Origin: Prochlorococcus sp. MIT 0603
GTDB taxonomy: Bacteria; Cyanobacteriota; Cyanobacteriia; PCC-6307; Cyanobiaceae
NCBI RefSeq assembly: GCF_000760215.1
Contig: NZ_JNAW01000002.1
Location: 280,300-344,299 of the forward strand
Direction: 5' to 3'
DNA: 64,000 bases
Notes under the pieces: model-generated
What the model saw: only the letters and a program-made list of their open reading frames with translations
Databases searched by the model: none
Told to the model about the DNA's origin: nothing
Position numbers and translations under genes: made by a program
Shown here: piece after piece, positions 1 to 64,000 of the stretch
Layout of the letters: each line of letters opens with the position of its first letter
Numbering within the stretch: position 1 is the first letter of the stretch

Positions 1-47
1 GCAGCTACTGAAGTAACGAAAAGTATAAAAAGAAAGAAAACTAGCAT
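1..47 (-). CDS. Possible start of a secreted or membrane protein, cut by the left edge
   Basis: An ATG at 45-47 on the minus strand opens a frame that runs off the left edge after 15 codons. The visible residues (MLVFFLFILFVTSVAA) are strongly hydrophobic and end in an Ala-x-Ala-like stretch, as in a signal peptide. An in-frame TAA lies directly before the ATG, so this is the only possible ATG start. Too little is present to name it. Confidence 0.25.
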   Translation of the reverse strand, partial: MLVFFLFILFVTSVA

Positions 48-208
48 TTATAAAATGAATATTTATCTAAACATCACGCGCAATTTGTGTTTTATCAAGT
101 AGTAAGCAACACCCTTTAAAATTAATTATAAGTACTATTGAGAATATCTTATGTTTAAAGGAAATATTATTAGCCCAATAAGAACTTGTGAAAATTTAGT
201 GAATCCTT

Positions 209-243
209 AAATAGTTAAAGCTTTTAGAAAGCTTTAACTATTT
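209..243. terminator. Long perfect hairpin, terminator-like
   Basis: The arms AAATAGTTAAAGCTTT (209-224) and AAAGCTTTAACTATTT (228-243) pair perfectly over 16 bases around a 3-base loop. T-rich sequence follows (TATTAATTTCTTTTT), so it could stop transcription on the plus strand. It directly follows the stop codon of a 19-codon frame starting at 151. Confidence 0.55.
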
Positions 244-417
244 TATTAATTTCTTTTTGAGGCTTTTAAGTTGGATTCTGCCCCTTGTCTAGCCTTTGTT
301 CTCTAAAGAGGTGTGGAGGCGCTTTCCCTTCGCTCAAATAAATCCACAAGTAATTGAAGATAATCTTAAAATTAGAGGTCTTCCTTTTATGTGCAAAGCT
401 CTTAATCGATTAATTTT

Positions 418-436
418 ATAGCCTTGTTCAGGCTAT
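418..436. terminator. Small hairpin followed by a T tract
   Basis: ATAGCCT and AGGCTAT form a 7-base stem around TGTTC, followed by ATGATTTTTATAG. This is a modest terminator-like structure with no obvious gene directly upstream on the plus strand. Confidence 0.35.
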
Positions 437-464
437 ATGATTTTTATAGAATAAGTTTGTATAC

Positions 465-482
465 TAACGCTAACGCTAACGC
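465..482. repeat. Three tandem copies of TAACGC
   Basis: The hexamer TAACGC is repeated three times without interruption. It lies about 130 bases before the next gene and has no visible function. Confidence 0.6.
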
Positions 483-609
483 TGGTTTCAATCACTGGTA
501 TAGAAAGAAATTGACCTAATTTCTTGAAATAACAAACAGTATTGGATTTTTAACTAGGAAGAATGTTATTCCTATCCTTACTTAGAGTACAAAAATCATC
601 ATTCAAGAC

Positions 610-798
610 ATGACTAATCAAGAGCAACCAAATAATGGGAATGAACAGAATGAGCCTAAATGGGATTACACATCTTCTAGGCAGAACTTCGTTACTGGGG
701 CCCTCGTAGTAGGAGGGAACCTTTTGGTGATATTGGTTTACTTGCTCTATCGGTCAGTCCCTGCAGTGCATCAATTCATTTCGGGCAAGCCCATGTGA
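610..798 (+). CDS. Small single-pass membrane protein of unknown function
   Basis: The 62-residue product has a polar, Asn/Gln/Glu-rich head (residues 1-25) and one hydrophobic helix (about 29-48, GALVVGGNLLVILVYLLYRS). The short tail ends in GKPM. I do not recognise a named family. The head-helix-short-tail layout is typical of small thylakoid or plasma-membrane proteins of marine picocyanobacteria. Another small membrane protein follows 41 bases downstream, so the two may be co-transcribed. The function cannot be assigned. Confidence 0.65.
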   Translation: MTNQEQPNNGNEQNEPKWDYTSSRQNFVTGALVVGGNLLVILVYLLYRSVPAVHQFISGKPM

Positions 799-839
799 AT
801 ATTTGCTTTGCTTTAATTTAGAAAACACCTTGAAAAACC

Positions 840-1034
840 ATGTCTTCATTTAGAGATAAGCTAAATGTTCATCTGCCAATAGCACTGCAGCTGATCAGCT
901 CACTTTCATTAGTCATTCTGGCCCTCTGTGCCATATGCGCTTCAAAATCTCTTAAGAGTATTGCTGAGACCCACTCAACAGAATCCGCATCTATTATTCA
1001 TGGTGAACATATTTTTAATGGAGAAAAAGATTGA
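840..1034 (+). CDS. Small single-pass membrane protein of unknown function
   Basis: The 64-residue product has one hydrophobic segment (about residues 12-34, rich in Leu, Ile and Ala) between a short charged N-terminus and a polar tail. The segment contains three Cys. No family is recognised. It follows the 62-residue membrane protein closely on the same strand. The ATG at 840 is the only good start. Confidence 0.6.
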   Translation: MSSFRDKLNVHLPIALQLISSLSLVILALCAICASKSLKSIAETHSTESASIIHGEHIFNGEKD

Positions 1035-1131
1035 TTATCTGCTTTAATTCTCTATAAAAGTAATACTTTCTCTTCATGTATAGGCTTGTAAAGCAATCAA
1101 TTTCTTTTAGTTATTTTTAGAGCTATATAAT

Positions 1132-1629
1132 TTATTGTCTTTTGTTTACTATAAATAAAATAATAACTATCATTGCAAAAATAGGCAATAAATAAATTGC
1201 AGCAATTAATCCCATGAATAAAATAAAGATAATTAGTGAAATCCCCATAAAACCTAAAAATAATCTAAACCAAGTTATTAGTCTCCTTTTCCATGCGTTG
1301 CCTGTTAACCGATCAAGGTGAAATTGTAATTCCCTCCTTTCTTGATAAAGCTCGATCAATTGTTTTTGATGCCATTGGGCAGAAGTAGCTGCTGTTGATT
1401 CAGTGAACTTCTTTTGTAAACCAATTAAAAGATTATTATCCTTAGCAAAAAATGACCTCATTCTGACTGCTTGGGCCTGAATAATAGCTTTGCTTGTGAT
1501 TTCTATTTCTTTATCAATACTATGGATTTTATCAATAGTTCTTTTTACACTACTCTTAGCCTCATCCCTTTCAACTTTGACGAGAGAATAAGATTGCGTT
1601 CTTTTGAATAGCAATTGAATTAATCTCAA
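1132..1629 (-). CDS. Coiled-coil membrane protein of unknown function
   Basis: The 165-residue product begins with a charged, helical region rich in Lys, Glu, Gln and Arg (about residues 15-105) that looks like a coiled coil. It ends with two adjacent hydrophobic segments (about 112-132 and 134-160) and a VNKRQ tail. Such a protein would be anchored by its C-terminal hairpin with the long helix in the cytoplasm. I recognise no family. It lies 57 bases downstream of the TauE/SafE permease on the same strand and could share its transcript, but nothing shows a functional link. Confidence 0.65.
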   Translation of the reverse strand: MRLIQLLFKRTQSYSLVKVERDEAKSSVKRTIDKIHSIDKEIEITSKAIIQAQAVRMRSFFAKDNNLLIGLQKKFTESTAATSAQWHQKQLIELYQERRELQFHLDRLTGNAWKRRLITWFRLFLGFMGISLIIFILFMGLIAAIYLLPIFAMIVIILFIVNKRQ

Positions 1630-1686
1630 GTATTTTTATTCCCTTTTTATGCTTAATTTAATAATATTATATTATAGATTTGATCC

Positions 1687-2454
1687 CTATAGAAAAAGCA
1701 AAAATCCTTTTGATATAAGAGAAATCCCAATTGCTATAGAAAGAAACTCAAATGACTTCTTTACAAAAAGCTCACCTTTGCTGATTGCAAAATTAGCACC
1801 TAGAAAGCCACCTGTTAAAGATCCAAAAATCAATGCTGGTATCCATGACCACATAACTTCATTGTTAAATGCTAGAACAACTGCACCTGTTCCATTCCAA
1901 ACTATTCCTACTATAGCCAATGTATATGCAACTGCATTTGTATAAGATATTCGAAACCATTTCACCAACCATAATGTAACAAATAAGCCAGTTCCTGAAG
2001 ACATTGATCCATTTAAGAGACCTATAATAAATAAAACAATTGACCCAATAATTATCTTTTCTATTCCTAGGCTATATTTACTTTGATTAGGATCTGTTAT
2101 CTTAAGATTATAAGAATATATTCCAATAATTAATGTAAGAAAACCTAGTAAAATACTAGCCAAGTGTTCTGGCATAGCAATTACTATATTCGCACCAATA
2201 AAAACGCCTGGCAAGCCCGATAAAAGTATTATTAAGTAGAGTTTAGTAGCAATACTCCTTTCATTATTATGACGAATGGTTGCACCAATTCCTAGTGCCA
2301 CACTGGCTATCTTGTGAGTAGCTAATGCTGTTGTAAAAGGAAGACCAAGAAATATAAGAGCAGGGAGCTGTACTAAACCAGCCCCGCCACCTGATAGTGC
2401 AGAGAAAAAATTAGATGCTATTGCTATTAGAGCTAATAAAAACTGTGTTATCAT
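1687..2454 (-). CDS. TauE/SafE family anion permease (DUF81)
   Basis: The 255-residue product is almost wholly hydrophobic with about eight predicted membrane helices. Near the N-terminus it has the glycine-rich SGGGAGLVQLPAL motif (residues 21-33) and a second SGTGLFVTLWLV half-motif near the middle, as in the duplicated TauE/SafE fold. Family members move sulfite, sulfoacetate or other organic and sulfur anions across the plasma membrane; the substrate here cannot be told. The length is normal. Its upstream region contains two adjacent palindromes (2492-2526), which suggests local regulation. A coiled-coil membrane protein lies downstream on the same strand. Confidence 0.85.
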   Translation of the reverse strand: MITQFLLALIAIASNFFSALSGGGAGLVQLPALIFLGLPFTTALATHKIASVALGIGATIRHNNERSIATKLYLIILLSGLPGVFIGANIVIAMPEHLASILLGFLTLIIGIYSYNLKITDPNQSKYSLGIEKIIIGSIVLFIIGLLNGSMSSGTGLFVTLWLVKWFRISYTNAVAYTLAIVGIVWNGTGAVVLAFNNEVMWSWIPALIFGSLTGGFLGANFAISKGELFVKKSFEFLSIAIGISLISKGFLLFL

Positions 2455-2491
2455 AATTATTTCTATTTATAATAATTTGTTAGATAGCCAC

Positions 2492-2507
2492 CAGATCTTA
2501 AGGTCTG
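2492..2507. promoter_or_regulatory. Imperfect palindrome upstream of the TauE/SafE gene
   Basis: CAGATCTTAAGGTCTG is a dyad with a single mismatched base pair. It lies 38-53 bases before the ATG of the minus-strand permease gene and is separated by three bases from a second, perfect palindrome. It is a candidate operator. Confidence 0.35.
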
Positions 2508-2510
2508 AAA

Positions 2511-2526
2511 AAATTGATATCAATTT
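2511..2526. promoter_or_regulatory. Perfect 16-base palindrome upstream of the TauE/SafE gene
   Basis: AAATTGATATCAATTT is identical to its reverse complement. It sits about 57 bases before the permease start codon and next to another dyad (2492-2507). The position and symmetry fit a dimeric regulator site, though AT-rich DNA makes palindromes easier to find. Confidence 0.4.
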
Positions 2527-2636
2527 AACTCATAATTAGAAAATTTTCTCCATAAATTAATATCATTTTTATCTTGTAATTAGAAGATAACTATCTAAAA
2601 GATTGCAAAACAGTGTATGTCAGCGAATACAAATTT

Positions 2637-2677
2637 AATAGTTAAAAAGCTTTAGCCTTTTAACTTGGATTCGATTC
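2637..2677. repeat. Hairpin element related to the one at 208-275
   Basis: AGTTAAAAAGC and GCCTTTTAACT form an 11-base stem with one mismatch around a TTTA loop. The block resembles a condensed copy of 208-275: both contain AATAGTTAAA followed by GCTTTAG, then AG(G/C)CTTTTAA(G/C)TTGGATTC. It directly precedes the DUF4912 gene. Confidence 0.4.
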
Positions 2678-2709
2678 TGTGGAATACTTATAGAAGAAAT
2701 GTCAAAGTC

Positions 2710-3240
2710 ATGATTCTTTTTGAGAAGGTTAATCAGAAGATTAAAAGATCAATTACAAAAATATTTAATTATCTTAGTAAAAATGAAACTACTATATTAA
2801 TTAACTTTATTGAAAGTGGTTTATTAGAGTGTAAATGGAATTTAGCAAAATATGATAAGGAAAAAATCCTCAGTGATGAAGACTTTTGTTTGTGCATTAG
2901 ATTATATGACATAACTAATATTACTAATAAAGGAAGCTGTACTTGTATTATGAAGGAAGTAGAGGTTAGAAAAGATTCTTCTGAAGAGTTTTTGCGAGCA
3001 CCTGTTTTAGATGGAAACCTTTTAATAGAGATTGGTTATAGGAAGCCTTATGGTGATTGGTTCCTATTAGCCTCATCGTCGTTAATATTATCCTCAAGAA
3101 ATCCTACAATACTTTATCCTGATGATTCATGGTTCTATTTACCTTCAAGGAATACAAAACGACCTGCAACTATTCATGAGAAAATATATCAACTATCTAA
3201 GACTGAATTGGGTAATGGTTCTGAAGAAATTCACAAATAA
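2710..3240 (+). CDS. DUF4912-like protein
   Basis: The 176-residue product resembles the cyanobacterial DUF4912 family. It has a CKWNLAKYD segment, a LCIRLYDITN strand, a VEVRKDSSEEF stretch and an LLIEIGYRKPYGDWFLLASS core, followed by a region with W and P. DUF4912 proteins are soluble; their role is unknown. A TTG upstream at 2665 would add 15 residues, but the ATG at 2710 is preferred because the added residues do not look like domain sequence. A hairpin repeat lies just upstream. The C-terminus is shorter than in many relatives. The assignment rests on recalled motif layout. Confidence 0.6.
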   Translation: MILFEKVNQKIKRSITKIFNYLSKNETTILINFIESGLLECKWNLAKYDKEKILSDEDFCLCIRLYDITNITNKGSCTCIMKEVEVRKDSSEEFLRAPVLDGNLLIEIGYRKPYGDWFLLASSSLILSSRNPTILYPDDSWFYLPSRNTKRPATIHEKIYQLSKTELGNGSEEIHK

Positions 3241-3270
3241 AATATTTAGATAAAATTTTATATTTTTTAT

Positions 3271-3624
3271 TTAATATACGTCTTTTAAGGAGATTGTAAG
3301 CCACTCAAGGAATCTTAAAGGGTTTAATACATAACTCAAATCCTTTTTTAAAGTTAGTTTTTTATATCTTTTCTCATATTGATAGTTGCTGATAGTTATT
3401 ATTTCTGAACCTTCTATTAATTGTGATTTCATGCTTTGTATTTCATCCGCAAATAACCATATTAACTCTCCAGTATTAAGCTTTAAGATTAACCCTATAT
3501 CTGTACCATCATTGATTTTATAGTCCACTACTTCTCCATGAGGACTTGTAGACAATAGCTCAAATAGATCAGAAGAGACTTTGTCGATCATTAATTCAGG
3601 ATCAATTGTTACTACTGAACCCAA
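3271..3624 (-). CDS. DUF2862-like protein with a C-terminal extension
   Basis: The 117-residue product begins with GSVVTIDPELMIDKVSSDL and continues with VVDYKINDGTDIGLILKL and a LIWLFADEI segment. This is the order seen in the small cyanobacterial DUF2862 beta-barrel family. After that comes an NPLRFLEWLTISLKDVY tail. The function of the family is unknown. There is no ATG that would keep the first strand, so TTG at 3622-3624 is the best start. The gene stands alone, convergent with the DUF4912 gene. Confidence 0.6.
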   Translation of the reverse strand: MGSVVTIDPELMIDKVSSDLFELLSTSPHGEVVDYKINDGTDIGLILKLNTGELIWLFADEIQSMKSQLIEGSEIITISNYQYEKRYKKLTLKKDLSYVLNPLRFLEWLTISLKDVY

Positions 3625-3798
3625 TTCTGGAAGAAAAAATTTATTATTGATGGCTTCAATGGCATGTAATTTAGAAGAACCTACTTTAATGTTTTCTGAT
3701 AGTCAACCCTAACCTAAGTATTAAGAAGGAAAGTCTAATAATTCTTGTAAATACAAAAGTTTATATTTATTGAATTAATAGCAGTCATTTTCAGATAA

Positions 3799-3966
3799 TC
3801 AATCACTGGATTTGTCATTAGCTTTTGAAAACTGAACTTTGTTAATGATTGATTTTATAATATTAATTACTATCCTAAGAATAAGGAAGCCAAAAGCGAC
3901 AAGTCCACCTGCAACAGCGATTGAAAGAATTTGGTTTGGTAAATTGATCTCACTTAAGCTTTCCAT
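3799..3966 (-). CDS. Small single-pass membrane protein, 55 residues
   Basis: An ATG at 3964-3966 opens a 55-codon frame. The product has a short polar head (MESLSEINLPNQ), one clear membrane helix (about residues 13-39) and a basic, polar tail ending in KSSD. The amphipathic order and positive charge after the helix look like a real inner-membrane microprotein. No family is recognised. It is easily missed because it is shorter than 60 codons. Confidence 0.55.
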   Translation of the reverse strand: MESLSEINLPNQILSIAVAGGLVAFGFLILRIVINIIKSIINKVQFSKANDKSSD

Positions 3967-4063
3967 GAGAATTTAATAGCTTTTTAAAGCATAAATTTTT
4001 TATTTTAATTTGTCTTCCATTTGTATAGCCTGTAACCTTATATATAAGCAATAAGCTCGTTAC

Positions 4064-4162
4064 GTGCCTTTCTCTCCAGTAAGTTTTCTCTTAGGCATCT
4101 TTTTAATGCTAGTTGGGCTAATGGTTAGCTTTCACTTTGAAGTTAAGGTCTCAGACGATTAG
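4064..4162 (+). CDS. Possible 32-residue membrane microprotein
   Basis: A GTG at 4064 opens a 32-codon frame. The product has a single hydrophobic helix (VSFLLGIFLMLVGLMVSF, about residues 6-23) and an acidic end (VKVSDD). The composition is that of a one-pass membrane peptide rather than random AT-rich sequence. There is no clear ribosome binding site and no homology that I can recall. It is tentative. Confidence 0.3.
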   Translation: MPFSPVSFLLGIFLMLVGLMVSFHFEVKVSDD

Positions 4163-4248
4163 AGAGTTTTAATACTTGATTTTTACAAAAGTTGTACTCA
4201 AGCATATTTATATTGTTTTTGACTTCAAGCTAATCTCAAAATATTTGT

Positions 4249-4569
4249 TTAAAATCCTTTGCTTTCCATTTCAGAATTGTGCATCTTTTGCATTTCAACC
4301 ATTTCAGCACAGGTCAAGGCTGGCCTGTATAGAAATTCACACCCAAATGCAGATCGCCAAAACATGAAATGTTTAAAAAGTGCCTTTGTATCTGAAGCCT
4401 TGCATATTATGCAAAGTTCTCCTGACTCAGGCATATGTAATCGTGCAATTAATTCAAAACCTTCGAACTTATCCATTTTTGCACCATCTTCCATATATTT
4501 TATAAATGCTGTATAGCCTTCGTCTTGAGTTTCAGAAGGCACAACGCATGAAACAACGTAAAATTGCAT
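4249..4569 (-). CDS. DUF3303-like small soluble protein
   Basis: The 106-residue product starts MQFYVVSC and contains FELIARLHMPESGELCIICKA, a segment like KALFKHFMFWRSAFGCEFLYRP, and ends with a Met- and Glu-rich helix. This matches the layout of DUF3303, a ferredoxin-like alpha/beta domain common in marine cyanobacteria. The function is unknown. It contains several Cys (residues 8, 53, 56, 77 and 87 approximately), but no classic metal motif. It stands alone on the minus strand. Confidence 0.55.
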   Translation of the reverse strand: MQFYVVSCVVPSETQDEGYTAFIKYMEDGAKMDKFEGFELIARLHMPESGELCIICKASDTKALFKHFMFWRSAFGCEFLYRPALTCAEMVEMQKMHNSEMESKGF

Positions 4570-4599
4570 AATTAATTTATTCGATAAATATCCTTATTC

Positions 4600-4758
4600 T
4601 TATAGCCTTTCCTCTAGAAAAGGTGACTTAATTTCAAGAAAAATAACATTTTTGTTTTTAGCGATCTTATTAGCTCTTGGGAGTACCAAAACCAATAAAA
4701 ATCTACCGATAACAATTTCACTTGCTAGTTGCTCTTGGCTAATATATTGATTATTCAT
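4600..4758 (-). CDS. Possible 52-residue protein of unknown function
   Basis: An ATG at 4756-4758 opens a 52-codon frame with a Gln/Glu-rich head, a hydrophobic middle (IVIGRFLLVLVLP) and a Lys-rich end with FLEIKSPFLEERL. The frame is uninterrupted and the composition is balanced, but I recall no relative. The start is close to a minus-strand gene (4249-4569) downstream. Confidence 0.35.
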   Translation of the reverse strand: MNNQYISQEQLASEIVIGRFLLVLVLPRANKIAKNKNVIFLEIKSPFLEERL

Positions 4759-5104
4759 TAGATAATTAATATATTTTCATTTAATAAAGCCTTTTTTAGC
4801 TTGAACCTTAAATCTTCTTGTTGACTCTAATCTTATAGAAATAAATTATAATGTTATTTCAGTTGTACATCTAAGCTTTATCCTTTGGAAATGATTTACT
4901 GATACCCAATTGCCTGATCAGAATTTACTCCTAGTTTGATATCATAAATTTCATTCCTACTCAGAAAATTTGCACTTGGTAAATATAAAGCTGTCAGTGT
5001 AATGATATTATCGAGAGGATAGTCTTGATTTAAAGATATTCCTTATATGGATTAAGCTTGACAATACTATATTTATAGTGATGCATAATAATGCATGATT
5101 TATC
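4759..5104. other. Intergenic stretch, no gene seen
   Basis: No convincing frame exists on either strand. The only notable signal is a TTGACA box (5058-5063) followed by ATGCATAATAATGCAT (5081-5096), an inverted arrangement of two ATGCAT boxes just before the next gene. Confidence 0.5.
5058..5096 (+). promoter_or_regulatory. Candidate promoter of the 69-residue protein gene
   Basis: A perfect TTGACA (5058-5063) is followed by CATAAT (5084-5089). The spacer is 20 bases, longer than the usual 16-18, so the -10 choice is uncertain. ATGCAT occurs twice (5081-5086 and 5091-5096). The gene starts at 5105. Confidence 0.3.
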
Positions 5105-5314
5105 ATGAAGTATCTTGATTTTATTCGTCCATCAAATGCTTTTTATTTATTGGGAATACTAAGTACAGCAAGTCTTATTTCTATTGCTTTCTCTCTAAGG
5201 TCTCTAGCTCCTATAGCGGAATGGATGGAAATACAAAAGGATTGCATAGATAGAACAGTAGCGTTTGAAGGCCTGCCCGATAAGGTTTGGAGTTGTAATG
5301 GTGGTGGTAGGTAA
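5105..5314 (+). CDS. Small membrane protein ending in SCNGGGR
   Basis: The 69-residue product has a short head, one hydrophobic helix (about residues 13-32) and a polar domain with an invariant-looking pair of Cys (CIDR and WSCNGGG). The Cys-containing tail on one side of the membrane could form a disulfide or bind a ligand. I recall similar small conserved proteins in Prochlorococcus but no function. A candidate promoter lies directly upstream. Confidence 0.6.
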   Translation: MKYLDFIRPSNAFYLLGILSTASLISIAFSLRSLAPIAEWMEIQKDCIDRTVAFEGLPDKVWSCNGGGR

Positions 5315-5526
5315 ATAGTATTTGAAACTCCACTACTGAAAATAAATTAGGGAATATTTATAATTTTTAGCCTATAAGATTATACCTGTTAATTATAATA
5401 AAATGTCCTTTTATTAGGCTTAAGGCTTTTAGCACTTAAACCATTGCCTTTTGGTTCTCAGTTAAGCCTTTAGTTCTTTCAGAAAGCCTTTCATTGTATT
5501 TATAATTGTGCATCAAAATTTTCACA

Positions 5527-5560
5527 TAAAAAAGGCCGGCGTAAGCCAAGCCTTTCTTAT
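5527..5560 (-). terminator. Rho-independent-type terminator of the 49-residue gene
   Basis: On the minus strand AAAGGCTTGGC and GCCGGCCTTT pair around TTAC and are followed directly by a run of T. It begins about 18 bases after the stop codon of the gene at 5578-5727. Confidence 0.7.
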
Positions 5561-5577
5561 GAACTGAGATTGACTTC

Positions 5578-5727
5578 TTAGTCCTTTTTGGCAGGGATGT
5601 TTTGTTGATCGTAGTCAGGCCCTACTAGGACTGCCATAATTGCAAAGAGAGCAATGGCTGCGATCCCAAGATAGGCAGCTGATGGTGCAGGAGTGCTCAG
5701 AAGACCGGCAAATGTAAAAGGAAACAT
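5578..5727 (-). CDS. Small single-pass membrane protein, 49 residues
   Basis: An ATG at 5725-5727 opens a 49-codon frame. The product has a short hydrophobic start with Pro (LLSTPAPSAAY), one helix rich in Ala and Ile (about residues 18-35) and a polar tail ending in PAKKD. The size and layout resemble small photosystem or thylakoid subunits, but I cannot match it to a named one. A good terminator directly downstream supports expression as a single gene. It is shorter than the usual gene-calling limit. Confidence 0.65.
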   Translation of the reverse strand: MFPFTFAGLLSTPAPSAAYLGIAAIALFAIMAVLVGPDYDQQNIPAKKD

Positions 5728-5802
5728 GGCTTTTAGTAAACAGTGTTATTAATACATCAAAACTATCTTGAGGCGGGTTTTTTTATTTACATTGTTATGT
5801 TT

Positions 5803-5964
5803 TTACTTTTTTCTCGCTTGTGACCATGTGATGAACCAGTCTGATTTCCTATCAAGAAGTCTCTGCGGCATGCTGCCTTGCAATTCGGATATAGCTGCCC
5901 TCATGTACGGATCTCCTTCGTCAAAGTGCTCAAAAAAGTCGATAAGGTTCAAGCTATCTTCCAT
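5803..5964 (-). CDS. Small soluble protein, 53 residues
   Basis: An ATG at 5962-5964 opens a 53-codon frame. The product starts MEDSLNLIDFFEHFDEGD, followed by PYMRAAISELQ and a Trp-containing end (SDWFITWSQARKK). The regular helix pattern, acidic-to-basic order and use of Trp make it more protein-like than the overlapping frame on the plus strand (5768-5977), which I reject. No family is recognised. It lies upstream of the 49-residue membrane protein on the same strand. Confidence 0.6.
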   Translation of the reverse strand: MEDSLNLIDFFEHFDEGDPYMRAAISELQGSMPQRLLDRKSDWFITWSQARKK

Positions 5965-6174
5965 GTGTGATTTGTAACCCTTTTAGGTAACATAACTTTT
6001 TTGTTATTTTATATTCACAGATAACTATGTCAACTCTTTAGAGAAAGCAATATGCTTACTTCTTTACTGTTATGACATTAAAAAAATATTAGTTACTGAA
6101 TATTTACAAGGAAAAATTCTGTGAATATCCTTTGAATTAGCTATATATGCATTGTGATTAGAATCCTTATTTAT

Positions 6175-7371
6175 CTATTTTTTCACTGATACACCAGCTT
6201 CAGCCAGATCATTCTGAAGGTTGTTTTCACAAGATAAAACCCTAGCCCAGCAAGGTAGCTGTTTGGTTTCTGGACAATCTAGGAAGTTAACTATAGAGGG
6301 CTTTAATATCTTAGAAAATTTCTGAACAGCTAATTCTTCTTCATGCCTATCATATGGAATATTATTAACTGCTGAATCTAATCCAAATTGTTTAACTCTA
6401 TCTTGACCAACTCTTTTATATAAAACCTGTAGTGTCGAAATTTGAGATCTAGTTAGAGATTGTGCTTGGTGTTCCATTAACCCTTTTAATACATTAGTTA
6501 AAATTTCTGAGCACATTCTTTGAAGCCCTTCATTTGGATTCTTGCCGATTTCTTTATGCTTGTGATCAAATAAACCTAGATCTACCTGAGCAATTCTTGA
6601 TATTCTTACATTCCTATAAACCTCAGAAAGGAGACCAATCTCCAATCCCCAATCACATGGGATCCTTAAATTCATTCCTAGATCTCTAGTGAAAGCAAAT
6701 TCCCCTGCCAATGGATATCTAAAAGCTTGGAGATATTGAAGAAACCCACCATGCCCAAAAATCTGTTCAAGTGAAGTCAATAATGGTCCTACAAAAAGAC
6801 GAGTAGCTCTTCCTTGAAGTGCATTTGAGTCTAAGGATAAACGGCTATAAAAGGCTTTTACGTATGAGATCCCATGAGAAGGTTCTAATAATGGCTGAAG
6901 CATTCTTATTGGATAAGAATCTGTAAATGTTCTGATGTCTGCATCAAAAAGGGCCACCACCTCTGAATTCCTAGTAGCAAGGCCAATGCCTTGCCAAACA
7001 GCCCAACCTTTCCCAGGGGTACCTAATAGGTCAAGGCCATTCTTCTCTTGCCTTTTAAGAAGCTCAATAACTGCAGGGGAATTAGTCCATTGAACGTGAA
7101 CTGGGAAAGGCATTGATGAGAAAAACGCCTTAGCCTCTTGAACTTCGTTGGCTGATTTGGCTGACAATGCGATTATAAGTTCATTTAATCCTTTGAGATT
7201 TTGAAGTACATCTCTTGTTTGCATTAATGCTGGCCTTTTAAATTCTTCAAAGAGACAAGGGATTAAGATTGTTGTTGGTCTCCTATTCAGACCATTGCAT
7301 AAATTCTCAACAGAATCTTTTGTAACTCCGTATTGATGAATTGTTGTGATCAAATCCTGTTTAAAGTCCAT
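6175..7371 (-). CDS. gpgS: Glucosyl-3-phosphoglycerate synthase
   Basis: GpgS joins glucose from an NDP-glucose donor to 3-phosphoglycerate, the first step of glucosylglycerate synthesis, in the cytoplasm. The 398-residue product is a GT-A type glycosyltransferase (GT81-like). It has an early strand TTILIPCLFEEF (residues 33-44), a LLGTPGKGWAVWQG segment (115-128) and the metal- and donor-binding LFDADIRTF (141-149). A conserved AGEFAF and a CDWGLEIGLL acceptor-site region follow. The length is typical. It is divergent from a GH13 enzyme, a HAD phosphatase and glycerate kinase with only 45 bases between the starts, so a shared control region is likely. Glucosylglycerate is a known compatible solute of marine picocyanobacteria, favoured when nitrogen is scarce. 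Confidence 0.88.
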   Translation of the reverse strand: MDFKQDLITTIHQYGVTKDSVENLCNGLNRRPTTILIPCLFEEFKRPALMQTRDVLQNLKGLNELIIALSAKSANEVQEAKAFFSSMPFPVHVQWTNSPAVIELLKRQEKNGLDLLGTPGKGWAVWQGIGLATRNSEVVALFDADIRTFTDSYPIRMLQPLLEPSHGISYVKAFYSRLSLDSNALQGRATRLFVGPLLTSLEQIFGHGGFLQYLQAFRYPLAGEFAFTRDLGMNLRIPCDWGLEIGLLSEVYRNVRISRIAQVDLGLFDHKHKEIGKNPNEGLQRMCSEILTNVLKGLMEHQAQSLTRSQISTLQVLYKRVGQDRVKQFGLDSAVNNIPYDRHEEELAVQKFSKILKPSIVNFLDCPETKQLPCWARVLSCENNLQNDLAEAGVSVKK

Positions 7372-7416
7372 TGACGAGTAGTAGCAACAGAATGAAAGAA
7401 GTGCTTAGATGATCCT

Positions 7417-9189
7417 GTGCAGAGTATTGGGCAATACGCCGTGACAGGTCTTGAAACGCAACTAGATGAACTCAGTTGCTTGTTGAAAACAATTTACAAG
7501 GATCATTCTGCAGAAGAATTTGATTATATGTGGTCGCAATTACTGCAGATTCTAGAAGCCAATATTGATATTAGACTGGAGGTGTCCGAAAAAAAAACAT
7601 CTAGGTGGGACGCTTCAACTGCAGTTTTAATTACATATGCAGATGGAGTGGTTTCCCAAAACAACCCTTCATTGGCATTACTTGAAGAAATACTTGATAA
7701 GTATCTTGGGGGATTTGCATCTATAATTCACCTCCTACCATTTCTTTGCTCTACAAGTGATGGCGGATTTGCAGTTTCAAGTTATGAAAAAATAGAAAAG
7801 AGATTTGGATCTTGGGAAGACCTGAGAAATCTATCCTTGAAACACATAATTATGGCTGATTTGGTTCTAAATCATGTATCAGCATCACATCTCTGGGTTC
7901 AGCAATTTAAGACTTTAAAGGAGCCAGGAAGGAGATATATATTAGCCCCTTTAAGTGAACATGATTGGGGAAATGTTGTTAGAGCAAGGAATACATCTTT
8001 GTTTACTAGCATTTCTACTGATAATGGACAAAAAAAAGTATGGACTACATTTGGGCCAGATCAAATTGATATAAACTGGAGGGAACCACAAGTTTTAATA
8101 GAGTTTTTAATTTTAATTGCTAGATATTTTAAGCACGGAATTAGATGGTTACGATTAGATGCAATTGGTTTTATATGGAAAGAACCTTCAACAACATGTC
8201 TGCATATGAAAGAAGTACATCTATTAGTAAGATCATTAAGGATAATTATTCAAATCTTAAAAGAATCATCTGTTCTTATTACAGAGACTAATGTGCCTGA
8301 GAAGGAAAATCTTTCATATCTTCAATCAGGGGATGAGGCTCATTTGGCTTATAACTTTCCTTTGCCTCCCCTTTTATTAGAATCTTTAATTAGTAATAAG
8401 GCTGATTTAATTAACTATTGGCTTTCTTCATGGCCTGATCTACCAAAAGACACTGGATTTTTGAATTTCACAGCTTCTCATGACGGAGTTGGATTAAGGG
8501 CTTTAGAAGGAATAATGGATCAGAATAGATTACACAATTTGTTAATAGCTTGTGAGAAAAGAGGTGGTCTTATTAGTCATAGGAGGATGCCTAATGGTGA
8601 AGATATTCCTTATGAATTAAATATAAGTTGGTGGAGTGCAATGGCAGATACTGGAATTAATGCAACTTACTTACAATTTGAGCGATTTTTATTAAGCCAA
8701 TTGTTTGTTATGGCTTTAAAAGGCGTTCCCGCATTTTACTTACAGGCAGTATTGGCTTCTGAAAATGACGTTAATAGTTTTGTCAAATCTGGAGAAAGGA
8801 GAGACTTAAACCGTGAAAGATTTAACTTTGAGAGTTTAGATAATGTTTTAAAAGACTCCCAATCCCCTGCAAGTAAAAATATTAAAGCTTTAAAGCATGC
8901 AATGAATGTTAGGAGTCGCTTAGAAGCTTTTCATCCAGAACAACCGATGATGTGTATGAGCAATGGACGTAGTGATTTTGTACTTATTTGTCGTGGCAAA
9001 GATCAATCTCGAGTTTGGGCATTACATAATATGACTAATAAAAAGCTATCTTTTCCTTTTGACGAACTCTTGAAAGCTGATAAAGGAAGCAACTGTTATT
9101 TCTTTGATGCTTTGAATGAGGTTAAATGTCTTGATAATTATATCGAGTCTAGGCCTTATGCTGTGCATTGGCTGGTTCAAAAAAAATGA
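7417..9189 (+). CDS. GH13 sucrose/glucosylglycerate phosphorylase-like enzyme
   Basis: The 590-residue product is an alpha-amylase superfamily enzyme. It has MADLVLNHVS (residues 146-155), the nucleophile in GIRWLRLDAIGF (Asp248), the acid/base in VLITETNVPE (Glu290) and the third carboxylate in TASHDGVGL (Asp355). The early loop and a C-terminal beta domain fit GH13 subfamily 18, which contains sucrose phosphorylase and glucosylglycerate phosphorylase. Next to gpgS, a phosphatase and glycerate kinase, the better guess is glucosylglycerate phosphorylase, releasing glucose-1-phosphate and glycerate; this is inference. The start is GTG at 7417. Its stop overlaps the ATG of the next gene (ATGA), so the genes are translationally coupled. 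Confidence 0.75.
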   Translation: MQSIGQYAVTGLETQLDELSCLLKTIYKDHSAEEFDYMWSQLLQILEANIDIRLEVSEKKTSRWDASTAVLITYADGVVSQNNPSLALLEEILDKYLGGFASIIHLLPFLCSTSDGGFAVSSYEKIEKRFGSWEDLRNLSLKHIIMADLVLNHVSASHLWVQQFKTLKEPGRRYILAPLSEHDWGNVVRARNTSLFTSISTDNGQKKVWTTFGPDQIDINWREPQVLIEFLILIARYFKHGIRWLRLDAIGFIWKEPSTTCLHMKEVHLLVRSLRIIIQILKESSVLITETNVPEKENLSYLQSGDEAHLAYNFPLPPLLLESLISNKADLINYWLSSWPDLPKDTGFLNFTASHDGVGLRALEGIMDQNRLHNLLIACEKRGGLISHRRMPNGEDIPYELNISWWSAMADTGINATYLQFERFLLSQLFVMALKGVPAFYLQAVLASENDVNSFVKSGERRDLNRERFNFESLDNVLKDSQSPASKNIKALKHAMNVRSRLEAFHPEQPMMCMSNGRSDFVLICRGKDQSRVWALHNMTNKKLSFPFDELLKADKGSNCYFFDALNEVKCLDNYIESRPYAVHWLVQKK

Positions 9190-10013
9190 AGAAACCTTTA
9201 GATTTAACACAAGAACAATGGTGGATTGTAACTGATATAGATGGAACCTTGATGAATCATAAATATGAATTTATAGAGGCTATCCCTACAATTAAATGGT
9301 TGAAAGAAATAGGAATTCCAATAATCCCTTGTACTAGTAAAACAGCTTCTGAGGTAAGGGTTTTGCGTAAAACAATTGGATTAAATGATCCTTTTATAGT
9401 AGAAAATGGTGGCGCTATTTATGGTCAGACTGAATCTTCGGGAGAGGAGTGGAAGCTTGTTTTAGGTAAAAGCTATGATGATTTAAGAGCCAAGTTGAGT
9501 TTAATATCTTCAGAGCTTGGTTATAAGTTAACACCCTTAAATGATTTAACTGATAAGGAGATTAATCAACTTACAGGCTTAACTGGTTTGTCTATTCAAT
9601 TAGCTCTTCAAAGAGAGTGGAGTGTTCCATTTTTAAATCCTCCAGAATCTGATAGAGAGAAGATTATTGAAATTGCTTTAAAACTTGGAACTACAATTTA
9701 TAAGGGCAATCGTATGAGCCATTTGCTGGCCAAAGGAAGCCATAAAGGCAGGGCTGTGACTGAATTGAAAAAATTTCTTAATCAGCCAGACGCTAAAGTA
9801 ATAGCATTAGGTGACTCTCAAAATGATCTACCTTTATTAGAAGTAGCTGATATAGCTGTTGTTGTCCCAGGTGGGAAAGGTGTTAATCCTTGGTTAAAAA
9901 CTGGAGTAGATAATGGACAGTTTCTTTTGGCACCAGCCCCTCATTCTGAGGGGTGGGCTTTAGCCATTAGAGATTTATTTGAAGGCACATCTAATATCAG
10001 TTATGAGTTCTAA
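9186..10013 (+). CDS. HAD phosphatase of the mannosyl/glucosyl-3-phosphoglycerate phosphatase family
   Basis: The 275-residue product is a HAD type IIB phosphatase. Motif I is VTDIDGTLMNH, motif II the TSKT stretch after IPIIPC, motif III the Lys of HLLAKGSHKGRAV and motif IV ALGDSQNDLPLLE. These features fit the MPGP/GpgP-like group. It would remove phosphate from glucosyl-3-phosphoglycerate to give glucosylglycerate, completing the work of GpgS. The ATG at 9186 overlaps the TGA of the GH13 gene; an upstream TTG at 9168 is less likely. Its end overlaps the glycerate kinase start by 11 bases. Confidence 0.82.
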   Translation: MKKPLDLTQEQWWIVTDIDGTLMNHKYEFIEAIPTIKWLKEIGIPIIPCTSKTASEVRVLRKTIGLNDPFIVENGGAIYGQTESSGEEWKLVLGKSYDDLRAKLSLISSELGYKLTPLNDLTDKEINQLTGLTGLSIQLALQREWSVPFLNPPESDREKIIEIALKLGTTIYKGNRMSHLLAKGSHKGRAVTELKKFLNQPDAKVIALGDSQNDLPLLEVADIAVVVPGGKGVNPWLKTGVDNGQFLLAPAPHSEGWALAIRDLFEGTSNISYEF

Positions 10014-11028
10014 TTTCTCTCTTGAAGTAAATAAGAAGAAAAATAATACATTGCCATGGGAACAGTCGAAACATCCTGATATTTTGTTCCCACTTGTTGG
10101 TCTTCAGTCTCTTTTGGCAGAAATGGATTGGGAGTCATCTGAATGGATTAAATATTGGCTTGAGAAAAATGGAGGAAACTTGGCCTATTCCTCTTGGGCC
10201 TCTGGGGTTAAATCTGACTGGATTTGGGGTTTGGGATTGCCATTTATTTCAGATCTCAAACGATTCTCTTCTTTTGATTCTGAAAGAAGATTGTTTGGTC
10301 TCTCTGCATTACCTGGATGTGGAAAAACCACCCTTGGTAAATGGTTGGAATCAGCTGCTAAAGAATTAAATTTTTCATTGAAGGTTATATCTTTAGACGA
10401 TTTTTATTTACCTGGTGATGAGATGGAATTAGCAATGAAAAATAATCCTTGGAATGTTCCTAGAGGATTGCCTGGAAGTCATTCACTTTCTGTTTTAGAG
10501 GAATGTCTTGGCAAATGGCTTTCAACAGGATTTTTAGAAGCCCCTCAATTTGATAAATCTTTGAGGGGGGGGTTAGGAGATAGATCCTCTTGGATCAAAA
10601 CTACTCCAGAACTTTTAGTTTTAGAAGGATGGTTTTTAGGATGCCATCCTGAAGAATTGATCTCTAATGAGATTGAAAACGAGGATATAAGGCACTTGCG
10701 AATAACAGCAGATGAGAAGGAATATAGAAAAAAAGTTCAGAAATTACTCTTTAATTACCTTCCTATTTGGCAGAAAATAGATCGATTGTGGCATATAAAA
10801 ATCGATAACTTCTCATCATCATTTAAATGGAAGATAGAACAAGAAAAGCGTATGCTTGCATCTAAGGGAGCTGCTTTGCAAGGTGAAAAGTTAACCGATT
10901 TTATTAGGATGATACAAGCATCTATACCACAAAGAAGCCTTATGAATATTGACTCTGATGTGACTATAGAAATCAACAACTCAAGGCAAATTCTTAACAT
11001 TGCTTCTAAAGATAGGAAGTTGAATTAG
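10003..11028 (+). CDS. D-glycerate 3-kinase, plant/cyanobacterial type
   Basis: The 341-residue product is a P-loop kinase with Walker A in GLSALPGCGKTTLGKW, a following VISLDDFYLPGDE segment, and the WNVPRGLPGSHSL acceptor motif typical of plant-type GLYK. It converts D-glycerate plus ATP to 3-phosphoglycerate, serving photorespiration. Here, as the last gene of the glucosylglycerate cluster, it could also recycle glycerate released by the phosphorylase. The ATG at 10003 overlaps the previous stop codon by 11 bases; an in-frame TTG at 9979 is less likely. The C-terminal lid region (VQKLLFNYLPIW) is present. Confidence 0.85.
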   Translation: MSSNFSLEVNKKKNNTLPWEQSKHPDILFPLVGLQSLLAEMDWESSEWIKYWLEKNGGNLAYSSWASGVKSDWIWGLGLPFISDLKRFSSFDSERRLFGLSALPGCGKTTLGKWLESAAKELNFSLKVISLDDFYLPGDEMELAMKNNPWNVPRGLPGSHSLSVLEECLGKWLSTGFLEAPQFDKSLRGGLGDRSSWIKTTPELLVLEGWFLGCHPEELISNEIENEDIRHLRITADEKEYRKKVQKLLFNYLPIWQKIDRLWHIKIDNFSSSFKWKIEQEKRMLASKGAALQGEKLTDFIRMIQASIPQRSLMNIDSDVTIEINNSRQILNIASKDRKLN

Positions 11029-11141
11029 GTTGCTCTTAAGAGCTCTGAGGTTATTCCAAAAAAGTAATCTTTTGCTTTAGTTACTTTTTATACAGTAATT
11101 TAAATTGCTATAGCTTTAAATATATCTATATTAAGTGAATT

Positions 11142-11369
11142 ATGATTGATTTTTCTTACTGCAATGAAAGTACAAGAATGGTTGTTCTTAGGTGTATTGG
11201 GAATAATAATTTTTTCTTGGAAAGAGTTCTTTTCCCAGCGGAAGTAATTGTTTTCTCAGCCCCAGAGGACGCTAAGGTGGAAATTTGGGGAAATGAACTC
11301 TATGGCCCTAAACTTGAACAGAGAATGAGAGTCTCAAGCTTTCTTCATGCTCCTCCGATGGCAGCTTAA
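11142..11369 (+). CDS. DUF1830 family small protein
   Basis: The 75-residue product contains CNESTRMVVLRCIGN, then FFLERVLFPAEVIVFSAPED and a VEIWG end, the usual order in DUF1830, a small beta-rich family restricted to cyanobacteria. The function is unknown. It is a single gene with its own spacing on both sides, and the length is normal for the family. Confidence 0.75.
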   Translation: MIDFSYCNESTRMVVLRCIGNNNFFLERVLFPAEVIVFSAPEDAKVEIWGNELYGPKLEQRMRVSSFLHAPPMAA

Positions 11370-11531
11370 TCTATTAAAAAGAAGCTTTGACTTTTATGGA
11401 TTTATCATAATGAATATTGCTTTTTAGTAATTTTAATAAATTAAAATTATGTTTCTATAAGTATTTTCAAAATTCTAAGATGTTTTCTTTTTAACCTTCA
11501 TAATTAACGTTAATAGCTTCTTCTGCTAGTT

Positions 11532-11912
11532 ATGGATTCTTATGTTTATCTAATACGGAATGGTGATCTATATAATATAGGCACAAGTAATAATTTAGAA
11601 AAGGTGAAAGAACTTTTAATCCCAGGAGTTTTGTATGCCTCGTTAAAAAGCAAGCAATCTACTTCTATCTGTTCAAATCTTCATACAAGATACTCTGAGG
11701 TTAGATTGCCCGAAACTAATTATTTCAAATTAAATAACTCCCAATTGCTAGAGTGCCAATTAATTATGAAGGGTGATGGCTCAAGTACTTACTTTCAACC
11801 TATTTTCAAGGGTAAGCTTTTAATTCTAACTTTTCTTATTGCTTGGCTATCTATCTCTTTATGTTTTATTAGGCTTGGTATTGACCCGATACTTAATAAA
11901 TTCTTGAATTAG
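11532..11912 (+). CDS. GIY-YIG/T5orf172-like domain with a membrane anchor (paralogue 1)
   Basis: The 126-residue product starts with YVYLIRNGDLYNIGTSNN, which resembles the two strands of a GIY-YIG nuclease core (YLI and YNIG). It continues to LHTRYSEVRLPETNYFKL, the usual last part of T5orf172/MUG113-type domains. The Arg that normally follows YIG appears to be missing, so it may not cut DNA. A single membrane helix follows (about residues 96-115). It is clearly related to the protein at 57024-57572: both have V-x-LIR-x-G, an IG pair, RY-x-x-VRLPE-x-x-YF-x-L and QL-x-x-C. Function unknown. Confidence 0.6.
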   Translation: MDSYVYLIRNGDLYNIGTSNNLEKVKELLIPGVLYASLKSKQSTSICSNLHTRYSEVRLPETNYFKLNNSQLLECQLIMKGDGSSTYFQPIFKGKLLILTFLIAWLSISLCFIRLGIDPILNKFLN

Positions 11913-11990
11913 TAGATTTGGTTTTAAATACTCTCAGGATTGCATTTACTTGTAATTAGTGGGAATTCATATAGAGTATATAAATATTGT

Positions 11991-12134
11991 ATGTCAATTG
12001 TGCTACTCTCTGATTTTCTTTTTTGGATATCAATTCCTTTTCTTATAGGAACTGCTTATTTTGGTACAAGAAATGGTTACTATGACAGCAAGTCTTATTC
12101 TGGAGATGGATGTGCGCATGACGTCAAGCGTTAA
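11991..12134 (+). CDS. Small membrane protein, 47 residues
   Basis: From the ATG at 11991 the product has one hydrophobic helix (about residues 2-24) and a polar end with FGTRNGYYDSKSYSGDGCAH. The Gly/Tyr/Asp-rich tail looks constrained and is the part most likely to be conserved. A TTG at 11940 would add 17 residues that do not look useful, so the ATG is preferred. Function unknown. It follows the GIY-YIG-like membrane protein on the same strand. Confidence 0.55.
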   Translation: MSIVLLSDFLFWISIPFLIGTAYFGTRNGYYDSKSYSGDGCAHDVKR

Positions 12135-12214
12135 GTTCTTAATGGTTTCTGATTTATATAATTAAATTAAATCAACCTATTAGTTTGTTTACTTTTGATT
12201 GTAAAAGAAATACT

Positions 12215-12490
12215 TTAATTACCATTAAAAATACATGACCACCTATTGTCTAATTGCCAGACAGGTTTATATATATCTTTAGTAATTTGTTTTCCAGCAT
12301 TCTCACATAATTCCAATGATTTCATAGGGATTGCATATAGCGACGGACTTGTTATTCCACTTACTTCTGGCCTGGAGCCTGGCCCTTGTCTATAGCTTCC
12401 TATAACTAGCCAATATGATTCTTGAGCTTTTATAGGACTACAAAATAAAGAAAGTGTTGTTGCTAAAAAAGCTAATTGAATTTTATTCAT
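12215..12490 (-). CDS. Small secreted protein of unknown function
   Basis: The 91-residue product has a signal peptide (MNKIQLAFLATTLSLFCSPIKAQ, cleavage likely after Ala22). The mature part is about 69 residues, with YWLVIGSYRQGPGSRPEV, LCENAGKQI and a final WQLDNRWSCIF. Two Cys in the mature part could form a disulfide. No domain is recognised with confidence. It is probably periplasmic. It diverges from uppP. Confidence 0.6.
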   Translation of the reverse strand: MNKIQLAFLATTLSLFCSPIKAQESYWLVIGSYRQGPGSRPEVSGITSPSLYAIPMKSLELCENAGKQITKDIYKPVWQLDNRWSCIFNGN

Positions 12491-12572
12491 GAGTTTGATC
12501 TCTAAAGTCTTTTGGTTTAACCTGCTTTTATACTAAGGTTTATTGAGGTTTATATTTCTATGTGCCTTATAC

Positions 12573-13433
12573 ATGTATTTTTTTATTTTTACTGAAATCA
12601 ATACCCCTTTAGTTTTTGTTGAGCAATGTTGGCAGTACCTTTTCCTTGGATTAATTCAAGGTCTCACAGAGTTTTTGCCTATTAGCAGTACTGCACATCT
12701 TTTTGTTTTGCCTTTATTGTTGGGGTGGGATGCCCCTGGGGTTTCTGTTACGGCATCTCTTCAGCTTGGAAGCATAATTGCTGTAATTACTTATTTTCGC
12801 TCTGATCTTTCCCATCTTGGCAGAGCGATGTCCAAGGCTCTTTATCAAAATCATTGGAAAGATCCAAGTGCCAACCTTCTTTTATCCATCTTTTTAGGAA
12901 CATTACCGATTATTGCCTTTGGAATGATAGTTAAGTTGTTTTGGCTTGATTATGAATCTTCTTTCGTTAGATCTATTCCGTCTATTGCCATAGTTTCAAT
13001 TCTTATGGGCATTCTGCTTTATTTAGCAGAGATTGTGGGAATGCGATTGAAAACGATTGAAAACCTGAAAATTTCCGATGGAATTTTAATTGGCTTTTCT
13101 CAGTGTTTAGCTTTGATACCAGGAGTTTCAAGATCAGGTATAACTATTACCACTGCTTTGATGGCTGGATATGAACGTAAATCTGCGGCTAGATTTTCGT
13201 TCCTTTTAGGGATACCAGCGATTAGTATAGCTGGCTTAGTTGAACTGAAGGAAGCATTTGCTTCATTTGAATTGGCCCATGCTTTCCCGTTGCTTTTAGG
13301 TATTAGTGCTTCTGCACTCTCTTCTTTTTTTGCGATTGATTTCTTAATGAAATTCCTTCAGAAACAAAGCATGATGATTTTTAGTGTTTATAGATTGTTA
13401 TTCGGCATCTTATTGTTAGGTTGGTATTATTAA
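12573..13433 (+). CDS. uppP: Undecaprenyl-diphosphatase
   Basis: UppP (BacA) dephosphorylates undecaprenyl diphosphate in the inner membrane, recycling the lipid carrier for peptidoglycan and O-antigen. The product is highly hydrophobic. It has the two signature motifs: GLTEFLPISSTAHL near the N-terminus and IPGVSRSGITITTAL in the second half. From the ATG at 12573 it has 286 residues; a TTG at 12543 would add ten, and the first 15-20 residues are not conserved in the family, so the start is uncertain. A small membrane protein gene follows 15 bases downstream. Confidence 0.92.
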   Translation: MYFFIFTEINTPLVFVEQCWQYLFLGLIQGLTEFLPISSTAHLFVLPLLLGWDAPGVSVTASLQLGSIIAVITYFRSDLSHLGRAMSKALYQNHWKDPSANLLLSIFLGTLPIIAFGMIVKLFWLDYESSFVRSIPSIAIVSILMGILLYLAEIVGMRLKTIENLKISDGILIGFSQCLALIPGVSRSGITITTALMAGYERKSAARFSFLLGIPAISIAGLVELKEAFASFELAHAFPLLLGISASALSSFFAIDFLMKFLQKQSMMIFSVYRLLFGILLLGWYY

Positions 13434-13448
13434 AGCATTAGTTTTAAA

Positions 13449-13616
13449 GTGAATAAATTAGTCCAGTTTTTTATAGCTATTCAATTTGGAGAATTGGAAT
13501 TATCAACTACAACAGTATCTATTCTTGTTGTAATTACTTTATTTATATTTCTTGCTGTTGGTATAAGCTCTTTTAAATTGATTCAATCTGCTTTTGATTC
13601 AGAAGATGAGGATTGA
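13449..13616 (+). CDS. Small membrane protein, 55 residues
   Basis: A GTG at 13449 opens a 55-codon frame 15 bases after uppP. The product has one clear helix (about residues 22-41, VSILVVITLFIFLAVGI) and an acidic tail (DSEDED). The acidic C-terminus is a common end for such proteins. The strong terminator at 13709-13754 closes the transcript, so it is likely to be in one unit with uppP. Function unknown. Confidence 0.5.
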   Translation: MNKLVQFFIAIQFGELELSTTTVSILVVITLFIFLAVGISSFKLIQSAFDSEDED

Positions 13617-13708
13617 ATTCAATTTAAAGATGATATGCAGCTTTCGATTAATTCTGAAAATGCTCTTGTCTTTTTAAAAATCATTTGTATTTTTTTTGGT
13701 TTTCCAAT

Positions 13709-13754
13709 GATAAAAGAAAAGCCCTTACTTTTTAGTAAAGGCTTTTCTTTTATC
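13709..13754. terminator. Bidirectional terminator between uppP unit and porin gene
   Basis: GATAAAAGAAAAGCCCTTACT and its near-perfect complement AGTAAAGGCTTTTCTTTTATC form a stem of about 20 bases with one mismatch around TTTT. The A/T-rich arms give a T tract in both directions, fitting its position between the convergent uppP unit and porin gene. Confidence 0.8.
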
Positions 13755-13801
13755 AAGAAGTTTTAGCAAACTTTGCGTTGAAAGTCAGAAGTTTTGACTT
13801 T

Positions 13802-15139
13802 TTAGAAGCTAAAGAATGTTTCTACTATGTAACCTGATGTATCTGGAGTTGGGTTCAAAGTATCAGCTGTTGCGTCTCCTTCGAAGAACCAACCTCCTTG
13901 GATGGATATGCCATCAGATACAGGATAGTTGTAGTAAACCTCATAGTTGTTTGTTACTACGCCTGCGGTATCTCTCTCTTGCCATGCGGTACTTAGTGTT
14001 CCAGGGCCAAATGGGTAATCAAGTCCTACCAAGAGGTCAGTGGAGTCGGTAGTTCCGTTACTCTTATGTAAACGGTCGAATGTAACACTGATGCTAGGGA
14101 AACCATCTGGCCTCCAGTAGACACCTGCTCCATAGCTAGAGTCAGTGTCATCGTCAGTAAAGACTACTCCACCACCATAATAGTCAGTGTCATAACCTAC
14201 TGAAACCGTGTAGACGTCTGCAGTCGCTGCTGTAAACATTCCGCTAGTAGAAGTGTCTCCAGAACCAGTAGGAGAAATGGCAGAGAATGAAGCGTTGAAA
14301 CCGCCGTCATTTGCCCAAGAAACAGCAGCACCGGAACCTGTTGTTCCCACTTCACCCCAAGGCATTGTTGCTAAGCGGAATGCTCCTGAGTAATCGGAAG
14401 TGGTTGCGGAGATTACATCATCTTGATCAAGTAATGGACCGGCATATACCTGGAAATCACCTACTGGGAATGAATAGAAAAGTGATCCGACTTGAAGGCT
14501 GGACGCATTTTCGGCACTATCTAAAACAAGTTCATCTTGGTTACCTTGAACTAATTGAGCGTAGAGGTTATCTGAGCCGCTGAAACTAGTATTCAGGTCA
14601 AGAGTGAAGTTATACTCTGTAGTTATCTTGTTGTTATTTGACGTCGGGCGTGAGTCAATCGCACCAGTTGTAAATACAGCACCTCCAGACATCTTGGTAG
14701 ATGATGAGAACTGGCCAGCACTAAGTTCTTTAACTTTGTACTCAAGTCCATCAATCCGTCCTTTTAAGATTGCCATTTCTGTGCCAAATTCATTGCTAAG
14801 GCGAGTGGCATCTGAGTTTAATTCAGAAGAAATTAAGCCACTATCCAAGCATGAGTTAATAAGTGCAGCAGCTTCATAGCGAGTTAGAGCTTTTCCGCTG
14901 TTTAGATTTTGAGCATAGCCATTGTCTACGCAGCCATAGCTATCACTAAGATTCTTAAGAGCTGTATATGCCCAATCTCCAGGAACAACGTCAGAGAATT
15001 GAGATGTAGTAACTACTGATGATTTAGGAGAAGCATAGTTTGCTAATTCCTTGATATTAACCTCAGCTGCATTTGCAGCGAAAGGGGCCAAAAGACCTAA
15101 AGCAGCAGGAGCTACCAGCAATTGCTGGAAAAGCTTCAT
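13802..15139 (-). CDS. SLH-domain outer-membrane porin (Som-like)
   Basis: The 445-residue product has a signal peptide (MKLFQQLLVAPAALGLLAPF, cleaved after ANA), an SLH domain (FSDVVPGDWAYTALKNLSD through LTRYEAAALINSCLD) and a short helical linker (about residues 125-155). The rest is a Gly/Ser/Thr/Asp-rich beta-barrel ending in VETFFSF with terminal Phe. This is the layout of major cyanobacterial porins that bind peptidoglycan-linked polymer through SLH and allow diffusion of ions and small solutes. The ATG at 15137-15139 has GAGG ten bases upstream; earlier in-frame ATGs would hide the signal peptide. A bidirectional terminator follows. Its base composition is richer in G+C than its neighbours, as expected for a highly expressed gene. 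Confidence 0.88.
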   Translation of the reverse strand: MKLFQQLLVAPAALGLLAPFAANAAEVNIKELANYASPKSSVVTTSQFSDVVPGDWAYTALKNLSDSYGCVDNGYAQNLNSGKALTRYEAAALINSCLDSGLISSELNSDATRLSNEFGTEMAILKGRIDGLEYKVKELSAGQFSSSTKMSGGAVFTTGAIDSRPTSNNNKITTEYNFTLDLNTSFSGSDNLYAQLVQGNQDELVLDSAENASSLQVGSLFYSFPVGDFQVYAGPLLDQDDVISATTSDYSGAFRLATMPWGEVGTTGSGAAVSWANDGGFNASFSAISPTGSGDTSTSGMFTAATADVYTVSVGYDTDYYGGGVVFTDDDTDSSYGAGVYWRPDGFPSISVTFDRLHKSNGTTDSTDLLVGLDYPFGPGTLSTAWQERDTAGVVTNNYEVYYNYPVSDGISIQGGWFFEGDATADTLNPTPDTSGYIVETFFSF

Positions 15140-15461
15140 GGGATTCCTCACAAAAGAAATATGTGTGTTCATTATGCGCTTTATAGATCCCATATGCTGT
15201 AACAGCGTATACACTTTTATTAATGTCTATTACGCTTCAGTGCTTTCTAATACAATTCATGATTAGAGGAAACGTATCCAGTTGATAATAATTAGCTAGC
15301 TTTATATGGAGATATCCTTGCCAGAGCTCGGATTTCATTTTTCTTCTGGAGAAAATCTCATTTGCTCGCATTTAAATACCTTTTTAGTTATTTCTACGCA
15401 GTGCTACTGATGCTGGTCTGGCTAATAATTAAATAAATATATTTTCATTTTTTAGTTTGTA
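15140..15461. other. Intergenic region upstream of the porin gene
   Basis: This 322-base stretch separates the divergent porin gene and a small plus-strand gene. It probably holds the porin promoter and leader, but I see no convincing boxes. A 34-codon frame at 15306-15410 has no protein-like character and is not called. Confidence 0.5.
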
Positions 15462-15641
15462 ATGGCGAGTCTAAAGCGATTAAATTCATCCTTTATTGCT
15501 TTGCAAAGTATTGGTTCAGAAGTCTCTTTGCACGTTTTCGTGCAAGTCATCCTTATAGGAATGCTTGCTTCGATGATAATTGGCTATTATATTTACACTT
15601 CTTCTGTTTTCTTTCAAGGTATTTATTTGCAGCTTTTGTAA
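15462..15641 (+). CDS. Small membrane protein, 59 residues
   Basis: An ATG at 15462 opens a 59-codon frame. The product has a basic N-terminal segment (MASLKRLNSS) and a hydrophobic helix (about residues 25-45, VFVQVILIGMLASMIIGYYI). It ends with a second, weaker hydrophobic stretch. It looks like a genuine inner-membrane microprotein. It converges with the secreted protein gene at 15651. Function unknown. Confidence 0.5.
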   Translation: MASLKRLNSSFIALQSIGSEVSLHVFVQVILIGMLASMIIGYYIYTSSVFFQGIYLQLL

Positions 15642-15650
15642 AATAATTAA

Positions 15651-16028
15651 CTAGCAGAAATCACGAAGTTCCTTCCATTTGTCTAACCCTGCTTTTACAT
15701 TATTTATATCACCATCAGAACCATTCTCCTTGAATGCCATTATAAGTGATTGTGTTGCCTGTATTCCATATTCTGCTGCTTTCCTTTGTTTTATACAGCC
15801 TTCTATAGCGTCTCCATTCTTAAGTTCTTTTTCAGCATCTTCTAGATATTCACTTGCTATTTTAATTTTTTGATCCCATTCTTTAAGGTAAGTATTGAAA
15901 TTTTCCCCTGAATCACTAAAAGCTTGATTAGCAGTGATAAGGAAAAATATTATGATAATACTTATAGAAAATAAATGATATTTGATAGAAAAAATTCTTT
16001 TAGTATTTATTTTAAATGGTCTATACAT
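15651..16028 (-). CDS. Secreted or anchored helical protein of unknown function
   Basis: The 125-residue product has a basic N-terminus and a hydrophobic signal or anchor segment (about residues 20-38, followed by NQAFSDS). The mature part is a helical, charged domain with EWDQKIKIASEYLEDAEKEL and two Cys (in EGCIKQRK and at the very end, RDFC), which could form a disulfide outside the cytoplasm. No family is recognised. It lies next to tRNA-Pro on the same strand. Confidence 0.55.
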   Translation of the reverse strand: MYRPFKINTKRIFSIKYHLFSISIIIIFFLITANQAFSDSGENFNTYLKEWDQKIKIASEYLEDAEKELKNGDAIEGCIKQRKAAEYGIQATQSLIMAFKENGSDGDINNVKAGLDKWKELRDFC

Positions 16029-16055
16029 AAATATAAATGGTTGAATGAATGTAAA

Positions 16056-16129
16056 TCGGAGCGGCGGGATTTGAACCCACGACCCCCACTACCCCAAAGT
16101 GGTGCGCTACCAAGCTGCGCTACGCCCCG
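16056..16129 (-). tRNA. tRNA-Pro (anticodon UGG)
   Basis: The minus strand folds as a standard cloverleaf. The acceptor arm CGGGGCG pairs with CGCTCCG (one G-T), the D arm is GCGCAGCTTGGTAGCGC, the anticodon loop is CTTTGGGGT with TGG, and the T arm is GTGGGTTCAAATCCCGC. The discriminator base is A. CCA is not encoded. The length is 74 bases. Confidence 0.95.
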
Positions 16130-16232
16130 ATAGATTTAATTATAACAAGAAAATAGAAGCTTAGTATCTTGACAACGTTATGCTGAGACATTGAACTTAT
16201 CGTTCCTTTTTTTATTAGGATGCCTGTATGAA

Positions 16233-16433
16233 ATGGTTAAAATATCCACCAATACCGATTATGGTTGCTTTTATAAGAAGATTTATAATATAAAATATAA
16301 TCCAGGAAAGTATATAACTAATTTAAGATTATTTTATGCCCTTAATGTTTTAAGCTTACTTATATATACCATATTTTATGTTATTAGAGAATATTTTGAT
16401 AAAAGAAATGACTTGAACGAATGTAAGTCTTAA
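16233..16433 (+). CDS. Possible small membrane protein
   Basis: From an ATG at 16233 a 66-residue product would start MVKISTNTDYGCFYKKIY and contain one hydrophobic segment (LFYALNVLSLLIYTIFYVI). It is Tyr- and Ile-rich, which AT-rich DNA can produce by chance. A TTG at 16191 gives a longer frame. There is no recognised family, and an overlapping 21-codon frame starts at 16228. Weakly supported. Confidence 0.3.
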   Translation: MVKISTNTDYGCFYKKIYNIKYNPGKYITNLRLFYALNVLSLLIYTIFYVIREYFDKRNDLNECKS

Positions 16434-16462
16434 CATTTAGCGATGGTTTTCTGAGGAACTCT

Positions 16463-16636
16463 CTAAGTGTCATAATTGATTGTTTTATTTACATTTAAAC
16501 TGGGGGAATCTTTCCATTGAATGGGTGGAGAAAGTTTGTCTCTTGAAGGGACAAAGGTGAATATCAAAAGGAATACAATTATTATTGTAGAAATAATAAT
16601 TGTAATAACTTTGCTGTCATCAATTTGTTCGTTCAT
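16463..16636 (-). CDS. Small single-pass membrane protein, 57 residues
   Basis: An ATG at 16634-16636 opens a 57-codon frame. The product has an acidic head (MNEQIDDSK), one helix of Ile, Val, Leu and Phe (about residues 10-28) and a polar tail with Pro and Trp (PPIQWKDSPSLN). It lies 3 bases after the end of msrA on the same strand and is likely in its transcript. Function unknown. Confidence 0.55.
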   Translation of the reverse strand: MNEQIDDSKVITIIISTIIIVFLLIFTFVPSRDKLSPPIQWKDSPSLNVNKTINYDT

Positions 16637-16639
16637 TTT

Positions 16640-17359
16640 TCAATTATTTATGGGGCTATTACTACTTCTAAGTACGCAATGAGAAACTGTCCAGTCGAAA
16701 TTATCCCAGACTTCAGTGCTAAGTTTATAATTTGCACCATTAAAATCACCTAAGGAAACGTTCGTTGGCATTGCTGAACAGTAAGGTCTGTTTCCTGGTT
16801 TTGCTAGGTATTGTTGATGATAATTCTCTGCATAATAAAATAATTTTCTCTCTTCAATTTGGGTTGTGATTTGACCAAATCCATTTATTTCTAATAGCTT
16901 TTGATAACAATCAAGGCTATTAGAAGCAATCTTAGAATGTTCTTCTCTCGTTGTATAAATCACAGATCTGTATTGTGTTCCTGTATCATTTCCTTGTCTA
17001 TTTAGTTGCGTTGGATCATGGCATTCCCAAAACATTTTTAGTAGATCACTTATATCAATTTGCGTTTTATTCCATACAACTCGAACCACTTCAGCGTGTT
17101 GAGTATTCCCAGAGCAAACTTCTCTGTAAGTAGGATTCTCAGTACTTCCACCTGCATAGCCAACTGCAGTTGTTTTTACACCAGGTAATTTCCAAAAGCA
17201 CTTTTCCGCACCCCAGAAGCATCCACATCCAAAATAGATCTCATCTTCACTCTCTTGAGGTGGCAGATTAATAATGCTTTCTAAGACGAAATGTTTAATT
17301 TGATCTTTTTTGAAAGTCTTTGGTTGAGTTTTTTTGGGGTTTAACCAACTAGGAAACAT
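16640..17359 (-). CDS. msrA: Peptide-methionine (S)-S-oxide reductase
   Basis: MsrA reduces the S-epimer of methionine sulfoxide in proteins and repairs oxidative damage in the cytoplasm. The 239-residue product has the catalytic GCFWG motif (residues 46-50, Cys47). It continues with VGYAGGSTENPTYREVCSG, HAEVVRVVWN and GTQYRSVIY, all family hallmarks. An N-terminal extension of about 40 residues precedes the core; a later Cys near YCSAMP may act as a recycling Cys. It lies downstream of an 83-residue membrane protein on the same strand. Confidence 0.93.
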   Translation of the reverse strand: MFPSWLNPKKTQPKTFKKDQIKHFVLESIINLPPQESEDEIYFGCGCFWGAEKCFWKLPGVKTTAVGYAGGSTENPTYREVCSGNTQHAEVVRVVWNKTQIDISDLLKMFWECHDPTQLNRQGNDTGTQYRSVIYTTREEHSKIASNSLDCYQKLLEINGFGQITTQIEERKLFYYAENYHQQYLAKPGNRPYCSAMPTNVSLGDFNGANYKLSTEVWDNFDWTVSHCVLRSSNSPINN

Positions 17360-17384
17360 GTAATTTAAAATCCTATTATCTAGA

Positions 17385-17636
17385 CTATTTAGGTGATTGA
17401 GCTTCTAGTTGAATATGATTTAACAATGTAGTGACAAAGGCAAACAATAAAAAAGGGAGGCTTAAGACCAAAATTAATCCAACACCAACTAAAGCAAATA
17501 TTGGTCTTGAAGATCCCATTAAGCCAAGCCCTCCAGCTAGACTTACAAAAATAACGGCCATCCATGCAAGTATTTGAAGATAGATGTCTCCAAAAGAAAG
17601 GTTGCATTTGATTGAATAATTGATTGGATCAGTCAT
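17385..17636 (-). CDS. Small two-helix membrane protein
   Basis: The 83-residue product has two hydrophobic helices (about residues 17-40 and 46-70) with a GGLGLMGSSRP turn between them, and a short polar tail. Similar small membrane proteins are widespread in marine cyanobacteria, but I know no function. Its start (MTDPINYSIKC) is clear. A frame in another register inside it (17389-17607) is a shadow. Confidence 0.6.
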   Translation of the reverse strand: MTDPINYSIKCNLSFGDIYLQILAWMAVIFVSLAGGLGLMGSSRPIFALVGVGLILVLSLPFLLFAFVTTLLNHIQLEAQSPK

Positions 17637-17734
17637 CTAACAATTCCTTTTTTACCAGGCTAGAAGAAGTTGTATTGATATGTATTTGAAATCCCCCTTT
17701 TCAGTGATGAAGTTTAATGAGGAAATTCTTGCAT

Positions 17735-19477
17735 TTAACCTATTCCTTCTGTCGCTTGTTCTCTTTCCCAGAGTTTTTTATAAATCCCATCACTTTTAAT
17801 TAGATCTTCATGCTTGCCTTCTTGTTCAAGCTTCCCTTGATTTAAAACTAATATTCGATCACATGCAGCGGCAGCAGAAAGTTGATGACTAATCATCAAT
17901 ATTGTTCTATTAGTTTGTTCCCTAATTGATGCCAGTATGGAAGCTGCTGTTTTGTTGTCAACGCTGGCCAATGCATCATCAAGAACAATTATTGGTGCAT
18001 TAATCAATAAGGCTCTCCCTAAAGCTGTCCTTTGTCTCTGGCCACCACTTAGAGTTATCCCTCGCTCTCCTACGAGTGTTTTAAAGCCGTCGGGAAAGCC
18101 TTTGATGTCTTCGTTAAGCCTTGCTTGCGAAGCAGAGGATCTAACTTCTTCTATTGATGCATTTGGATCGCCGTATCTCAAATTGTTTTGTAATGTATCT
18201 GTAAATAAATAACCTTCCTGAGGGACAAAGGCTATGTTTTTTCGAAGCTCATCAAGCTTTATATCTACTATGTCATAGTTGTCTATAAATAGTTGTTGTT
18301 TAGGAACATTAATCATTCTGCCTAATGCTCTAGCAAGAGTCGTTTTACCACACCCGACTGGACCAACAATCGCTACTAGTTCCCCTGCATTAATTACAAA
18401 ATTTAGGTCTTTTAAAATTTCTGTTTGGCTATCTTCATAACTAATACAAAGTCCTTTGGCTTCTAATTTTCCTTTTACTGTTGATGTGAATTCTTTGCTT
18501 CCAGAGTTATCTTGAATACTAGGGGTATTTGTTAATAACTCTTCTACTCTCTCAAGACTTACTTGCCCCAATTGAAAAGTGTTTAAGGTAAAACCTAGTA
18601 GTGCTGTCGGGAAAACTAACCTTTCAACATAGAGTATTAGTGCGATTAATCCCCCAATAGTTAGTGAGCCTGTTTCAATCAGACCACTTCCTAGCGCAAG
18701 AATTAAAAGTAAAGATATCGATGAAATACCTTGTAGGAGAGGAAATAAAGTACTGGCTGTTCTTGCTAAATTTATAGCGGCATTCTTATATTCCTTATTT
18801 AATTTAGAAAAAGCTTTTCCTTCTGCATCTTCTTGGCCATAGATTTTTATAGCGCTAATACCTGATAGATCTTCTTGGATTAGTTCACTCAGGCTAGAAA
18901 GAGCTTCTTGTTGACGCTTCCTTTGGTTAACCATTCTGCCTCCGAAGAGGCGAACAACGCCAAGCATTATTGGATAAAGAGATATTGAGGCTAACGTTAA
19001 CCATGGATTGATGGCAAGCATTGCTGGGACAGTAAAGGCATATGCTAAGAATGTGTTGGTGAGACTTAAAATTGCGAATCCAAGTAGGCGCCTAATGTTT
19101 TCTATGTCACTAGTAGCTCTTGTAATAACTTCACCACTGCCAATTTCTTGAACCCATCCTGGGTCTTGTATCAGCATGTGATCAAATAGGCGCTGCCTAA
19201 GATCAACTTCTACTTGCCTACCAACCCCAAAAACAAGTTGACGTGAAATAAGTCGAATAAATGCCATCACTGTTGCTAGGGATATAATCCATGCTGATTG
19301 TTTTAGTACATCGTTAAAAGTGAACCCTTCTTGTAAAGCATCTATGATTTTACGAACTTCAAATGGAATTATAACGCTTAAAATATTTACAATTACTAGG
19401 CTTAGTGCTCCAAGGAGCAATGTTCTTCTATGAGGTTTTAAATATCTATTTATTAGATCAATCCTAAGTGCTTTCAT
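17735..19477 (-). CDS. ABC transporter, fused permease and ATPase (exporter type)
   Basis: The 580-residue product is a half-transporter. It has six N-terminal helices (residues about 15-300) and an ATPase domain with Walker A GPVGCGKTTLA, a Q-loop in FVPQEGYLF, the signature LSGGQRQR, Walker B IIVLDDALAS and a switch His in ISHQLS. It resembles the MdlB/MsbA-like multidrug and lipid exporters and would act as a dimer in the inner membrane. The substrate is unknown. The plus-strand frame inside it (17937-18212) is a shadow. It stands alone, divergent from the DUF3288 gene. Confidence 0.9.
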   Translation of the reverse strand: MKALRIDLINRYLKPHRRTLLLGALSLVIVNILSVIIPFEVRKIIDALQEGFTFNDVLKQSAWIISLATVMAFIRLISRQLVFGVGRQVEVDLRQRLFDHMLIQDPGWVQEIGSGEVITRATSDIENIRRLLGFAILSLTNTFLAYAFTVPAMLAINPWLTLASISLYPIMLGVVRLFGGRMVNQRKRQQEALSSLSELIQEDLSGISAIKIYGQEDAEGKAFSKLNKEYKNAAINLARTASTLFPLLQGISSISLLLILALGSGLIETGSLTIGGLIALILYVERLVFPTALLGFTLNTFQLGQVSLERVEELLTNTPSIQDNSGSKEFTSTVKGKLEAKGLCISYEDSQTEILKDLNFVINAGELVAIVGPVGCGKTTLARALGRMINVPKQQLFIDNYDIVDIKLDELRKNIAFVPQEGYLFTDTLQNNLRYGDPNASIEEVRSSASQARLNEDIKGFPDGFKTLVGERGITLSGGQRQRTALGRALLINAPIIVLDDALASVDNKTAASILASIREQTNRTILMISHQLSAAAACDRILVLNQGKLEQEGKHEDLIKSDGIYKKLWEREQATEGIG

Positions 19478-19561
19478 GATTTCATTAATACAAATACCAA
19501 TTTAGATTGCATAAGGCGAAAAAATGATTATATCGTTCTATTTGTACTTGGGGTTTTGTTG

Positions 19562-19861
19562 ATGGAAGGACAGAATCATCCTTTGTATTCTATTGATCGC
19601 GATCATGTCAATCGTTTACTAGCTACAAATGTTCCTAATGATGAGGATTTGATTGATTTGGCTAGATTGATGATGAGGTATGAAGGATTTCCAGGAGCTG
19701 ATGATCTTCAAATGGACATGCGAAAAACATTGAAATTATGGGGAATAACAAAAGAAGAACTCAATGCCAGTACTCGGAAAATATGGATAAAAGGGTATAG
19801 GCCTGGTGCTTCTTCGGAAACAATGATGGGATCAGGTTTTGATACGACAGAAAAATCTTAG
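19562..19861 (+). CDS. DUF3288-like protein
   Basis: The 99-residue product begins MEGQNHPLYSIDRDHVNRLL. It continues with LIDLARLMMRYEGFPGADDL and a KLWGITKEEL stretch, the usual pattern of DUF3288, a small all-helical family of cyanobacteria and plastids. The function is unknown. Two TTG codons lie directly upstream in frame; the ATG at 19562 is preferred. It lies about 120 bases before trpD on the same strand. Confidence 0.7.
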   Translation: MEGQNHPLYSIDRDHVNRLLATNVPNDEDLIDLARLMMRYEGFPGADDLQMDMRKTLKLWGITKEELNASTRKIWIKGYRPGASSETMMGSGFDTTEKS

Positions 19862-19983
19862 ATTAATTACATACTCCTTTTACTTTTTATCTTATTCGGA
19901 TAAGTCATAGTATGAGGGTGCTTCTTTAGTTGGGCGTTCCCTCCTTAACAAAGCGCTCTGGCTTTTTAAAGTAGTTTTTAATT

Positions 19984-21009
19984 ATGTCTAATTCTTCTTG
20001 GCCAAAACTTCTTGAAAAACTTTTGCAGAGTGAAGAACTTACTGCATTAGAGGCAAAAGCTCTTATGCAGGCTTGGCTTGAGAATGATCTTTTACCTGTA
20101 CAAACAGGAGCTTTTCTTGCTGCTTTAAGAGCTAAAGGAGTTTCCGGGTTGGAGTTGTCAACCATGGCAGAAGTCCTCAGGGAGGCTTGTGTCTTTCCGT
20201 ACAGTATTCCAAAGACCTTTATGGTTGATACATGCGGAACTGGCGGAGATGGAGCTGATACTTTTAATATTTCAACAGCAGTGGCTTTTGTAGCCGCTTC
20301 ATTAGGAGTTAATATTGCTAAGCACGGAAATCGAAGTGCTAGTGGAAAAGTTGGCTCTGCAGACGTTCTTGAAGGACTTGGGATTAAACTAGATGCTCCT
20401 TTGCAATCAGTTGTTAATGCAATTCAGGAAACAAATATAACTTTTTTGTTTGCACCGGTTTGGCATTCCTCTTTGGTTAATCTTGCGCCATTAAGAAAAA
20501 GCTTGGGTGTAAGAACTGTCTTTAATCTTCTTGGGCCATTAGTAAATCCTTTTCGTCCTAAGGCACAGGTCTTGGGAGTTGCAAAGCCTGAGTTGTTAGA
20601 CCCTATGTCAGAAGCATTGCTCAATTTGGGATTAGAAAGAGCAGTAGTGGTTCACGGAGCTGGCAGTTTAGACGAAGCGTCTCTTGAAGGAATTAATCAA
20701 TTGCGATTCATTGAGAATGGCCAGATAACCTCTAGATCACTTGATGTAAGAGATCTAGGCCTTGTTCCTTGTCCTAATAGTGAACTTAAGGGAGGGGACC
20801 TTTCTACTAATAAAGATATACTTTTAAATCTCTTTAAAGGATCTGGGACCCAACCTCAAAAAGAAGTTGTTGCTCTTAATACTTCTTTAGTCTTTTGGGC
20901 TTCAGGTCTTGAAAGAGATTTAAGTCAAGGTGTGAAAATAGCTTTAGAATCTCTAATGATGGCAAAGCCATTAGATAAATTTAATGAGTTGAAGAAATTC
21001 TTGGAATGA
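19984..21009 (+). CDS. trpD: Anthranilate phosphoribosyltransferase
   Basis: TrpD transfers phosphoribose from PRPP to anthranilate in tryptophan synthesis. The 341-residue product has the PRPP-binding [15 protein letters not shown] (from residue 84). It also has [19 protein letters not shown] and [20 protein letters not shown], giving the anthranilate site, plus a typical helical N-terminal domain. No other trp gene is visible nearby, as is common in cyanobacteria. It is followed by carA 42 bases downstream, so the two may be co-transcribed. Confidence 0.96.
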
Positions 21010-21051
21010 CTTTTTTGTAATCAAGTGAGCTTTATTTAATTAACTTTTAAG

Positions 21052-22194
21052 ATGAATTCCTTACAAAATGATGCTGCTATTTTGGTCTTATCTGATGGCA
21101 CTTTGATTGAGGGTAAATCATTTGGTTATAAAGGAACAGTTGTTGGTGAAATTGTTTTTAACACTGGCATTACTGGCTATGAAGAGGTCTTAACTGATCC
21201 TAGTTATTTTGGCCAGTTAATTACTTTTACTTATCCGGAATTAGGTAATACTGGTATCAATTTTGATGATCACGAGTCTGTAACTCCTAGTGCAAAGGGT
21301 GTTATTGCAAGAAGATTCACTAGTTATCCAAGTAATTGGCGTTCAAAAAAAACCTTTGAGAAATGGCTTGAGGATGAAATGGTGGTTGGAATTCATGGTG
21401 TGGATACAAGAGCACTTGTCCGACATTTAAGAACTTCTGGAACAATGAATGCAGTTATATCTTCAACAGGTAAAGAATCCGCTTCAGATTTATTAGATCA
21501 TGTCAAACAAGCTCCATTAATGAAAGGACTTGATTTGACCAGTGAAGTTACTACCAAGAATCCATATGTATGGAATTCAACTACCTCTGTTGACTTTGAC
21601 AAGAGAGTTTTCAATAGGCATAAGAAGCCTTATAAAGTAGTTGCGATTGATTTTGGAATTAAGCGCTCAATATTGAACCGGTTAGTATCTCACGGTTGTG
21701 AAGTTAATGTTTTGCCGGCAAATTCTGATTTCTCAGATGTAATAGCTTTAGAGCCTGAAGGTGTGTTTTTATCAAACGGTCCAGGTGATCCTGCGGCTGT
21801 GGAGTCAGGAATACTTTTAGCAAGACGCTTAATAAAAGAAGGAGACATGCCAATCTTTGGGATATGCCTTGGCCATCAAATTTTAGGATTAGCTCTTGGT
21901 TGTAGGACATTCAAGCTCCCATATGGGCATAGAGGATTGAATCATCCGTGCGGTAAGAATGGAAATATTGAAATTACAAGTCAAAATCATGGATTTGCTA
22001 TTGAAGCTTCATCTCTTGATATTGAGACGGTTCAAGTAACTCATTTAAACCTTAACGATGGAACGGTTGCAGGTATAGCAATGTGTAACAGACCAGTTTT
22101 TGGCATTCAATATCACCCAGAAGCAAGTCCTGGGCCTCATGATGCTGATCACCATTTCTCACGTTTTTCTGAACTAATGTCACAACGACGTTGA
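21052..22194 (+). CDS. carA: Carbamoyl-phosphate synthase, small (glutaminase) subunit
   Basis: CarA releases ammonia from glutamine and passes it to CarB for carbamoyl phosphate, feeding arginine and pyrimidines. The 380-residue product has the N-terminal CPSase small-chain domain ([17 protein letters not shown]). The class I glutaminase domain has its nucleophile in [12 protein letters not shown] (Cys272) and the catalytic His/Glu in [15 protein letters not shown]. An LSNGPGDP oxyanion motif is present. The length is normal. carB is not in the window. Confidence 0.97.
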
Positions 22195-22267
22195 ACTGTG
22201 GTTCAGATCCTTTTTGATAACTACACTTCATTTGTGGAGTATTAGGAGGCTTGGACCCATAAACGAT

Positions 22268-22624
22268 TTGCAACGATTGACCGTTTCTTTGCGAGGTGGA
22301 TTTGAAAGAAGAAAAGGTTGTTTGGTTTTTCACTTCACTGGCCAACTCGATGAATATTCAAAAAAGCAATTCACGGATTTTGTGAACGATGTATTTAGCT
22401 CAAATAAATTACCTATTGTTATTGACCTGACAAAAATCGATTTTATTGATTCAACTGGATTAGGGGCAATGGTGCATTACGCGAAAAAATGTAAGAACGC
22501 CAAGAGATCCTTTGTTGTTGTTGGTAATTCTAGAGTTATTCAAATAATAAAACTTGTTAGACTTGAGGAGTTTTTACATCTTTCTTCGGATCTAAATACG
22601 GCTTTAAGTCAATTAGCTGCTTGA
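22268..22624 (+). CDS. STAS-domain anti-sigma factor antagonist
   Basis: The 118-residue product is a single STAS domain. It has a CLVFHFTGQLDEYSKKQF strand-helix, IVIDLTKIDFIDSTGLGAM with the Ser that is phosphorylated in SpoIIAA-type proteins, and a final FLHLSSDLNTAL. It would bind an anti-sigma kinase when unphosphorylated and release the sigma factor. The ATP-binding kinase-like protein at 47591 is a possible partner, by inference. TTG at 22268 is chosen because the domain begins a few residues later; an in-frame start further upstream (22214) would add unlikely sequence. Its end overlaps the mini-RNase III start. Confidence 0.78.
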   Translation: MQRLTVSLRGGFERRKGCLVFHFTGQLDEYSKKQFTDFVNDVFSSNKLPIVIDLTKIDFIDSTGLGAMVHYAKKCKNAKRSFVVVGNSRVIQIIKLVRLEEFLHLSSDLNTALSQLAA

Positions 22625-23052
22625 ATAATTGGATTAAAAACATACAAATTTCAGGGCGTCCTGATCAATTGAGGCCTTCTCAATTGGCTTGGTTGGGAGA
22701 TGCAGTTTGGGAATTGCATCAAAGGCTACTACTTTGTGAGAAGCCAGCTAAAACAAAGGATCTCCATCTTTCAGTAGTCTCTCAAGTAAAGGCGGAAGCT
22801 CAGTCCAAAGCATTGGAAAACATCGAAATTTATTTGACTGATTTAGAGAGAAAATTGGTGAGACGAGGACGTAATAGTATTACCCGTAGCTCTAGGAAGG
22901 TAAATATTGCTATTTATGGAAGGGCAACTGGATTTGAAACACTTATTGGTTGGTTATTTCTAAAGGATCCAAATCGCCTGGCTCAACTAATGGATCTATT
23001 AGAGAGAATTGAAACTGATAAACATGAAGGAGGAATCAATGAGTACAAATGA
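22621..23052 (+). CDS. mrnC: Mini-ribonuclease III
   Basis: The 143-residue product is the RNase III catalytic domain without the double-stranded RNA-binding domain. It has QLAWLGDAVWELHQRLLL (the Asp/Glu-containing signature), HLSVVSQVKAEAQSKAL, a RRGRNSITRS segment and YGRATGFETLIGWLFL. In Bacillus this enzyme matures the 23S rRNA ends. TTG at 22621 overlaps the stop of the STAS gene (TTGA), and its own end overlaps the RlmB gene, so this is a tightly coupled run. Confidence 0.88.
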   Translation: MNNWIKNIQISGRPDQLRPSQLAWLGDAVWELHQRLLLCEKPAKTKDLHLSVVSQVKAEAQSKALENIEIYLTDLERKLVRRGRNSITRSSRKVNIAIYGRATGFETLIGWLFLKDPNRLAQLMDLLERIETDKHEGGINEYK

Positions 23053-24292
23053 TCGTAGAGGGAGAAACTCTTCTAGAAATTCCTCTTCTGAAGAAGGTCG
23101 AAGGAAAGGGCGAAAAGCTTCAGGCTTGCGCTGGCAGAAAGAAAACAAGACAGGATGGCAATCGAGAAGAGCACCAAATAAATCTTCAGTCAAAACTGAA
23201 ACCCGTTATTCAGAAAACTTCGATGAAAAGAATCAGCAAAAAAACTTTTTAAGGGATAGGAATGATTCCCAGGGCTTAAAGAGGAGTTCATTTAAATCAA
23301 ATCGTGCTTGGAGCAGTCAAAATGAATTTTCCAGAAGTACATCTGATGCTGGGAAAAAACAATATGATTCCTCTAATAGAAGACGTTCATCTTCGTTTTC
23401 TAGAAATAATCAAAAACCATTTATTGAGACTGATCAATGGCAAGAGAAATCAAATGAGAAAATTGTTTTTGAAAGTGAGTCAAATGATATTTTTTGGGGC
23501 CGACATTCAACACAATCGATCCTTGAGTCGGGAAGACCCGTGCATAGAATCTGGTGTACTTCTGAGATACGAAGTACACCAAGATTTCTTCAGCTTCTTA
23601 AGGATGCCAAGGCCTTAGGAGTTCTGGTTGAGGAAGTCTCTTGGGGAAGGTTGGGACATGTTACTAATGGTGGAGTGCATCAAGGGATTGCTCTTCAAAC
23701 AGCTGCCTCTGAAACCTTTGACTTAAAAACATTGATTGAAGCTTGCCAGGATATTGAGGAATCAGCCGTTTTACTTGCACTTGATGGTATTACTGACCCT
23801 CATAATGTGGGCGCCATAGTTAGATCTGCCGAAGCATTAGGAGCACATGGGATGATCCTTCCGCAGAGAAGAAGTGCAGGCTTAACAGGATCTGTAGCTA
23901 AAGTAGCTGCTGGGGCTTTAGAACATTTACCTGTAGCAAGGGTTGTTAATTTGAATCGATCTTTAGAAGAGCTGAAAAATTGTGGTTATACAGTGATTGG
24001 ATTAGCAGAAGACGGAGATAAAACTGTAAATGAAATTTCTTGCGTTGGGCCTTTAGTACTAGTAATTGGATCTGAAGGTAAAGGTTTATCTCTTCTCACA
24101 AGGAGACATTGTGATTTTCTTTTAAGGATACCTTTGAGAGGAGTTACATCGAGCTTGAATGCATCAGTGGCCACATCGATTTCTTTATATGAGTTGGCTC
24201 GTCAAGGTTGGATGAAAGATCTTTCTGGTCAGGCACCCTCGCCGAAGATGGTAAAAGCTAAATTGACGACAAAACCTTTCAAAGAGAAATAG
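23039..24292 (+). CDS. rlmB: SPOUT 23S rRNA 2'-O-methyltransferase (RlmB/TrmH family) with a long basic head
   Basis: The 417-residue product has a C-terminal SPOUT domain with LALDGITDPHNVGAIVRSAE, VIGSEGKGLSLL and LNASVATSISLYEL (the knot and cofactor motifs), preceded by the substrate domain starting near FWGRHSTQSILESG. This matches RlmB, which methylates G2251 of 23S rRNA, or a close tRNA/rRNA relative. Residues 1 to about 145 are a low-complexity Arg/Ser/Asn/Lys-rich extension, likely disordered and RNA-binding. The ATG at 23039 has GGAGG at good spacing and overlaps the mini-RNase III gene, so it is the clear start. Shared rRNA work with mrnC is plausible. Confidence 0.88.
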   Translation: MSTNDRRGRNSSRNSSSEEGRRKGRKASGLRWQKENKTGWQSRRAPNKSSVKTETRYSENFDEKNQQKNFLRDRNDSQGLKRSSFKSNRAWSSQNEFSRSTSDAGKKQYDSSNRRRSSSFSRNNQKPFIETDQWQEKSNEKIVFESESNDIFWGRHSTQSILESGRPVHRIWCTSEIRSTPRFLQLLKDAKALGVLVEEVSWGRLGHVTNGGVHQGIALQTAASETFDLKTLIEACQDIEESAVLLALDGITDPHNVGAIVRSAEALGAHGMILPQRRSAGLTGSVAKVAAGALEHLPVARVVNLNRSLEELKNCGYTVIGLAEDGDKTVNEISCVGPLVLVIGSEGKGLSLLTRRHCDFLLRIPLRGVTSSLNASVATSISLYELARQGWMKDLSGQAPSPKMVKAKLTTKPFKEK

Positions 24293-24447
24293 TGGATACG
24301 AATTGTTTAAGGTAAAAGCATTAAAACAAGTTCGACATTAGCGGATTGAAAAAATGGTTAATTGAACATTTAGACTAAAAAAAATAGCTTTCGGATTAGT
24401 TTTTTCTTGATTAAGTACTAGCATTGAAAAAGATTTTAATTTATGGC

Positions 24448-24678
24448 ATGAGCCCAATAAGGGCATTTAGAAAACTAGGTAACAGTTTTGGCTTAGCTTG
24501 GTGGGCCAAAATAGAAACTGTTAATCCTAATGCCACATATTGGTTTGGCCCTTTTTTGACCAAAAAGAGTCTTAACGCTAAAGTGAACGGCTTCTTAGAG
24601 GATTTGACCGACGAAGGGGTTGAATCTATGGAATATCATGTTGTTCGTTGCAAGAGAATTGAGCCTTTAACTTTTTGA
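24448..24678 (+). CDS. DUF1816 family protein
   Basis: From the ATG at 24448 the 76-residue product has LAWWAKIETVNPNATYWFGPF and ends with a DLTDEGVESMEYHVVRCKR stretch. This is the core of DUF1816, a small cyanobacterial family related in fold to phycobilisome linker ends (CpcD-like). Prochlorococcus keeps it though it lacks phycobilisomes. The role is unknown. A TTG at 24424 would add eight residues and is less likely. It lies before gatA on the same strand. Confidence 0.72.
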   Translation: MSPIRAFRKLGNSFGLAWWAKIETVNPNATYWFGPFLTKKSLNAKVNGFLEDLTDEGVESMEYHVVRCKRIEPLTF

Positions 24679-24732
24679 ACTTTTCTTTTTCTACTACAAT
24701 AGTTTTTCAATGAAGTCTATTTAATTTTAGTG

Positions 24733-26196
24733 ATGAGAATATCCGAGTGGCGTCAGAAATTAAAAGATGGGGACGTGTCATCTCTAGAGTTGGTAGATGA
24801 AACGTTTTCACGGATTAAGGATGTTGATGAAAAAGTTCACTCTTTTTTGTACATTAATCATGATAAGGCAAGATCGGTAGCTGCAAAAATAGATGAAGCT
24901 CGCTCTTCTGGCCAAAAGCTACCACCTTTAGCTGGCATTCCTTTGGCTATAAAAGATAACCTTTGCACTAAAGGAATTCCTACAACATGTTCTAGCAGGA
25001 TGTTGGAAGACTTTGTTCCACCTTATGAATCTACTGTTACTCAAAGACTTTGGAATGCTGGTGGAATCTTAATAGGTAAAACTAATTTAGATGAATTTGC
25101 CATGGGAAGTTCCACCGAAAACTCTGCTTTTGGTGCTACCAGAAACCCTTGGGATATTTCAAGGGTTCCCGGAGGGAGCTCTGGTGGAAGTGCTGCTGCG
25201 GTTGCTTCTAACTTATGCATGGCTTCTCTTGGTTCTGATACTGGTGGCTCTATAAGACAGCCAGCCTCTTTTTGTGGTGTTGTTGGTTTAAAGCCTACTT
25301 ATGGACGTGTAAGTAGATGGGGTTTAATTGCTTTTGCAAGTTCATTGGACCAAGTAGGTCCTTTTTCTAATAATGTTGCTGATGCTGCAGAAATTCTGCA
25401 GGTTATAGCAGGTCATGATCCCAAAGATTCAACTTGTTTAAATGCACCTGTCCCAAATTATGTAGACAATCTAACGAATTCTATTTCTGGACTTCGCATT
25501 GGTTTGATAAAAGAGTGCTTTGATCAGAAAGGATTAGCTAAAGATGTAAAAGAGTCTGTTCTAAAGGCAGCAGATAGCCTTAAATCTCTTGGTGCAGAAT
25601 TGGTAGAAGTATCTTGCCCTCGCTTCATAGATGGAATTGCTACTTATTACGTAATTGCACCATCAGAAGCCTCGGCAAATTTAGCTAGATATGATGGCGT
25701 TAAATATGGATATAGGACTGAGGAGGTTGACGATTTGGCTTCCATGACCGCCTTTACTAGAGCTAAAGGTTTTGGCAGTGAAGTTCAACGAAGGATCCTG
25801 ATAGGAACATATGCATTGTCTGCAGGTTATGTAGATGCCTTTTATAGAAAAGCGCAACAAGTTAGAACGCTCATAAGAAGGGACTTTGAAAATGCTTTTA
25901 ACAATGTAGATATACTTCTTACTCCAACTTCTCCAACTACAGCTTTTAAATCAGGTGCACATCAAGATGAACCTTTAGCAATGTACCTTTCTGATTTGTT
26001 GACTATACCGGCAAATTTAGCGGGGCTTCCTTCGATTAGCATACCTTGCGGTTTTGATGAATTTAACTTGCCTATTGGGTTGCAATTAATAGGTAATATT
26101 TTAGATGAAACTCGTATGCTTCAAGTGGCTTATCAGTATGAACAATTTGCAGCAGTGATGAAAAATGCACCCGAAAACAATTTAATACAGAACTAG
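24733..26196 (+). CDS. gatA: Glutamyl-tRNA(Gln)/aspartyl-tRNA(Asn) amidotransferase subunit A
   Basis: GatA is the glutaminase of GatCAB, which converts Glu-tRNA(Gln) to Gln-tRNA(Gln). The 487-residue product is an amidase-signature enzyme: Lys74 in [11 protein letters not shown], Ser149 in [13 protein letters not shown] and the nucleophile Ser173 in [13 protein letters not shown]. The length is typical. A GTG directly before the ATG (24730) is an alternative start. The 1-kb spacing and same strand suggest a run with DUF1816 upstream and dnaE downstream. Confidence 0.97.
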
Positions 26197-26268
26197 CACT
26201 TGTCACTATATGTAGCGTTGTGTATGGCTTGGAGCACTGTATGTTGAGGTTTTCGCTAATATACTGTT

Positions 26269-29200
26269 ATGGGGTTTGTTCCATTACATAATCACAGTGA
26301 TTACAGTCTTCTTGATGGCGCCAGTCAGCTGCCATCAATGGTTTCTAGAGCAAAGAAGCTTGGATTTCCTGCTATTGCTCTAACTGACCATGGAGTGATG
26401 TATGGAGCTATAGAACTTTTGAAATTGTGCAGCAAAGAAGGTATAAAACCAATTATCGGTAATGAAATGTATGTGATAAATGGTTCAATCTCTGACCCCC
26501 AACCTAAAAAAGAGAAGCGATATCATTTGGTGGTTCTTGCTAAAAATTCTATTGGATATAAGAATTTGGTAAAGCTCACGACTATAAGTCACCTTAAAGG
26601 TATGCGTGGACGAGGAATTTTTTCAAGAGCTTGTATTGATAAAGACTTGCTAAGGAAATATTCAGAGGGTTTGATTATATCTACAGCATGTCTTGGAGGG
26701 GAGATACCTCAGGCAATATTACGTGGACGACCTGATGTTGCTAGAGAAGTAGCCAGTTGGTATAAAAATGTTTTTGGAGATGATTTTTATCTTGAGATTC
26801 AAGATCATGGATCTATTGAGGATCGAATAGTAAATGTTGAAATTTCAAATATAGGTAAAGATCTTGGTATCAGATTAGTTGCAACAAATGATGCGCATTA
26901 TCTCACTGAAAATGATGTTGAGGCTCATGATGCTTTGCTATGTGTCTTAACAGGTAAGCTTATTAAAGATGAAAAGAGATTGCGTTATACGGGCACGGAA
27001 TATTTAAAATCTGAGGAACAGATGAGAAAGTTATATGCCGATCATCTTGACGAAAATGTTATTAGTGAAGCGATTGCAAATACAGCTTTAGTGGCAGAAA
27101 AAATTGAGGAATATTCTATATTAGGAACTTATAAAATGCCTAAATTTCCAGTTCCCTATGGTAAAACTCCGATTGAATATTTGCGCGAAGTTACTGAAAA
27201 AGGTTTATTGGAAAAACTTTGTGTTGACTCAATTGACTCGATTGATAAAGAATATTCTGATCGTCTTTTGAACGAGCTAAGTATTATTGATCAAATGGGT
27301 TTCCCGACTTATTTTCTTGTTGTTTGGGATTATATAAAATTTGCAAGAGAGCAATCGATTCCTGTTGGGCCAGGTAGAGGTTCTGCAGCAGGATCTTTGG
27401 TTGCTTATTCATTAGGTATAACAACTATAGACCCTGTTAAGAATGGGCTTTTGTTCGAAAGGTTTTTAAATCCTGAGAGAAAGTCGATGCCTGATATTGA
27501 TACTGATTTCTGTATTGATAGACGTAGTGAGGTAATAGATTATGTAACTAGGCGTTATGGCGAGGATAAAGTAGCTCAAATAATTACATTTAATAGAATG
27601 ACATCTAAGGCTGTCCTTAAAGATGTTGCGAGAGTATTAGATATCCCATATAGAGAAGCTGATCAATTAGCAAAATTAATTCCTGTAGTTAGAGGGAAGC
27701 CAGCAAAACTTTCGATAATGATTGGTAAAGACTCTCCTAGTTCTGACTTTAGAGCTAAATATGAAGATGAACCTTTAGTGAGAAAATGGATAGATATGGC
27801 AATACGCATTGAAGGTACGAATAAGACTTTTGGAGTACATGCCGCAGGAGTTGTTATTGCATCGGACCCATTAGATGAATTAGTGCCCTTGCAGAGAAAT
27901 AATGATGGCCAAATTATCACACAATATTTCATGGAAGATATTGAATCATTGGGATTACTAAAGATGGATTTTCTGGGCTTGAAAAACCTTACAATGCTTC
28001 AAAGAACAGTTAGTCTTATAGAGCAATCTATTGGTGAAAAAGTAGATTTAGATCATTTAGGCCATGAAGACAAGGCTACATATGACCTTTTGTCTAGAGG
28101 CGATTTGGAAGGTATATTTCAACTTGAATCTAGTGGAATGCGTCAAATAGTAAAAGATTTAAAACCATCTTCTTTAGAAGATATTTCTTCGATATTAGCT
28201 TTATATAGACCAGGGCCCTTGGATGCTGGCCTTATCCCTAAATTTATTAATCGTAAGCATGGTAAAGAAGTGATTGATTTCCCTCACGCTTCTTTAACGT
28301 CAATACTTGGCGAGACTTATGGAATAATGATCTATCAAGAGCAGATTATGAAAATCGCTCAAGATCTTGCAGGTTATTCTTTGGGACAAGCTGATTTATT
28401 GAGACGAGCAATGGGTAAGAAAAAGGTTTCAGAAATGCAAAAGCATAGAAACTTTTTTGTTGATGGGGCAACTGGTAAAGGAGTTGATGCAAAGTTGGCT
28501 AATGATTTATTTGACCAGATGGTTCTTTTTGCAGAATATTGTTTTAACAAAAGTCATTCAACGGCATATGGTGCTGTGACTTATCAAACAGCATATTTAA
28601 AAGCACATTACCCTATTGCCTATATGGCTGCATTGTTAACAGTGAATGCAGGCTCAAGTGACAAGATACAAAGATATATCGCCAATTGTAATTCAATGGG
28701 GATAGATGTTGAGCCACCTAATATCAACTCTTCTGGAATTGATTTTACTCCTACAGAGACGTCTATTTTGTTTGGCTTGTCTGCAGTTAGGAATCTTGGA
28801 GAAGGCGCTATTAAGCAATTGATAAAGTCACGAGATGAAGACGGCCCCTTCATCTCTTTAGCTGATCTTTGTGACAGAGTTCCATCTAATGTTTTAAATA
28901 GAAGAGGGTTAGAGTCCTTAATTCACTGTGGTGCTCTTGACGCATTTGACGAAGATGCTAATCGCGCACAATTAACATCTGATCTTGAATTGACTATAGA
29001 TTGGGCAACTTCTCGTGCTCGAGACCGTTTAAGTGGTCAGGGTAATCTTTTTGACTTATCTTTACCAGCTTCTAATGAAGAAAAAAAACGTGATATATCA
29101 TCTGCTCCAAAGGGCGTGGATGTTGAAGATTATTCACCCACCGAGAAACTTAGATTAGAAAAAGAGTTGCTAGGCTTTTATTTGTCTGATCATCCATTGA

Positions 29201-29784
29201 AGCAACTCTCAGATCCGGCAAGGCTTATTGCACCTATAAGTTTAGTTAATTTAGAGCATCAGGCAGATAAATCAAAAGTCAGTGTAATTGCGATGATAAA
29301 AGAGATGCGTGTGGTGACTACTCGTAAGGGTGACAAGATGTCTATTTTGCAAATTGAAGATTTAACTGGTTCCTGTGAAGCAGTTGTCTTCCCAAAAAGT
29401 TTTTATAGACTTTCAGACCATTTATTAACGGAGACACGTCTACTTATCTGGGCATCTGTTGATCATAGAGATGAGAAGGTTCAATTAATTGTTGATGATT
29501 GTCGCTCAATAGACGAAATGAGATTTGTTTTAATTGATTTATTGCCAGATCAAATAAAGAATATTGAAGACCAACATCGACTTAGAGAATGTATATATCA
29601 ACACCGACCTGCAAAGGATGAACTTGGGATAAAGGTACCTGTAGTTGCAGCGATTAAGGACGATAAAAGTATTAAGTATGTTCGATTAGGACATCAATTC
29701 TGTGTTAAAGATCCAAATGCTCTAATTGAATCATTGCGTCAAAACTCTTTCAAGGCAAATTGTAGTAATAGGCTTATTAAATAA
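26269..29784 (+). CDS. dnaE: DNA polymerase III alpha subunit, uninterrupted
   Basis: DnaE is the replicative polymerase. The 1171-residue product has a PHP domain at the start ([14 protein letters not shown]), the polymerase carboxylates in [13 protein letters not shown] (residues about 408-414), a palm/fingers region ([17 protein letters not shown]) and a C-terminal QGNLFDL segment that could bind the sliding clamp. An OB-fold follows ([21 protein letters not shown]). In many cyanobacteria dnaE is split by a trans-splicing intein; here it is one continuous gene with no intein, as expected for Prochlorococcus. Short minus-strand frames inside it are shadows. Confidence 0.97.
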
Positions 29785-29791
29785 TTTTCCT

Positions 29792-30205
29792 TTATTTGCT
29801 ACCGCTTGATTCTTTGATGGCGCTACGCATTCTCTCTAAGTTAGGCCTTATATGCTCTAGTCCTATTAGACTACCTGGCTTCTCTTCCCAGCTAGCTGAG
29901 AGAATACCGTAACTCAAACCTAAAAGACCTATGAAAAAACATATTGCAGAACCCGTCAAAGTTAATGATGGTGGTATTTCTGCTATCCCTTTGATAATAA
30001 GTACATAACTCAAGATAAATACACCCATTCCCAATAGTGTTGGTATGCCAGTAGTGAAAATTATGCGTCTTGCCATTCGATTTGCTACAGGTTTAGGTAT
30101 GAATGACTTTCGATCTTTTTTTGTTCCCTTAGTTTTTATTGAAGAAGAACTCTTTTGAGTTAAAGAACTCTTATCTTTGGGAATGTCTTTTTGATTACCT
30201 TTCAT
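29792..30205 (-). CDS. Pam68-like photosystem II assembly factor
   Basis: The 137-residue product has a basic, Ser- and Lys-rich N-terminal tail (about 40 residues) and IPKPVANRMARRIIFTTGIPTLLGMG. Two membrane helices follow (about residues 46-70 and 82-105), then a WEEKPGSLIGLEHIRPN tail. This is the Pam68/DUF3464 layout. Pam68 in thylakoids helps insert chlorophyll into CP47 and assemble photosystem II, and it interacts near the ribosome. It lies next to rpsO on the same strand. Confidence 0.85.
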   Translation of the reverse strand: MKGNQKDIPKDKSSLTQKSSSSIKTKGTKKDRKSFIPKPVANRMARRIIFTTGIPTLLGMGVFILSYVLIIKGIAEIPPSLTLTGSAICFFIGLLGLSYGILSASWEEKPGSLIGLEHIRPNLERMRSAIKESSGSK

Positions 30206-30238
30206 CCCTTTCAGTAAATGAATTTGATTATTAATTGA

Positions 30239-30508
30239 TTAACCGCGAATTTTTAGTTTTGTTAATAATGCATTATATCGAGCTTGGCTTTTGCCTTTTA
30301 CATAATTCAGTAATCTCTTCCTTTGTCCAATCATCTTTAGAAGTCCCTGCCTAGAGGAGAAATCATGACTATTGCTTTGCAGGTGGCTGCTTAGTAGGTT
30401 GATTTTTTCACTTAGCATGGCTACCTGTACTTCAGCAGAGCCAGTATCAGTCCCATGAGTCTGGTGCTTATTAATGATTTCTTGCTTTGCTTGAGTATTG
30501 AGCGCCAT
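30239..30508 (-). CDS. rpsO: 30S ribosomal protein S15
   Basis: The 89-residue product matches the universal S15 layout: [37 protein letters not shown] and a final [13 protein letters not shown]15 binds 16S rRNA early in assembly of the small subunit platform. The length is standard. It lies between ruvA upstream and the Pam68 gene downstream. Confidence 0.98.
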
Positions 30509-30560
30509 GTTTTTATGGGAACTTCTATTTGATGATTTTATCGCTTATCAATCTAGCGTG

Positions 30561-31232
30561 TCATGGAGCTTTCTTTCCAGTCTCTGTATTTATATGAGTA
30601 AGAATGTTTTTGAAAAGGTCTTCAAAATTCAGTACTTGCGACTTTCTTGATGTAGATAATCCCTTTCGAGGGTTTTTAGAAAACTCTATAAAAGCTTTGT
30701 TTATTTCTGATTCTTCATATCCAAGATTAATCAAGGCACTATTGACTTCATTCCTAATTTGCGAGTCTGGGGAATCTTTTTTGTCTGAGTGATCACTTGA
30801 ACTATTAATGATGCTGGAAGTCTCTGTGAATTTGTGTTGGAGCTCAATAATTAGTCTTTCAGCAGTCCTTTTCCCTATTCCAGGACAACTGGTGAGTTCA
30901 TCAATCTTTTTTTCAGAAATGGCATGAATTAATTGATTGGCTTTGTTCTTCTCTAGGAGTGTTATTGCTAGTTGGCTTCCTATACCATTAACGCTTATTA
31001 ATTTGCGGAATAAGTTTCTTTCTTCTTTATAAAGAAAACCAATTAAAGATGATCCATCCTCTCTTTGAACTTGATGAATCCAAAGGGTTAGTTCATGGGA
31101 ATCATTTATTAATTCTAAATTTCTTTTTAAAATTTGAACTTCATAACCAATACCTGAGCATTCAACAATAACTCCAGCACGAGGTCCAGTTTCCCAAGCA
31201 TCTATTTTCCCACCTTTTAACCAGCTAATCAT
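30561..31232 (-). CDS. ruvA: Holliday junction DNA helicase subunit RuvA
   Basis: RuvA binds Holliday junctions and loads the RuvB motor. The 223-residue product has the N-terminal OB domain (VIVECSGIGYEVQIL), two helix-hairpin-helix motifs (ISVNGIGSQLAITLL and LTSCPGIGKRTAERLI) and a linker rich in Ser and Asp. A C-terminal UBA-like domain contains LINLGYEESEINKAF. The linker is somewhat long. It diverges in order from ruvB, which is not in the window. Confidence 0.95.
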   Translation of the reverse strand: MISWLKGGKIDAWETGPRAGVIVECSGIGYEVQILKRNLELINDSHELTLWIHQVQREDGSSLIGFLYKEERNLFRKLISVNGIGSQLAITLLEKNKANQLIHAISEKKIDELTSCPGIGKRTAERLIIELQHKFTETSSIINSSSDHSDKKDSPDSQIRNEVNSALINLGYEESEINKAFIEFSKNPRKGLSTSRKSQVLNFEDLFKNILTHINTETGKKAP

Positions 31233-31256
31233 AAGAGGCTTAAGTAAAAGCTGTAT

Positions 31257-31646
31257 TTATCCTCCAGCCGCATCACATCCAATAGCACTACCAGCAACAA
31301 CACCTAATGGAATTGCCCACCAACGACCATCTCGTCTGGACATTGCAGCACCAGCAGCGCCACCAAGCAAACCACCAGCAATTTTCCCATCAGTACAATC
31401 ATTATTATCAACGTTCTGGGGAATAGGACCTCTATATGTAGTTGAATGTGTTTTGCTGCAGGGAACTTCAATCGTCTCAGTCCAGCTCTTTACATAACCT
31501 GGCGATTCCTCTGTTCCAGGGAAATATTCTTCTCTGTATTCATTTCGTGTGCATGTTCTGGATCTTGAGTATCCAGCCTGCGATTCATTTGCATTTGCAT
31601 TGGCACAAAAGCTTAGAGAAAAAATTAAGGCTAGTAAAAATTTCAT
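31257..31646 (-). CDS. Secreted protein with a glycine-zipper-like end
   Basis: The 129-residue product has a signal peptide (MKFLLALIFSLSFCANANA). The middle part has Cys, Tyr and Arg (SRSRTCTRNEY) and a PCSKTHSTTYRGP stretch. It ends with a Gly/Ala-rich zipper (KIAGGLLGGAAGAAMSRR, then GVVAGSAIGCDAAGG) seen in outer-membrane glycine-zipper proteins such as the Rick-17kDa or OmpA-associated type. It is probably periplasmic or membrane-associated; the function is unknown. It lies upstream of ruvA on the same strand. Confidence 0.6.
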   Translation of the reverse strand: MKFLLALIFSLSFCANANANESQAGYSRSRTCTRNEYREEYFPGTEESPGYVKSWTETIEVPCSKTHSTTYRGPIPQNVDNNDCTDGKIAGGLLGGAAGAAMSRRDGRWWAIPLGVVAGSAIGCDAAGG

Positions 31647-31671
31647 GACCCTATGGTTTTAATTAAGTTTA

Positions 31672-32559
31672 TTAGAAATTCGGTAAATGGCTAATTGAAA
31701 TTAACGTTGCTCCAAAAACACATCCTGCTCCAATGATTATATAAAGAGTTAATGGCTCGGCGAAAAACAGAACTCCCCACATAGATGCAAATAAAACTTG
31801 AGTGTAATTTATTGATCCTGCATAACCAGCCGGTAACAGGCTAAGACCACGCGTTATCAATACTTGTCCTATTTGTGTGAAAAGTCCTATGCCTAATAAC
31901 CATAACCACTCTGAACCTGCAGGGTAAACCCCTTGTTTTAATAGAAATGGCAGGGTAATGGGGATGGAAACTAGTGGAAAATAAAAAACAATTACCAAAT
32001 CATGCTCTTGTTTTGATAGCTTTCGAACTGTTACATAAGCAAGTGCTGTAAGGATTGCTCCACTTAAAGCAATAAGTACTGCATTAAATGATATTTGAAC
32101 GTTTGAATTGTTTTGCCATAATGGTTGCACTACTACTTGTATTCCGATCCAACCAAGGCATATTGCATATAAAACTCTCTTTTTTATTTCTTCATCGAGC
32201 ATCCACCACGCTAGAAGTGCCGTAAAAGTGGGATAAGTGTATTGAATAATTGTTGCCGCAGCTAGTGGTAAAGAATTAATTGCTTGGAAAACGCAAAACA
32301 AGGCCCCTGTTCCTATTAAACCTCTAAAAAAAAGTAATCTTTTATTATTTCCCCAAGGTGATATTTGAGCTTTTGTTAGTAAGAATCTTGTTATTAATAA
32401 GCTAAATACAGATCTAAGAAAGACAATCTCTGCAACAGGTATACGCCCTTTAAGTTGTTTAATGCAAACTGTCATAAGACTGAACGCGAATGCGCTCCCA
32501 ATTAACGAGATTATTCCTTGAGGAGGCTTTTTTTCTTTACTCCAAAGCATCTGGTTCAT
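31672..32559 (-). CDS. EamA/DMT family permease
   Basis: The 295-residue product is a ten-helix drug/metabolite transporter-type protein made of two EamA repeats. The first has GIISLIGSAFAFSLMTVCIKQ, FLRSVFSLLITRFLL and AAATIIQYTYPTFTALLAWW; the second has a similar PAGYAGSINYTQVLFASMWG. It sits in the inner membrane. The substrate is unknown; family members export metabolites or amino acids. It is divergent from dnaG. Confidence 0.85.
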   Translation of the reverse strand: MNQMLWSKEKKPPQGIISLIGSAFAFSLMTVCIKQLKGRIPVAEIVFLRSVFSLLITRFLLTKAQISPWGNNKRLLFFRGLIGTGALFCVFQAINSLPLAAATIIQYTYPTFTALLAWWMLDEEIKKRVLYAICLGWIGIQVVVQPLWQNNSNVQISFNAVLIALSGAILTALAYVTVRKLSKQEHDLVIVFYFPLVSIPITLPFLLKQGVYPAGSEWLWLLGIGLFTQIGQVLITRGLSLLPAGYAGSINYTQVLFASMWGVLFFAEPLTLYIIIGAGCVFGATLISISHLPNF

Positions 32560-32697
32560 AATGCCTTTATAATTTTGCTCTTAGTCCGATAATCTTCACG
32601 TTTAATTTCTTGGCTCATTTCTAAGAATTTTGCGTTATGAACTTAAGACTCCTAACTAGAAGCAGGTTAATCACGTTATATCCTGCATAATCATTAA

Positions 32698-34758
32698 ATG
32701 GTAACCCCTCGCCTCCATCCACGTACATTAGATGCCGTTAAGGAAAAAGCGGACATCGTTGATGTTGTAGGTGAACATGTTGTTTTGAAGAAAAAAGGAA
32801 AGGAGTTTGTAGGAATTTGCCCTTTCCATGATGACAGCAGGCCGTCAATGACTGTGTCGCCTGCAAAACAGTTTTATTATTGTTTTTCTTGCGGTGCAGG
32901 TGGAAACTCCATCAAGTTCCTTATGGAGCTCCAAAGGCAAAGTTTTGTTGAGGTAGTCCTTGATTTAGCAAGAAAATATCAATTACCTGTAGAAACATTA
33001 GAAGGGCCTCAACAGGAACGTTTCCGCCAAGAGCTTTCTCGTAGAGATAGACTTTTTAGAGTTCTTTCTCTTGCAAAAGGCTGGTTTTGTAATCAATTAA
33101 ATACTGCTGAAGGATCTCAAGCTCTTAAATATTTGGTTCAAACTCGTCGTCTCAGTAAAGGAACTATTGGGAATTTTGAGCTTGGGTTTGCCCCTGATGG
33201 ATGGGATGCTCTCTTAAGGCATATGAATCATGTTGAAGGCATTCCTTCCCAAACATTGTTAGAAGCTGGTTTAATAGTTCCTCGTAAGGGAAGCAATGGT
33301 TTTTATGATCGTTTTAGGAATCGATTGATTGTCCCAATTAGTGATCAACAAGGGCGGGTTATTGGGTTTGGTGGTCGAAGTCTCGATGGCTCTGATCCAA
33401 AGTATTTAAATTCACCAGAGACTGATTTATTTCAGAAAGGGAAGCATTTATTTGGTTTAGATAAGGCTGCTAATGAGATTCGCAAAGAAGATAAAGCAAT
33501 AGTTGCTGAAGGCTATTTTGATGTTATAGCCCTTCATTCTGCTGGCATTACAAATTCAGTTGCAGCTTTAGGAACAGCTTTGAGTAGCCAGCAAGTGAAA
33601 CAGCTATGTCGATGTAGTGATAGTAAGCGGATAGTTCTTAATTTCGATGCTGATGGTGCAGGTATTCGTGCTGCTAATAGGGCTATTGGAGAAGTTGAGA
33701 ACCTTGCTATGCAGGGCCAATTGGAATTGAGGATTCTGCAGTTGCCATCTGGTAAGGATCCAGATGATTATCTTAAAGAGAATTCAGCTATTGAATATAA
33801 AACTCTTCTTGATAATTCTCCCCTCTGGATTGATTGGCAAATTGATCAGGTCTTAAAAGATGGTGACTTGAGTAAAGCAGATGATTTCCAGAAAGCTGTT
33901 AGTGGGTTGGTTAAGTTGTTGGGTAAATTACCTCGCTCTGCCTTACGGTCTCATTATTTGCAGAAGGTAGCAGAGCGTCTAAGTGGAGGACAGGCTCGCT
34001 TGGCGTTGCGTTTAGAGGAGGATCTACGCAATCAGATAAAAGGCCATAGATGGCATGGTCGCTCTAGTCGATTTGCTCAACCTAGTGATACAACCCTAAG
34101 AGAGCGTCTTGAGGCTCAAATTCTTAGACTATATCTTCATTGTCCTAAATATCGGTCAACTATTCGTACTGAATTAAGGCAGCGAGAACTTGAGGATTTT
34201 GCATTGCATCACCATCGTTTACTTTGGGTGGCTATTAGTGAAGTAGAGGAGGCAGTTATTGGTGCCCCAACTTTAGAGTCCATTAGCCGAGGTGAGAATG
34301 ACAAAGAATTTTTGTCGGAAATTGATCTTTTTAAAATGCTTTTAGATCAGACGGCTTCTGATGGTAATACCACCCTTAGTGCTCTTCTTGCGAGTTTCTT
34401 AGATCCTGATGAGCTTCAATTGGCTTTAATCGAACAGCCTCTTCTTCAGCTGAGAGGAACATTGGCTGTCTTAGAGCGTCAGAAATCACTTAAGCGTTGT
34501 AAACACTTGATTGAAGCTTGGAGTGGGCAACGATTAGAAACCCTTGAGACTTGTATCTCTGCACTGATTGAGCAAGAACAAAACCACCCTGATGAAAAAT
34601 ATGATATGGAATATAAAATAGAGAAAATGTTTGATAAGTTGAATATACAGGCATTGAATTTCCAGGAATTATACTATTCAGAACGTAAGCATATACATTA
34701 CTTAGACAAACAACGTTGTGCATTGACAAACCAAGGGAACGAGACATTGACAGCATGA
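32698..34758 (+). CDS. dnaG: DNA primase
   Basis: DnaG makes RNA primers for replication. The 686-residue product begins with a CHC2 zinc finger (Cys41, His44, Cys62, Cys65 in GICPFHDDSRPS and YYCFSCGAGG). It continues into the catalytic core with a TOPRIM region (AIVAEGYFDVIALHSAG; VLNFDADGAGI) and ends in a helicase-binding region. The length is at the long end of the family because of the C-terminal region. The overlapping minus-strand frame (34490-34756) is a shadow. Confidence 0.97.
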   Translation: MVTPRLHPRTLDAVKEKADIVDVVGEHVVLKKKGKEFVGICPFHDDSRPSMTVSPAKQFYYCFSCGAGGNSIKFLMELQRQSFVEVVLDLARKYQLPVETLEGPQQERFRQELSRRDRLFRVLSLAKGWFCNQLNTAEGSQALKYLVQTRRLSKGTIGNFELGFAPDGWDALLRHMNHVEGIPSQTLLEAGLIVPRKGSNGFYDRFRNRLIVPISDQQGRVIGFGGRSLDGSDPKYLNSPETDLFQKGKHLFGLDKAANEIRKEDKAIVAEGYFDVIALHSAGITNSVAALGTALSSQQVKQLCRCSDSKRIVLNFDADGAGIRAANRAIGEVENLAMQGQLELRILQLPSGKDPDDYLKENSAIEYKTLLDNSPLWIDWQIDQVLKDGDLSKADDFQKAVSGLVKLLGKLPRSALRSHYLQKVAERLSGGQARLALRLEEDLRNQIKGHRWHGRSSRFAQPSDTTLRERLEAQILRLYLHCPKYRSTIRTELRQRELEDFALHHHRLLWVAISEVEEAVIGAPTLESISRGENDKEFLSEIDLFKMLLDQTASDGNTTLSALLASFLDPDELQLALIEQPLLQLRGTLAVLERQKSLKRCKHLIEAWSGQRLETLETCISALIEQEQNHPDEKYDMEYKIEKMFDKLNIQALNFQELYYSERKHIHYLDKQRCALTNQGNETLTA

Positions 34759-34795
34759 TTGCCTACTTTTTATTGATATAAACTATAGAGATTAT

Positions 34796-35281
34796 TTAAT
34801 TTTTTATATTTGAATTAAAACAGAACCTTTTAAGGGCGGAAATGACTTTTCTGGGATGATCTTCCATTGCATATGCTTCATACTCTTTATCTTGGTTGCC
34901 AGTTAATTGAGTAGATCCTTTTAGTGCATCTAATTTATATGAGCTTATTTCCATGTTTTTTTTCCCACCTGGATTTATCAACCTTCCTTTATTACATTCT
35001 TGTGCTATATGAATTGCTTCGTGCCTTATTGCTCTTCTTATCATTTGACCTGTCTTAAAAGAACCTTCGAGTTTTGGACCTTTGGCAAACATATATCCGC
35101 CATAATCTTTTGCATTGGCTGTACAAATAACAACTGTCTTTTGATCTTTTTTTAAGAATCCGAAAAAATCTTTTCCTATAAGGCATAAAGGTGTATTTTC
35201 TTCTAGTTTATAGTTTGCTTTTGTGATCAATTCTATTATCTCCTTCTCTTGAGCATTTAGGAATAGTAAAAATTCAAGCAT
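34796..35281 (-). CDS. Small HExxH-containing protein, putative metallopeptidase
   Basis: The 161-residue product has the zinc-peptidase signature HEAIH (residues 87-91 in RAIRHEAIHIAQEC) with a Gln following, and a downstream EYEAYAMEDHP (from residue 133). Its Glu could be the third ligand, as in gluzincins. The N-terminal 50 residues contain two predicted strand/helix elements; no signal peptide is obvious. I do not recognise the family, so the metallopeptidase call is from the motif alone. It lies 51 bases upstream of umuC's end on the same strand but is not part of the SOS pair by any evidence. Confidence 0.5.
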   Translation of the reverse strand: MLEFLLFLNAQEKEIIELITKANYKLEENTPLCLIGKDFFGFLKKDQKTVVICTANAKDYGGYMFAKGPKLEGSFKTGQMIRRAIRHEAIHIAQECNKGRLINPGGKKNMEISSYKLDALKGSTQLTGNQDKEYEAYAMEDHPRKVISALKRFCFNSNIKN

Positions 35282-35332
35282 ATGATTTTCTTCTTAGGAG
35301 TTGCTTTTGTCTAATTACTTTAGCTTAGAAGT

Positions 35333-36601
35333 TTATGTTTTTACTATAGGGATCTCCTTGAGACATGTTGTCGCAGCTGCACTTAAATACTTTCGTGACA
35401 TTTCCCAGTTTTGATTAATTCCACATATTGCCCAGGTTACTGTATTGCGCCCATACCGTTTATTTAAATTGTCGATTGTTTCCATTAAGGACTCTGTGGC
35501 TGCAATTTGTGTGTGCTTTTCCTCTGGCAACAAATGTAATTGAAGATATTCTTCATTGAGAAGGCCTTGCATTATCACTCCTGCTTTTACTAGTAAGTGG
35601 TTGGGGCGGAAGATTTCTGCTGTCAAGTTGAGAGCTGCTTGTAATAGAACTCTTGTGTCACTGCTAGCTATGGTTAGACGTTGTGTGGCTGATTGGCTGT
35701 AAAAGATTGGAGTGTAAAAACTAGTACGTGTGAAGATAGTGATTGCAGTGGCATGCTGCTTTTGTGCTCGCAATTTCTCACTTGCCCGTATCGTATAACT
35801 TGCTATTGCCTGACGTAATTCTTCTATATTGCTTATAGGATACTTAAAGCTTTTACTAACACATGTTTCTTGTTTTGGTTTTGCTTTTACCGAGAGGTGT
35901 AGGCATTGCTTACCGTGCAACTCGTGTTGTAAACGTAAGCCTGTAATGCCAAGTTTTTTCTTTAGTTTATTGCTGGACATATCTCGAAAATGTTTGGCAT
36001 TTCTAATGCCATTCATGCGACACCAGTAGGCAAACTTATGGCCAATTCCCCAAATATTCTCTATTGCAATTTGTTGGTACCAATGATCTTGATCTTTAGT
36101 GCTTTTTAGATCAAACACTCCTGCATGACTTGTTGTTGTTTTAGCTAAATAGTTTGCGAGCTTGGCTTGGCTTTTCGTTGCTCCAATGCCTATAGCAATT
36201 GCCAGTCCAAGTCTTTGGTAGGTTATCTCACGTAGTCGGCGGGCCCAGGAATGTAGTTCATGGTCTATAGAGTAATTGATTTTTGCAAATGCTTCGTCGA
36301 TAGAATAAACTTCTAGCTCTTCACAGTTAGCTTCTATCGTTTGCATTAAACGTTGACTCATGTCCGCATAGAGCGCATAGTTTGAGCTTCTTACTTGAAT
36401 CCCAAGTTCTTTAACTTTGCGATGTATTTTGAAATACACCTCCCCTCTTGAAATCCCAAGAGCTTTTGCCTGTGCATTACAAGCTATAACACAACTGTCG
36501 TTATTAGAAAGCACTATTAAAGGGCGATCAATTAGCGAAGGGTCCAAGCTTTGCTCACATGAGGTGTAAAAGTTATTACTATCAATTAGTGCTATAGGCA
36601 T
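35333..36601 (-). CDS. umuC: DNA polymerase V catalytic subunit
   Basis: UmuC is a Y-family polymerase that, with cleaved UmuD, copies damaged DNA with low fidelity. The 422-residue product has the catalytic Asp7 in MPIALIDSNNF, a SNNDSCVIACNAQAK loop, the second metal pair in VYSIDEAF (Asp102, Glu103) and a helix-hairpin-helix region (ENIWGIGHKFAYWC). A C-terminal little-finger domain completes it. It follows umuD by 12 bases on the same strand, in one operon behind a candidate LexA box. Confidence 0.95.
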   Translation of the reverse strand: MPIALIDSNNFYTSCEQSLDPSLIDRPLIVLSNNDSCVIACNAQAKALGISRGEVYFKIHRKVKELGIQVRSSNYALYADMSQRLMQTIEANCEELEVYSIDEAFAKINYSIDHELHSWARRLREITYQRLGLAIAIGIGATKSQAKLANYLAKTTTSHAGVFDLKSTKDQDHWYQQIAIENIWGIGHKFAYWCRMNGIRNAKHFRDMSSNKLKKKLGITGLRLQHELHGKQCLHLSVKAKPKQETCVSKSFKYPISNIEELRQAIASYTIRASEKLRAQKQHATAITIFTRTSFYTPIFYSQSATQRLTIASSDTRVLLQAALNLTAEIFRPNHLLVKAGVIMQGLLNEEYLQLHLLPEEKHTQIAATESLMETIDNLNKRYGRNTVTWAICGINQNWEMSRKYLSAAATTCLKEIPIVKT

Positions 36602-36613
36602 GACTGATTGCTT

Positions 36614-37042
36614 TTATTTTATTCGACTTAGGCTATGGATTGAATATATTGCGACCCCCCAGATTTGTATGTTGTCGTAATGACGTAGATCAATTGGTGG
36701 GTAGTCAGGATGTGCGGCTTCTAGATAGGGAACATCTTTGCAGTAGGTTAGCTTTTTTAATATGAAAGATCCATCCAGTGCTGCCACTACGATGTTTTCT
36801 GGCTGAGGTTCTAAGCTACGGTCAACAACCAATAGGTCCCCATCTAATATTCCCGCATTAGTCATGGATTCACCTTCCACCCGCAGGAAAAAAGTGCTTG
36901 CCGGATGACGTATTAACTCTTCGTTTAGGTCAATGCCAATATCCACGTAGTCGTCTGCTGGTGAAGGAAACCCTGCCGATATATGATCACTCGCTAACGG
37001 CAGTAGCAGCTTTTGAGGGGAGAGGCTAGCGTTAACTGGCAT
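36614..37042 (-). CDS. umuD: SOS mutagenesis protein, LexA-type autopeptidase
   Basis: UmuD is cut on the RecA filament and the product joins UmuC to form polymerase V. The 142-residue product has the cleavage site Ala23-Gly24 in SAGFPSPADDY, the catalytic Ser59 in RVEGESM and the general base Lys96 in SFILKKL, all at the usual spacing. Two 60-base stretches I counted by hand (36781-36840 and 36841-36900) are 50% and 45% G+C, higher than the 33% of 36061-36120 in umuC, so codon use differs within the operon. A candidate LexA operator lies 10-26 bases upstream of the ATG. Confidence 0.94.
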   Translation of the reverse strand: MPVNASLSPQKLLLPLASDHISAGFPSPADDYVDIGIDLNEELIRHPASTFFLRVEGESMTNAGILDGDLLVVDRSLEPQPENIVVAALDGSFILKKLTYCKDVPYLEAAHPDYPPIDLRHYDNIQIWGVAIYSIHSLSRIK

Positions 37043-37052
37043 TGCTGTTAAG

Positions 37053-37068
37053 TAGTATATTTGTACTA
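37053..37068 (-). promoter_or_regulatory. Candidate LexA (SOS) operator of umuDC
   Basis: On the minus strand TAGTACAAATATACTA has two perfect 5-base arms (TAGTA and TACTA) around six bases. Against the published cyanobacterial LexA consensus RGTACNNNDGTWCB it has one mismatch. It lies just before the umuD start codon, where a repressor would block transcription. Confidence 0.65.
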
Positions 37069-37104
37069 TAGCAGGCTTAGGGCTTCGGCTCCTCCTGGAG
37101 CGTT

Positions 37105-37542
37105 TTACTCCCTGTGGTAAGGCCCTCCAAGTGCGATGGTATGAGCTCTATAAAGTTGTTCTATGAGTAATAGTCTGGCTACTTCATGTGGAAATGTCAG
37201 AGTTGAGAGGCTGAGACGAGAATGAGCGATAGATTTAATTTCTGGGGATAGACCGTTGGCACCTCCGATAATAAAAGCAAGATACTCGGACGAAAATGAT
37301 TGCAGTCGTTTGGAGAAGGCCAGAGATGTTAATGCTTCACCTTTCTCGCATAGAGGGATGATTAATTCATTGTGTTTGAGTGAGGCGCGAATGGCAGCAG
37401 CTTCTTTGTTTGGATTGGAGTCACGTATTTCTGTGATTGATAGCCCAGGTAGCCTTTTCCTGTAGATCTTGATAGCAGACTGCACCCAAGGTTTGCGGAC
37501 TTTCCCTATGGCGATTATTCGATACTTAGATGGATTAAGCAC
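37105..37542 (-). CDS. rlmH: 23S rRNA (pseudouridine1915-N3)-methyltransferase
   Basis: RlmH methylates pseudouridine 1915 in the decoding-adjacent helix 69 of 23S rRNA. The 145-residue product is a SPOUT protein with IIAIGKVRKPWVQ, LCEKGEALTSL, FIIGGANGLSPE (cofactor knot) and a conserved FPHEVARLLLIEQLYRA end with GGPYHRE. The length is typical. It lies upstream of umuD on the same strand, but the candidate LexA box between them suggests separate control. Confidence 0.96.
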   Translation of the reverse strand: MLNPSKYRIIAIGKVRKPWVQSAIKIYRKRLPGLSITEIRDSNPNKEAAAIRASLKHNELIIPLCEKGEALTSLAFSKRLQSFSSEYLAFIIGGANGLSPEIKSIAHSRLSLSTLTFPHEVARLLLIEQLYRAHTIALGGPYHRE

Positions 37543-37567
37543 TGTTTATTGTTGGTGATTTGAAGAT

Positions 37568-37963
37568 TCAATCTTCTTCTTCTAATAGCAATTGTTTGAA
37601 TGAAGTATAAAGCTCATCATTTTCAAATGTTGATTCTATATTCTTCTTGCCCTTGTTATTAGAGTTGACGGTAATAGAGCTGTTTGTATTATTTCGATTT
37701 TTTGTATGAACTTGCTTTTCTAAATCCAAGGATTCAGCTTTTTTAAGTCGATCAATTAAATGAGAAGGAATTTTCCCGTCTGGACTGGCTTTTATTAATT
37801 CGCCAAAAAGTTTCTGAGGATCTTCCTCGGTCTCTATGGGATGCAGCTTTTTTTGATTGGCTCTTGGATTTAATTGCGAAGTCTCTTTGGGAGTAGGTAG
37901 TTGTCTAGGAAGGCTGCGGCCTAATTCCTGTAGGCGTTCAAGACTGTGAGAATCAAAGCTCAT
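37568..37963 (-). CDS. Low-complexity soluble protein of unknown function
   Basis: The 131-residue product is polar and largely disordered in appearance. It has an N-terminal helix (SLERLQELGRSLPRQLPTP), a KLFGELIKASPDGKIPSHLIDRL segment that may be the conserved core, an Asn/Ser/Lys-rich linker and an acidic end (FKQLLLEEED). I recall similar proteins beside rlmH in marine cyanobacteria without a known function. It lies 25 bases upstream of rlmH on the same strand, so they may share a transcript. Confidence 0.6.
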   Translation of the reverse strand: MSFDSHSLERLQELGRSLPRQLPTPKETSQLNPRANQKKLHPIETEEDPQKLFGELIKASPDGKIPSHLIDRLKKAESLDLEKQVHTKNRNNTNSSITVNSNNKGKKNIESTFENDELYTSFKQLLLEEED

Positions 37964-38107
37964 TATTTTAAGAATGAAATATGGTTTTAAAGAAAGTTTT
38001 GGAATTATTAATTATTCTATTTGAAATTGTTGATTGTATGAAACTCTCTTTTGCGATTTGATAGATGTATTCAGCTTCTAGAGATTTGAACAAGGAGAAT
38101 ATTTGAT

Positions 38108-38944
38108 ATGACATTTGCTGGGCATATTCCAAGAAAACGTTTTGGCCAACATTGGCTTAGAGATGATGTTGTTTTAGAGAAAATCATTGAAGCAGCTGAG
38201 ATTCAATCATCTGATCGTTTATTGGAAATCGGCCCTGGTCGTGGTGTCTTGACTGAAAAGTTGCTTAAATCAAGCGCTGAACTAGTTCATGGGATTGAAT
38301 TAGATCTTGATTTAGTTGCTGGTTTAAGGAAGCGTTTTTCGGCAGATCCTAGATTTACTTTGCTAGAAGGAGATGCTCTTTCTGTCTCGCTGACCCTCCC
38401 TGATGGGAGGTCTGCAAATAAAGTTGTTGCAAATATCCCTTATAACATTACTTCTCCTCTCTTGGATAGATTAGTGGGTCGATTGGGACAGCCTGTAGAG
38501 GATAATTATCAGCGCTTAGTGTTGCTTTTGCAAAAAGAAGTTGCTATGAGAATCTTATCTTTACCTGGTCAAAGTGATTTTAGTGCAATAAGTGTAAAAT
38601 TGCAGTTGTTGGCTCGTTGTCGAAGTGTTTGTGAGGTTCCACCAAGTTCATTTAACCCAAGACCAAAAGTCTATTCGCAAGTAATCATCTTAGATCCATT
38701 GAATAAAAAAGAACGTTTAAGCTTAGAACTTGAGAAGAAAGTCGCAGCTTTACTTCGAATGGCATTCTTGTCCAGGAGAAAGAAGCTGAAAAACACATTA
38801 AAAGGGATAGGGCCTTTAGCTGAACTTGAGGTTTTGGCTAAAGGACAAGGTATTAGTCTTGATCAAAGGCCTCAAGAGTTATCTCCAATGAATTGGGTGG
38901 AATTAGCAAAAGGTTTGCAAAATAGGAATAAAGTAAGAAAATGA
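38108..38944 (+). CDS. rsmA: 16S rRNA (A1518/A1519-N6) dimethyltransferase
   Basis: RsmA (KsgA) dimethylates two adjacent adenines near the 3' end of 16S rRNA. The 278-residue product has RKRFGQHWLRDD (residues 9-20), the AdoMet site LEIGPGRGVLTE (39-50), a catalytic NIPYNITSPL and a helical C-terminal domain with RMAFLSRRKKLKNTLKG. It is the first gene of a plus-strand run. Its stop overlaps the ispE start by four bases (ATGA), showing translational coupling. Confidence 0.97.
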   Translation: MTFAGHIPRKRFGQHWLRDDVVLEKIIEAAEIQSSDRLLEIGPGRGVLTEKLLKSSAELVHGIELDLDLVAGLRKRFSADPRFTLLEGDALSVSLTLPDGRSANKVVANIPYNITSPLLDRLVGRLGQPVEDNYQRLVLLLQKEVAMRILSLPGQSDFSAISVKLQLLARCRSVCEVPPSSFNPRPKVYSQVIILDPLNKKERLSLELEKKVAALLRMAFLSRRKKLKNTLKGIGPLAELEVLAKGQGISLDQRPQELSPMNWVELAKGLQNRNKVRK

Positions 38945-39900
38945 GCATCAATCTTACCGGTTTTAAAACTAATTCTGTAAAAGTTATTGCTCCTGCAAAG
39001 ATTAATTTGCATTTAGAGATACTTGGTCTTCGGGATGATGGTTTTCATGAACTTGCGATGTTGATGCAAAGTATTGATCTTTGTGATCAAATTGAACTTT
39101 TTAAAACGAATAATGGCGAAATCAACCTTACTTCTAATGACTCAAGTTTAAGCACAGGGGATGACAATCTAATTATGAGGTCGGCAAAATTAATGCGTGT
39201 ATTAACGCAGAATGAAAAGTTAGGTGCTGAGATTCATTTGAAAAAAAATATTCCAATTGGAGCAGGTTTAGCAGGGGGTTCTAGCGATGCAGCTGCAACA
39301 TTGATAGGCCTTAATGCTTTATGGAAGTTAGACTTTCCTCTTTCAAAGTTAGAAGTAATAGCTGCTGAACTTGGATCAGATGTTCCTTTTTGCTTGGCTG
39401 GGGGAACGCAATTTTGTTTTGGGCGAGGAGAATCTCTTGAGAAGGTGAATATCGATGAGAAAGGCCAAGCTATGGCAGTTGTTCTTGTGAAGGACCCTTT
39501 GGTAGAAGTTTCTACACCGTGGGCGTATTCAAAATATCGAGAAGTACATTTTGATAATTATTTGAAGGTTGAAGAGGATTTCAAAGAAAGGCAACAATTA
39601 CTGAGAAAAGCTGATTGGATAAATCCTTTAACGCCTTTAAATCCACCACCTTTGCGCAATGATCTTCAGCAAGTTGTTGCACCAGCAATACCAGCTGTGG
39701 AAAATGGGTTGCATTTCCTTTCTTCTCTTGATGGGGCCCTTTCAATTGCTATGAGTGGTTCTGGACCCAGTTGCTTTGCTCTTTTTGCTGATCTTGAATC
39801 AGCCAAAAGAGCTCTAGAAAACAATAGAAATAAGCTTAAAACAGCTGGCTTGAAAGGATGGTGCTGTGCTTTTAACGTTAATGGGAGTGAATTAAGTTAA
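38941..39900 (+). CDS. ispE: 4-diphosphocytidyl-2-C-methyl-D-erythritol kinase
   Basis: IspE phosphorylates CDP-methylerythritol in the non-mevalonate isoprenoid pathway that feeds carotenoids, phytol and quinones. The 319-residue product is a GHMP kinase with the N-terminal APAKINLHLEILGLRDDGFH, the phosphate-binding PIGAGLAGGSSDAAAT and a C-terminal AMSGSGPSCFALF. The length is typical. It overlaps rsmA and is followed within five bases by the DUF3082 gene. Confidence 0.97.
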   Translation: MSINLTGFKTNSVKVIAPAKINLHLEILGLRDDGFHELAMLMQSIDLCDQIELFKTNNGEINLTSNDSSLSTGDDNLIMRSAKLMRVLTQNEKLGAEIHLKKNIPIGAGLAGGSSDAAATLIGLNALWKLDFPLSKLEVIAAELGSDVPFCLAGGTQFCFGRGESLEKVNIDEKGQAMAVVLVKDPLVEVSTPWAYSKYREVHFDNYLKVEEDFKERQQLLRKADWINPLTPLNPPPLRNDLQQVVAPAIPAVENGLHFLSSLDGALSIAMSGSGPSCFALFADLESAKRALENNRNKLKTAGLKGWCCAFNVNGSELS

Positions 39901-39904
39901 AACT

Positions 39905-40261
39905 GTGAGTGATATTCAAAAAAACACTTCTAATTTATCCCAGGGGAAAAACTCAATGAAAGGAGAGGATGAGATTATTCAATTGAAAAAAAAAGGGCCA
40001 TTGAGTTTTTTGTCTGGAGCATTGACAAGTGTTTTCTTTGCATGGCTTTCTTTCCTTGTGAGTAGAAATATTGTTGTTTATTTCACTGTGCATTCCCCTC
40101 ATTACTCATCTCCAATTGCTCAAAGCATTGCCTCTGCTCTTAAAACATTAATAATAGGGATGAGTTTTTTGGCAACTTTTACTTTTTCTTTTATTGGCTT
40201 AGGTCTTGCAATTGTATTTATTCGGAGTTTATTTTATGACAAGCCTCTTGAGGATGATTAA
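39905..40261 (+). CDS. DUF3082-like membrane protein
   Basis: The 118-residue product has a charged N-terminus (about 35 residues, Lys- and Glu-rich) and two membrane helices (about residues 42-62 and 79-105, the latter ending IVFIRSLFYD). It ends in a short acidic tail. DUF3082 is a cyanobacterial and plastid membrane family of unknown role, and this match is from helix layout and neighbours. The start is GTG, four bases after the ispE stop. Confidence 0.65.
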   Translation: MSDIQKNTSNLSQGKNSMKGEDEIIQLKKKGPLSFLSGALTSVFFAWLSFLVSRNIVVYFTVHSPHYSSPIAQSIASALKTLIIGMSFLATFTFSFIGLGLAIVFIRSLFYDKPLEDD

Positions 40262-40308
40262 TCTTTGATTATTGATTCATTTTGTTTCTTGTATAAAGGA
40301 GGATTTGG

Positions 40309-40404
40309 ATGACTCTTCATGATCTTGGATTGTTGGTTTTATTGCTAAGTCCAGGGATGTTACTTTCAGTATTGATTCTTTCTACATTTGCGGCAGGCGG
40401 ATAA
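40309..40404 (+). CDS. 31-residue membrane microprotein ahead of pdhB
   Basis: An ATG at 40309 follows a strong AAAGGAGG box at ideal spacing. The 31-residue product is one membrane helix (LGLLVLLLSPGMLLSVLILS) with a small Gly-rich end (FAAGG). Such a good ribosome binding site in a genome where few genes have one argues that it is translated. Its place between the DUF3082 gene and pdhB suggests co-transcription. I know no function. Confidence 0.6.
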   Translation: MTLHDLGLLVLLLSPGMLLSVLILSTFAAGG

Positions 40405-40467
40405 TAGGGCACACTTTGTTATAGCTTGGCTAAGTTAAGACGGCTTAGCCGGAACCCCATAAAAATC

Positions 40468-41451
40468 GTGGCAGGGACACTTCTTTTCAACGCTCTTCGT
40501 GAAGCCATAGATGAGGAAATGGCTAGAGATCCTCATGTTTGTGTAATGGGTGAGGATGTTGGGCAGTATGGAGGCTCTTATAAGGTTACAAAAGACCTTT
40601 ATGAAAAATATGGGGAATTGAGAGTCTTAGACACTCCAATTGCGGAAAATAGTTTTACTGGAATGGCTGTTGGTGCTGCCATGACAGGCCTAAGGCCAAT
40701 AGTAGAGGGTATGAATATGGGATTTCTGCTCTTAGCTTTTAATCAAATATCTAACAACATGGGCATGTTGCGTTATACCAGTGGTGGCAACTTTACTATT
40801 CCAACAGTCGTAAGAGGGCCAGGGGGGGTTGGTAGACAGCTTGGAGCAGAACATAGTCAGAGGCTAGAAGCTTATTTTCATGCTGTTCCTGGAATAAAAA
40901 TTGTTGCTTGTAGCACTCCAACAAATGCAAAAGGATTAATGAAAGCTGCCATACGAGATAACAATCCCGTCTTGTTTTTTGAGCATGTACTTCTATATAA
41001 CCTTTCAGAAGAATTGCCAGAAGGGGACTATATATGTGCGCTTGATCAGGCGGATTTGGTAAAAGAAGGTAAAGATTTGACTATATTGACCTATTCACGC
41101 ATGCGTCATCATTGTTTAAAAGCAGTTGAACAATTAGAAAAAGCTCAAATAGATGTTGAGTTGATTGATTTGATTAGTTTGAAGCCATTTGATATAGAAA
41201 CAATTTGCCGCTCAATAAGAAAAACCCATAGGGTAATTATTGTGGAAGAATGTATGAAAACTGGAGGAATAGGAGCTGAGTTGATGGCATTAATAAATGA
41301 AAACTGTTTTGATGATCTTGATTGCCGTCCAATTAGACTTTCCAGTCAGGATATTCCTACTCCTTATAACGGGCAGCTTGAAAACTTAACTATTATTCAG
41401 CCTCATCAAATTGTTGAAACAGCTAAACAGGTTGTCAATTCAGAGGTCTAG
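40468..41451 (+). CDS. pdhB: Pyruvate dehydrogenase E1 component, beta subunit
   Basis: PdhB pairs with PdhA to decarboxylate pyruvate, giving acetyl groups for E2. The 327-residue product has [37 protein letters not shown] and [18 protein letters not shown], plus a C-terminal domain with [18 protein letters not shown] at 40468 is preferred because family members start [10 protein letters not shown]; a TTG at 40426 would add 14 unlikely residues. The stop is followed three bases later by the secD ATG. pdhA is not in the window. Confidence 0.95.
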
Positions 41452-41454
41452 TTG

Positions 41455-42930
41455 ATGGCACGTCAACAAGGCTGGTTTGCCCTTTTGCTTGCATTGGTTA
41501 TCTCTGCTTGCTTGCTTTGTATTAACTTGCCTTTTCAATTAGGACTAGATCTTCGTGGTGGCAGTCAATTGACTCTTGAAGTTCAACCTTTAAGCCCTTC
41601 AGAGCAAATCAAGCCAGAGCAGCTTGAGGCTGTACAGACAGTCCTGGATAAGCGTGTAAACGGATTAGGTGTCGCAGAATCTTCTCTTAGGACTGTAGGA
41701 ACGGATCAACTGGTCTTGGAGCTTCCTGGAGAGCAAGAACCTTCAACAGCAGCAAGGGTTTTAGGAAAAACTGCATTGCTTGAGTTCAGAGTGCAAAGGG
41801 CAGGGACTAAGATACCTATGCAGAATCTTCAAAGACTGAGAAGTCAGCTAAGGAATGTTGCTGTAAACATTGATAATCTTGAAAACAGGAACATTACAAC
41901 CTCACTTATAGATAAGCAGCTTGAAGAGTTAAGAGTTGCTTTAAATTTAACCAAGACCCCATTAAGTGTTGTTGATCAGATCGAGCAAATTAGACAGGAA
42001 ATTAACAACGAAATAGTAAAGCTTTTTGAGCCTTCTTCTTTAACGGGAAGTGATTTGATTAGTGCTGGACGGCGTCAAGAGCAAAATCTTTCCACTTGGG
42101 AAGTGACATTGGCTTTTAATAAAGAAGGAGGAGATAAGTTTGCCAAACTAACCCAATCAATAGCTGGGTCTGACCGATTGCTTGGAATTATTCTAGATAA
42201 TGAGTCTATTAGTGAAGCAGTCGTTGGAGAGCAATTTAAGGCAGTAGGTATCTCCGGAGGATCGGCTACCATTAGCGGCAATTTTGATGCAGAATCTGCA
42301 AGAGAACTTGAAGTGCAACTTAGAGGTGGATCGCTCCCTTTGCCTGTTGAAATAATTCAAGTAAGGACAATAGGCCCATCTTTGGGAGTAGAGAATATTC
42401 GACGAAGCCTTTTGGCTGCGCTTTCGGGATTATGCTTGGTTGCGATATTTATGATTTCTTTTTATAGACTTGCTGGATTTGTGGCGATCATAGCTCTTTC
42501 TTTTTACTCATTATTTAATATTGCTATCTATGCTCTTGTCCCAGTAACACTTACATTGCCAGGGATAGCAGGATTTATTTTGAGTATTGGAATGGCTGTT
42601 GATGCAAATGTCCTCATTTTTGAAAGAGTTAAAGATGAGCTGAGGAGTGGAAATACACTTATTAGATCAATAGAAACAGGTTTTTCACAGGCTTTTTCCT
42701 CTATTATTGATGGTCATATAACTACTTTAATTAGTTGTATATCTCTCTTCTATTTGGGGACAGGTTTTGTTAAAGGTTTTGCTGCGACTTTAGGACTTGG
42801 TGTGTTTCTGAGCTTGTTTACAGCCTTAAGCTGTACGCGTGTGCTTCTTAGATTCCTTATGAGTTATAAAAGTTTGAGGCGACCTACTAACTTCTTGCCA
42901 ATAAAATACCTCCCTAAAGAACTTACATGA
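41455..42930 (+). CDS. secD: Protein-export membrane protein SecD
   Basis: SecD and SecF help the Sec translocon by using the proton gradient on the far side of the membrane. The 491-residue product has a first helix, then FQLGLDLRGGSQLTLEV, a large periplasmic P1 domain with a long helical insert (about residues 125-190), and a C-terminal block of five helices with FILSIGMAVDANVLIFERVKDE. The ATG at 41455 is preceded by TTG. SecF follows 9 bases downstream. Confidence 0.96.
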   Translation: MARQQGWFALLLALVISACLLCINLPFQLGLDLRGGSQLTLEVQPLSPSEQIKPEQLEAVQTVLDKRVNGLGVAESSLRTVGTDQLVLELPGEQEPSTAARVLGKTALLEFRVQRAGTKIPMQNLQRLRSQLRNVAVNIDNLENRNITTSLIDKQLEELRVALNLTKTPLSVVDQIEQIRQEINNEIVKLFEPSSLTGSDLISAGRRQEQNLSTWEVTLAFNKEGGDKFAKLTQSIAGSDRLLGIILDNESISEAVVGEQFKAVGISGGSATISGNFDAESARELEVQLRGGSLPLPVEIIQVRTIGPSLGVENIRRSLLAALSGLCLVAIFMISFYRLAGFVAIIALSFYSLFNIAIYALVPVTLTLPGIAGFILSIGMAVDANVLIFERVKDELRSGNTLIRSIETGFSQAFSSIIDGHITTLISCISLFYLGTGFVKGFAATLGLGVFLSLFTALSCTRVLLRFLMSYKSLRRPTNFLPIKYLPKELT

Positions 42931-42939
42931 ATTAGGCCT

Positions 42940-43905
42940 GTGTCATTTACTCCTGAAAAATCAAATTCGAAGCCGATAATTGCTTTATCCCGTCATAGAA
43001 CCAAGGTTTGGTTCATTTCTGGGGTTGCGGTTTTAATAAGTTTAATTGGTTTTGTTTGCTCTTGGTTAGATCCTGAAATAGGGCTCCCTTTGCGTCCAGG
43101 CTTAGACTTTACTGGTGGGACTCAAATTAGACTTGAGCGAAAATGTCAAAATAATTGCAAAGCAATTAATACGTCAGTTGTAAATGATGCTTTAAGAAAG
43201 CTTTCCTCTTCCAATAATGATAGTTCTAAAAAATTCCTTGGAGCTCGAATTCAGTTTCTTGATGAATACAAATCCTTGTCAGTAAGGTTGCCTTCACTAT
43301 CTGCTTCAGAGAGTAAAAGTGTTATTGAATCTATAAGCAATGTTGCAGGACCATTTGTAATAGAGGGGCAATCTGTAGAAACTATTGGTCCTGCTTTAGG
43401 GGCTAAGTTGCTCAAGACTACACTTGTGTCGCTTCTCGCTGCATTTTCTTGTGTTGCTCTTTATATTTCACTGAGATTTGATAGACGATTTTCTTTTTTC
43501 GCATTATTAGCTTTATTGCATGATGTCTTGATTGTATGCGGAATATTTTCTTGGTTAGGGATTCTATTGGATCTAGAAGTTAATAGTCTTTTTGCAGTCT
43601 CATTATTGACTATAGCTGGCTATTCAGTTAATGACACTGTGGTCGTTTTTGACAGAATCCGTGAAATTAACAAACAAGAGAGCATATTATCTTCTAAGCA
43701 GAAAATAGACCTTGCTGTATCGGCAACTCTTACAAGGACGCTTTATACAAGCGGAACAACTTTATTGCCTTTATTAGCCTTAATATTTTTCGGAGGAGAT
43801 ACTCTTTACTGGTTTGCGATTGCTTTAGCGATTGGAGTAGTGGTAGGTAGTTGGTCTAGCATTGCATTAGTCCCTTCACTCCTTAATCTCAAAAAAGATA
43901 AATAA
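42940..43905 (+). CDS. secF: Protein-export membrane protein SecF
   Basis: The 321-residue product has the N-terminal helix, LPLRPGLDFTGGTQIRLE, a small periplasmic domain (residues about 60-145) and the C-terminal helices with IAGYSVNDTVVVFDRIREI. This last motif matches the proton-coupling site of SecF. It starts with GTG at 42940. It is the partner of SecD directly upstream. Confidence 0.96.
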   Translation: MSFTPEKSNSKPIIALSRHRTKVWFISGVAVLISLIGFVCSWLDPEIGLPLRPGLDFTGGTQIRLERKCQNNCKAINTSVVNDALRKLSSSNNDSSKKFLGARIQFLDEYKSLSVRLPSLSASESKSVIESISNVAGPFVIEGQSVETIGPALGAKLLKTTLVSLLAAFSCVALYISLRFDRRFSFFALLALLHDVLIVCGIFSWLGILLDLEVNSLFAVSLLTIAGYSVNDTVVVFDRIREINKQESILSSKQKIDLAVSATLTRTLYTSGTTLLPLLALIFFGGDTLYWFAIALAIGVVVGSWSSIALVPSLLNLKKDK

Positions 43906-43955
43906 AATGAAAGAAGTTAGAACATATACATTGATTTATTATATAAGAATAGAAT

Positions 43956-44150
43956 TTGGTTAAAATTTTAAAATCTATTTGCATACCACTATTACTTTCT
44001 ATCTTATCTCTTTGGGATTTAAGGTTAGAAATAATTCTGCTTTTTGATAATTTCACCTTTATATCTTTGCTTTATGCCATTTACCATCACCCTCTGGCTA
44101 TTGCAACCTTAATACTTATCCCTAATATGACAAATAAATACTTGAGATGA
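43956..44150 (+). CDS. Small membrane protein downstream of secF
   Basis: The 64-residue product has two hydrophobic segments (about residues 5-17 and 30-56) separated by DLRLEIILLFDNFTF. The conserved-looking DLRLE and YAIYHHPLA stretches suggest a real protein. The start is TTG at 43956, since there is no in-frame ATG before the helices. It lies 50 bases after secF and may belong to that transcript. Function unknown. Confidence 0.5.
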   Translation: MVKILKSICIPLLLSILSLWDLRLEIILLFDNFTFISLLYAIYHHPLAIATLILIPNMTNKYLR

Positions 44151-44173
44151 TACGTATTAGGCTTCATCTAATA

Positions 44174-45253
44174 TTAACTAGGAAACCCAATAGAATTTTT
44201 GTTGTCTAATATATCGTGAATAATTAGTTCTTTTATTAAAACTTGAATTACAACAGCAAGTGGTAAAGAAAGTAATAATCCTATAGGCCCAAAGATTATT
44301 GTGAAAACAAATTGAGCGGTTAAAGTAATTGCTGGAAGCAATTTAACTTGGTATTGTATTAAGGATGGTGTTATTACATAACTCTCCAGATTCTGAATAG
44401 CAATATAGGAGATAAGTATAGCAATTGATTTTGATGGTTCATCTAAGAGTGCAACTGAAATAGGGAAAATGGTACTTATTGTAGGACCTATGTTTGGAAT
44501 GATATTTAAAACGCCTGCAATTAATGCATTTGCTACAACAAGCTTTATCCCAAGTAAGTATAAAGTAATTCCAGTAAGTAATGCTACAAAAGTAGAGCTT
44601 ATGATTACAGCTGATAGCCAATTGCTTAAGGCCTCTCCACAAGAGAGGAGAATTTGTCTTGTCCTTCTTCTATAAAAAGATGGAGTTAACTTTATGATAA
44701 TTTCCTTGTAAGATTCAGGTTGAAAGGAGATCATTAAACTAATTGATATAACAAAGAGTGTTTGTATTATTCCAACACCTAAATTGCCAGCAATATCTAA
44801 TAACTTTTTAAAACTATCAGTAATACCATTTGCTAGAGCCACACCATCAGGTAAAGGGTCAAACTCCTTTAATTCAAATAAATCATTTGGAGCAAGGCTA
44901 GGATTTAATGTATTAATTATACTTGATAGTTTTTCAAGCCAGAATTTAATTATATCCCAAAGAGCTTTTGCTGAAGAAGGTAGCTGAATGATAAGTTGTT
45001 GAAACTCTTGAGTGAATTGAGGAATTATAATTACTAATGATAATGTTAATAATAAAAGGACACTTATTATTGATATAAGCCAACAGATTTGTCTTGGGAT
45101 TGGTATGAAATAATTTATTTTTCCCGTAAGTGTACAAAGTGCCATTGCTATTACGATTCCAGCAAAAATCAAAATAACTACTTCTCTTAAGCTCCAAATT
45201 AAAAAAAAAGCGGTTATTAAAGCTGTTAGGTTTAGCCAGTTAAAGAATTTCAA
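44174..45253 (-). CDS. AI-2E family membrane permease
   Basis: The 359-residue product is a PerM/YdiK-type membrane protein with about eight helices, a central amphipathic domain (residues about 85-150, with LPSSAKALWDIIKFWLEKLS) and a C-terminal ILNIIPNIGPTISTIFPIS segment. Members are linked to autoinducer-2 export or Na+/H+ exchange; the substrate here is unknown. It lies 6 bases downstream of psb28 on the same strand, so they share a transcript. Confidence 0.85.
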   Translation of the reverse strand: MKFFNWLNLTALITAFFLIWSLREVVILIFAGIVIAMALCTLTGKINYFIPIPRQICWLISIISVLLLLTLSLVIIIPQFTQEFQQLIIQLPSSAKALWDIIKFWLEKLSSIINTLNPSLAPNDLFELKEFDPLPDGVALANGITDSFKKLLDIAGNLGVGIIQTLFVISISLMISFQPESYKEIIIKLTPSFYRRRTRQILLSCGEALSNWLSAVIISSTFVALLTGITLYLLGIKLVVANALIAGVLNIIPNIGPTISTIFPISVALLDEPSKSIAILISYIAIQNLESYVITPSLIQYQVKLLPAITLTAQFVFTIIFGPIGLLLSLPLAVVIQVLIKELIIHDILDNKNSIGFPS

Positions 45254-45258
45254 GAGCT

Positions 45259-45612
45259 TTATTTATCTGAATATCCCATGCCATTACAAGAGGCATAACG
45301 CTTGGCAAATCTCATGAAGCGTTGAAAATCGGACTCACTCTTCCAAACATAAGTTGCCTCAATAGCACTAGGAGTTCCATTTAGGAAGCGAGCCTTTACT
45401 TCTCTTGTATTGAGTTCACCTTCTTCGTCAATCATTCTCATCCCTTTGATTGTGCCATCTTTTATAGAAGACAAGGCGTCAGGATTTTCAAAAGTGAAAA
45501 AAGCTTGTCCTGTTCTGCCATCACGACTTCTAGTTAGCCTTATTTCTGGAATGCTTGATTCAGGTGTACCTTCTAAAAAACTAATCATCGCATTTTTCTT
45601 GGTCTCAGCCAT
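45259..45612 (-). CDS. psb28: Photosystem II assembly protein Psb28
   Basis: Psb28 binds CP47-containing assembly intermediates and helps biogenesis of photosystem II and chlorophyll proteins. The 117-residue product has [46 protein letters not shown] and a final [17 protein letters not shown], in the family order. It is a cytoplasmic-side soluble protein. The AI-2E permease gene follows six bases later. Confidence 0.94.
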
Positions 45613-45673
45613 GGTTTTTAGTGACTGCTATAGATAGTACTGAAAATGTTCTTAATAGTGCGATAAAAAAAAG

Positions 45674-46717
45674 TTAATACACACTATTCATTCCCATTAG
45701 CTTTTTTGCAGAGGAAATGCTACTTAAGCCTGAAAGATCAATGGTTTCTCTCTCCTGGAATTTCTCTAGCTCGTATTTATAACATTTATCATAGTATTCA
45801 AGCATTGCTAAACAGGCATCTTCCCAGTTTTGTTTTTCAATTGATTCCAATGCTTTCCTTGTTCGTTGAGGACCTAATCGTTTGCTAATTCTTAATGTTG
45901 CATCTTTAAGTTCTTCTTTTTTATGTTTGCTGTATTCATTTATTAATGCACTAACTCTTTCTTTTTTTGTTCTAGTTATTTCAATTAAAGGTGCTTTTCT
46001 CATTTGTTTAAAAAGATTATTAGGGATTCTGCATTTCCCCAAACTTGCACTTTCTGCTTCCAGCCAAATACCTTTTGATGATAGTTGTTCTGCATTATGA
46101 AGAGATAAGGCTATGTTGTTTTCAAATTGCTCAGAACTTGGTTGAGGATCTAATCCAATGCCTCCAAAGCTACTCCCCTTGTGGTTTGCAAGACCTTCCA
46201 GATCAATAGTAAAAACGCCATTTTTAGAAAGCTCTAAAAGCAGAGCTGTTTTACCAGTACCAGTTTTTCCTCCTAAAAGTCTCAAGGGCCATTCTTTATC
46301 GAATTGATTTAAGGCCCAAGATCTAAAAGCTTTATAGCCGCCAGTTAAAAGAACAGGCTTTAAACCTAGTAAATTTGCTAGCCAGCCTATGCTTGAGGAT
46401 CGCAATCCACCTCTCCAGCAATAGATTCTAATAGGTGCATTTTCCTTTTTTAAACTTTGTTCTACCAATGATTCTTTAAGGTGTTGAAGTTTAGGCTCAG
46501 TGATTTTAAGGCCAAGAATGATTGCCTGTTCCCTTCCTTTTTGCTTGTAGGTGGTTCCAATTAGAGCTCTTTCATCATCATTAAATAAAGGAATGTTATA
46601 AGCACCTGGCCAGTGGCCTTGTAAAAACTCTTTCGGACTGCGAACATCTATTAGGGGACCCTCCATTTCTCTGAATGTTTTGAGCAAATATGAAGAGGGT
46701 ATTCCTATACCTGACAT
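45674..46717 (-). CDS. mnmH: tRNA 2-selenouridine synthase
   Basis: MnmH (SelU/YbbB) replaces sulfur of 2-thiouridine at the tRNA wobble position with selenium through a geranylated intermediate. From the ATG at 46715-46717 the 347-residue product has a rhodanese domain (PLIDVRSPKEFLQGHWPGAY) with the catalytic Cys100 in RIYCWRGGLRSSS. A P-loop domain follows (LLGGKTGTGKTALL, from 148), with a KKRFGPQ-type region further on. A longer frame to 46792 would enter the divergent gene and its first 25 residues have no domain sequence, so it is not used. It is divergent from the GUN4-domain gene. Confidence 0.92.
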   Translation of the reverse strand: MSGIGIPSSYLLKTFREMEGPLIDVRSPKEFLQGHWPGAYNIPLFNDDERALIGTTYKQKGREQAIILGLKITEPKLQHLKESLVEQSLKKENAPIRIYCWRGGLRSSSIGWLANLLGLKPVLLTGGYKAFRSWALNQFDKEWPLRLLGGKTGTGKTALLLELSKNGVFTIDLEGLANHKGSSFGGIGLDPQPSSEQFENNIALSLHNAEQLSSKGIWLEAESASLGKCRIPNNLFKQMRKAPLIEITRTKKERVSALINEYSKHKKEELKDATLRISKRLGPQRTRKALESIEKQNWEDACLAMLEYYDKCYKYELEKFQERETIDLSGLSSISSAKKLMGMNSVY

Positions 46718-46754
46718 AGTGGAGCAAAGATGATCATGAGACCGGTTGTTAGTT

Positions 46755-47480
46755 ATGCCATCTGACACATCTAATTCAACCAATATCACCATTGAAGAGT
46801 TGCTTGAAAAGTTTTCAAGTGGTTCTCAAAGGCAAAGACTTCGACTTGTTAATGAGATTGAGTCTAGGTCGAAAGAATTATGTGAGATTGGATCAAAATT
46901 ATTTGATAATTTTGATAAGGAATCTGATGAATGGACAGTTGGGTGGATTTTTCAGGTTCTGAATAGGCATCAGAAAGAATTTTTATCAAAATTTTTAGAA
47001 AAGGAACCAATTGGATGGTTTATGGCATCTTCCTCAGTGGGGATTGACTACGATCCTTTGCAAAAGAACCTACTTGAAGAGAACTTTGAAGAAGCTGACC
47101 GAATAACCAGCTCAATTCTGCGAGAGCTCGCTGGACCTAATGCAATGGAGCGTGGATATGTTTATTTTAGCGAAGTGAATTCTATTGATGGAGTAGATCT
47201 TGTTAGCTTAGATCGTTTATGGACCGCATATTCACAAGGGAAGTTTGGCTTTTCAGTGCAAGCACGTCTTCTGGATTCCTTGGGAGGCAGTTATGAAAAA
47301 CTTTGGCCAAGAATTGGCTGGAAGATTGACGGTGTTTGGACTAGATACCCTAACGCCTTTACTTGGTCCCTAAAGGCCCCTGAAGGGCATATGCCTTTAA
47401 TTAATCAGTTGCGGGGTGTTCGGTTAATGAATGAATACATGAATCATCACTCGCTGCAGGCTCGCCGTAAAGGGAAGTAA
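46755..47480 (+). CDS. GUN4-domain protein
   Basis: The 241-residue product has a helical N-terminal region with WTVGWIFQVLNRH, and a GUN4 core (YDPLQKNLLEENFEEADRIT, ELAGPNAMERGYVYFSEVN, FGFSVQARLLDSLGGSYEKL, WTRYPNAFTWSLKAPEGHM). GUN4 binds porphyrins and stimulates magnesium chelatase in chlorophyll synthesis. Whether this copy is the canonical Gun4 or a regulatory relative cannot be told from sequence alone. The ATG at 46755 follows a TTG at 46746. Confidence 0.9.
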   Translation: MPSDTSNSTNITIEELLEKFSSGSQRQRLRLVNEIESRSKELCEIGSKLFDNFDKESDEWTVGWIFQVLNRHQKEFLSKFLEKEPIGWFMASSSVGIDYDPLQKNLLEENFEEADRITSSILRELAGPNAMERGYVYFSEVNSIDGVDLVSLDRLWTAYSQGKFGFSVQARLLDSLGGSYEKLWPRIGWKIDGVWTRYPNAFTWSLKAPEGHMPLINQLRGVRLMNEYMNHHSLQARRKGK

Positions 47481-47590
47481 TTGTTAGGGTAAAAGAAAAG
47501 CAGATCGATCTCTATTGCTATTTAGTTTTTTTGCTTAAAGGGCATCACAATTTTGAACCTGAGATGCTTTCGAGCTTTTCCTAATCCTTT

Positions 47591-48004
47591 ATGTCTTTTC
47601 TCTTGCGTTTTTTTAGATGGAATGATTTTGTTTTCCCTTCCAATCTGCAACTGAGACTTCCTGTTAAGTTATTGCTTGAGCCTGTTGTAAGCAATAAAAA
47701 CAGAGAGCGCATTGAGTTGGGTCTTCATGAAGCTCTTGTTAATGCTGTTGTTCATGGGAATACCTGTGATCCTGATAAACATCTAAGAGTAAGGAGAATT
47801 ATTACACCAAATTGGCTTGTCTGGCAGATTCAAGATCAGGGGAAAGGGATTGAATTATCTCAAAGAGTTTCTTCTTTGCCATCTAATGAAGATGCAGAAA
47901 GTGGAAGAGGATTGTTTTTAATTCATCAATGTTTTGATGATGTTCGTTGGAGCCGAAGAGGTAATAGAGTCCAAATAGCATCTCTTCGGAGAAATGCTCA
48001 ATGA
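47591..48004 (+). CDS. Anti-sigma-factor-like HATPase
   Basis: The 137-residue product is a single GHKL ATPase domain of the RsbW/SpoIIAB type: N box in GLHEALVNAVVHGN, G1 in WQIQDQGKGIEL and G2 in ESGRGLFLIHQCFDDV. Such proteins hold sigma factors and phosphorylate a STAS antagonist. The STAS protein at 22268 is a candidate partner though unlinked. It stands alone between the GUN4-domain gene and a convergent gene; its end overlaps the next minus-strand gene by seven bases. Confidence 0.8.
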   Translation: MSFLLRFFRWNDFVFPSNLQLRLPVKLLLEPVVSNKNRERIELGLHEALVNAVVHGNTCDPDKHLRVRRIITPNWLVWQIQDQGKGIELSQRVSSLPSNEDAESGRGLFLIHQCFDDVRWSRRGNRVQIASLRRNAQ

Positions 48005-48252
48005 GAAGGGCACCCTGGATCTTTTATTTCCTCTCTAATCCAATGCAAAGACTGCTCAATAAGTCCCTCAATATCGTCTTGCTTTCCATCATTGATAATT
48101 TGAGATAATGCACCGGAAAGAAGTTCTGCTGATCTTCGGTACTTGTTATTCTTAAATTTATGCCAATTCTTTTCATTTAAACTTAGCTCTGAATGGATTG
48201 ATTTAACGAGTGCTTTCACCTCTAGAGTCCATGAAGTTGTGTTTTTAGCCAT
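47998..48252 (-). CDS. Small helical protein of unknown function
   Basis: The 84-residue product is all helical in appearance, with NWHKFKNNKYRRSAELLSGA and a DDIEGLIEQSLHWI stretch. It resembles a small cyanobacterial family (possibly DUF6439), but the match is from memory of layout only. It lies five bases downstream of the DUF1350 gene on the same strand and overlaps the HATPase gene end on the opposite strand. Confidence 0.55.
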   Translation of the reverse strand: MAKNTTSWTLEVKALVKSIHSELSLNEKNWHKFKNNKYRRSAELLSGALSQIINDGKQDDIEGLIEQSLHWIREEIKDPGCPSH

Positions 48253-48256
48253 TCAC

Positions 48257-48988
48257 TCACTCCACAATGTATTTATAAATGGTATCTATTAAAGTTGAGA
48301 TTTTTCCACCCTTATAGATATTCTTAGTATTCTTTTCTAGAAAAATCTCATTAAATTTTCTACTTGTAGGTGTAAGGTGGTTACCTTCTAGCTCTATTAT
48401 TGTTGATTGATCAATATCTCTTGACTTAAGAATATTTAATAAGGAGTCGGTTTGGTCAATAGCGTCATCCTTGAACCTTATTAATAGATTCTTAGATTGA
48501 ATATAGTTTGAATAAATAAGATTTAAGGTTTCTTTTGGACTTGGACTAAACTCAGTTTCAAAATCTAATTTTCTCTTGAACTTTTTCAGCATTGGGATTG
48601 ATTTATCTGCCTTGTAATTGTTAAAACTTATTCCAATAAACAATTTGCTTCTTCTTCCTCTGTCAGGAGAAATTAAATGTAATTTACATCCAAGACTATG
48701 ACCCAATCTTATTGGCTGATATGTTTTGCCTCCAAGCCTTTCTTCAAGTTTAAGCCTGCATTCTCTTAATTCTTTCCAGGCTTTATTTGCTTGGGTTTGG
48801 TGGTCAAAGCTTGGAACATAACTCCATGCATGTATGGCGAAATTTCTTTCTATAAGACCATTTAGTAGATTTTGATAACTAATGTTAGGCGCAGCAGCAA
48901 GGTAGCTTCCGCCTATCATCTCAATTAGCTCTTTTGGTTGAGGAGGCCAGTTGCACCAAGTTTGTCCTACTTTTCTCCATCGAGCCAT
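48257..48988 (-). CDS. DUF1350-like alpha/beta-hydrolase
   Basis: The 243-residue product begins with a WCNWPPQPKELIEMIGGSYL region, has AAPNISYQNLLNGLIERNFA, SYVPSFDHQ and RLGHSLGCKLHLI. The last contains a GxSxG-type nucleophile elbow (GHSLG), as in DUF1350. Relatives are cyanobacterial and plant proteins with unknown substrate. A serine hydrolase role is inferred. It shares a transcript with the small helical protein downstream. Confidence 0.72.
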   Translation of the reverse strand: MARWRKVGQTWCNWPPQPKELIEMIGGSYLAAAPNISYQNLLNGLIERNFAIHAWSYVPSFDHQTQANKAWKELRECRLKLEERLGGKTYQPIRLGHSLGCKLHLISPDRGRRSKLFIGISFNNYKADKSIPMLKKFKRKLDFETEFSPSPKETLNLIYSNYIQSKNLLIRFKDDAIDQTDSLLNILKSRDIDQSTIIELEGNHLTPTSRKFNEIFLEKNTKNIYKGGKISTLIDTIYKYIVE

Positions 48989-49124
48989 TTTTAAATGCCT
49001 ATATAAAATAAATATAACAAGGTAATTATTTTCAAAGTATCCACATAAATAATTTTAGAAACTGTAAGTACTTCACTTGACGATTTAATTAATTGCCTAG
49101 AATTAAATATAGATCTTTAGAAGA

Positions 49125-49862
49125 ATGCAAAAGGAGTTTGAATTTTCCTCGCCAGATGATTTTCAGAGTGAGTCTAATGCACCTCAGCTCATATTAATAC
49201 TTGATACTGAGACAAGTGGACTTGATCCATCTAAAGACCAATGTATTGAAGTAGGAGCGATCCTTTTTCATGTGGAAAGTCGATGCGTTCTTTCACAGGT
49301 TTCTTTTTTAATGCCTGTTATGGACAATTCAGCAGAAGCGATTAATAAAATTCCTCCTGCTATAACTCAATTAAATCAATCATGGGAAAAAGGCTTGGAA
49401 TATTTCAACTCTTTAGTAGATAGATCAGATGTAATTTTGGCTCACAATGCTTCTTTTGATCGTCAATGGTTTGGGAATGGCCTTCTACCAAAGCTTTCCA
49501 AACAATGGATTTGCTCTATGGAGGATATCCCTTGGCCATCAGAACTTCTACTTAAAGGTAGACCTTCTGTAAAGGATCTTGCACTTGCTTACGAGGTTCC
49601 AGTATGGAGTGCTCATAGAGCTTTAACTGATTGCATATATCTAGTTGAAGTCCTTAGACGTTGTTCCGATTTGGAAACTCTTTTGATTCATGGTTTGGAG
49701 CCAAGGAAATTAATGAAAGCAGAAGTTTCTTATGATGAAAGGCAATTGGCAAAAAATGCAGGTTTTCGTTGGAATGAACCAGTTCGAGGTGCATGGACCC
49801 GACGTTTAAGTGAAAGAGAGATTAGAAATCTTGCATTCCCAGTTACAACTGTGGAATTTTAA
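49125..49862 (+). CDS. DnaQ-like 3'-5' exonuclease
   Basis: The 245-residue product is a DEDDh exonuclease: LILDTETSGLDPSKDQCIE (Exo I with Asp and Glu), VILAHNASFDRQWF (Exo II) and a YEVPVWSAHRALTDC stretch with the HxxxxD of Exo III. A C-terminal region with RQLAKNAGFRWNEPVRGAWTR resembles the nick-binding end of some RNase T-like or PARN-like proteins; it is not the epsilon subunit layout. It may act in DNA repair or RNA turnover. It stands alone. Confidence 0.82.
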   Translation: MQKEFEFSSPDDFQSESNAPQLILILDTETSGLDPSKDQCIEVGAILFHVESRCVLSQVSFLMPVMDNSAEAINKIPPAITQLNQSWEKGLEYFNSLVDRSDVILAHNASFDRQWFGNGLLPKLSKQWICSMEDIPWPSELLLKGRPSVKDLALAYEVPVWSAHRALTDCIYLVEVLRRCSDLETLLIHGLEPRKLMKAEVSYDERQLAKNAGFRWNEPVRGAWTRRLSEREIRNLAFPVTTVEF

Positions 49863-49997
49863 TTATCATAATTAAGTAGTTTGTTTATTCATGTACTTTC
49901 TCTGATATTTGAAATGGCTGGTTTGATCACTTTCAAAGAACTGTTCATCTGTCATTCATCAACAACACATTGATTTATTTTTAACAGAATTTAAGGC

Positions 49998-50246
49998 ATG
50001 CATTTAGAGAGCCGCAACATAAGAAGAAGTCTGCGAGACTGGCAACAAGTAAGAAGTTGGGCGAGATTAATAAGAGAGGCCGAGATCCTTTGGCATGTTG
50101 ACCATAAGGAATTGAAAAGACTTGGAGCTCTGGAATTATCCCAATTGATTAAAGAAATACCTCCTTCATATCGTCGAAGAATAAATCTTTGGCTGATAAA
50201 ATTTTCAGTTGCTACAAGGTTTGAATGTGGTAAATCAGAAGATTAA
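49998..50246 (+). CDS. Small basic protein of unknown function, upstream of hisS
   Basis: The 82-residue product is helical and basic, rich in Arg and Trp (RRSLRDWQQVRSWARLIREA, then PPSYRRRINLWLIKF). I recall small proteins of this type upstream of hisS in marine Synechococcus and Prochlorococcus, with no known role. It lies 88 bases before hisS on the same strand. Confidence 0.6.
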   Translation: MHLESRNIRRSLRDWQQVRSWARLIREAEILWHVDHKELKRLGALELSQLIKEIPPSYRRRINLWLIKFSVATRFECGKSED

Positions 50247-50334
50247 CTTAATTTATGCTTCTAGAGTGCTAATAGCTTTCTATAGCTCTACAGTTAACTT
50301 AATAAGATAGAACAAATTCTAGCTACAGTTTTTA

Positions 50335-51600
50335 TTGACTAATTTTCAATCGCTTCGGGGAATGATTGATCTTTTGCCTTCGCAAACTTCGCGATGGCAA
50401 AAGATTGAAGAATTAGCCAGAGATCATTTTCGAAGAGCAGGTCTTAATGAAATTAGGACACCTATACTTGAACAGACTGAATTATTTGCTAGAGGAATTG
50501 GCGAAGGCACCGATGTGGTTGGTAAGGAGATGTATTCATTCTTTGATAGAGGCAATAGGTCCTGCACTCTTAGGCCAGAAGGAACAGCTTCAGTAGTTCG
50601 TTCTGTAATTCAAAATGGCTTGGCATCCCAAGGCTTTCAGAGGCTTTGGTATGGAGGGCCGATGTTTAGATACGAACGGCCTCAAGCTGGTAGGCAAAGG
50701 CAATTCCATCAGTTGGGAGTCGAATTCTTTGGCTTATCTTCTGAAAGAAGTGATGCTGAAATTATAAGTATTGGATGGGACTTTCTTAATGAGCTTGGCC
50801 TAAATGGATTGACACTTGAACTTAATAGTTTAGGCACTATGGAAGATAGAAAAGAATACCGAATTCACTTGATTGAGTGGCTAGAAAATATCTCAGACTC
50901 GCTTGATGAGGAATCATTAAATCAGCTTAAGAAAAACCCTTTACGGATTCTTGATAGTAAAAGGCCCGATATACAAAGGAAACTTAAAGGTGCCCCTTTG
51001 TTGGGCGATTATTTATCAGAAGAAAGTAAAGAAAGGTTTTTGAAAGTACAAGAAAATCTAAAGATATTAAAAATCCCTTTTGTTGTTAACCAAAGATTGG
51101 TAAGAGGTTTGGATTATTATTGTCATACAGCTTTTGAAATTACAAGTAATCAATTAGGAGCACAAGCTACTGTTTGTGGAGGCGGTAGATATGATGGACT
51201 TGTTGAACAACTTGGAGGTCCACCCACTCCTTCTATTGGCTGGGCTATAGGAATTGAGCGGTTGTTGATTCTTTTAGGTGAGGACTTTGATCAAAATCTT
51301 TCACCTGATGTTTATCTGGTTAACCGAGGAGAAAAAGCCGAGATAGAAGCACTTTGTTTAGCCAGGTATCTAAGATTAGAAAGATTTGTTGTTGAACTGG
51401 ATAACTCTGGCTCTACGTTTTCCAAGCAATTTAAAAGAGCAAGTCGCTCTTGTGCATCTTGGGCAATTGTGATTGGCGATGAAGAGTCTATTAATGGAGA
51501 AGTACGCATGAAAAGACTTAACTTGAAGAATGAGGATAGAAGTGAGATTTTAGTTAAAAGTTCGGAATTAAGTAGGATAATAGAGCTTATTAAATCATGA
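50335..51600 (+). CDS. hisS: Histidyl-tRNA synthetase
   Basis: HisS charges tRNA-His. The 421-residue class II product has motif 1 ([20 protein letters not shown]), motif 2 ([20 protein letters not shown]), the His-specific [14 protein letters not shown] and motif 3 ([14 protein letters not shown] with [10 protein letters not shown]). A C-terminal anticodon domain completes it. The start is TTG at 50335, as no ATG precedes the conserved RGMIDLLP. The length is normal. Confidence 0.96.
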
Positions 51601-51631
51601 CTTTACGACATAAGAGAGCATTTAATTAATC

Positions 51632-51877
51632 ATGAATTTATATAAAATATCAGGACTATTATTTATAAGCATATTTTTATATTATTATTTATTTATAAGA
51701 AATAGAAGAAGTTTCTCGAAAAACAAACTAACTATCTATCAATGGATGAAAATGGGCCAAATAAATAGGAGAGAATTTGATCGGAAATACAAAATATATG
51801 TAATGGAGAGAAAGAAGATGTTAATTTCAAAAATAAGACGAGAGTATCTTAACCATATTCAATCTAAGACTAAATAA
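51632..51877 (+). CDS. Small membrane protein with a basic tail
   Basis: The 81-residue product has one hydrophobic helix (about residues 7-24) and a long basic tail, rich in Lys and Arg, with YQWMKMGQINRREFDRKYK. This type of tail may bind nucleic acid or membrane surface. No family is recognised. It follows hisS by 32 bases and is followed directly by another small gene. Confidence 0.5.
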   Translation: MNLYKISGLLFISIFLYYYLFIRNRRSFSKNKLTIYQWMKMGQINRREFDRKYKIYVMERKKMLISKIRREYLNHIQSKTK

Positions 51878-51880
51878 GAA

Positions 51881-52240
51881 ATGTCTAAAGCAGAATGGCC
51901 CCCTGTAAAAGCATGGACAAGCGTTAAACTTATTAAATCTAATAGATACTTCGTGGCAATCAACTATGGAATTGATAATGAAATCTATTGGGTCAATTTG
52001 GTTTCTGTTCTTGATGGCAATATATGCTTCAGAGTAAACTTTGATCAATTAAATAATAGTTCTATTTGGATTGAAGGTTGGGTGGAATTAGCTGACGTCG
52101 AAGTTGATCATGATGATTTTCTGAATTTAGATTCAGATCTGGATGGTTTTACTGATATTGCTTGTTTGCACCCTTCAAAAGACTCAGGTCTTTCAATTGG
52201 ATCAAGCCTCAATGATGTAAGGCGATGGTTCCCTCTTTAA
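51881..52240 (+). CDS. Soluble protein of unknown function
   Basis: The 119-residue product begins MSKAEWPPVKAWTSVKLI and has YFVAINYGIDNEIYWVNLVS, then DGNICFRVNFDQL and IWIEGWVELADV. The end is rich in Asp (DLDGFTDIACLHP) and closes with RRWFPL. The strand-rich pattern suggests a compact beta fold. I recall relatives in marine cyanobacteria but no name. It starts three bases after the previous gene's stop. Confidence 0.6.
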   Translation: MSKAEWPPVKAWTSVKLIKSNRYFVAINYGIDNEIYWVNLVSVLDGNICFRVNFDQLNNSSIWIEGWVELADVEVDHDDFLNLDSDLDGFTDIACLHPSKDSGLSIGSSLNDVRRWFPL

Positions 52241-52333
52241 GCCCCCTCTTGTTGTATTTGTACCTATTTCCAAATTTTACACTTACTTTTACAAGCTATG
52301 TGCGCTACTAAAGGGATAATCATATTGTTTTCA

Positions 52334-52573
52334 ATGCCTTCTAACCAATGGCTATACGAAGAAGATGCTAGTAAGCATTTGGGTGTAACCCAGGAAACTT
52401 TACGTCACTGGAGAGAAGTAGGTTATTTAAAACCTGGGACACATTGGAGAAGTGCACCTAATTCAAATTTTTTACCTTGGAAGCCTAAAGTGATCTATCA
52501 CCTTAATTGGTGTAAGGAGATCATTCAGTATTGGCGAGATAAAGATGCACCCCTGTCTGATTTGGCAGCCTAA
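52334..52573 (+). CDS. Small helix-turn-helix protein (MerR/excisionase-like)
   Basis: From the ATG at 52334 the 79-residue product starts with WLYEEDASKHLGVTQETLRHW and REVGYLKPGTHWR. This is the winged HTH pattern of MerR-type and excisionase proteins. The end has WCKEIIQYWRDKDAPLSDL. An ATG at 52298 would add 12 residues. It could regulate a nearby gene or be a remnant of a mobile element, but no integrase is visible. Cyanobacteria have several such stand-alone small HTH proteins. Confidence 0.65.
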   Translation: MPSNQWLYEEDASKHLGVTQETLRHWREVGYLKPGTHWRSAPNSNFLPWKPKVIYHLNWCKEIIQYWRDKDAPLSDLAA

Positions 52574-52790
52574 AATAAGGGAATATATTTAAAGATTTAA
52601 TTTATTGATTATTTAGATAATTTATACAAAAAATTGGTATTTTCTTTATAACCACGTATAAATTTAAATAATTTTATTTTGATATTTATTTAATATAATG
52701 AGTAACTATAAAACTTTTTAATTGTTGCATTTCACTTGATACTCAGAGTATTTAAATTAATTATAAATAATTTGAAATTGGTTTAATAAT

Positions 52791-52946
52791 TTAGGCTGGA
52801 AAATTTTCAGGTAAATTTGGTATAAATCTTTTGAAATAGGTTATTAAAAACCATAAGATCAAAATATTGCCTAACATGGCAAGTCCAAACCTAACTCTCA
52901 TATCTTTAACTAAAGGGAGAAGCACCTCCCACAATTTTAAAAACAT
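52791..52946 (-). CDS. Small membrane protein, 51 residues
   Basis: An ATG at 52944-52946 opens a 51-codon frame on the minus strand. The product is MFLKLWEVLLPLVKDMRVRF followed by one long helix (about residues 21-40) and a basic, Pro-containing end (KRFIPNLPENFPA). The amphipathic lead-in and helix are typical of a membrane protein. It lies in an otherwise empty AT-rich stretch before the pcb gene. Function unknown. Confidence 0.5.
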   Translation of the reverse strand: MFLKLWEVLLPLVKDMRVRFGLAMLGNILILWFLITYFKRFIPNLPENFPA

Positions 52947-53136
52947 TTTTCATTTGGGATAGTCATTTTATATATTAGACCATTTAAAAATTTGAGATAA
53001 TTTGATTTTATTTGCTGACCAAGTCTTGTGAGAAATTTGATGAAGTAATGTTTTCATCACTGCTAGAAAGCTAATGGATAAAGGATTCCTAGCGCTTTAT
53101 AGAGATTTTCAGTCGATCTGAGCAAATTGTGGGGGC

Positions 53137-53202
53137 ATGAAAAGACTTACACAATGTAAAAGGTATTTGAATTACCCACTTTACGTTCTCATTTTTCGTT
53201 AG
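53137..53202 (+). other. Short frame in the pcb leader
   Basis: An ATG at 53137 after a GGGGGC run opens a 21-codon frame (MKRLTQCKRYLNYPLYVLIF then Arg and stop) that ends 36 bases before the pcb start. It could be a leader peptide if the pcb transcript starts upstream of it. It could equally be chance. Confidence 0.25.
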
Positions 53203-53238
53203 TGTCACTGCGCATTCCCGTCTTATTGCACTCTAATA

Positions 53239-54294
53239 ATGCAGACCTATGGTAATCCAGACGTCACCTACGGGTGGTGGGCTGGAAATTCTGGGGTCAC
53301 CAACCGCTCAGGGAAATTCATTGCAGCTCATGCCGCTCATACCGGTCTGATTGCTTTCTGGGCTGGTGCCTTCACTCTTTTTGAATTAGCTCGTTTTGAC
53401 CCTTCCTTGCCTATGGGTCATCAACCTTTAATAGCTCTCCCTCATTTAGCTACTCTTGGTATTGGCTTTGATGAGACTGGAACATTTGTAGGTGGAACAG
53501 CTGTTACATCAATAGCAATTGTTCATTTGATCCTTTCCATGGTTTATGGAGCTGGTGGACTATTGCACTCTCTCTTCTTTCCTGGAGATATGCAGGATTC
53601 CGAAGTAGCTCAGGCCCGTAAATTCAAGCTTGAGTGGGACAACCCAGATAATCAGACTTTCATTTTGGGACATCACCTTATCTTTTTAGGTGTTGCCAAC
53701 ATCCAGTTTGTTGAATGGGCAAGAATTCATGGAATATGGGATGCAGCAGCAGGCTCTATTCGTCAGGTTGAATACAATCTGAACCTTTCTCATATTTGGA
53801 ATCACCAATTTGATTTCCTTTCAATAAACAATTTGGAAGATGTTATGGGAGGGCATGCCTTCTTGGCATTCTTTATGATTACTGGTGGTGCTTTTCACAT
53901 AGCCACAAAACAAGTTGGTAAATATACCAAATTTAAAGGTTCCGGATTGCTTTCAGCAGAAGCTGTACTCTCATGGTCTCTTGCTGGTATTGGCTGGATG
54001 GCTATAGTTGCAGCTTTCTGGTGTGCAACAAATACAACAGTTTACCCAGTTGACTTCTTTGGGGAAGTCTTAGATCTTAAGTTTGGTATTTCCCCTTATT
54101 GGGTAGATACTGTAGACCTAGCAGATGGTGCTCACACATCCAGAGCATGGCTCACAAATGTCCATTACTATCTTGGATTCTTCTACATTCAAGGACACCT
54201 ATGGCATGCACTTCGTGCAATGGGCTTTGACTTCAAACGTGTAGCAGGTGCTGTTAGCAATGTAGGCACTGCAGCTGTTACTTTGAATGATTGA
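53239..54294 (+). CDS. pcb: Divinyl-chlorophyll a/b-binding light-harvesting protein
   Basis: Pcb proteins are the main antenna of Prochlorococcus. They are six-helix thylakoid proteins of the CP43/IsiA family, and surround photosystem II or I. The 351-residue product begins MQTYGNPDVTYGWWAGNSGV, which is the family's N-terminus. It has FIAAHAAHTGLIAFWAGAFT (chlorophyll-ligand His), FILGHHLIFLGVANIQFVEW, VMGGHAFLAFFMITGGAFHI and FYIQGHLWHALRAMGFD. The long lumenal loop of CP43 is absent, as expected. A strong terminator follows. Which numbered pcb paralogue this is cannot be decided here. Confidence 0.93.
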   Translation: MQTYGNPDVTYGWWAGNSGVTNRSGKFIAAHAAHTGLIAFWAGAFTLFELARFDPSLPMGHQPLIALPHLATLGIGFDETGTFVGGTAVTSIAIVHLILSMVYGAGGLLHSLFFPGDMQDSEVAQARKFKLEWDNPDNQTFILGHHLIFLGVANIQFVEWARIHGIWDAAAGSIRQVEYNLNLSHIWNHQFDFLSINNLEDVMGGHAFLAFFMITGGAFHIATKQVGKYTKFKGSGLLSAEAVLSWSLAGIGWMAIVAAFWCATNTTVYPVDFFGEVLDLKFGISPYWVDTVDLADGAHTSRAWLTNVHYYLGFFYIQGHLWHALRAMGFDFKRVAGAVSNVGTAAVTLND

Positions 54295-54345
54295 TATTTT
54301 TCCTGATTTCATTGGTGTATTTATCAATTGAATTGGTTTAAATAT

Positions 54346-54379
54346 AAAAAAGGCTCTCCTTTATTGGTGAGCCTTTTTT
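54346..54379 (+). terminator. Terminator of the pcb gene
   Basis: AAAAAAGGCTC and GAGCCTTTTTT pair, with two more partly pairing bases, around a TTTATTG loop. A T tract follows. It lies about 50 bases after the pcb stop and fits a single-gene, highly expressed transcript. Confidence 0.85.
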
Positions 54380-54458
54380 ATTATTTGATTAACTATTAAA
54401 GTTCTTGTGATTTTGAAAGTGATCTTTTTTAAGACAATTATTAGACCAAGTTAATATC

Positions 54459-55844
54459 ATGGGGTTTAATCTTCTATTAGAAAATCAGTTTTTTTCTGAC
54501 TCTCTTATTTCTTTTACGATAGCGTTTGGCTCTCTTTTTATATTTACAGTACTTTTGATAGTAGGTAGAAGATTTGATTCAGCATTGAAACTAGAGAGAA
54601 TAGGAATTCCTATCTCCATATTATTTGGAACATTTGCACTTTTAATAGGACCTCATGGACCTACTCCTTTATTGCCAGAAAGAATTACAGATGTTTGGGT
54701 GAAGCTCCCTACGCCTTTGCTTGCATTGGTCTTCGCAACCTTAATGTTAGGAAGACCCCTCCCTAGAGGGAAGGGATTGTGGAATCCAGTTGCTTCACAA
54801 GCTTTATTAGGACTTTTATTAGGTTTCGGACAATATTTAATAGGAGGAATGGCCTTATTGTTTTTCCTTATACCTTATTTAGACGTTGATCCTTTAATGG
54901 GCTGTTTAATTGAGGTTGGATTTGAAGGAGGTCATGGCGCCGCTTTTGTAATGGGTGAGACCTTTGAGAAATTTGGATTTCACCAAGGCCTTGATTTGGG
55001 CTTAGCGATGGCAACTGTTGGACTTTTGGCTTCGACTTTATTAGGGAGTGGATTGATTGTTATAGGTAGATCTTTGGGTTGGACAACATTTAATGAACTT
55101 AATTCTGAAAGTGACCTTTCATTAGAAGTAAAAGAGACATTTGGGCAACAAATAAGGCAGTTAATAATTAACCTTGGCTTTGCTGGATTGGCTATTCTTT
55201 TTGGATTGAGCATGCTTCTTCTCCTGAAATTCTTTAGCGGGTCTATAGGAGGGATTTTTGCAGAAGTATTCTCTGTATTCCCTGTTTTCCCTTTGGCTTT
55301 ATTGGGATCACTCTTAATAAGATTTATTTTAGAGAAGCTTGATAAAGCCAAATTTGTATCTGAAATATTGCAAAGAGAAATTGGGGTCCTTTCTACTGAC
55401 CTTCTTATTACAACAGCAATGGCAGGCCTTGACTTGCCTCTGTTGTTAAAGGATTGGATCCCTTTATTAGTCTTGGCTTTAAGTGGATTGCTTTGGAATA
55501 TTTTCGGTATGTTTGTATTTTCAAAAGTCTTATTTAATCAGAAATGGTTTGAGAGATCAATAATTGAATTTGGAAATGCAACAGGCGTTGCAGCAAGCGG
55601 TATTTTACTTCTTCGTCTTGCTGACCCTAGAGATAAGACTAATACGCTTCCAATATTCTCTATCAAACAGCTATTTCTTCAGCCTTTACTGTCAGGAGGA
55701 TTGATAACGGTTTTAGCACCTTTGGCAATCATCAAATTTGGCTTAATAGGATGGACAGAAGTTTGTGGGATCCTTACGATATCACTGATTGTCTTGGCAT
55801 TATCACTACAAAATGGAATAGATAAAAGAGAATTTAAAAACTAA
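54459..55844 (+). CDS. Sodium/glutamate symporter-like protein (GltS family)
   Basis: The 461-residue product is a multi-helix protein. It has FGTFALLIGPHGPTPLLPE, FATLMLGRPLPRG, GFEGGHGAAFVMGETFE and GLDLGLAMATVGLLASTLLG. It also has the second half-repeat region FGNATGVAASGILLLRLAD. This duplicated inverted layout is that of the ESS (GltS) family, which uses Na+ to take up glutamate in the inner membrane. Substrate by family only. Uptake of amino acids is known in marine picocyanobacteria. It follows pcb in the same direction but beyond a terminator. Confidence 0.82.
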   Translation: MGFNLLLENQFFSDSLISFTIAFGSLFIFTVLLIVGRRFDSALKLERIGIPISILFGTFALLIGPHGPTPLLPERITDVWVKLPTPLLALVFATLMLGRPLPRGKGLWNPVASQALLGLLLGFGQYLIGGMALLFFLIPYLDVDPLMGCLIEVGFEGGHGAAFVMGETFEKFGFHQGLDLGLAMATVGLLASTLLGSGLIVIGRSLGWTTFNELNSESDLSLEVKETFGQQIRQLIINLGFAGLAILFGLSMLLLLKFFSGSIGGIFAEVFSVFPVFPLALLGSLLIRFILEKLDKAKFVSEILQREIGVLSTDLLITTAMAGLDLPLLLKDWIPLLVLALSGLLWNIFGMFVFSKVLFNQKWFERSIIEFGNATGVAASGILLLRLADPRDKTNTLPIFSIKQLFLQPLLSGGLITVLAPLAIIKFGLIGWTEVCGILTISLIVLALSLQNGIDKREFKN

Positions 55845-55899
55845 AGTCTAATAGGATTAAATTTATAGTAAGTTTTTAGTATTAATCCAATGGAGAATA

Positions 55900-56157
55900 A
55901 TGAGAGGTGAAAATTATAAGGAGGTTCCTCATCAGGAATCTAGAGAAAAATGGTTTAAAAGCCACCTTTTATCAAGGGAGATTGAACTTAAAGAGCTTTA
56001 TGAAATGCCTCAAGAAGATTTAGATCTAATAATGGCTGAAACCGCAGAGTTGAGAAGTGATTTAGGTAATAGGGAAAGGAACATCGGTAAATTTTGTACA
56101 GCAGGATATTTCCTAGAACTGGCTAGAATTATAGATAAGAGAAGACTTGAAAGTTAG
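55900..56157 (+). CDS. Small charged protein of unknown function
   Basis: The 85-residue product is highly charged and helical, with REIELKELYEMPQEDLDLIM and ETAELRSDLGNRERNIGKF. The end contains FLELARIIDKRR. No domain is recognised; a coiled-coil-like dimer is possible. It lies 55 bases after the symporter and may share its transcript. Confidence 0.55.
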   Translation: MRGENYKEVPHQESREKWFKSHLLSREIELKELYEMPQEDLDLIMAETAELRSDLGNRERNIGKFCTAGYFLELARIIDKRRLES

Positions 56158-56166
56158 CTCCATAAT

Positions 56167-56868
56167 TTAATTGTTGATAGGATTTTGTCTGGTTAGAACA
56201 TCTGGGAAGAAGATTGGCTGATCATGCTTCGTCCAGAAAATATTTTTTTTCATTAAAATTGAGAATAGATCATGATTTAAATAATAATTCAACCAATCTT
56301 TTAGAAATGATAAATCGTTATTACAGTCAAAACTTCTTGGGTCTATTGATCGGTATTGCCTAACAAAAGGCCATATGGCCCAATCCGCAACACTTTCTTT
56401 ATTCCCTATTAGCCAAGGCCTCTTGGATCTGTTGGGAAAACAACTTAGCTTATCATTCCACTTCTTAAGAATAATGTTTAGCTTAAGATGATGTTCATTT
56501 ACATTTATATTGTTGTATCTACTAGGATATTTATATCTATCTAAATGATATTTAAAAGAATTATCATTCTCATTAATTATCTTCTCAATAGAGCTATCTT
56601 TAAGATTAAAATTGAAATCTGGGTTTAGCATTTGATTGCAATTTTTAATTGCCCATTGAATAATATTTAAACTTTCATCAATCACCTTACCTTCTTTTGT
56701 TATTAGCACTGGCACAGTGGATTTTTTTGAGACCATAGTTAGTTCCTGAGGTTTATCTTTAAGACTTACTTCCCTTAGAATTACTTGCTTGCCACAATTT
56801 AATATTGCCCATCTTGCTCTAATTGCATATGGACATCTTCTGAATGAATATAAAGTATCGATACTCAT
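56167..56868 (-). CDS. Glutathione S-transferase-like protein
   Basis: The 233-residue product has a thioredoxin-fold N-terminal domain: LYSFRRCPYAIRARWAILNC (with CPYA, a Cys where GST-omega and glutaredoxin-like types have one), VSKKSTVPVLITKEG (cis-Pro) and VIDESLNIIQWAI. A helical C-terminal domain follows, with ESVADWAIWPFVRQYR. The Cys suggests a thiol-transferase or a Cys-type GST. The substrate is unknown. It converges with the small charged protein gene. Confidence 0.8.
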   Translation of the reverse strand: MSIDTLYSFRRCPYAIRARWAILNCGKQVILREVSLKDKPQELTMVSKKSTVPVLITKEGKVIDESLNIIQWAIKNCNQMLNPDFNFNLKDSSIEKIINENDNSFKYHLDRYKYPSRYNNINVNEHHLKLNIILKKWNDKLSCFPNRSKRPWLIGNKESVADWAIWPFVRQYRSIDPRSFDCNNDLSFLKDWLNYYLNHDLFSILMKKNIFWTKHDQPIFFPDVLTRQNPINN

Positions 56869-57023
56869 TCTTCTTTAACAGTAAATGAATGCTTCTCTTT
56901 TAGGTTCTATTCTAATTAATATTCGTTTGACTTTGAGGAAGTTCCAATTATAGTTAAATAAATATATGGACTATTGACTGAACTTAGAAGCTTTCTTTAG
57001 GGCCTTTCTTATTTGCAATATTC

Positions 57024-57572
57024 ATGTCGGGACATGTTTTCTTAATCAGGAAAGGGAGCTTCTTTATGATTGGCAAGTGTGGAGATGTTACAAGACAAAT
57101 GAAGAAATTACGACCAGATGAAGTTTTATCCACTCTTGAAATCGAAGAACCAGAGGCTTTTGAGGCTAGGCTTTTGAGAAGGTACCAAAATGTCAGGCTG
57201 CCAGAATCCGGATATTTTCAGTTATCCGAAAAACAGCTTAAGGATTGCAAAAGACAGTTTGGAGTTAAAAGCAAAATACCAAAAAGGTTGAGTGAGGAAT
57301 TTTCTATAGCTTTTACTTGCTCAGTTCTCTTTTTTATCCTTGCTGGAGCTTTATTTTTAAAGACAACTCTTTCTCCTAGCCTAGAGCTTGCTTTCGCGTT
57401 TGCGTTTTCTGCACTCCCAATGTGGCTTTTATTCTTCCTTGGTAACTTTGGGGGTTACTATGTCGGCGATCTGAAACTGTTTTCTTCTTGGCTAAATAGA
57501 TTAAGAGCTCTAAGCTTGGCTTTGATTTTGTCAGCATTATCTTATTTGTTATTTATCAAGACAATTATCTGA
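57024..57572 (+). CDS. GIY-YIG/T5orf172-like domain with membrane helices (paralogue 2)
   Basis: The 182-residue product starts HVFLIRKGSFFMIGKCGD, with FLI and MIG in the places of GIY and YIG. It continues to LLRRYQNVRLPESGYFQL. It then has about four hydrophobic segments (about residues 93-182). It is the longer relative of the 11532-11912 protein, with the same head and more helices. The Arg after IG may be present in DVTRQMKKL. Whether it cuts nucleic acid is unknown; the membrane location is unusual for such domains. Confidence 0.6.
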   Translation: MSGHVFLIRKGSFFMIGKCGDVTRQMKKLRPDEVLSTLEIEEPEAFEARLLRRYQNVRLPESGYFQLSEKQLKDCKRQFGVKSKIPKRLSEEFSIAFTCSVLFFILAGALFLKTTLSPSLELAFAFAFSALPMWLLFFLGNFGGYYVGDLKLFSSWLNRLRALSLALILSALSYLLFIKTII

Positions 57573-57670
57573 TTCATACTATTAATAACAACTATTAACA
57601 TAGGCTTGCATATATACTTAAGAATATGAGTATTGATATAACCACTAATAAGAGAGAATTTTTAATCTAA

Positions 57671-57922
57671 ATGAATTACACTTCTTATCTTAGGTTGTTT
57701 GAACCTATACAAGATCAACTTTCCGGAGTCTATTCAACAGCAACTCTCATAATTAGCATCCTTCTGATTTTATGGGTGTTAAACTTTGTAGTTGGCTTGA
57801 TAATGAAAATATTCTCATTGGGCAAGACAATTGGAGGCTTTTACCGTGGCTTCCTTCATAGATATGTTCGTATATTTATATATAGTTTTTTAAACCTTTT
57901 CCCAAAAAAGAAAGTGAGTTAA
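57671..57922 (+). CDS. Small membrane protein, 83 residues
   Basis: The 83-residue product has one strong helix (about residues 20-45) and a second, weaker amphipathic region ending in a basic tail (FPKKKVS). It follows the GIY-YIG-like membrane protein by 98 bases on the same strand and may be linked to it. No family is recognised. Confidence 0.55.
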   Translation: MNYTSYLRLFEPIQDQLSGVYSTATLIISILLILWVLNFVVGLIMKIFSLGKTIGGFYRGFLHRYVRIFIYSFLNLFPKKKVS

Positions 57923-57941
57923 AAATCCTTATTTATAGATT

Positions 57942-58661
57942 TTAAATCTCAAGATTGCAGTTGACCGAAATCTCGAAAGGAATACAGGTATTGGGAAGTT
58001 CCAAAATTCGAGAAACAATTAAACCTATATCATCTGGTTGAGTCATTTGTTTCTTCTCTATGCTTTTTACATTTCTCGCCATTTTAGTATTCACCCATCC
58101 TGGACATATTGTAGTGACTCTAATCCCATCACCCCATCCTTCATTCCTTATTGTTTGAGATAGCCCCATCAATGCAAACTTTGAGGCTGTATAACCAGCA
58201 AGCTTTCCTTTTGATCTTTTTCCACTCATTGATATAAGGATTATTATTCTTGAATTATTGTTTTGTTTTAAATATTTCCATGATTCTCTTGTGAGGATCC
58301 ATGGACCCATTAAGTTAACCCTCCATAGATCCTCAATTTCTTTCTCTCTATTGTCTTCATAATTTAATCCAACATTACTAAATATTCCTGCACAGTGGAT
58401 TAAGGTATCTATTTTATTAAAGATAGTTTTTGTGTTATTTACAAATGAAATAGCACTTTTTTGGTCTTTGGCATCATACTTATTTACTATAATCTTTTTA
58501 TCTTTGTTAAAATTAGGATCTAGAATTGAACCTTTGATATCTTCAGGATTCCTTATACCAATACTTATATTATGCCCATCTTCTAATGCTTTTTCGGCAA
58601 TACTTCTTCCAATGCCTCTAGAAGCTCCAGTAATTATTATATTTCTTAAATTTTCAGACAC
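57942..58661 (-). CDS. Short-chain dehydrogenase/reductase
   Basis: The 239-residue product has the Rossmann motif IITGASRGIGRSIAE, an NAG-type motif replaced by CAGIF (LIHCAGIFSN), the catalytic Ser region IIILISMSGK and the YTASK motif (GYTASKFALMGLSQ). A PGWVNTKMA stretch follows. It is a classical NADP(H)-type SDR. Its start overlaps the lycopene cyclase end by eight bases, so it is translated with it. A role in carotenoid or lipid metabolism is possible but not shown. Confidence 0.88.
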   Translation of the reverse strand: MSENLRNIIITGASRGIGRSIAEKALEDGHNISIGIRNPEDIKGSILDPNFNKDKKIIVNKYDAKDQKSAISFVNNTKTIFNKIDTLIHCAGIFSNVGLNYEDNREKEIEDLWRVNLMGPWILTRESWKYLKQNNNSRIIILISMSGKRSKGKLAGYTASKFALMGLSQTIRNEGWGDGIRVTTICPGWVNTKMARNVKSIEKKQMTQPDDIGLIVSRILELPNTCIPFEISVNCNLEI

Positions 58662-59937
58662 TTGGTTTTAGGAATTTCCATAATAGTTTTATTTCCCGCC
58701 CTTTCATTTCAATTAGTCCCCATTTAACATTTATAGGTGCTTTTTTGAACATTATCCACATAGCTCTGACAAGTTCTTTTAGTGTTAATGTATTAGTCAA
58801 GAACCTATACCATTGATTATTAGATAAACCAAAGAAACTTTTAAAGAAATATCTTAATTGGCTTTCTTTAAATCTCATTAACTTTTCCAACCCAAATTGA
58901 TATAATGCTTGTTTTCTTCTTAGTTCTCTAGGCCAAAGTGATTGCCAACCTTTACGTGCTATTTCATGCGGAGTATTTGTATCGTTTTTGATTTCTTTAG
59001 CTAATACTTTGGCTAAGGAAGGTGCTCTTCTAAGTAGTCCACCAACTAGATATCCAGAAGCCGGATGAACCATCCCTGCAGAACCTCCAAAACCTAATAT
59101 TGCTTGATTTAAATTTGGTATTGGTATATTCATTGGTAGAAATACACCATGCTCTTCATGATCTATTTTTGTGATCTCTATATTCCTCTTCTTAAGTCTT
59201 AATTTCAGCCTTGCTTTAAGGGTTTCTAATTCTACTGGAGGAGCAAGCCCTAGAGATGTTTCTTCAAGAAAATATTTTCCATTCCCCATATCCATTGCAT
59301 ATAAGAATGTTGGAGGTTCTTTTTTTTCAATCTGACTTAGATGATTGCTTCTATAATCCATTAAGACGAATTGATCTTTCTCTACTGGCGGTTCACTGAA
59401 TTCACCTACTATTCCATAACATGTTTGTACTGCTATGTCACCATTGTTTGGAATATCAATAAATACAGGGTTGTAGCCTGTTGCGTCTATAATTAGCCTT
59501 GCTACCAATTCCTCTTCCTGTGTTGTTATAACAGTACTATTTATAGAATTAATCTTGAAATCATAAGCTTTACCTCTATACCATTCGACAGAAGCTTCCT
59601 TGCACTGATTTAACCAGTGTTCTTGCAGCTTTTTTTTATCAAACAGTCCGTAATCACGATTATGATTAGTTGCAAGATTGAGAGGGGAGTTTTCATCTGT
59701 TGAGCCTTCGCCTAAATAGCTGACTGTATTAGACCATCGATGCTTTAGTAATTTTTCAAAACCTAGTTCGTCAACCTCTTCTCCCCAGATGCCATAAGTA
59801 TAGGGCCATGGTTCTGATGGCTCATTTAAAGAGAGCACTCCTACGTGAAGCTTTTCTTGCCCAAGTGCTGCGGCAATTGATAGGGCACCAGGCCCAGCTC
59901 CAATTACCAATACATCTAAAGGTTCTTTGCTAATCAT
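58654..59937 (-). CDS. Lycopene cyclase
   Basis: The 427-residue product is a flavoprotein cyclase of the CrtL type: DVLVIGAGPGALSIAAALGQ (dinucleotide fold), PYTYGIWGEEVDELG, a YGLFDKKKLQEHW and IIDATGYNPV stretch. It also has FVLMDYRSNHL, PTFLYAMDMG, FLEETSL and FGGSAGMVHPASGYLVG. Lycopene cyclases form the rings of beta- and epsilon-carotenes, leading to zeaxanthin and alpha-carotene in Prochlorococcus. Prochlorococcus has two paralogues (crtL-b, crtL-e); I cannot say which this is from sequence alone. The SDR gene downstream overlaps it. Confidence 0.9.
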   Translation of the reverse strand: MISKEPLDVLVIGAGPGALSIAAALGQEKLHVGVLSLNEPSEPWPYTYGIWGEEVDELGFEKLLKHRWSNTVSYLGEGSTDENSPLNLATNHNRDYGLFDKKKLQEHWLNQCKEASVEWYRGKAYDFKINSINSTVITTQEEELVARLIIDATGYNPVFIDIPNNGDIAVQTCYGIVGEFSEPPVEKDQFVLMDYRSNHLSQIEKKEPPTFLYAMDMGNGKYFLEETSLGLAPPVELETLKARLKLRLKKRNIEITKIDHEEHGVFLPMNIPIPNLNQAILGFGGSAGMVHPASGYLVGGLLRRAPSLAKVLAKEIKNDTNTPHEIARKGWQSLWPRELRRKQALYQFGLEKLMRFKESQLRYFFKSFFGLSNNQWYRFLTNTLTLKELVRAMWIMFKKAPINVKWGLIEMKGREIKLLWKFLKPSV

Positions 59938-60232
59938 GCTTATGCCAGCAGCATGCTCTGAAATTGCATGTTGTCTAAATTAAAAAAGTTATTTTTCACC
60001 CTAGACACTTTAGAGACCTCCAAGTCTTTTGTAAGTCGACAATAGCTTGATTAAGTCTGAACAATGAAGGGAATAAGAAATTTATTTACTAGATGTAGCT
60101 ATTATCTTGTTAAGAATTTAGAAAACAACTTTTGAGTAGAAACTTTTCTTTTAGGATATGATTTTATTATTAACTATAAGCTATTAGTATATTACTTTAA
60201 ATAAAATCTCATTCCTAAACTTACATTTTTTA

Positions 60233-61249
60233 ATGAATTCTCATATTAGCAAAAGAATACTTATCACAGGAGGTACTTCCGGTATAGGATATCAAGCTGT
60301 ACTTAAATTTATTGAAGCTAAACATAATCTCATTATTCCATGTAGGAATAATTCTAGTCTTAACTTTCTCTTGAACTCTTTGAAAAAGGATAACATTTCA
60401 ATTGATTTAATTGAGAGTAAAGTGGAATTCCCAATAGTTGATTTGGCTGACTTATCAAGTATAGAGACATTTTCGTCCAAATATATCGCAGGAAATAAAG
60501 CAATTGATACCTTAATACTTAATGCTGGAATCCAGTATACTGGAGCTAAATCGATAAGAAGATCTAACCAAGGATTAGAGTTGACTATTGCTATTAATCA
60601 TATTGCTCATCAATATTTATCACAAAGGATGATTCCATTACTCATAAAATCTAAAACCCCTCGAGTAGTTGTAACCTCTTCAGAAGTTCATGACCCTGAT
60701 TCTCCTGGAGGGAAGGTTGGAGCAAAAGCTGGTCTGGGTAATCTGGATGGAATGGAAAGGTCCAATGAATTTGAGATGATAGATGGATCATCATCTTTTA
60801 ATCCAGATAAAGCCTATAAAGATAGTAAGCTATGTAATATTCTTTTTGCTAAAGAATTATATTATAGATTGTCAATTAAGCATACAAAAATACCTGTTTT
60901 ATGCTGGGCCCCAGGTTTAGTTATTCCACGGAGTAAAGAAGGCTTTTTTAGGTATAGTAGAAAATATAATGAAATAGGGCAAATTATATTTGCTTTTATT
61001 GCTAGAGACTTATTACGAATTACAGAGACTCCGATGAAAGCTGGACAAATACTCAATGAATTAGCAACATCAGAAAAATATCAAAAAAATATATTTCTCT
61101 ATCTATCTAATAATATCCAAAGACCAGGTAAAATGGAATTAAATGAAAAAGCTTTTAGTGAAGAGGCCACAGATACTTTTAAATCAAAAAAACTATGGGA
61201 TTTAACAAATAGTGTTATTGGAAGTTTTGTGGCTTTAGATCCTTTATAG
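60233..61249 (+). CDS. Short-chain dehydrogenase of the protochlorophyllide-reductase-like group
   Basis: The 338-residue product has RILITGGTSGIGYQAVL, NAGIQYTG and RVVVTSSEVHDP, then AYKDSKLCNILFAKEL, with an extended loop between (LGNLDGMERSNEF). The YxxxK and long insertion resemble light-dependent protochlorophyllide oxidoreductase and retinol-dehydrogenase-like SDRs. It is unlikely to be POR itself because the Cys-rich substrate motifs are not clear. Substrate unknown. It is divergent from lycopene cyclase. Confidence 0.8.
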   Translation: MNSHISKRILITGGTSGIGYQAVLKFIEAKHNLIIPCRNNSSLNFLLNSLKKDNISIDLIESKVEFPIVDLADLSSIETFSSKYIAGNKAIDTLILNAGIQYTGAKSIRRSNQGLELTIAINHIAHQYLSQRMIPLLIKSKTPRVVVTSSEVHDPDSPGGKVGAKAGLGNLDGMERSNEFEMIDGSSSFNPDKAYKDSKLCNILFAKELYYRLSIKHTKIPVLCWAPGLVIPRSKEGFFRYSRKYNEIGQIIFAFIARDLLRITETPMKAGQILNELATSEKYQKNIFLYLSNNIQRPGKMELNEKAFSEEATDTFKSKKLWDLTNSVIGSFVALDPL

Positions 61250-61274
61250 AATTCTATAAAATATATTCTTAATT

Positions 61275-62300
61275 TTATTTTGACATATGTATAGTTTGAG
61301 TAGGGAAAGCAAATTCAATCCCTTCATTTTCAAATAATCTCATGATTTCTAGGTTTATTTGTTGTTGAGCATTCATTGCTGATAGATAGTCATTAGTCGG
61401 TATGAAGTAAACTAATTCAAAGTCAAGACTACTTTCGCCAAAACCTGTAAAATGGCATCTATCAAATATAGCATTAGTTGTATTATCAATAATATTACGA
61501 ATTAGCTCTGGTATTGATTTCATTTTTGAGTACTTAGTATCATATACAACTCCAATTTTGTGGACTAACCTTCTTCTTTCCATTTCTGCATAGTTAGAGA
61601 TAACACCATTGGTTAAACTACTATTGCTCATGACAATTATCTCTCCATTAATACTTCTCATTCTTGTAGATCTAACCCCTACTCTTTCTACTTTCGCTAA
61701 AACACCATCTATATGAATGAATTGACCACTTTGAAATGGCTTATCAAGAAGAATTGTTATATATTCGAAAAATTCTTGAACAGGTTCTTTAAGTGCTAGA
61801 CCTGCACCAATACCACCAGCACTTAGAAGAGCCCATATTGCAGCCATTTGAACCCCCATGTTATTCAGATAAAAGACAACGCCAATACACCAAATAATTG
61901 CTCTGACCATTGGGGTTAGAGATTTAAGCATTGTACTTACAGCAGAATCGTTTATTTTTAGAGCCCAACTGTTTAGCAATTTAAGTAATACTCTGTTGAA
62001 TAATCTAACTATTAGGATGAGTAATATTAGCTTGAAAGCACCTGTTATTCCTTCATTAAGTCCATAAACAGTTCTTTGAATAGCTAACACCTTCCATGCA
62101 GCAAAAGCACTTATAGATAAACCCAAGGGTTTAATTGTTTCTAGCAAAACTTGAAGTATATAATCATCTGTCTTGCTTTTTGTTCGCAAAGTTATTCTCT
62201 TGAAAATGCTCTTTAAAAATCTCGAACCTATAAGTGTAAAGATGTAACCGATTATAAAAACACATACTGAGCTAATTAGTCTCGTGTACATTTTTAACAA
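61275..62300 (-). CDS. MscS-type small-conductance mechanosensitive channel
   Basis: The 341-residue product has several N-terminal helices, then the pore-lining TM3 region LLSAGGIGAGLALKEPVQEFF. It also has the beta-domain GQFIHIDGVLAKVERVGVRSTRMRS and IVMSNSSLTNGVISNY, and a C-terminal alpha/beta domain. These match MscS, a safety valve for osmotic downshift. It fits the compatible-solute theme of the window, but it is not linked to those genes. It stands convergent with the SDR gene. Confidence 0.88.
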   Translation of the reverse strand: MLKMYTRLISSVCVFIIGYIFTLIGSRFLKSIFKRITLRTKSKTDDYILQVLLETIKPLGLSISAFAAWKVLAIQRTVYGLNEGITGAFKLILLILIVRLFNRVLLKLLNSWALKINDSAVSTMLKSLTPMVRAIIWCIGVVFYLNNMGVQMAAIWALLSAGGIGAGLALKEPVQEFFEYITILLDKPFQSGQFIHIDGVLAKVERVGVRSTRMRSINGEIIVMSNSSLTNGVISNYAEMERRRLVHKIGVVYDTKYSKMKSIPELIRNIIDNTTNAIFDRCHFTGFGESSLDFELVYFIPTNDYLSAMNAQQQINLEIMRLFENEGIEFAFPTQTIHMSK

Positions 62301-62407
62301 ATAAAGTTTCTATTTTGATTATGACATCAGTAAGCTGCTTTTGCTAATGATTTTTTAAAACAATTATCTAGCTTAGATTTATTAGTTTCAAAAAATATCT
62401 CATTTAG

Positions 62408-63007
62408 CTATATTTCCCTCTTTATCACCGCACTTATCCTCTTGAACTCTTTATGATTAGCTGTCTTGCACATTTCAAATATTGCCATCTCAGTAGAAGT
62501 AATTGTTATGCCTAAACTTCTTAATCTTTCTATTGCAATATTATGATCAAACTCTTTTCTGCTTCCAGATGCATCAGCTACAACATGAACATTAATGCCC
62601 TTTGAATTTAGCATTATAGCACTTTGAAAAATGCATACATGTGTTTCAACTCCACATAGTAATAGATTTATGATTTTATTTTCTTTTAATTCTCTTATAA
62701 GTTCATCAGATTGGGTGCAGGAAAATCCCATTTTGGAATACTTTCTAAACTTATCTACACCTAGAACTTCTGAAACTGTCTTTCCTAACTTATCGGGATT
62801 TTGCTCTGTAATAAATATCTCTAAATCAATAATTTTAAATATATCAATTAGTCTATTTATGTTAAAGAGTACCTTATCTTTATTATTTACGCCTTGTATT
62901 AGCTTCTCCTGGAAATCAATTAAGACTAAAGCTGTTTTATTGGAGTCTAGTAATTTGGAACTCATTTGATTTAGCTCTTTTGCAGAAAGCCTTTTTAAGC
63001 TAGCCAT
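62408..63007 (-). CDS. Isochorismatase-family hydrolase
   Basis: The 199-residue product has the catalytic Asp in ALVLIDFQEKL (Asp31), a FITEQNPDKLG region and LLLCGVETHVCIFQSA with the nucleophile Cys. This is the YcaC/isochorismatase type of cysteine hydrolase. Substrate unknown; many act on amides such as nicotinamide or allophanate. It is divergent from the Fur-family gene, with about 150 bases of shared upstream DNA. Confidence 0.82.
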   Translation of the reverse strand: MASLKRLSAKELNQMSSKLLDSNKTALVLIDFQEKLIQGVNNKDKVLFNINRLIDIFKIIDLEIFITEQNPDKLGKTVSEVLGVDKFRKYSKMGFSCTQSDELIRELKENKIINLLLCGVETHVCIFQSAIMLNSKGINVHVVADASGSRKEFDHNIAIERLRSLGITITSTEMAIFEMCKTANHKEFKRISAVIKREI

Positions 63008-63136
63008 TTTTTACATATAATGTGTGATCAAATTTTGTAAGTTATATATAAATGCAGGGCATTTATATATTCAAATTGCCAAGACTAGATCATATTTAGA
63101 TAATAAGGGATTTACTGCGCTCGCATTAGCTGTTAT

Positions 63137-63150
63137 TATTGAGAATATCT
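63137..63150 (+). promoter_or_regulatory. 14-base element upstream of the Fur-family gene, repeated at 136-149
   Basis: TATTGAGAATATCT ends 11 bases before the GTG start of the Fur-family gene and occurs identically at 136-149, two bases before an ATG. It is AT-rich and could be part of a promoter or a regulator site. A Fur box needs a stronger dyad than this shows. Confidence 0.25.
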
Positions 63151-63161
63151 AAAGTGTAGAT

Positions 63162-63614
63162 GTGAAAACTGATCTTGGTTATTCATCTTTATCTTCACCC
63201 TTAGAACTAGGGCTGCATAAAACTGGCCGCCGATTGACTCCTCAAAGGAAAAAGGTACTTGATTTGTTTCAAAGAATAGGTAGTGGCAATCATTTAAGCG
63301 CCGAAGAAGTACATGGGCATTTGCTTCAAATTAAGTCACGAGTTTCACTGGCCACTATTTATAGAACGCTTAGATTATTAGTAAGGATGGGTTTTTTACA
63401 TGAACTTGAATTGAGTGAAGGTGGACATAGGTTTGAACTCTTAAGCAAAGACCATCCTGATCACCACCACTTGGTTTGCATAAATTGTGGGAGAACAGAA
63501 GAATTTGAAAGTGAAGAAGTCGTTTTTGCGGGTCGCAAAGCTTCTGAGTCCAAAGGATTCAAGTTGATCGAATCAACCTTAAATGTAAGAGGCCTTTGCC
63601 CCCAATGCATATGA
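63162..63614 (+). CDS. Fur-family transcriptional regulator
   Basis: The 150-residue product has the winged HTH (RLTPQRKKVLDLFQRIG; VSLATIYRTLRLLVRMGFL). It has the metal-binding and dimer motif HPDHHHLVCINCGRTEEF and a C-terminal CPQC pair with the Cys of VCINC as the structural zinc site. This is the Fur/Zur/PerR family; which metal it senses cannot be told here. The GTG start at 63162 gives the usual length. It converges with the ArsS-type gene. Confidence 0.88.
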   Translation: MKTDLGYSSLSSPLELGLHKTGRRLTPQRKKVLDLFQRIGSGNHLSAEEVHGHLLQIKSRVSLATIYRTLRLLVRMGFLHELELSEGGHRFELLSKDHPDHHHLVCINCGRTEEFESEEVVFAGRKASESKGFKLIESTLNVRGLCPQCI

Positions 63615-63631
63615 GCCAGCCTGAACATCAA

Positions 63632-64000
63632 TTATGTTAGTGCCCCGCCACAGCTTGACCCATTGCCTGCGGTGCAACCAAAGCAGTGATCCCCAACTTT
63701 AATTTCTTGTTCTTTTGAATTAATAGTGCCTTTAGAGAGACCCTTAAGAGTATTAGGGCTAAACTGACTCTTTATACCTAGCTGTTGGTTGAAATCACAA
63801 TCATATAAATTACCTTTCCAATCAACACTTATTGTACTCTTACACATAACAGATTTTAAATTTGCTTCATTGTGATTTTCTTTTAAAAGCGATTTATAAC
63901 TTTCAAGTTTACCCTCTTTCTCTAAAGCCAAGGAGAATCTATTAATAGGCATATTTGCCAAAACAAGTAGTTTACTAAACTCTATACTGTACCTTCTTTT
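63632..64000 (-). CDS. ArsS-type radical SAM protein, 3' part (runs off right edge)
   Basis: The frame is open from the right edge (64000) to TAA at 63632-63634, so about 122 C-terminal residues are present. They include YSIEFSKLLVLANMPINRFS, SVMCKSTISVDWKGNLYDCD, FNQQLG and HCFGCTAGNGSSCGGAL. This matches the C-terminal domain (DUF3641) of ArsS, a radical SAM enzyme of arsenosugar synthesis that adds the 5'-deoxyadenosyl group to dimethylarsinous acid. The Cys pattern matches an extra iron-sulfur cluster. The radical SAM core is outside the window. Confidence 0.82.
   Translation of the reverse strand, partial: KRRYSIEFSKLLVLANMPINRFSLALEKEGKLESYKSLLKENHNEANLKSVMCKSTISVDWKGNLYDCDFNQQLGIKSQFSPNTLKGLSKGTINSKEQEIKVGDHCFGCTAGNGSSCGGALT

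Follow-up and report, generated by a model that had tools for sequence, protein, structure and literature searches.

A lineage-restricted, membrane-anchored GIY-YIG-like protein of Prochlorococcus that has probably lost its nuclease activity

The P2 gene of Prochlorococcus sp. MIT 0603 encodes a 182-residue protein that, judging from sequence comparisons and structural models, is probably a membrane-tethered pseudonuclease: a noncutting, basic binding module carried on a three-helix membrane domain. The gene lies at positions 57024 to 57572 (plus strand) of the 64,000-nucleotide stretch of DNA analyzed here (the window). It is supported by an open reading frame with an ATG start, by full-length relatives, and by an AlphaFold2 model. 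In the mechanism that we propose, the N-terminal head would face the cytoplasm, as suggested by the odd number of helices and the basic character of the head. The head would no longer cut; its positive charge would instead let it bind nucleic acid or else a protein or lipid partner. The tail would be the anchor, and its conserved FGGY...D...R stretch may form the second half of a functional site or a contact with a membrane partner. The paralog P1, also in the window, would be a second degenerate member in a clade of its own. The head family was already known, and P2 is a real, conserved, and lineage-restricted family with a clear structural reading.

The AlphaFold2 model of P2, computed with 12 orthologs, has a pLDDT of 89.9 and a pTM of 0.74. 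The GIY-YIG/MUG113-type head (aa 1 to 80; 57024 to 57263, plus strand) was delimited by Pfam, a model of the head, PDB fold matches, and residue tables. Its core contains strands at residues 3 to 10 and 13 to 19, a helix at 22 to 29, a strand at 33 to 40, and a helix at 43 to 53. Beyond the core, the model has helices at residues 69 to 78, 89 to 112, 118 to 129 with 131 to 139, and 152 to 181. The tail helices, all on the plus strand, were defined by the model and by hydropathy. Membrane helix 1 spans aa 89 to 112 (57288 to 57359), and membrane helix 2 spans aa 118 to 139 (57375 to 57440) and is broken at residue 130. Helix 3, at aa 152 to 181 (57477 to 57566), is mainly membrane. The hydropathy peaks fall at residues 94 to 112, 122 to 140, and 160 to 178.

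The most conserved stretch of P2, as seen in conservation counts, is G140-x-FGGY(142-145)-x3-D149-L-x2-F153-x4-N158-R159 (57441 to 57500, plus strand). G140, FGGY, D149, and R159 are present in all 26 distinct sequences among the 34 P2 entries counted, F153 is present in 25, and N158 is present in 24. Four head residues, R49, L50, R58, and Y64, are likewise found in 26 of 26. Residues 141 to 150 are the least confident part of the model (mean pLDDT, 69). If the head is cytoplasmic, a three-helix topology should place the FGGY...D...R stretch, which lies between helices 2 and 3, on the side of the head.

The three-helix membrane domain of P2 most likely has no recognized relative. When we compared the tail (aa 81 to 182) with Pfam, each match appeared in only 1 of 10 members, with an E value of 0.011 or worse, and a search of PDB sequences gave a single match at an E value of 0.84. 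Sequence profiles of the head and of the tail found nothing useful among PDB chains. A Foldseek search with the whole P2 model returned no match at an E value of ≤0.001. VIA-align of the whole model gave helical-bundle rows across the tail with Z scores of ≤8.1, which may reflect just a common arrangement. Because these whole-model comparisons were uninformative, we modeled the head by itself.

The isolated head was modeled with a pLDDT of 95.1 and has the order strand-strand-helix-strand-helix. Foldseek found no PDB match for it at an E value of ≤0.001; UPF0213 protein BH0048 ranked first (E = 0.076, probability 0.90), an unrelated ATPase second, the UvrC GIY-YIG domain third, and Slx1 twelfth. 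With VIA-align, rows 1 to 7 were UPF0213, Slx1, and UvrC structures (Z scores of 4.8 to 3.9), followed by ribosomal proteins at a Z score of about 3. At the sequence level, the head passed the Pfam gathering cutoffs of MUG113 (PF13455; 28.9 bits versus 22.3) and T5orf172 (PF10544; 20.8 bits versus 20), and MUG113 was matched by 12 of 12 aligned P2 orthologs at an E value of ≤0.01. The P1 head passed MUG113 alone (22.8 bits versus 22.3). Six-frame Pfam searches of the host genome returned P3 and P1, or P3 only, and never P2. The match of P2 to the generic model is therefore weak. In NCBIfam, neither P2 nor P1 had a match at an E value of ≤10. Profile and fold agree, with modest structure scores, and together they support placing the P2 head in the MUG113 branch of the GIY-YIG superfamily. 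The preliminary description of this DNA had called the shared head GIY-YIG-like, and that view holds. It had also considered that the shared motif might occur in unrelated cytoplasmic proteins with no fold match. Similar heads do occur in proteins without a membrane segment (meaning no hydropathy peak above 1.6), both in the family and in the wider phylum, where 12 heads of loci L203 to L231 were aligned to the head profile and counted. Because a fold match exists, that objection does not apply.

The host genome encodes two relatives of P2. A six-frame search of its 1,752,482 bases (7 contigs) with P2 as the query found P2 itself, P1 (E = 3.1e-9), and P3 (E = 4.7e-19), so the resemblance goes beyond chance. 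P1 (11532 to 11912, plus strand) is a 126-residue protein with a P2-like head and one membrane segment, as defined by its open reading frame, Pfam, BLASTP, hydropathy, and clade. BLASTP aligned P2 and P1 without gaps over residues 1 to 76, with 25/76 identities and 45/76 positives. The common motifs reported earlier are all present, namely, VFLIRKG in P2 and VYLIRNG in P1, the IG pair, RYQNVRLPESGYFQL and RYSEVRLPETNYFKL, and QLKDC and QLLEC. The membrane parts were also said to differ in helix number, and the hydropathy profiles agree, with three segments in P2, one in P1 (a single peak at residues 95 to 113), and two in P3. P1 has a conserved location of its own: in 4 of 6 P1 loci examined, it is flanked on one side by a kinase-like gene and on the other by the small gene at 12215 with a uppP-like gene; the names of P1 neighbors are our reading of the sequence, except for DUF1830, which comes from Pfam.

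The P3 head match lies about 13 kb outside the window (G000:C2:267084-267338). P3 itself is a 167-residue protein (L053:6752-7255, minus strand) with two membrane segments and intact Arg and Glu, and it may still be a nuclease. Unlike P1 and P2, it matches the candidate defense family PDC-S57 (E = 9.2e-9, PADLOC) and several phage PHROG families. The flanks of P3 are common to two genomes of the same genus (L053 and L189) and are hardly or not at all shared with the G056 copies (L186 and L188). At least three membrane-tailed groups bear such heads. In addition, locus L184 (G396:C1:107000-120000), from genus g17, has two more MUG113-type heads about 1 kb apart, both with Arg and Glu intact and no hydropathy peak.

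We then compared the catalytic positions in 142 distinct heads taken from the retrieved loci, comprising 107 P2, 9 P1, and 26 other heads. The positions that we take to be the GIY-Tyr, YIG-Tyr, Arg, Glu, and His were assigned by family-wide conservation together with general features of GIY-YIG enzymes, and not by residue-by-residue superposition. Arg at position 25 occurs in 0 of 107 P2 heads and 1 of 9 P1 heads, versus 25 of 26 other heads. His at position 51 is absent from all 107 P2 heads and is present in 24 of the 26 others. Glu at position 47 is found in 98 of 107 P2 heads, in none of the 9 P1 heads, and in 25 of 26 other heads. The two Tyr positions hold Tyr in 104 and 100 of the 107 P2 heads. 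These P2 counts include 78 near-copies of one type (heads over 85% identical); in the more diverse set of 26 distinct P2 sequences, none has Arg25, and Glu47 is kept in 18 and lost in 8. Lys is the usual residue at the Arg position (80 of 107), and 6 of 107 P2 heads have an Arg one residue earlier, including the P2 of the window. That protein has Phe6 at the GIY-Tyr position, Phe14 at the YIG-Tyr position, and Gln25 at the Arg position, and it keeps Glu47. Phe14 is uninformative, because P3 and 3 of the 26 other heads also have Phe there. If locus L137, which we relabeled by hand from "other" to P1 owing to its tail, is counted as P1, Arg is present in 2 and Glu in none of the 10 P1 heads, and the 25 others have Arg in 24, Glu in 25, and His in 24.

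By these counts, catalytic residues have been lost from both P1 and P2, so neither should be presumed to be a nuclease. For P2, the case for lost activity rests chiefly on the Arg, because Glu47 and both Tyr residues are mostly retained, and some residual nuclease activity is possible. We considered whether P2 might still be an active membrane-bound nuclease, acting for example against incoming phage or transformed DNA, with the Lys or the neighboring Arg replacing the catalytic Arg. The retained Glu and Tyr residues and the frequent Lys would fit such an enzyme, as would the match of the intact paralog P3 to PDC-S57. However, neither Arg25 nor His51 occurs in any P2 head, Glu47 is lost in 8 of the 26 diverse sequences, and neither P2 nor P1 matches any PADLOC model at an E value of ≤1. 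Defense genes are usually found at variable genomic places, and P2, unlike them, has a fixed one. We regard an active nuclease as quite unlikely.

The P2 head appears to be under strong purifying selection. Over 1974 pairs the head had a median dN/dS of 0.046, and over 1639 pairs the tail had one of 0.142; only pairs with a dS of 0.2 to 1.2 were taken, out of the 5460 possible among 105 sequences, so that close relatives weigh heavily. This result bears on the idea that the head is a relic and that the membrane tail does the work. In favor of that idea, the most invariant run of the protein (FGGY, D149, and R159) sits in the tail, and the catalytic Arg is gone. However, the low dN/dS, lower in the head than in the tail, makes a relic head unlikely. 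Furthermore, 86 of 88 tail matches lie within open frames of 184 to 220 aa, which leaves room for a head, and the other two begin at contig ends. A relic head is thus a very improbable explanation. The mean net charge is +8.7 for P2 heads, +2.1 for P1 heads, and +3.6 for other heads. The positive charge of the P2 head would be compatible with a negatively charged partner, which it does not prove.

In a tree of the heads, P2 forms one clade (support 97/85). P1 also forms one clade (support 80/83), which depends on the hand label of L137. The tree used 59 of the 142 heads and 79 columns, after removal of near-copies and of any row with over 12 gaps, and it is too short to resolve much beyond the P1 and P2 clades.

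To describe the distribution of P2, we searched genomes of the family. Some P2 match was present in 168 of 400 genomes, several of them by the head only. A profile of the tail alone matched 88 of the 250 family genomes with ≥90% completeness, with one match in each, and these belong to 6 of 34 genera. Of 157 confirmed loci on GTDB contigs, 80 named ones were retained, and 78 of those 80 are titled Prochlorococcus and 2 uncultured Synechococcaceae. The proposal that Prochlorococcus has a lineage-specific family of membrane-anchored proteins therefore stands for the whole protein and for the tail, and it fails for the head alone. Among 60 genomes of genus g17 with ≥95% completeness, 57 have a full-length P2 match, including one that contains a TAA, and in one more genome a contig end cuts the match short. 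The remaining two have a P3-type head only (G344) or no match (G389). Neither matches the glutathione S-transferase (GST)-like gene that adjoins P2, so an assembly gap is possible. In strain MED4, the P2 ortholog is presumably PMM0631.

P1, P2, and P3 occur together in the host genome, and P2 could in principle act as a decoy for the intact P3 or regulate it, forming a pair of dead and live heads. However, when the head profile was run on 8 g17 genomes, 7 were matched, and 5 of these (G017, G067, G095, G117, and G364) carry P2 as the sole detected head, with no detectable P3. We regard a decoy role as highly unlikely. A phage origin of P2 was also rejected. We found no phage relative by tblastn in 50,697 phage records, no confirmed relative in an IMG/VR scan with P2 (which, as a search with a single protein, would detect only close relatives), and no PHROG match at an E value of ≤1.

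P2 sits in a conserved gene block. The preliminary description had advised looking at copy number and neighbors; the tail is single copy in the 88 genomes, and a GST-like gene (56167 to 56868, minus strand; Pfam and synteny), which is oriented divergently to P2, adjoins it in 19 of 19 P2 loci examined. In 14 of 19 P2 loci the full order is antenna-like, symporter-like, 85-aa, GST (reverse), P2, 83-aa, short-chain dehydrogenase (SDR; reverse), and lycopene cyclase (reverse). In the window, the antenna-like member is a PSII/CP43-like gene (53239 to 54294, plus strand; PF00421 and synteny) that we read as a putative Pcb antenna gene. The 83-aa small hydrophobic protein downstream of P2 (57671 to 57922, plus strand) was identified by synteny and has no Pfam match at an E value of ≤0.01. 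The SDR and lycopene cyclase genes (57942 to 59937, minus strand; synteny and Pfam) end the block. A 461-aa transporter-like protein within the conserved block (window positions 54459 to 55844) also lacks a Pfam match at an E value of ≤0.01. In L042 and L054, no 83-aa gene was detected near P2, and the P2 loci L036, L037, and L039 are rearranged or incomplete.

The antenna-like and lycopene cyclase genes share the P2 block in 16 of 19 loci. This arrangement raises the alternative that the head mediates protein-protein contacts in a membrane complex, perhaps one connected with photosynthetic pigments or antennae. The authors of a study of the animal protein ANKLE2 speculate that its nonenzymatic GIY-YIG-like domain aids scaffolding (PMC13179284), which would lend this alternative some plausibility. 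However, the block exists without P2 too. In G021, G058, and G085, which lack P2, GST, the 83-aa gene, SDR, and lycopene cyclase are in unchanged order, so linkage to pigment genes is weak evidence. We consider a pigment- or antenna-linked protein-protein module unlikely. In four other P2-lacking genomes that we examined, there was no such block around the GST match.

In G021, G058, and G085, the interval that separates GST from the 83-aa gene contains a metallo-beta-lactamase-like gene (our own reading) and, in two of them, a gene for a 163-aa membrane protein. Both genes are found in or at the P2 slot at L236:6754-8016, L239:5001-6243, and L048:3730-4964. Of the 19 P2 loci, two retain such genes: L048 carries P2 together with both, and L040 carries P2 with the 163-aa gene. 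The 163-aa gene also adjoins GST in L238. The metallo-beta-lactamase-like and 163-aa genes are apparently the older state of the locus. On the simplest reading, P2 was gained once between GST and the 163-aa gene, and the older genes were lost afterward. Derivation of the P2 tail from the 163-aa membrane protein was not supported (profile E value of 2).

A more specific version of the pseudonuclease model is that P2 is a nucleic acid tether, in which a noncutting DNA- or RNA-binding nuclease fold on a new three-helix domain was gained once in Prochlorococcus and kept. We offer this version tentatively, as possible though rather doubtful. Prochlorococcus is among the smallest phototrophs, and in it such a tether would hold the nucleoid or certain mRNAs at the membrane. 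Prochlorococcus genomes are streamlined, and a lineage-restricted gene that is strongly selected and nearly always present in one genus is therefore a good target for study. P2 offers a testable idea, namely, that a putatively catalytically dead nuclease domain has been retained at the membrane. For genes like P2, a nuclease label from a Pfam match alone may mislead. P3, with its residues intact, and P1 and P2, which have lost them, form a natural series in which to follow the repurposing of a nuclease fold.

We found no published study of the P2 protein among the open-licence papers searched. Antenna changes in Prochlorococcus are described in PMC11559063. In the examined text of a survey of the superfamily (PMC1564403), the words "transmembrane," "inactive," and "Prochlorococcus" do not occur. 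P2 differs from the MUG113 and T5orf172 families in its absent catalytic Arg and its fused three-helix membrane domain. A similar architecture is that of the P3-type membrane-tailed MUG113 proteins (e.g., L053, L155, L161, and L199), which have the same head followed by C-terminal membrane segments. Unlike P2, these heads keep Arg, Glu, and His, and the P2 tail profile, with its one match per genome, does not reach their tails. The N-terminal domain of UvrC, Slx1, and UPF0213 share the fold of the P2 head but have no membrane part, and UvrC and Slx1 are nucleases, unlike the proposed P2. PMC13179284 reports that ANKLE2 of animals is membrane anchored and has a nonenzymatic GIY-YIG-like domain that lacks the motifs. 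With its LEM and ankyrin architecture, this eukaryotic protein is unrelated to P2, yet it offers an analogy for a membrane anchor combined with a nonenzymatic GIY-YIG-like domain.
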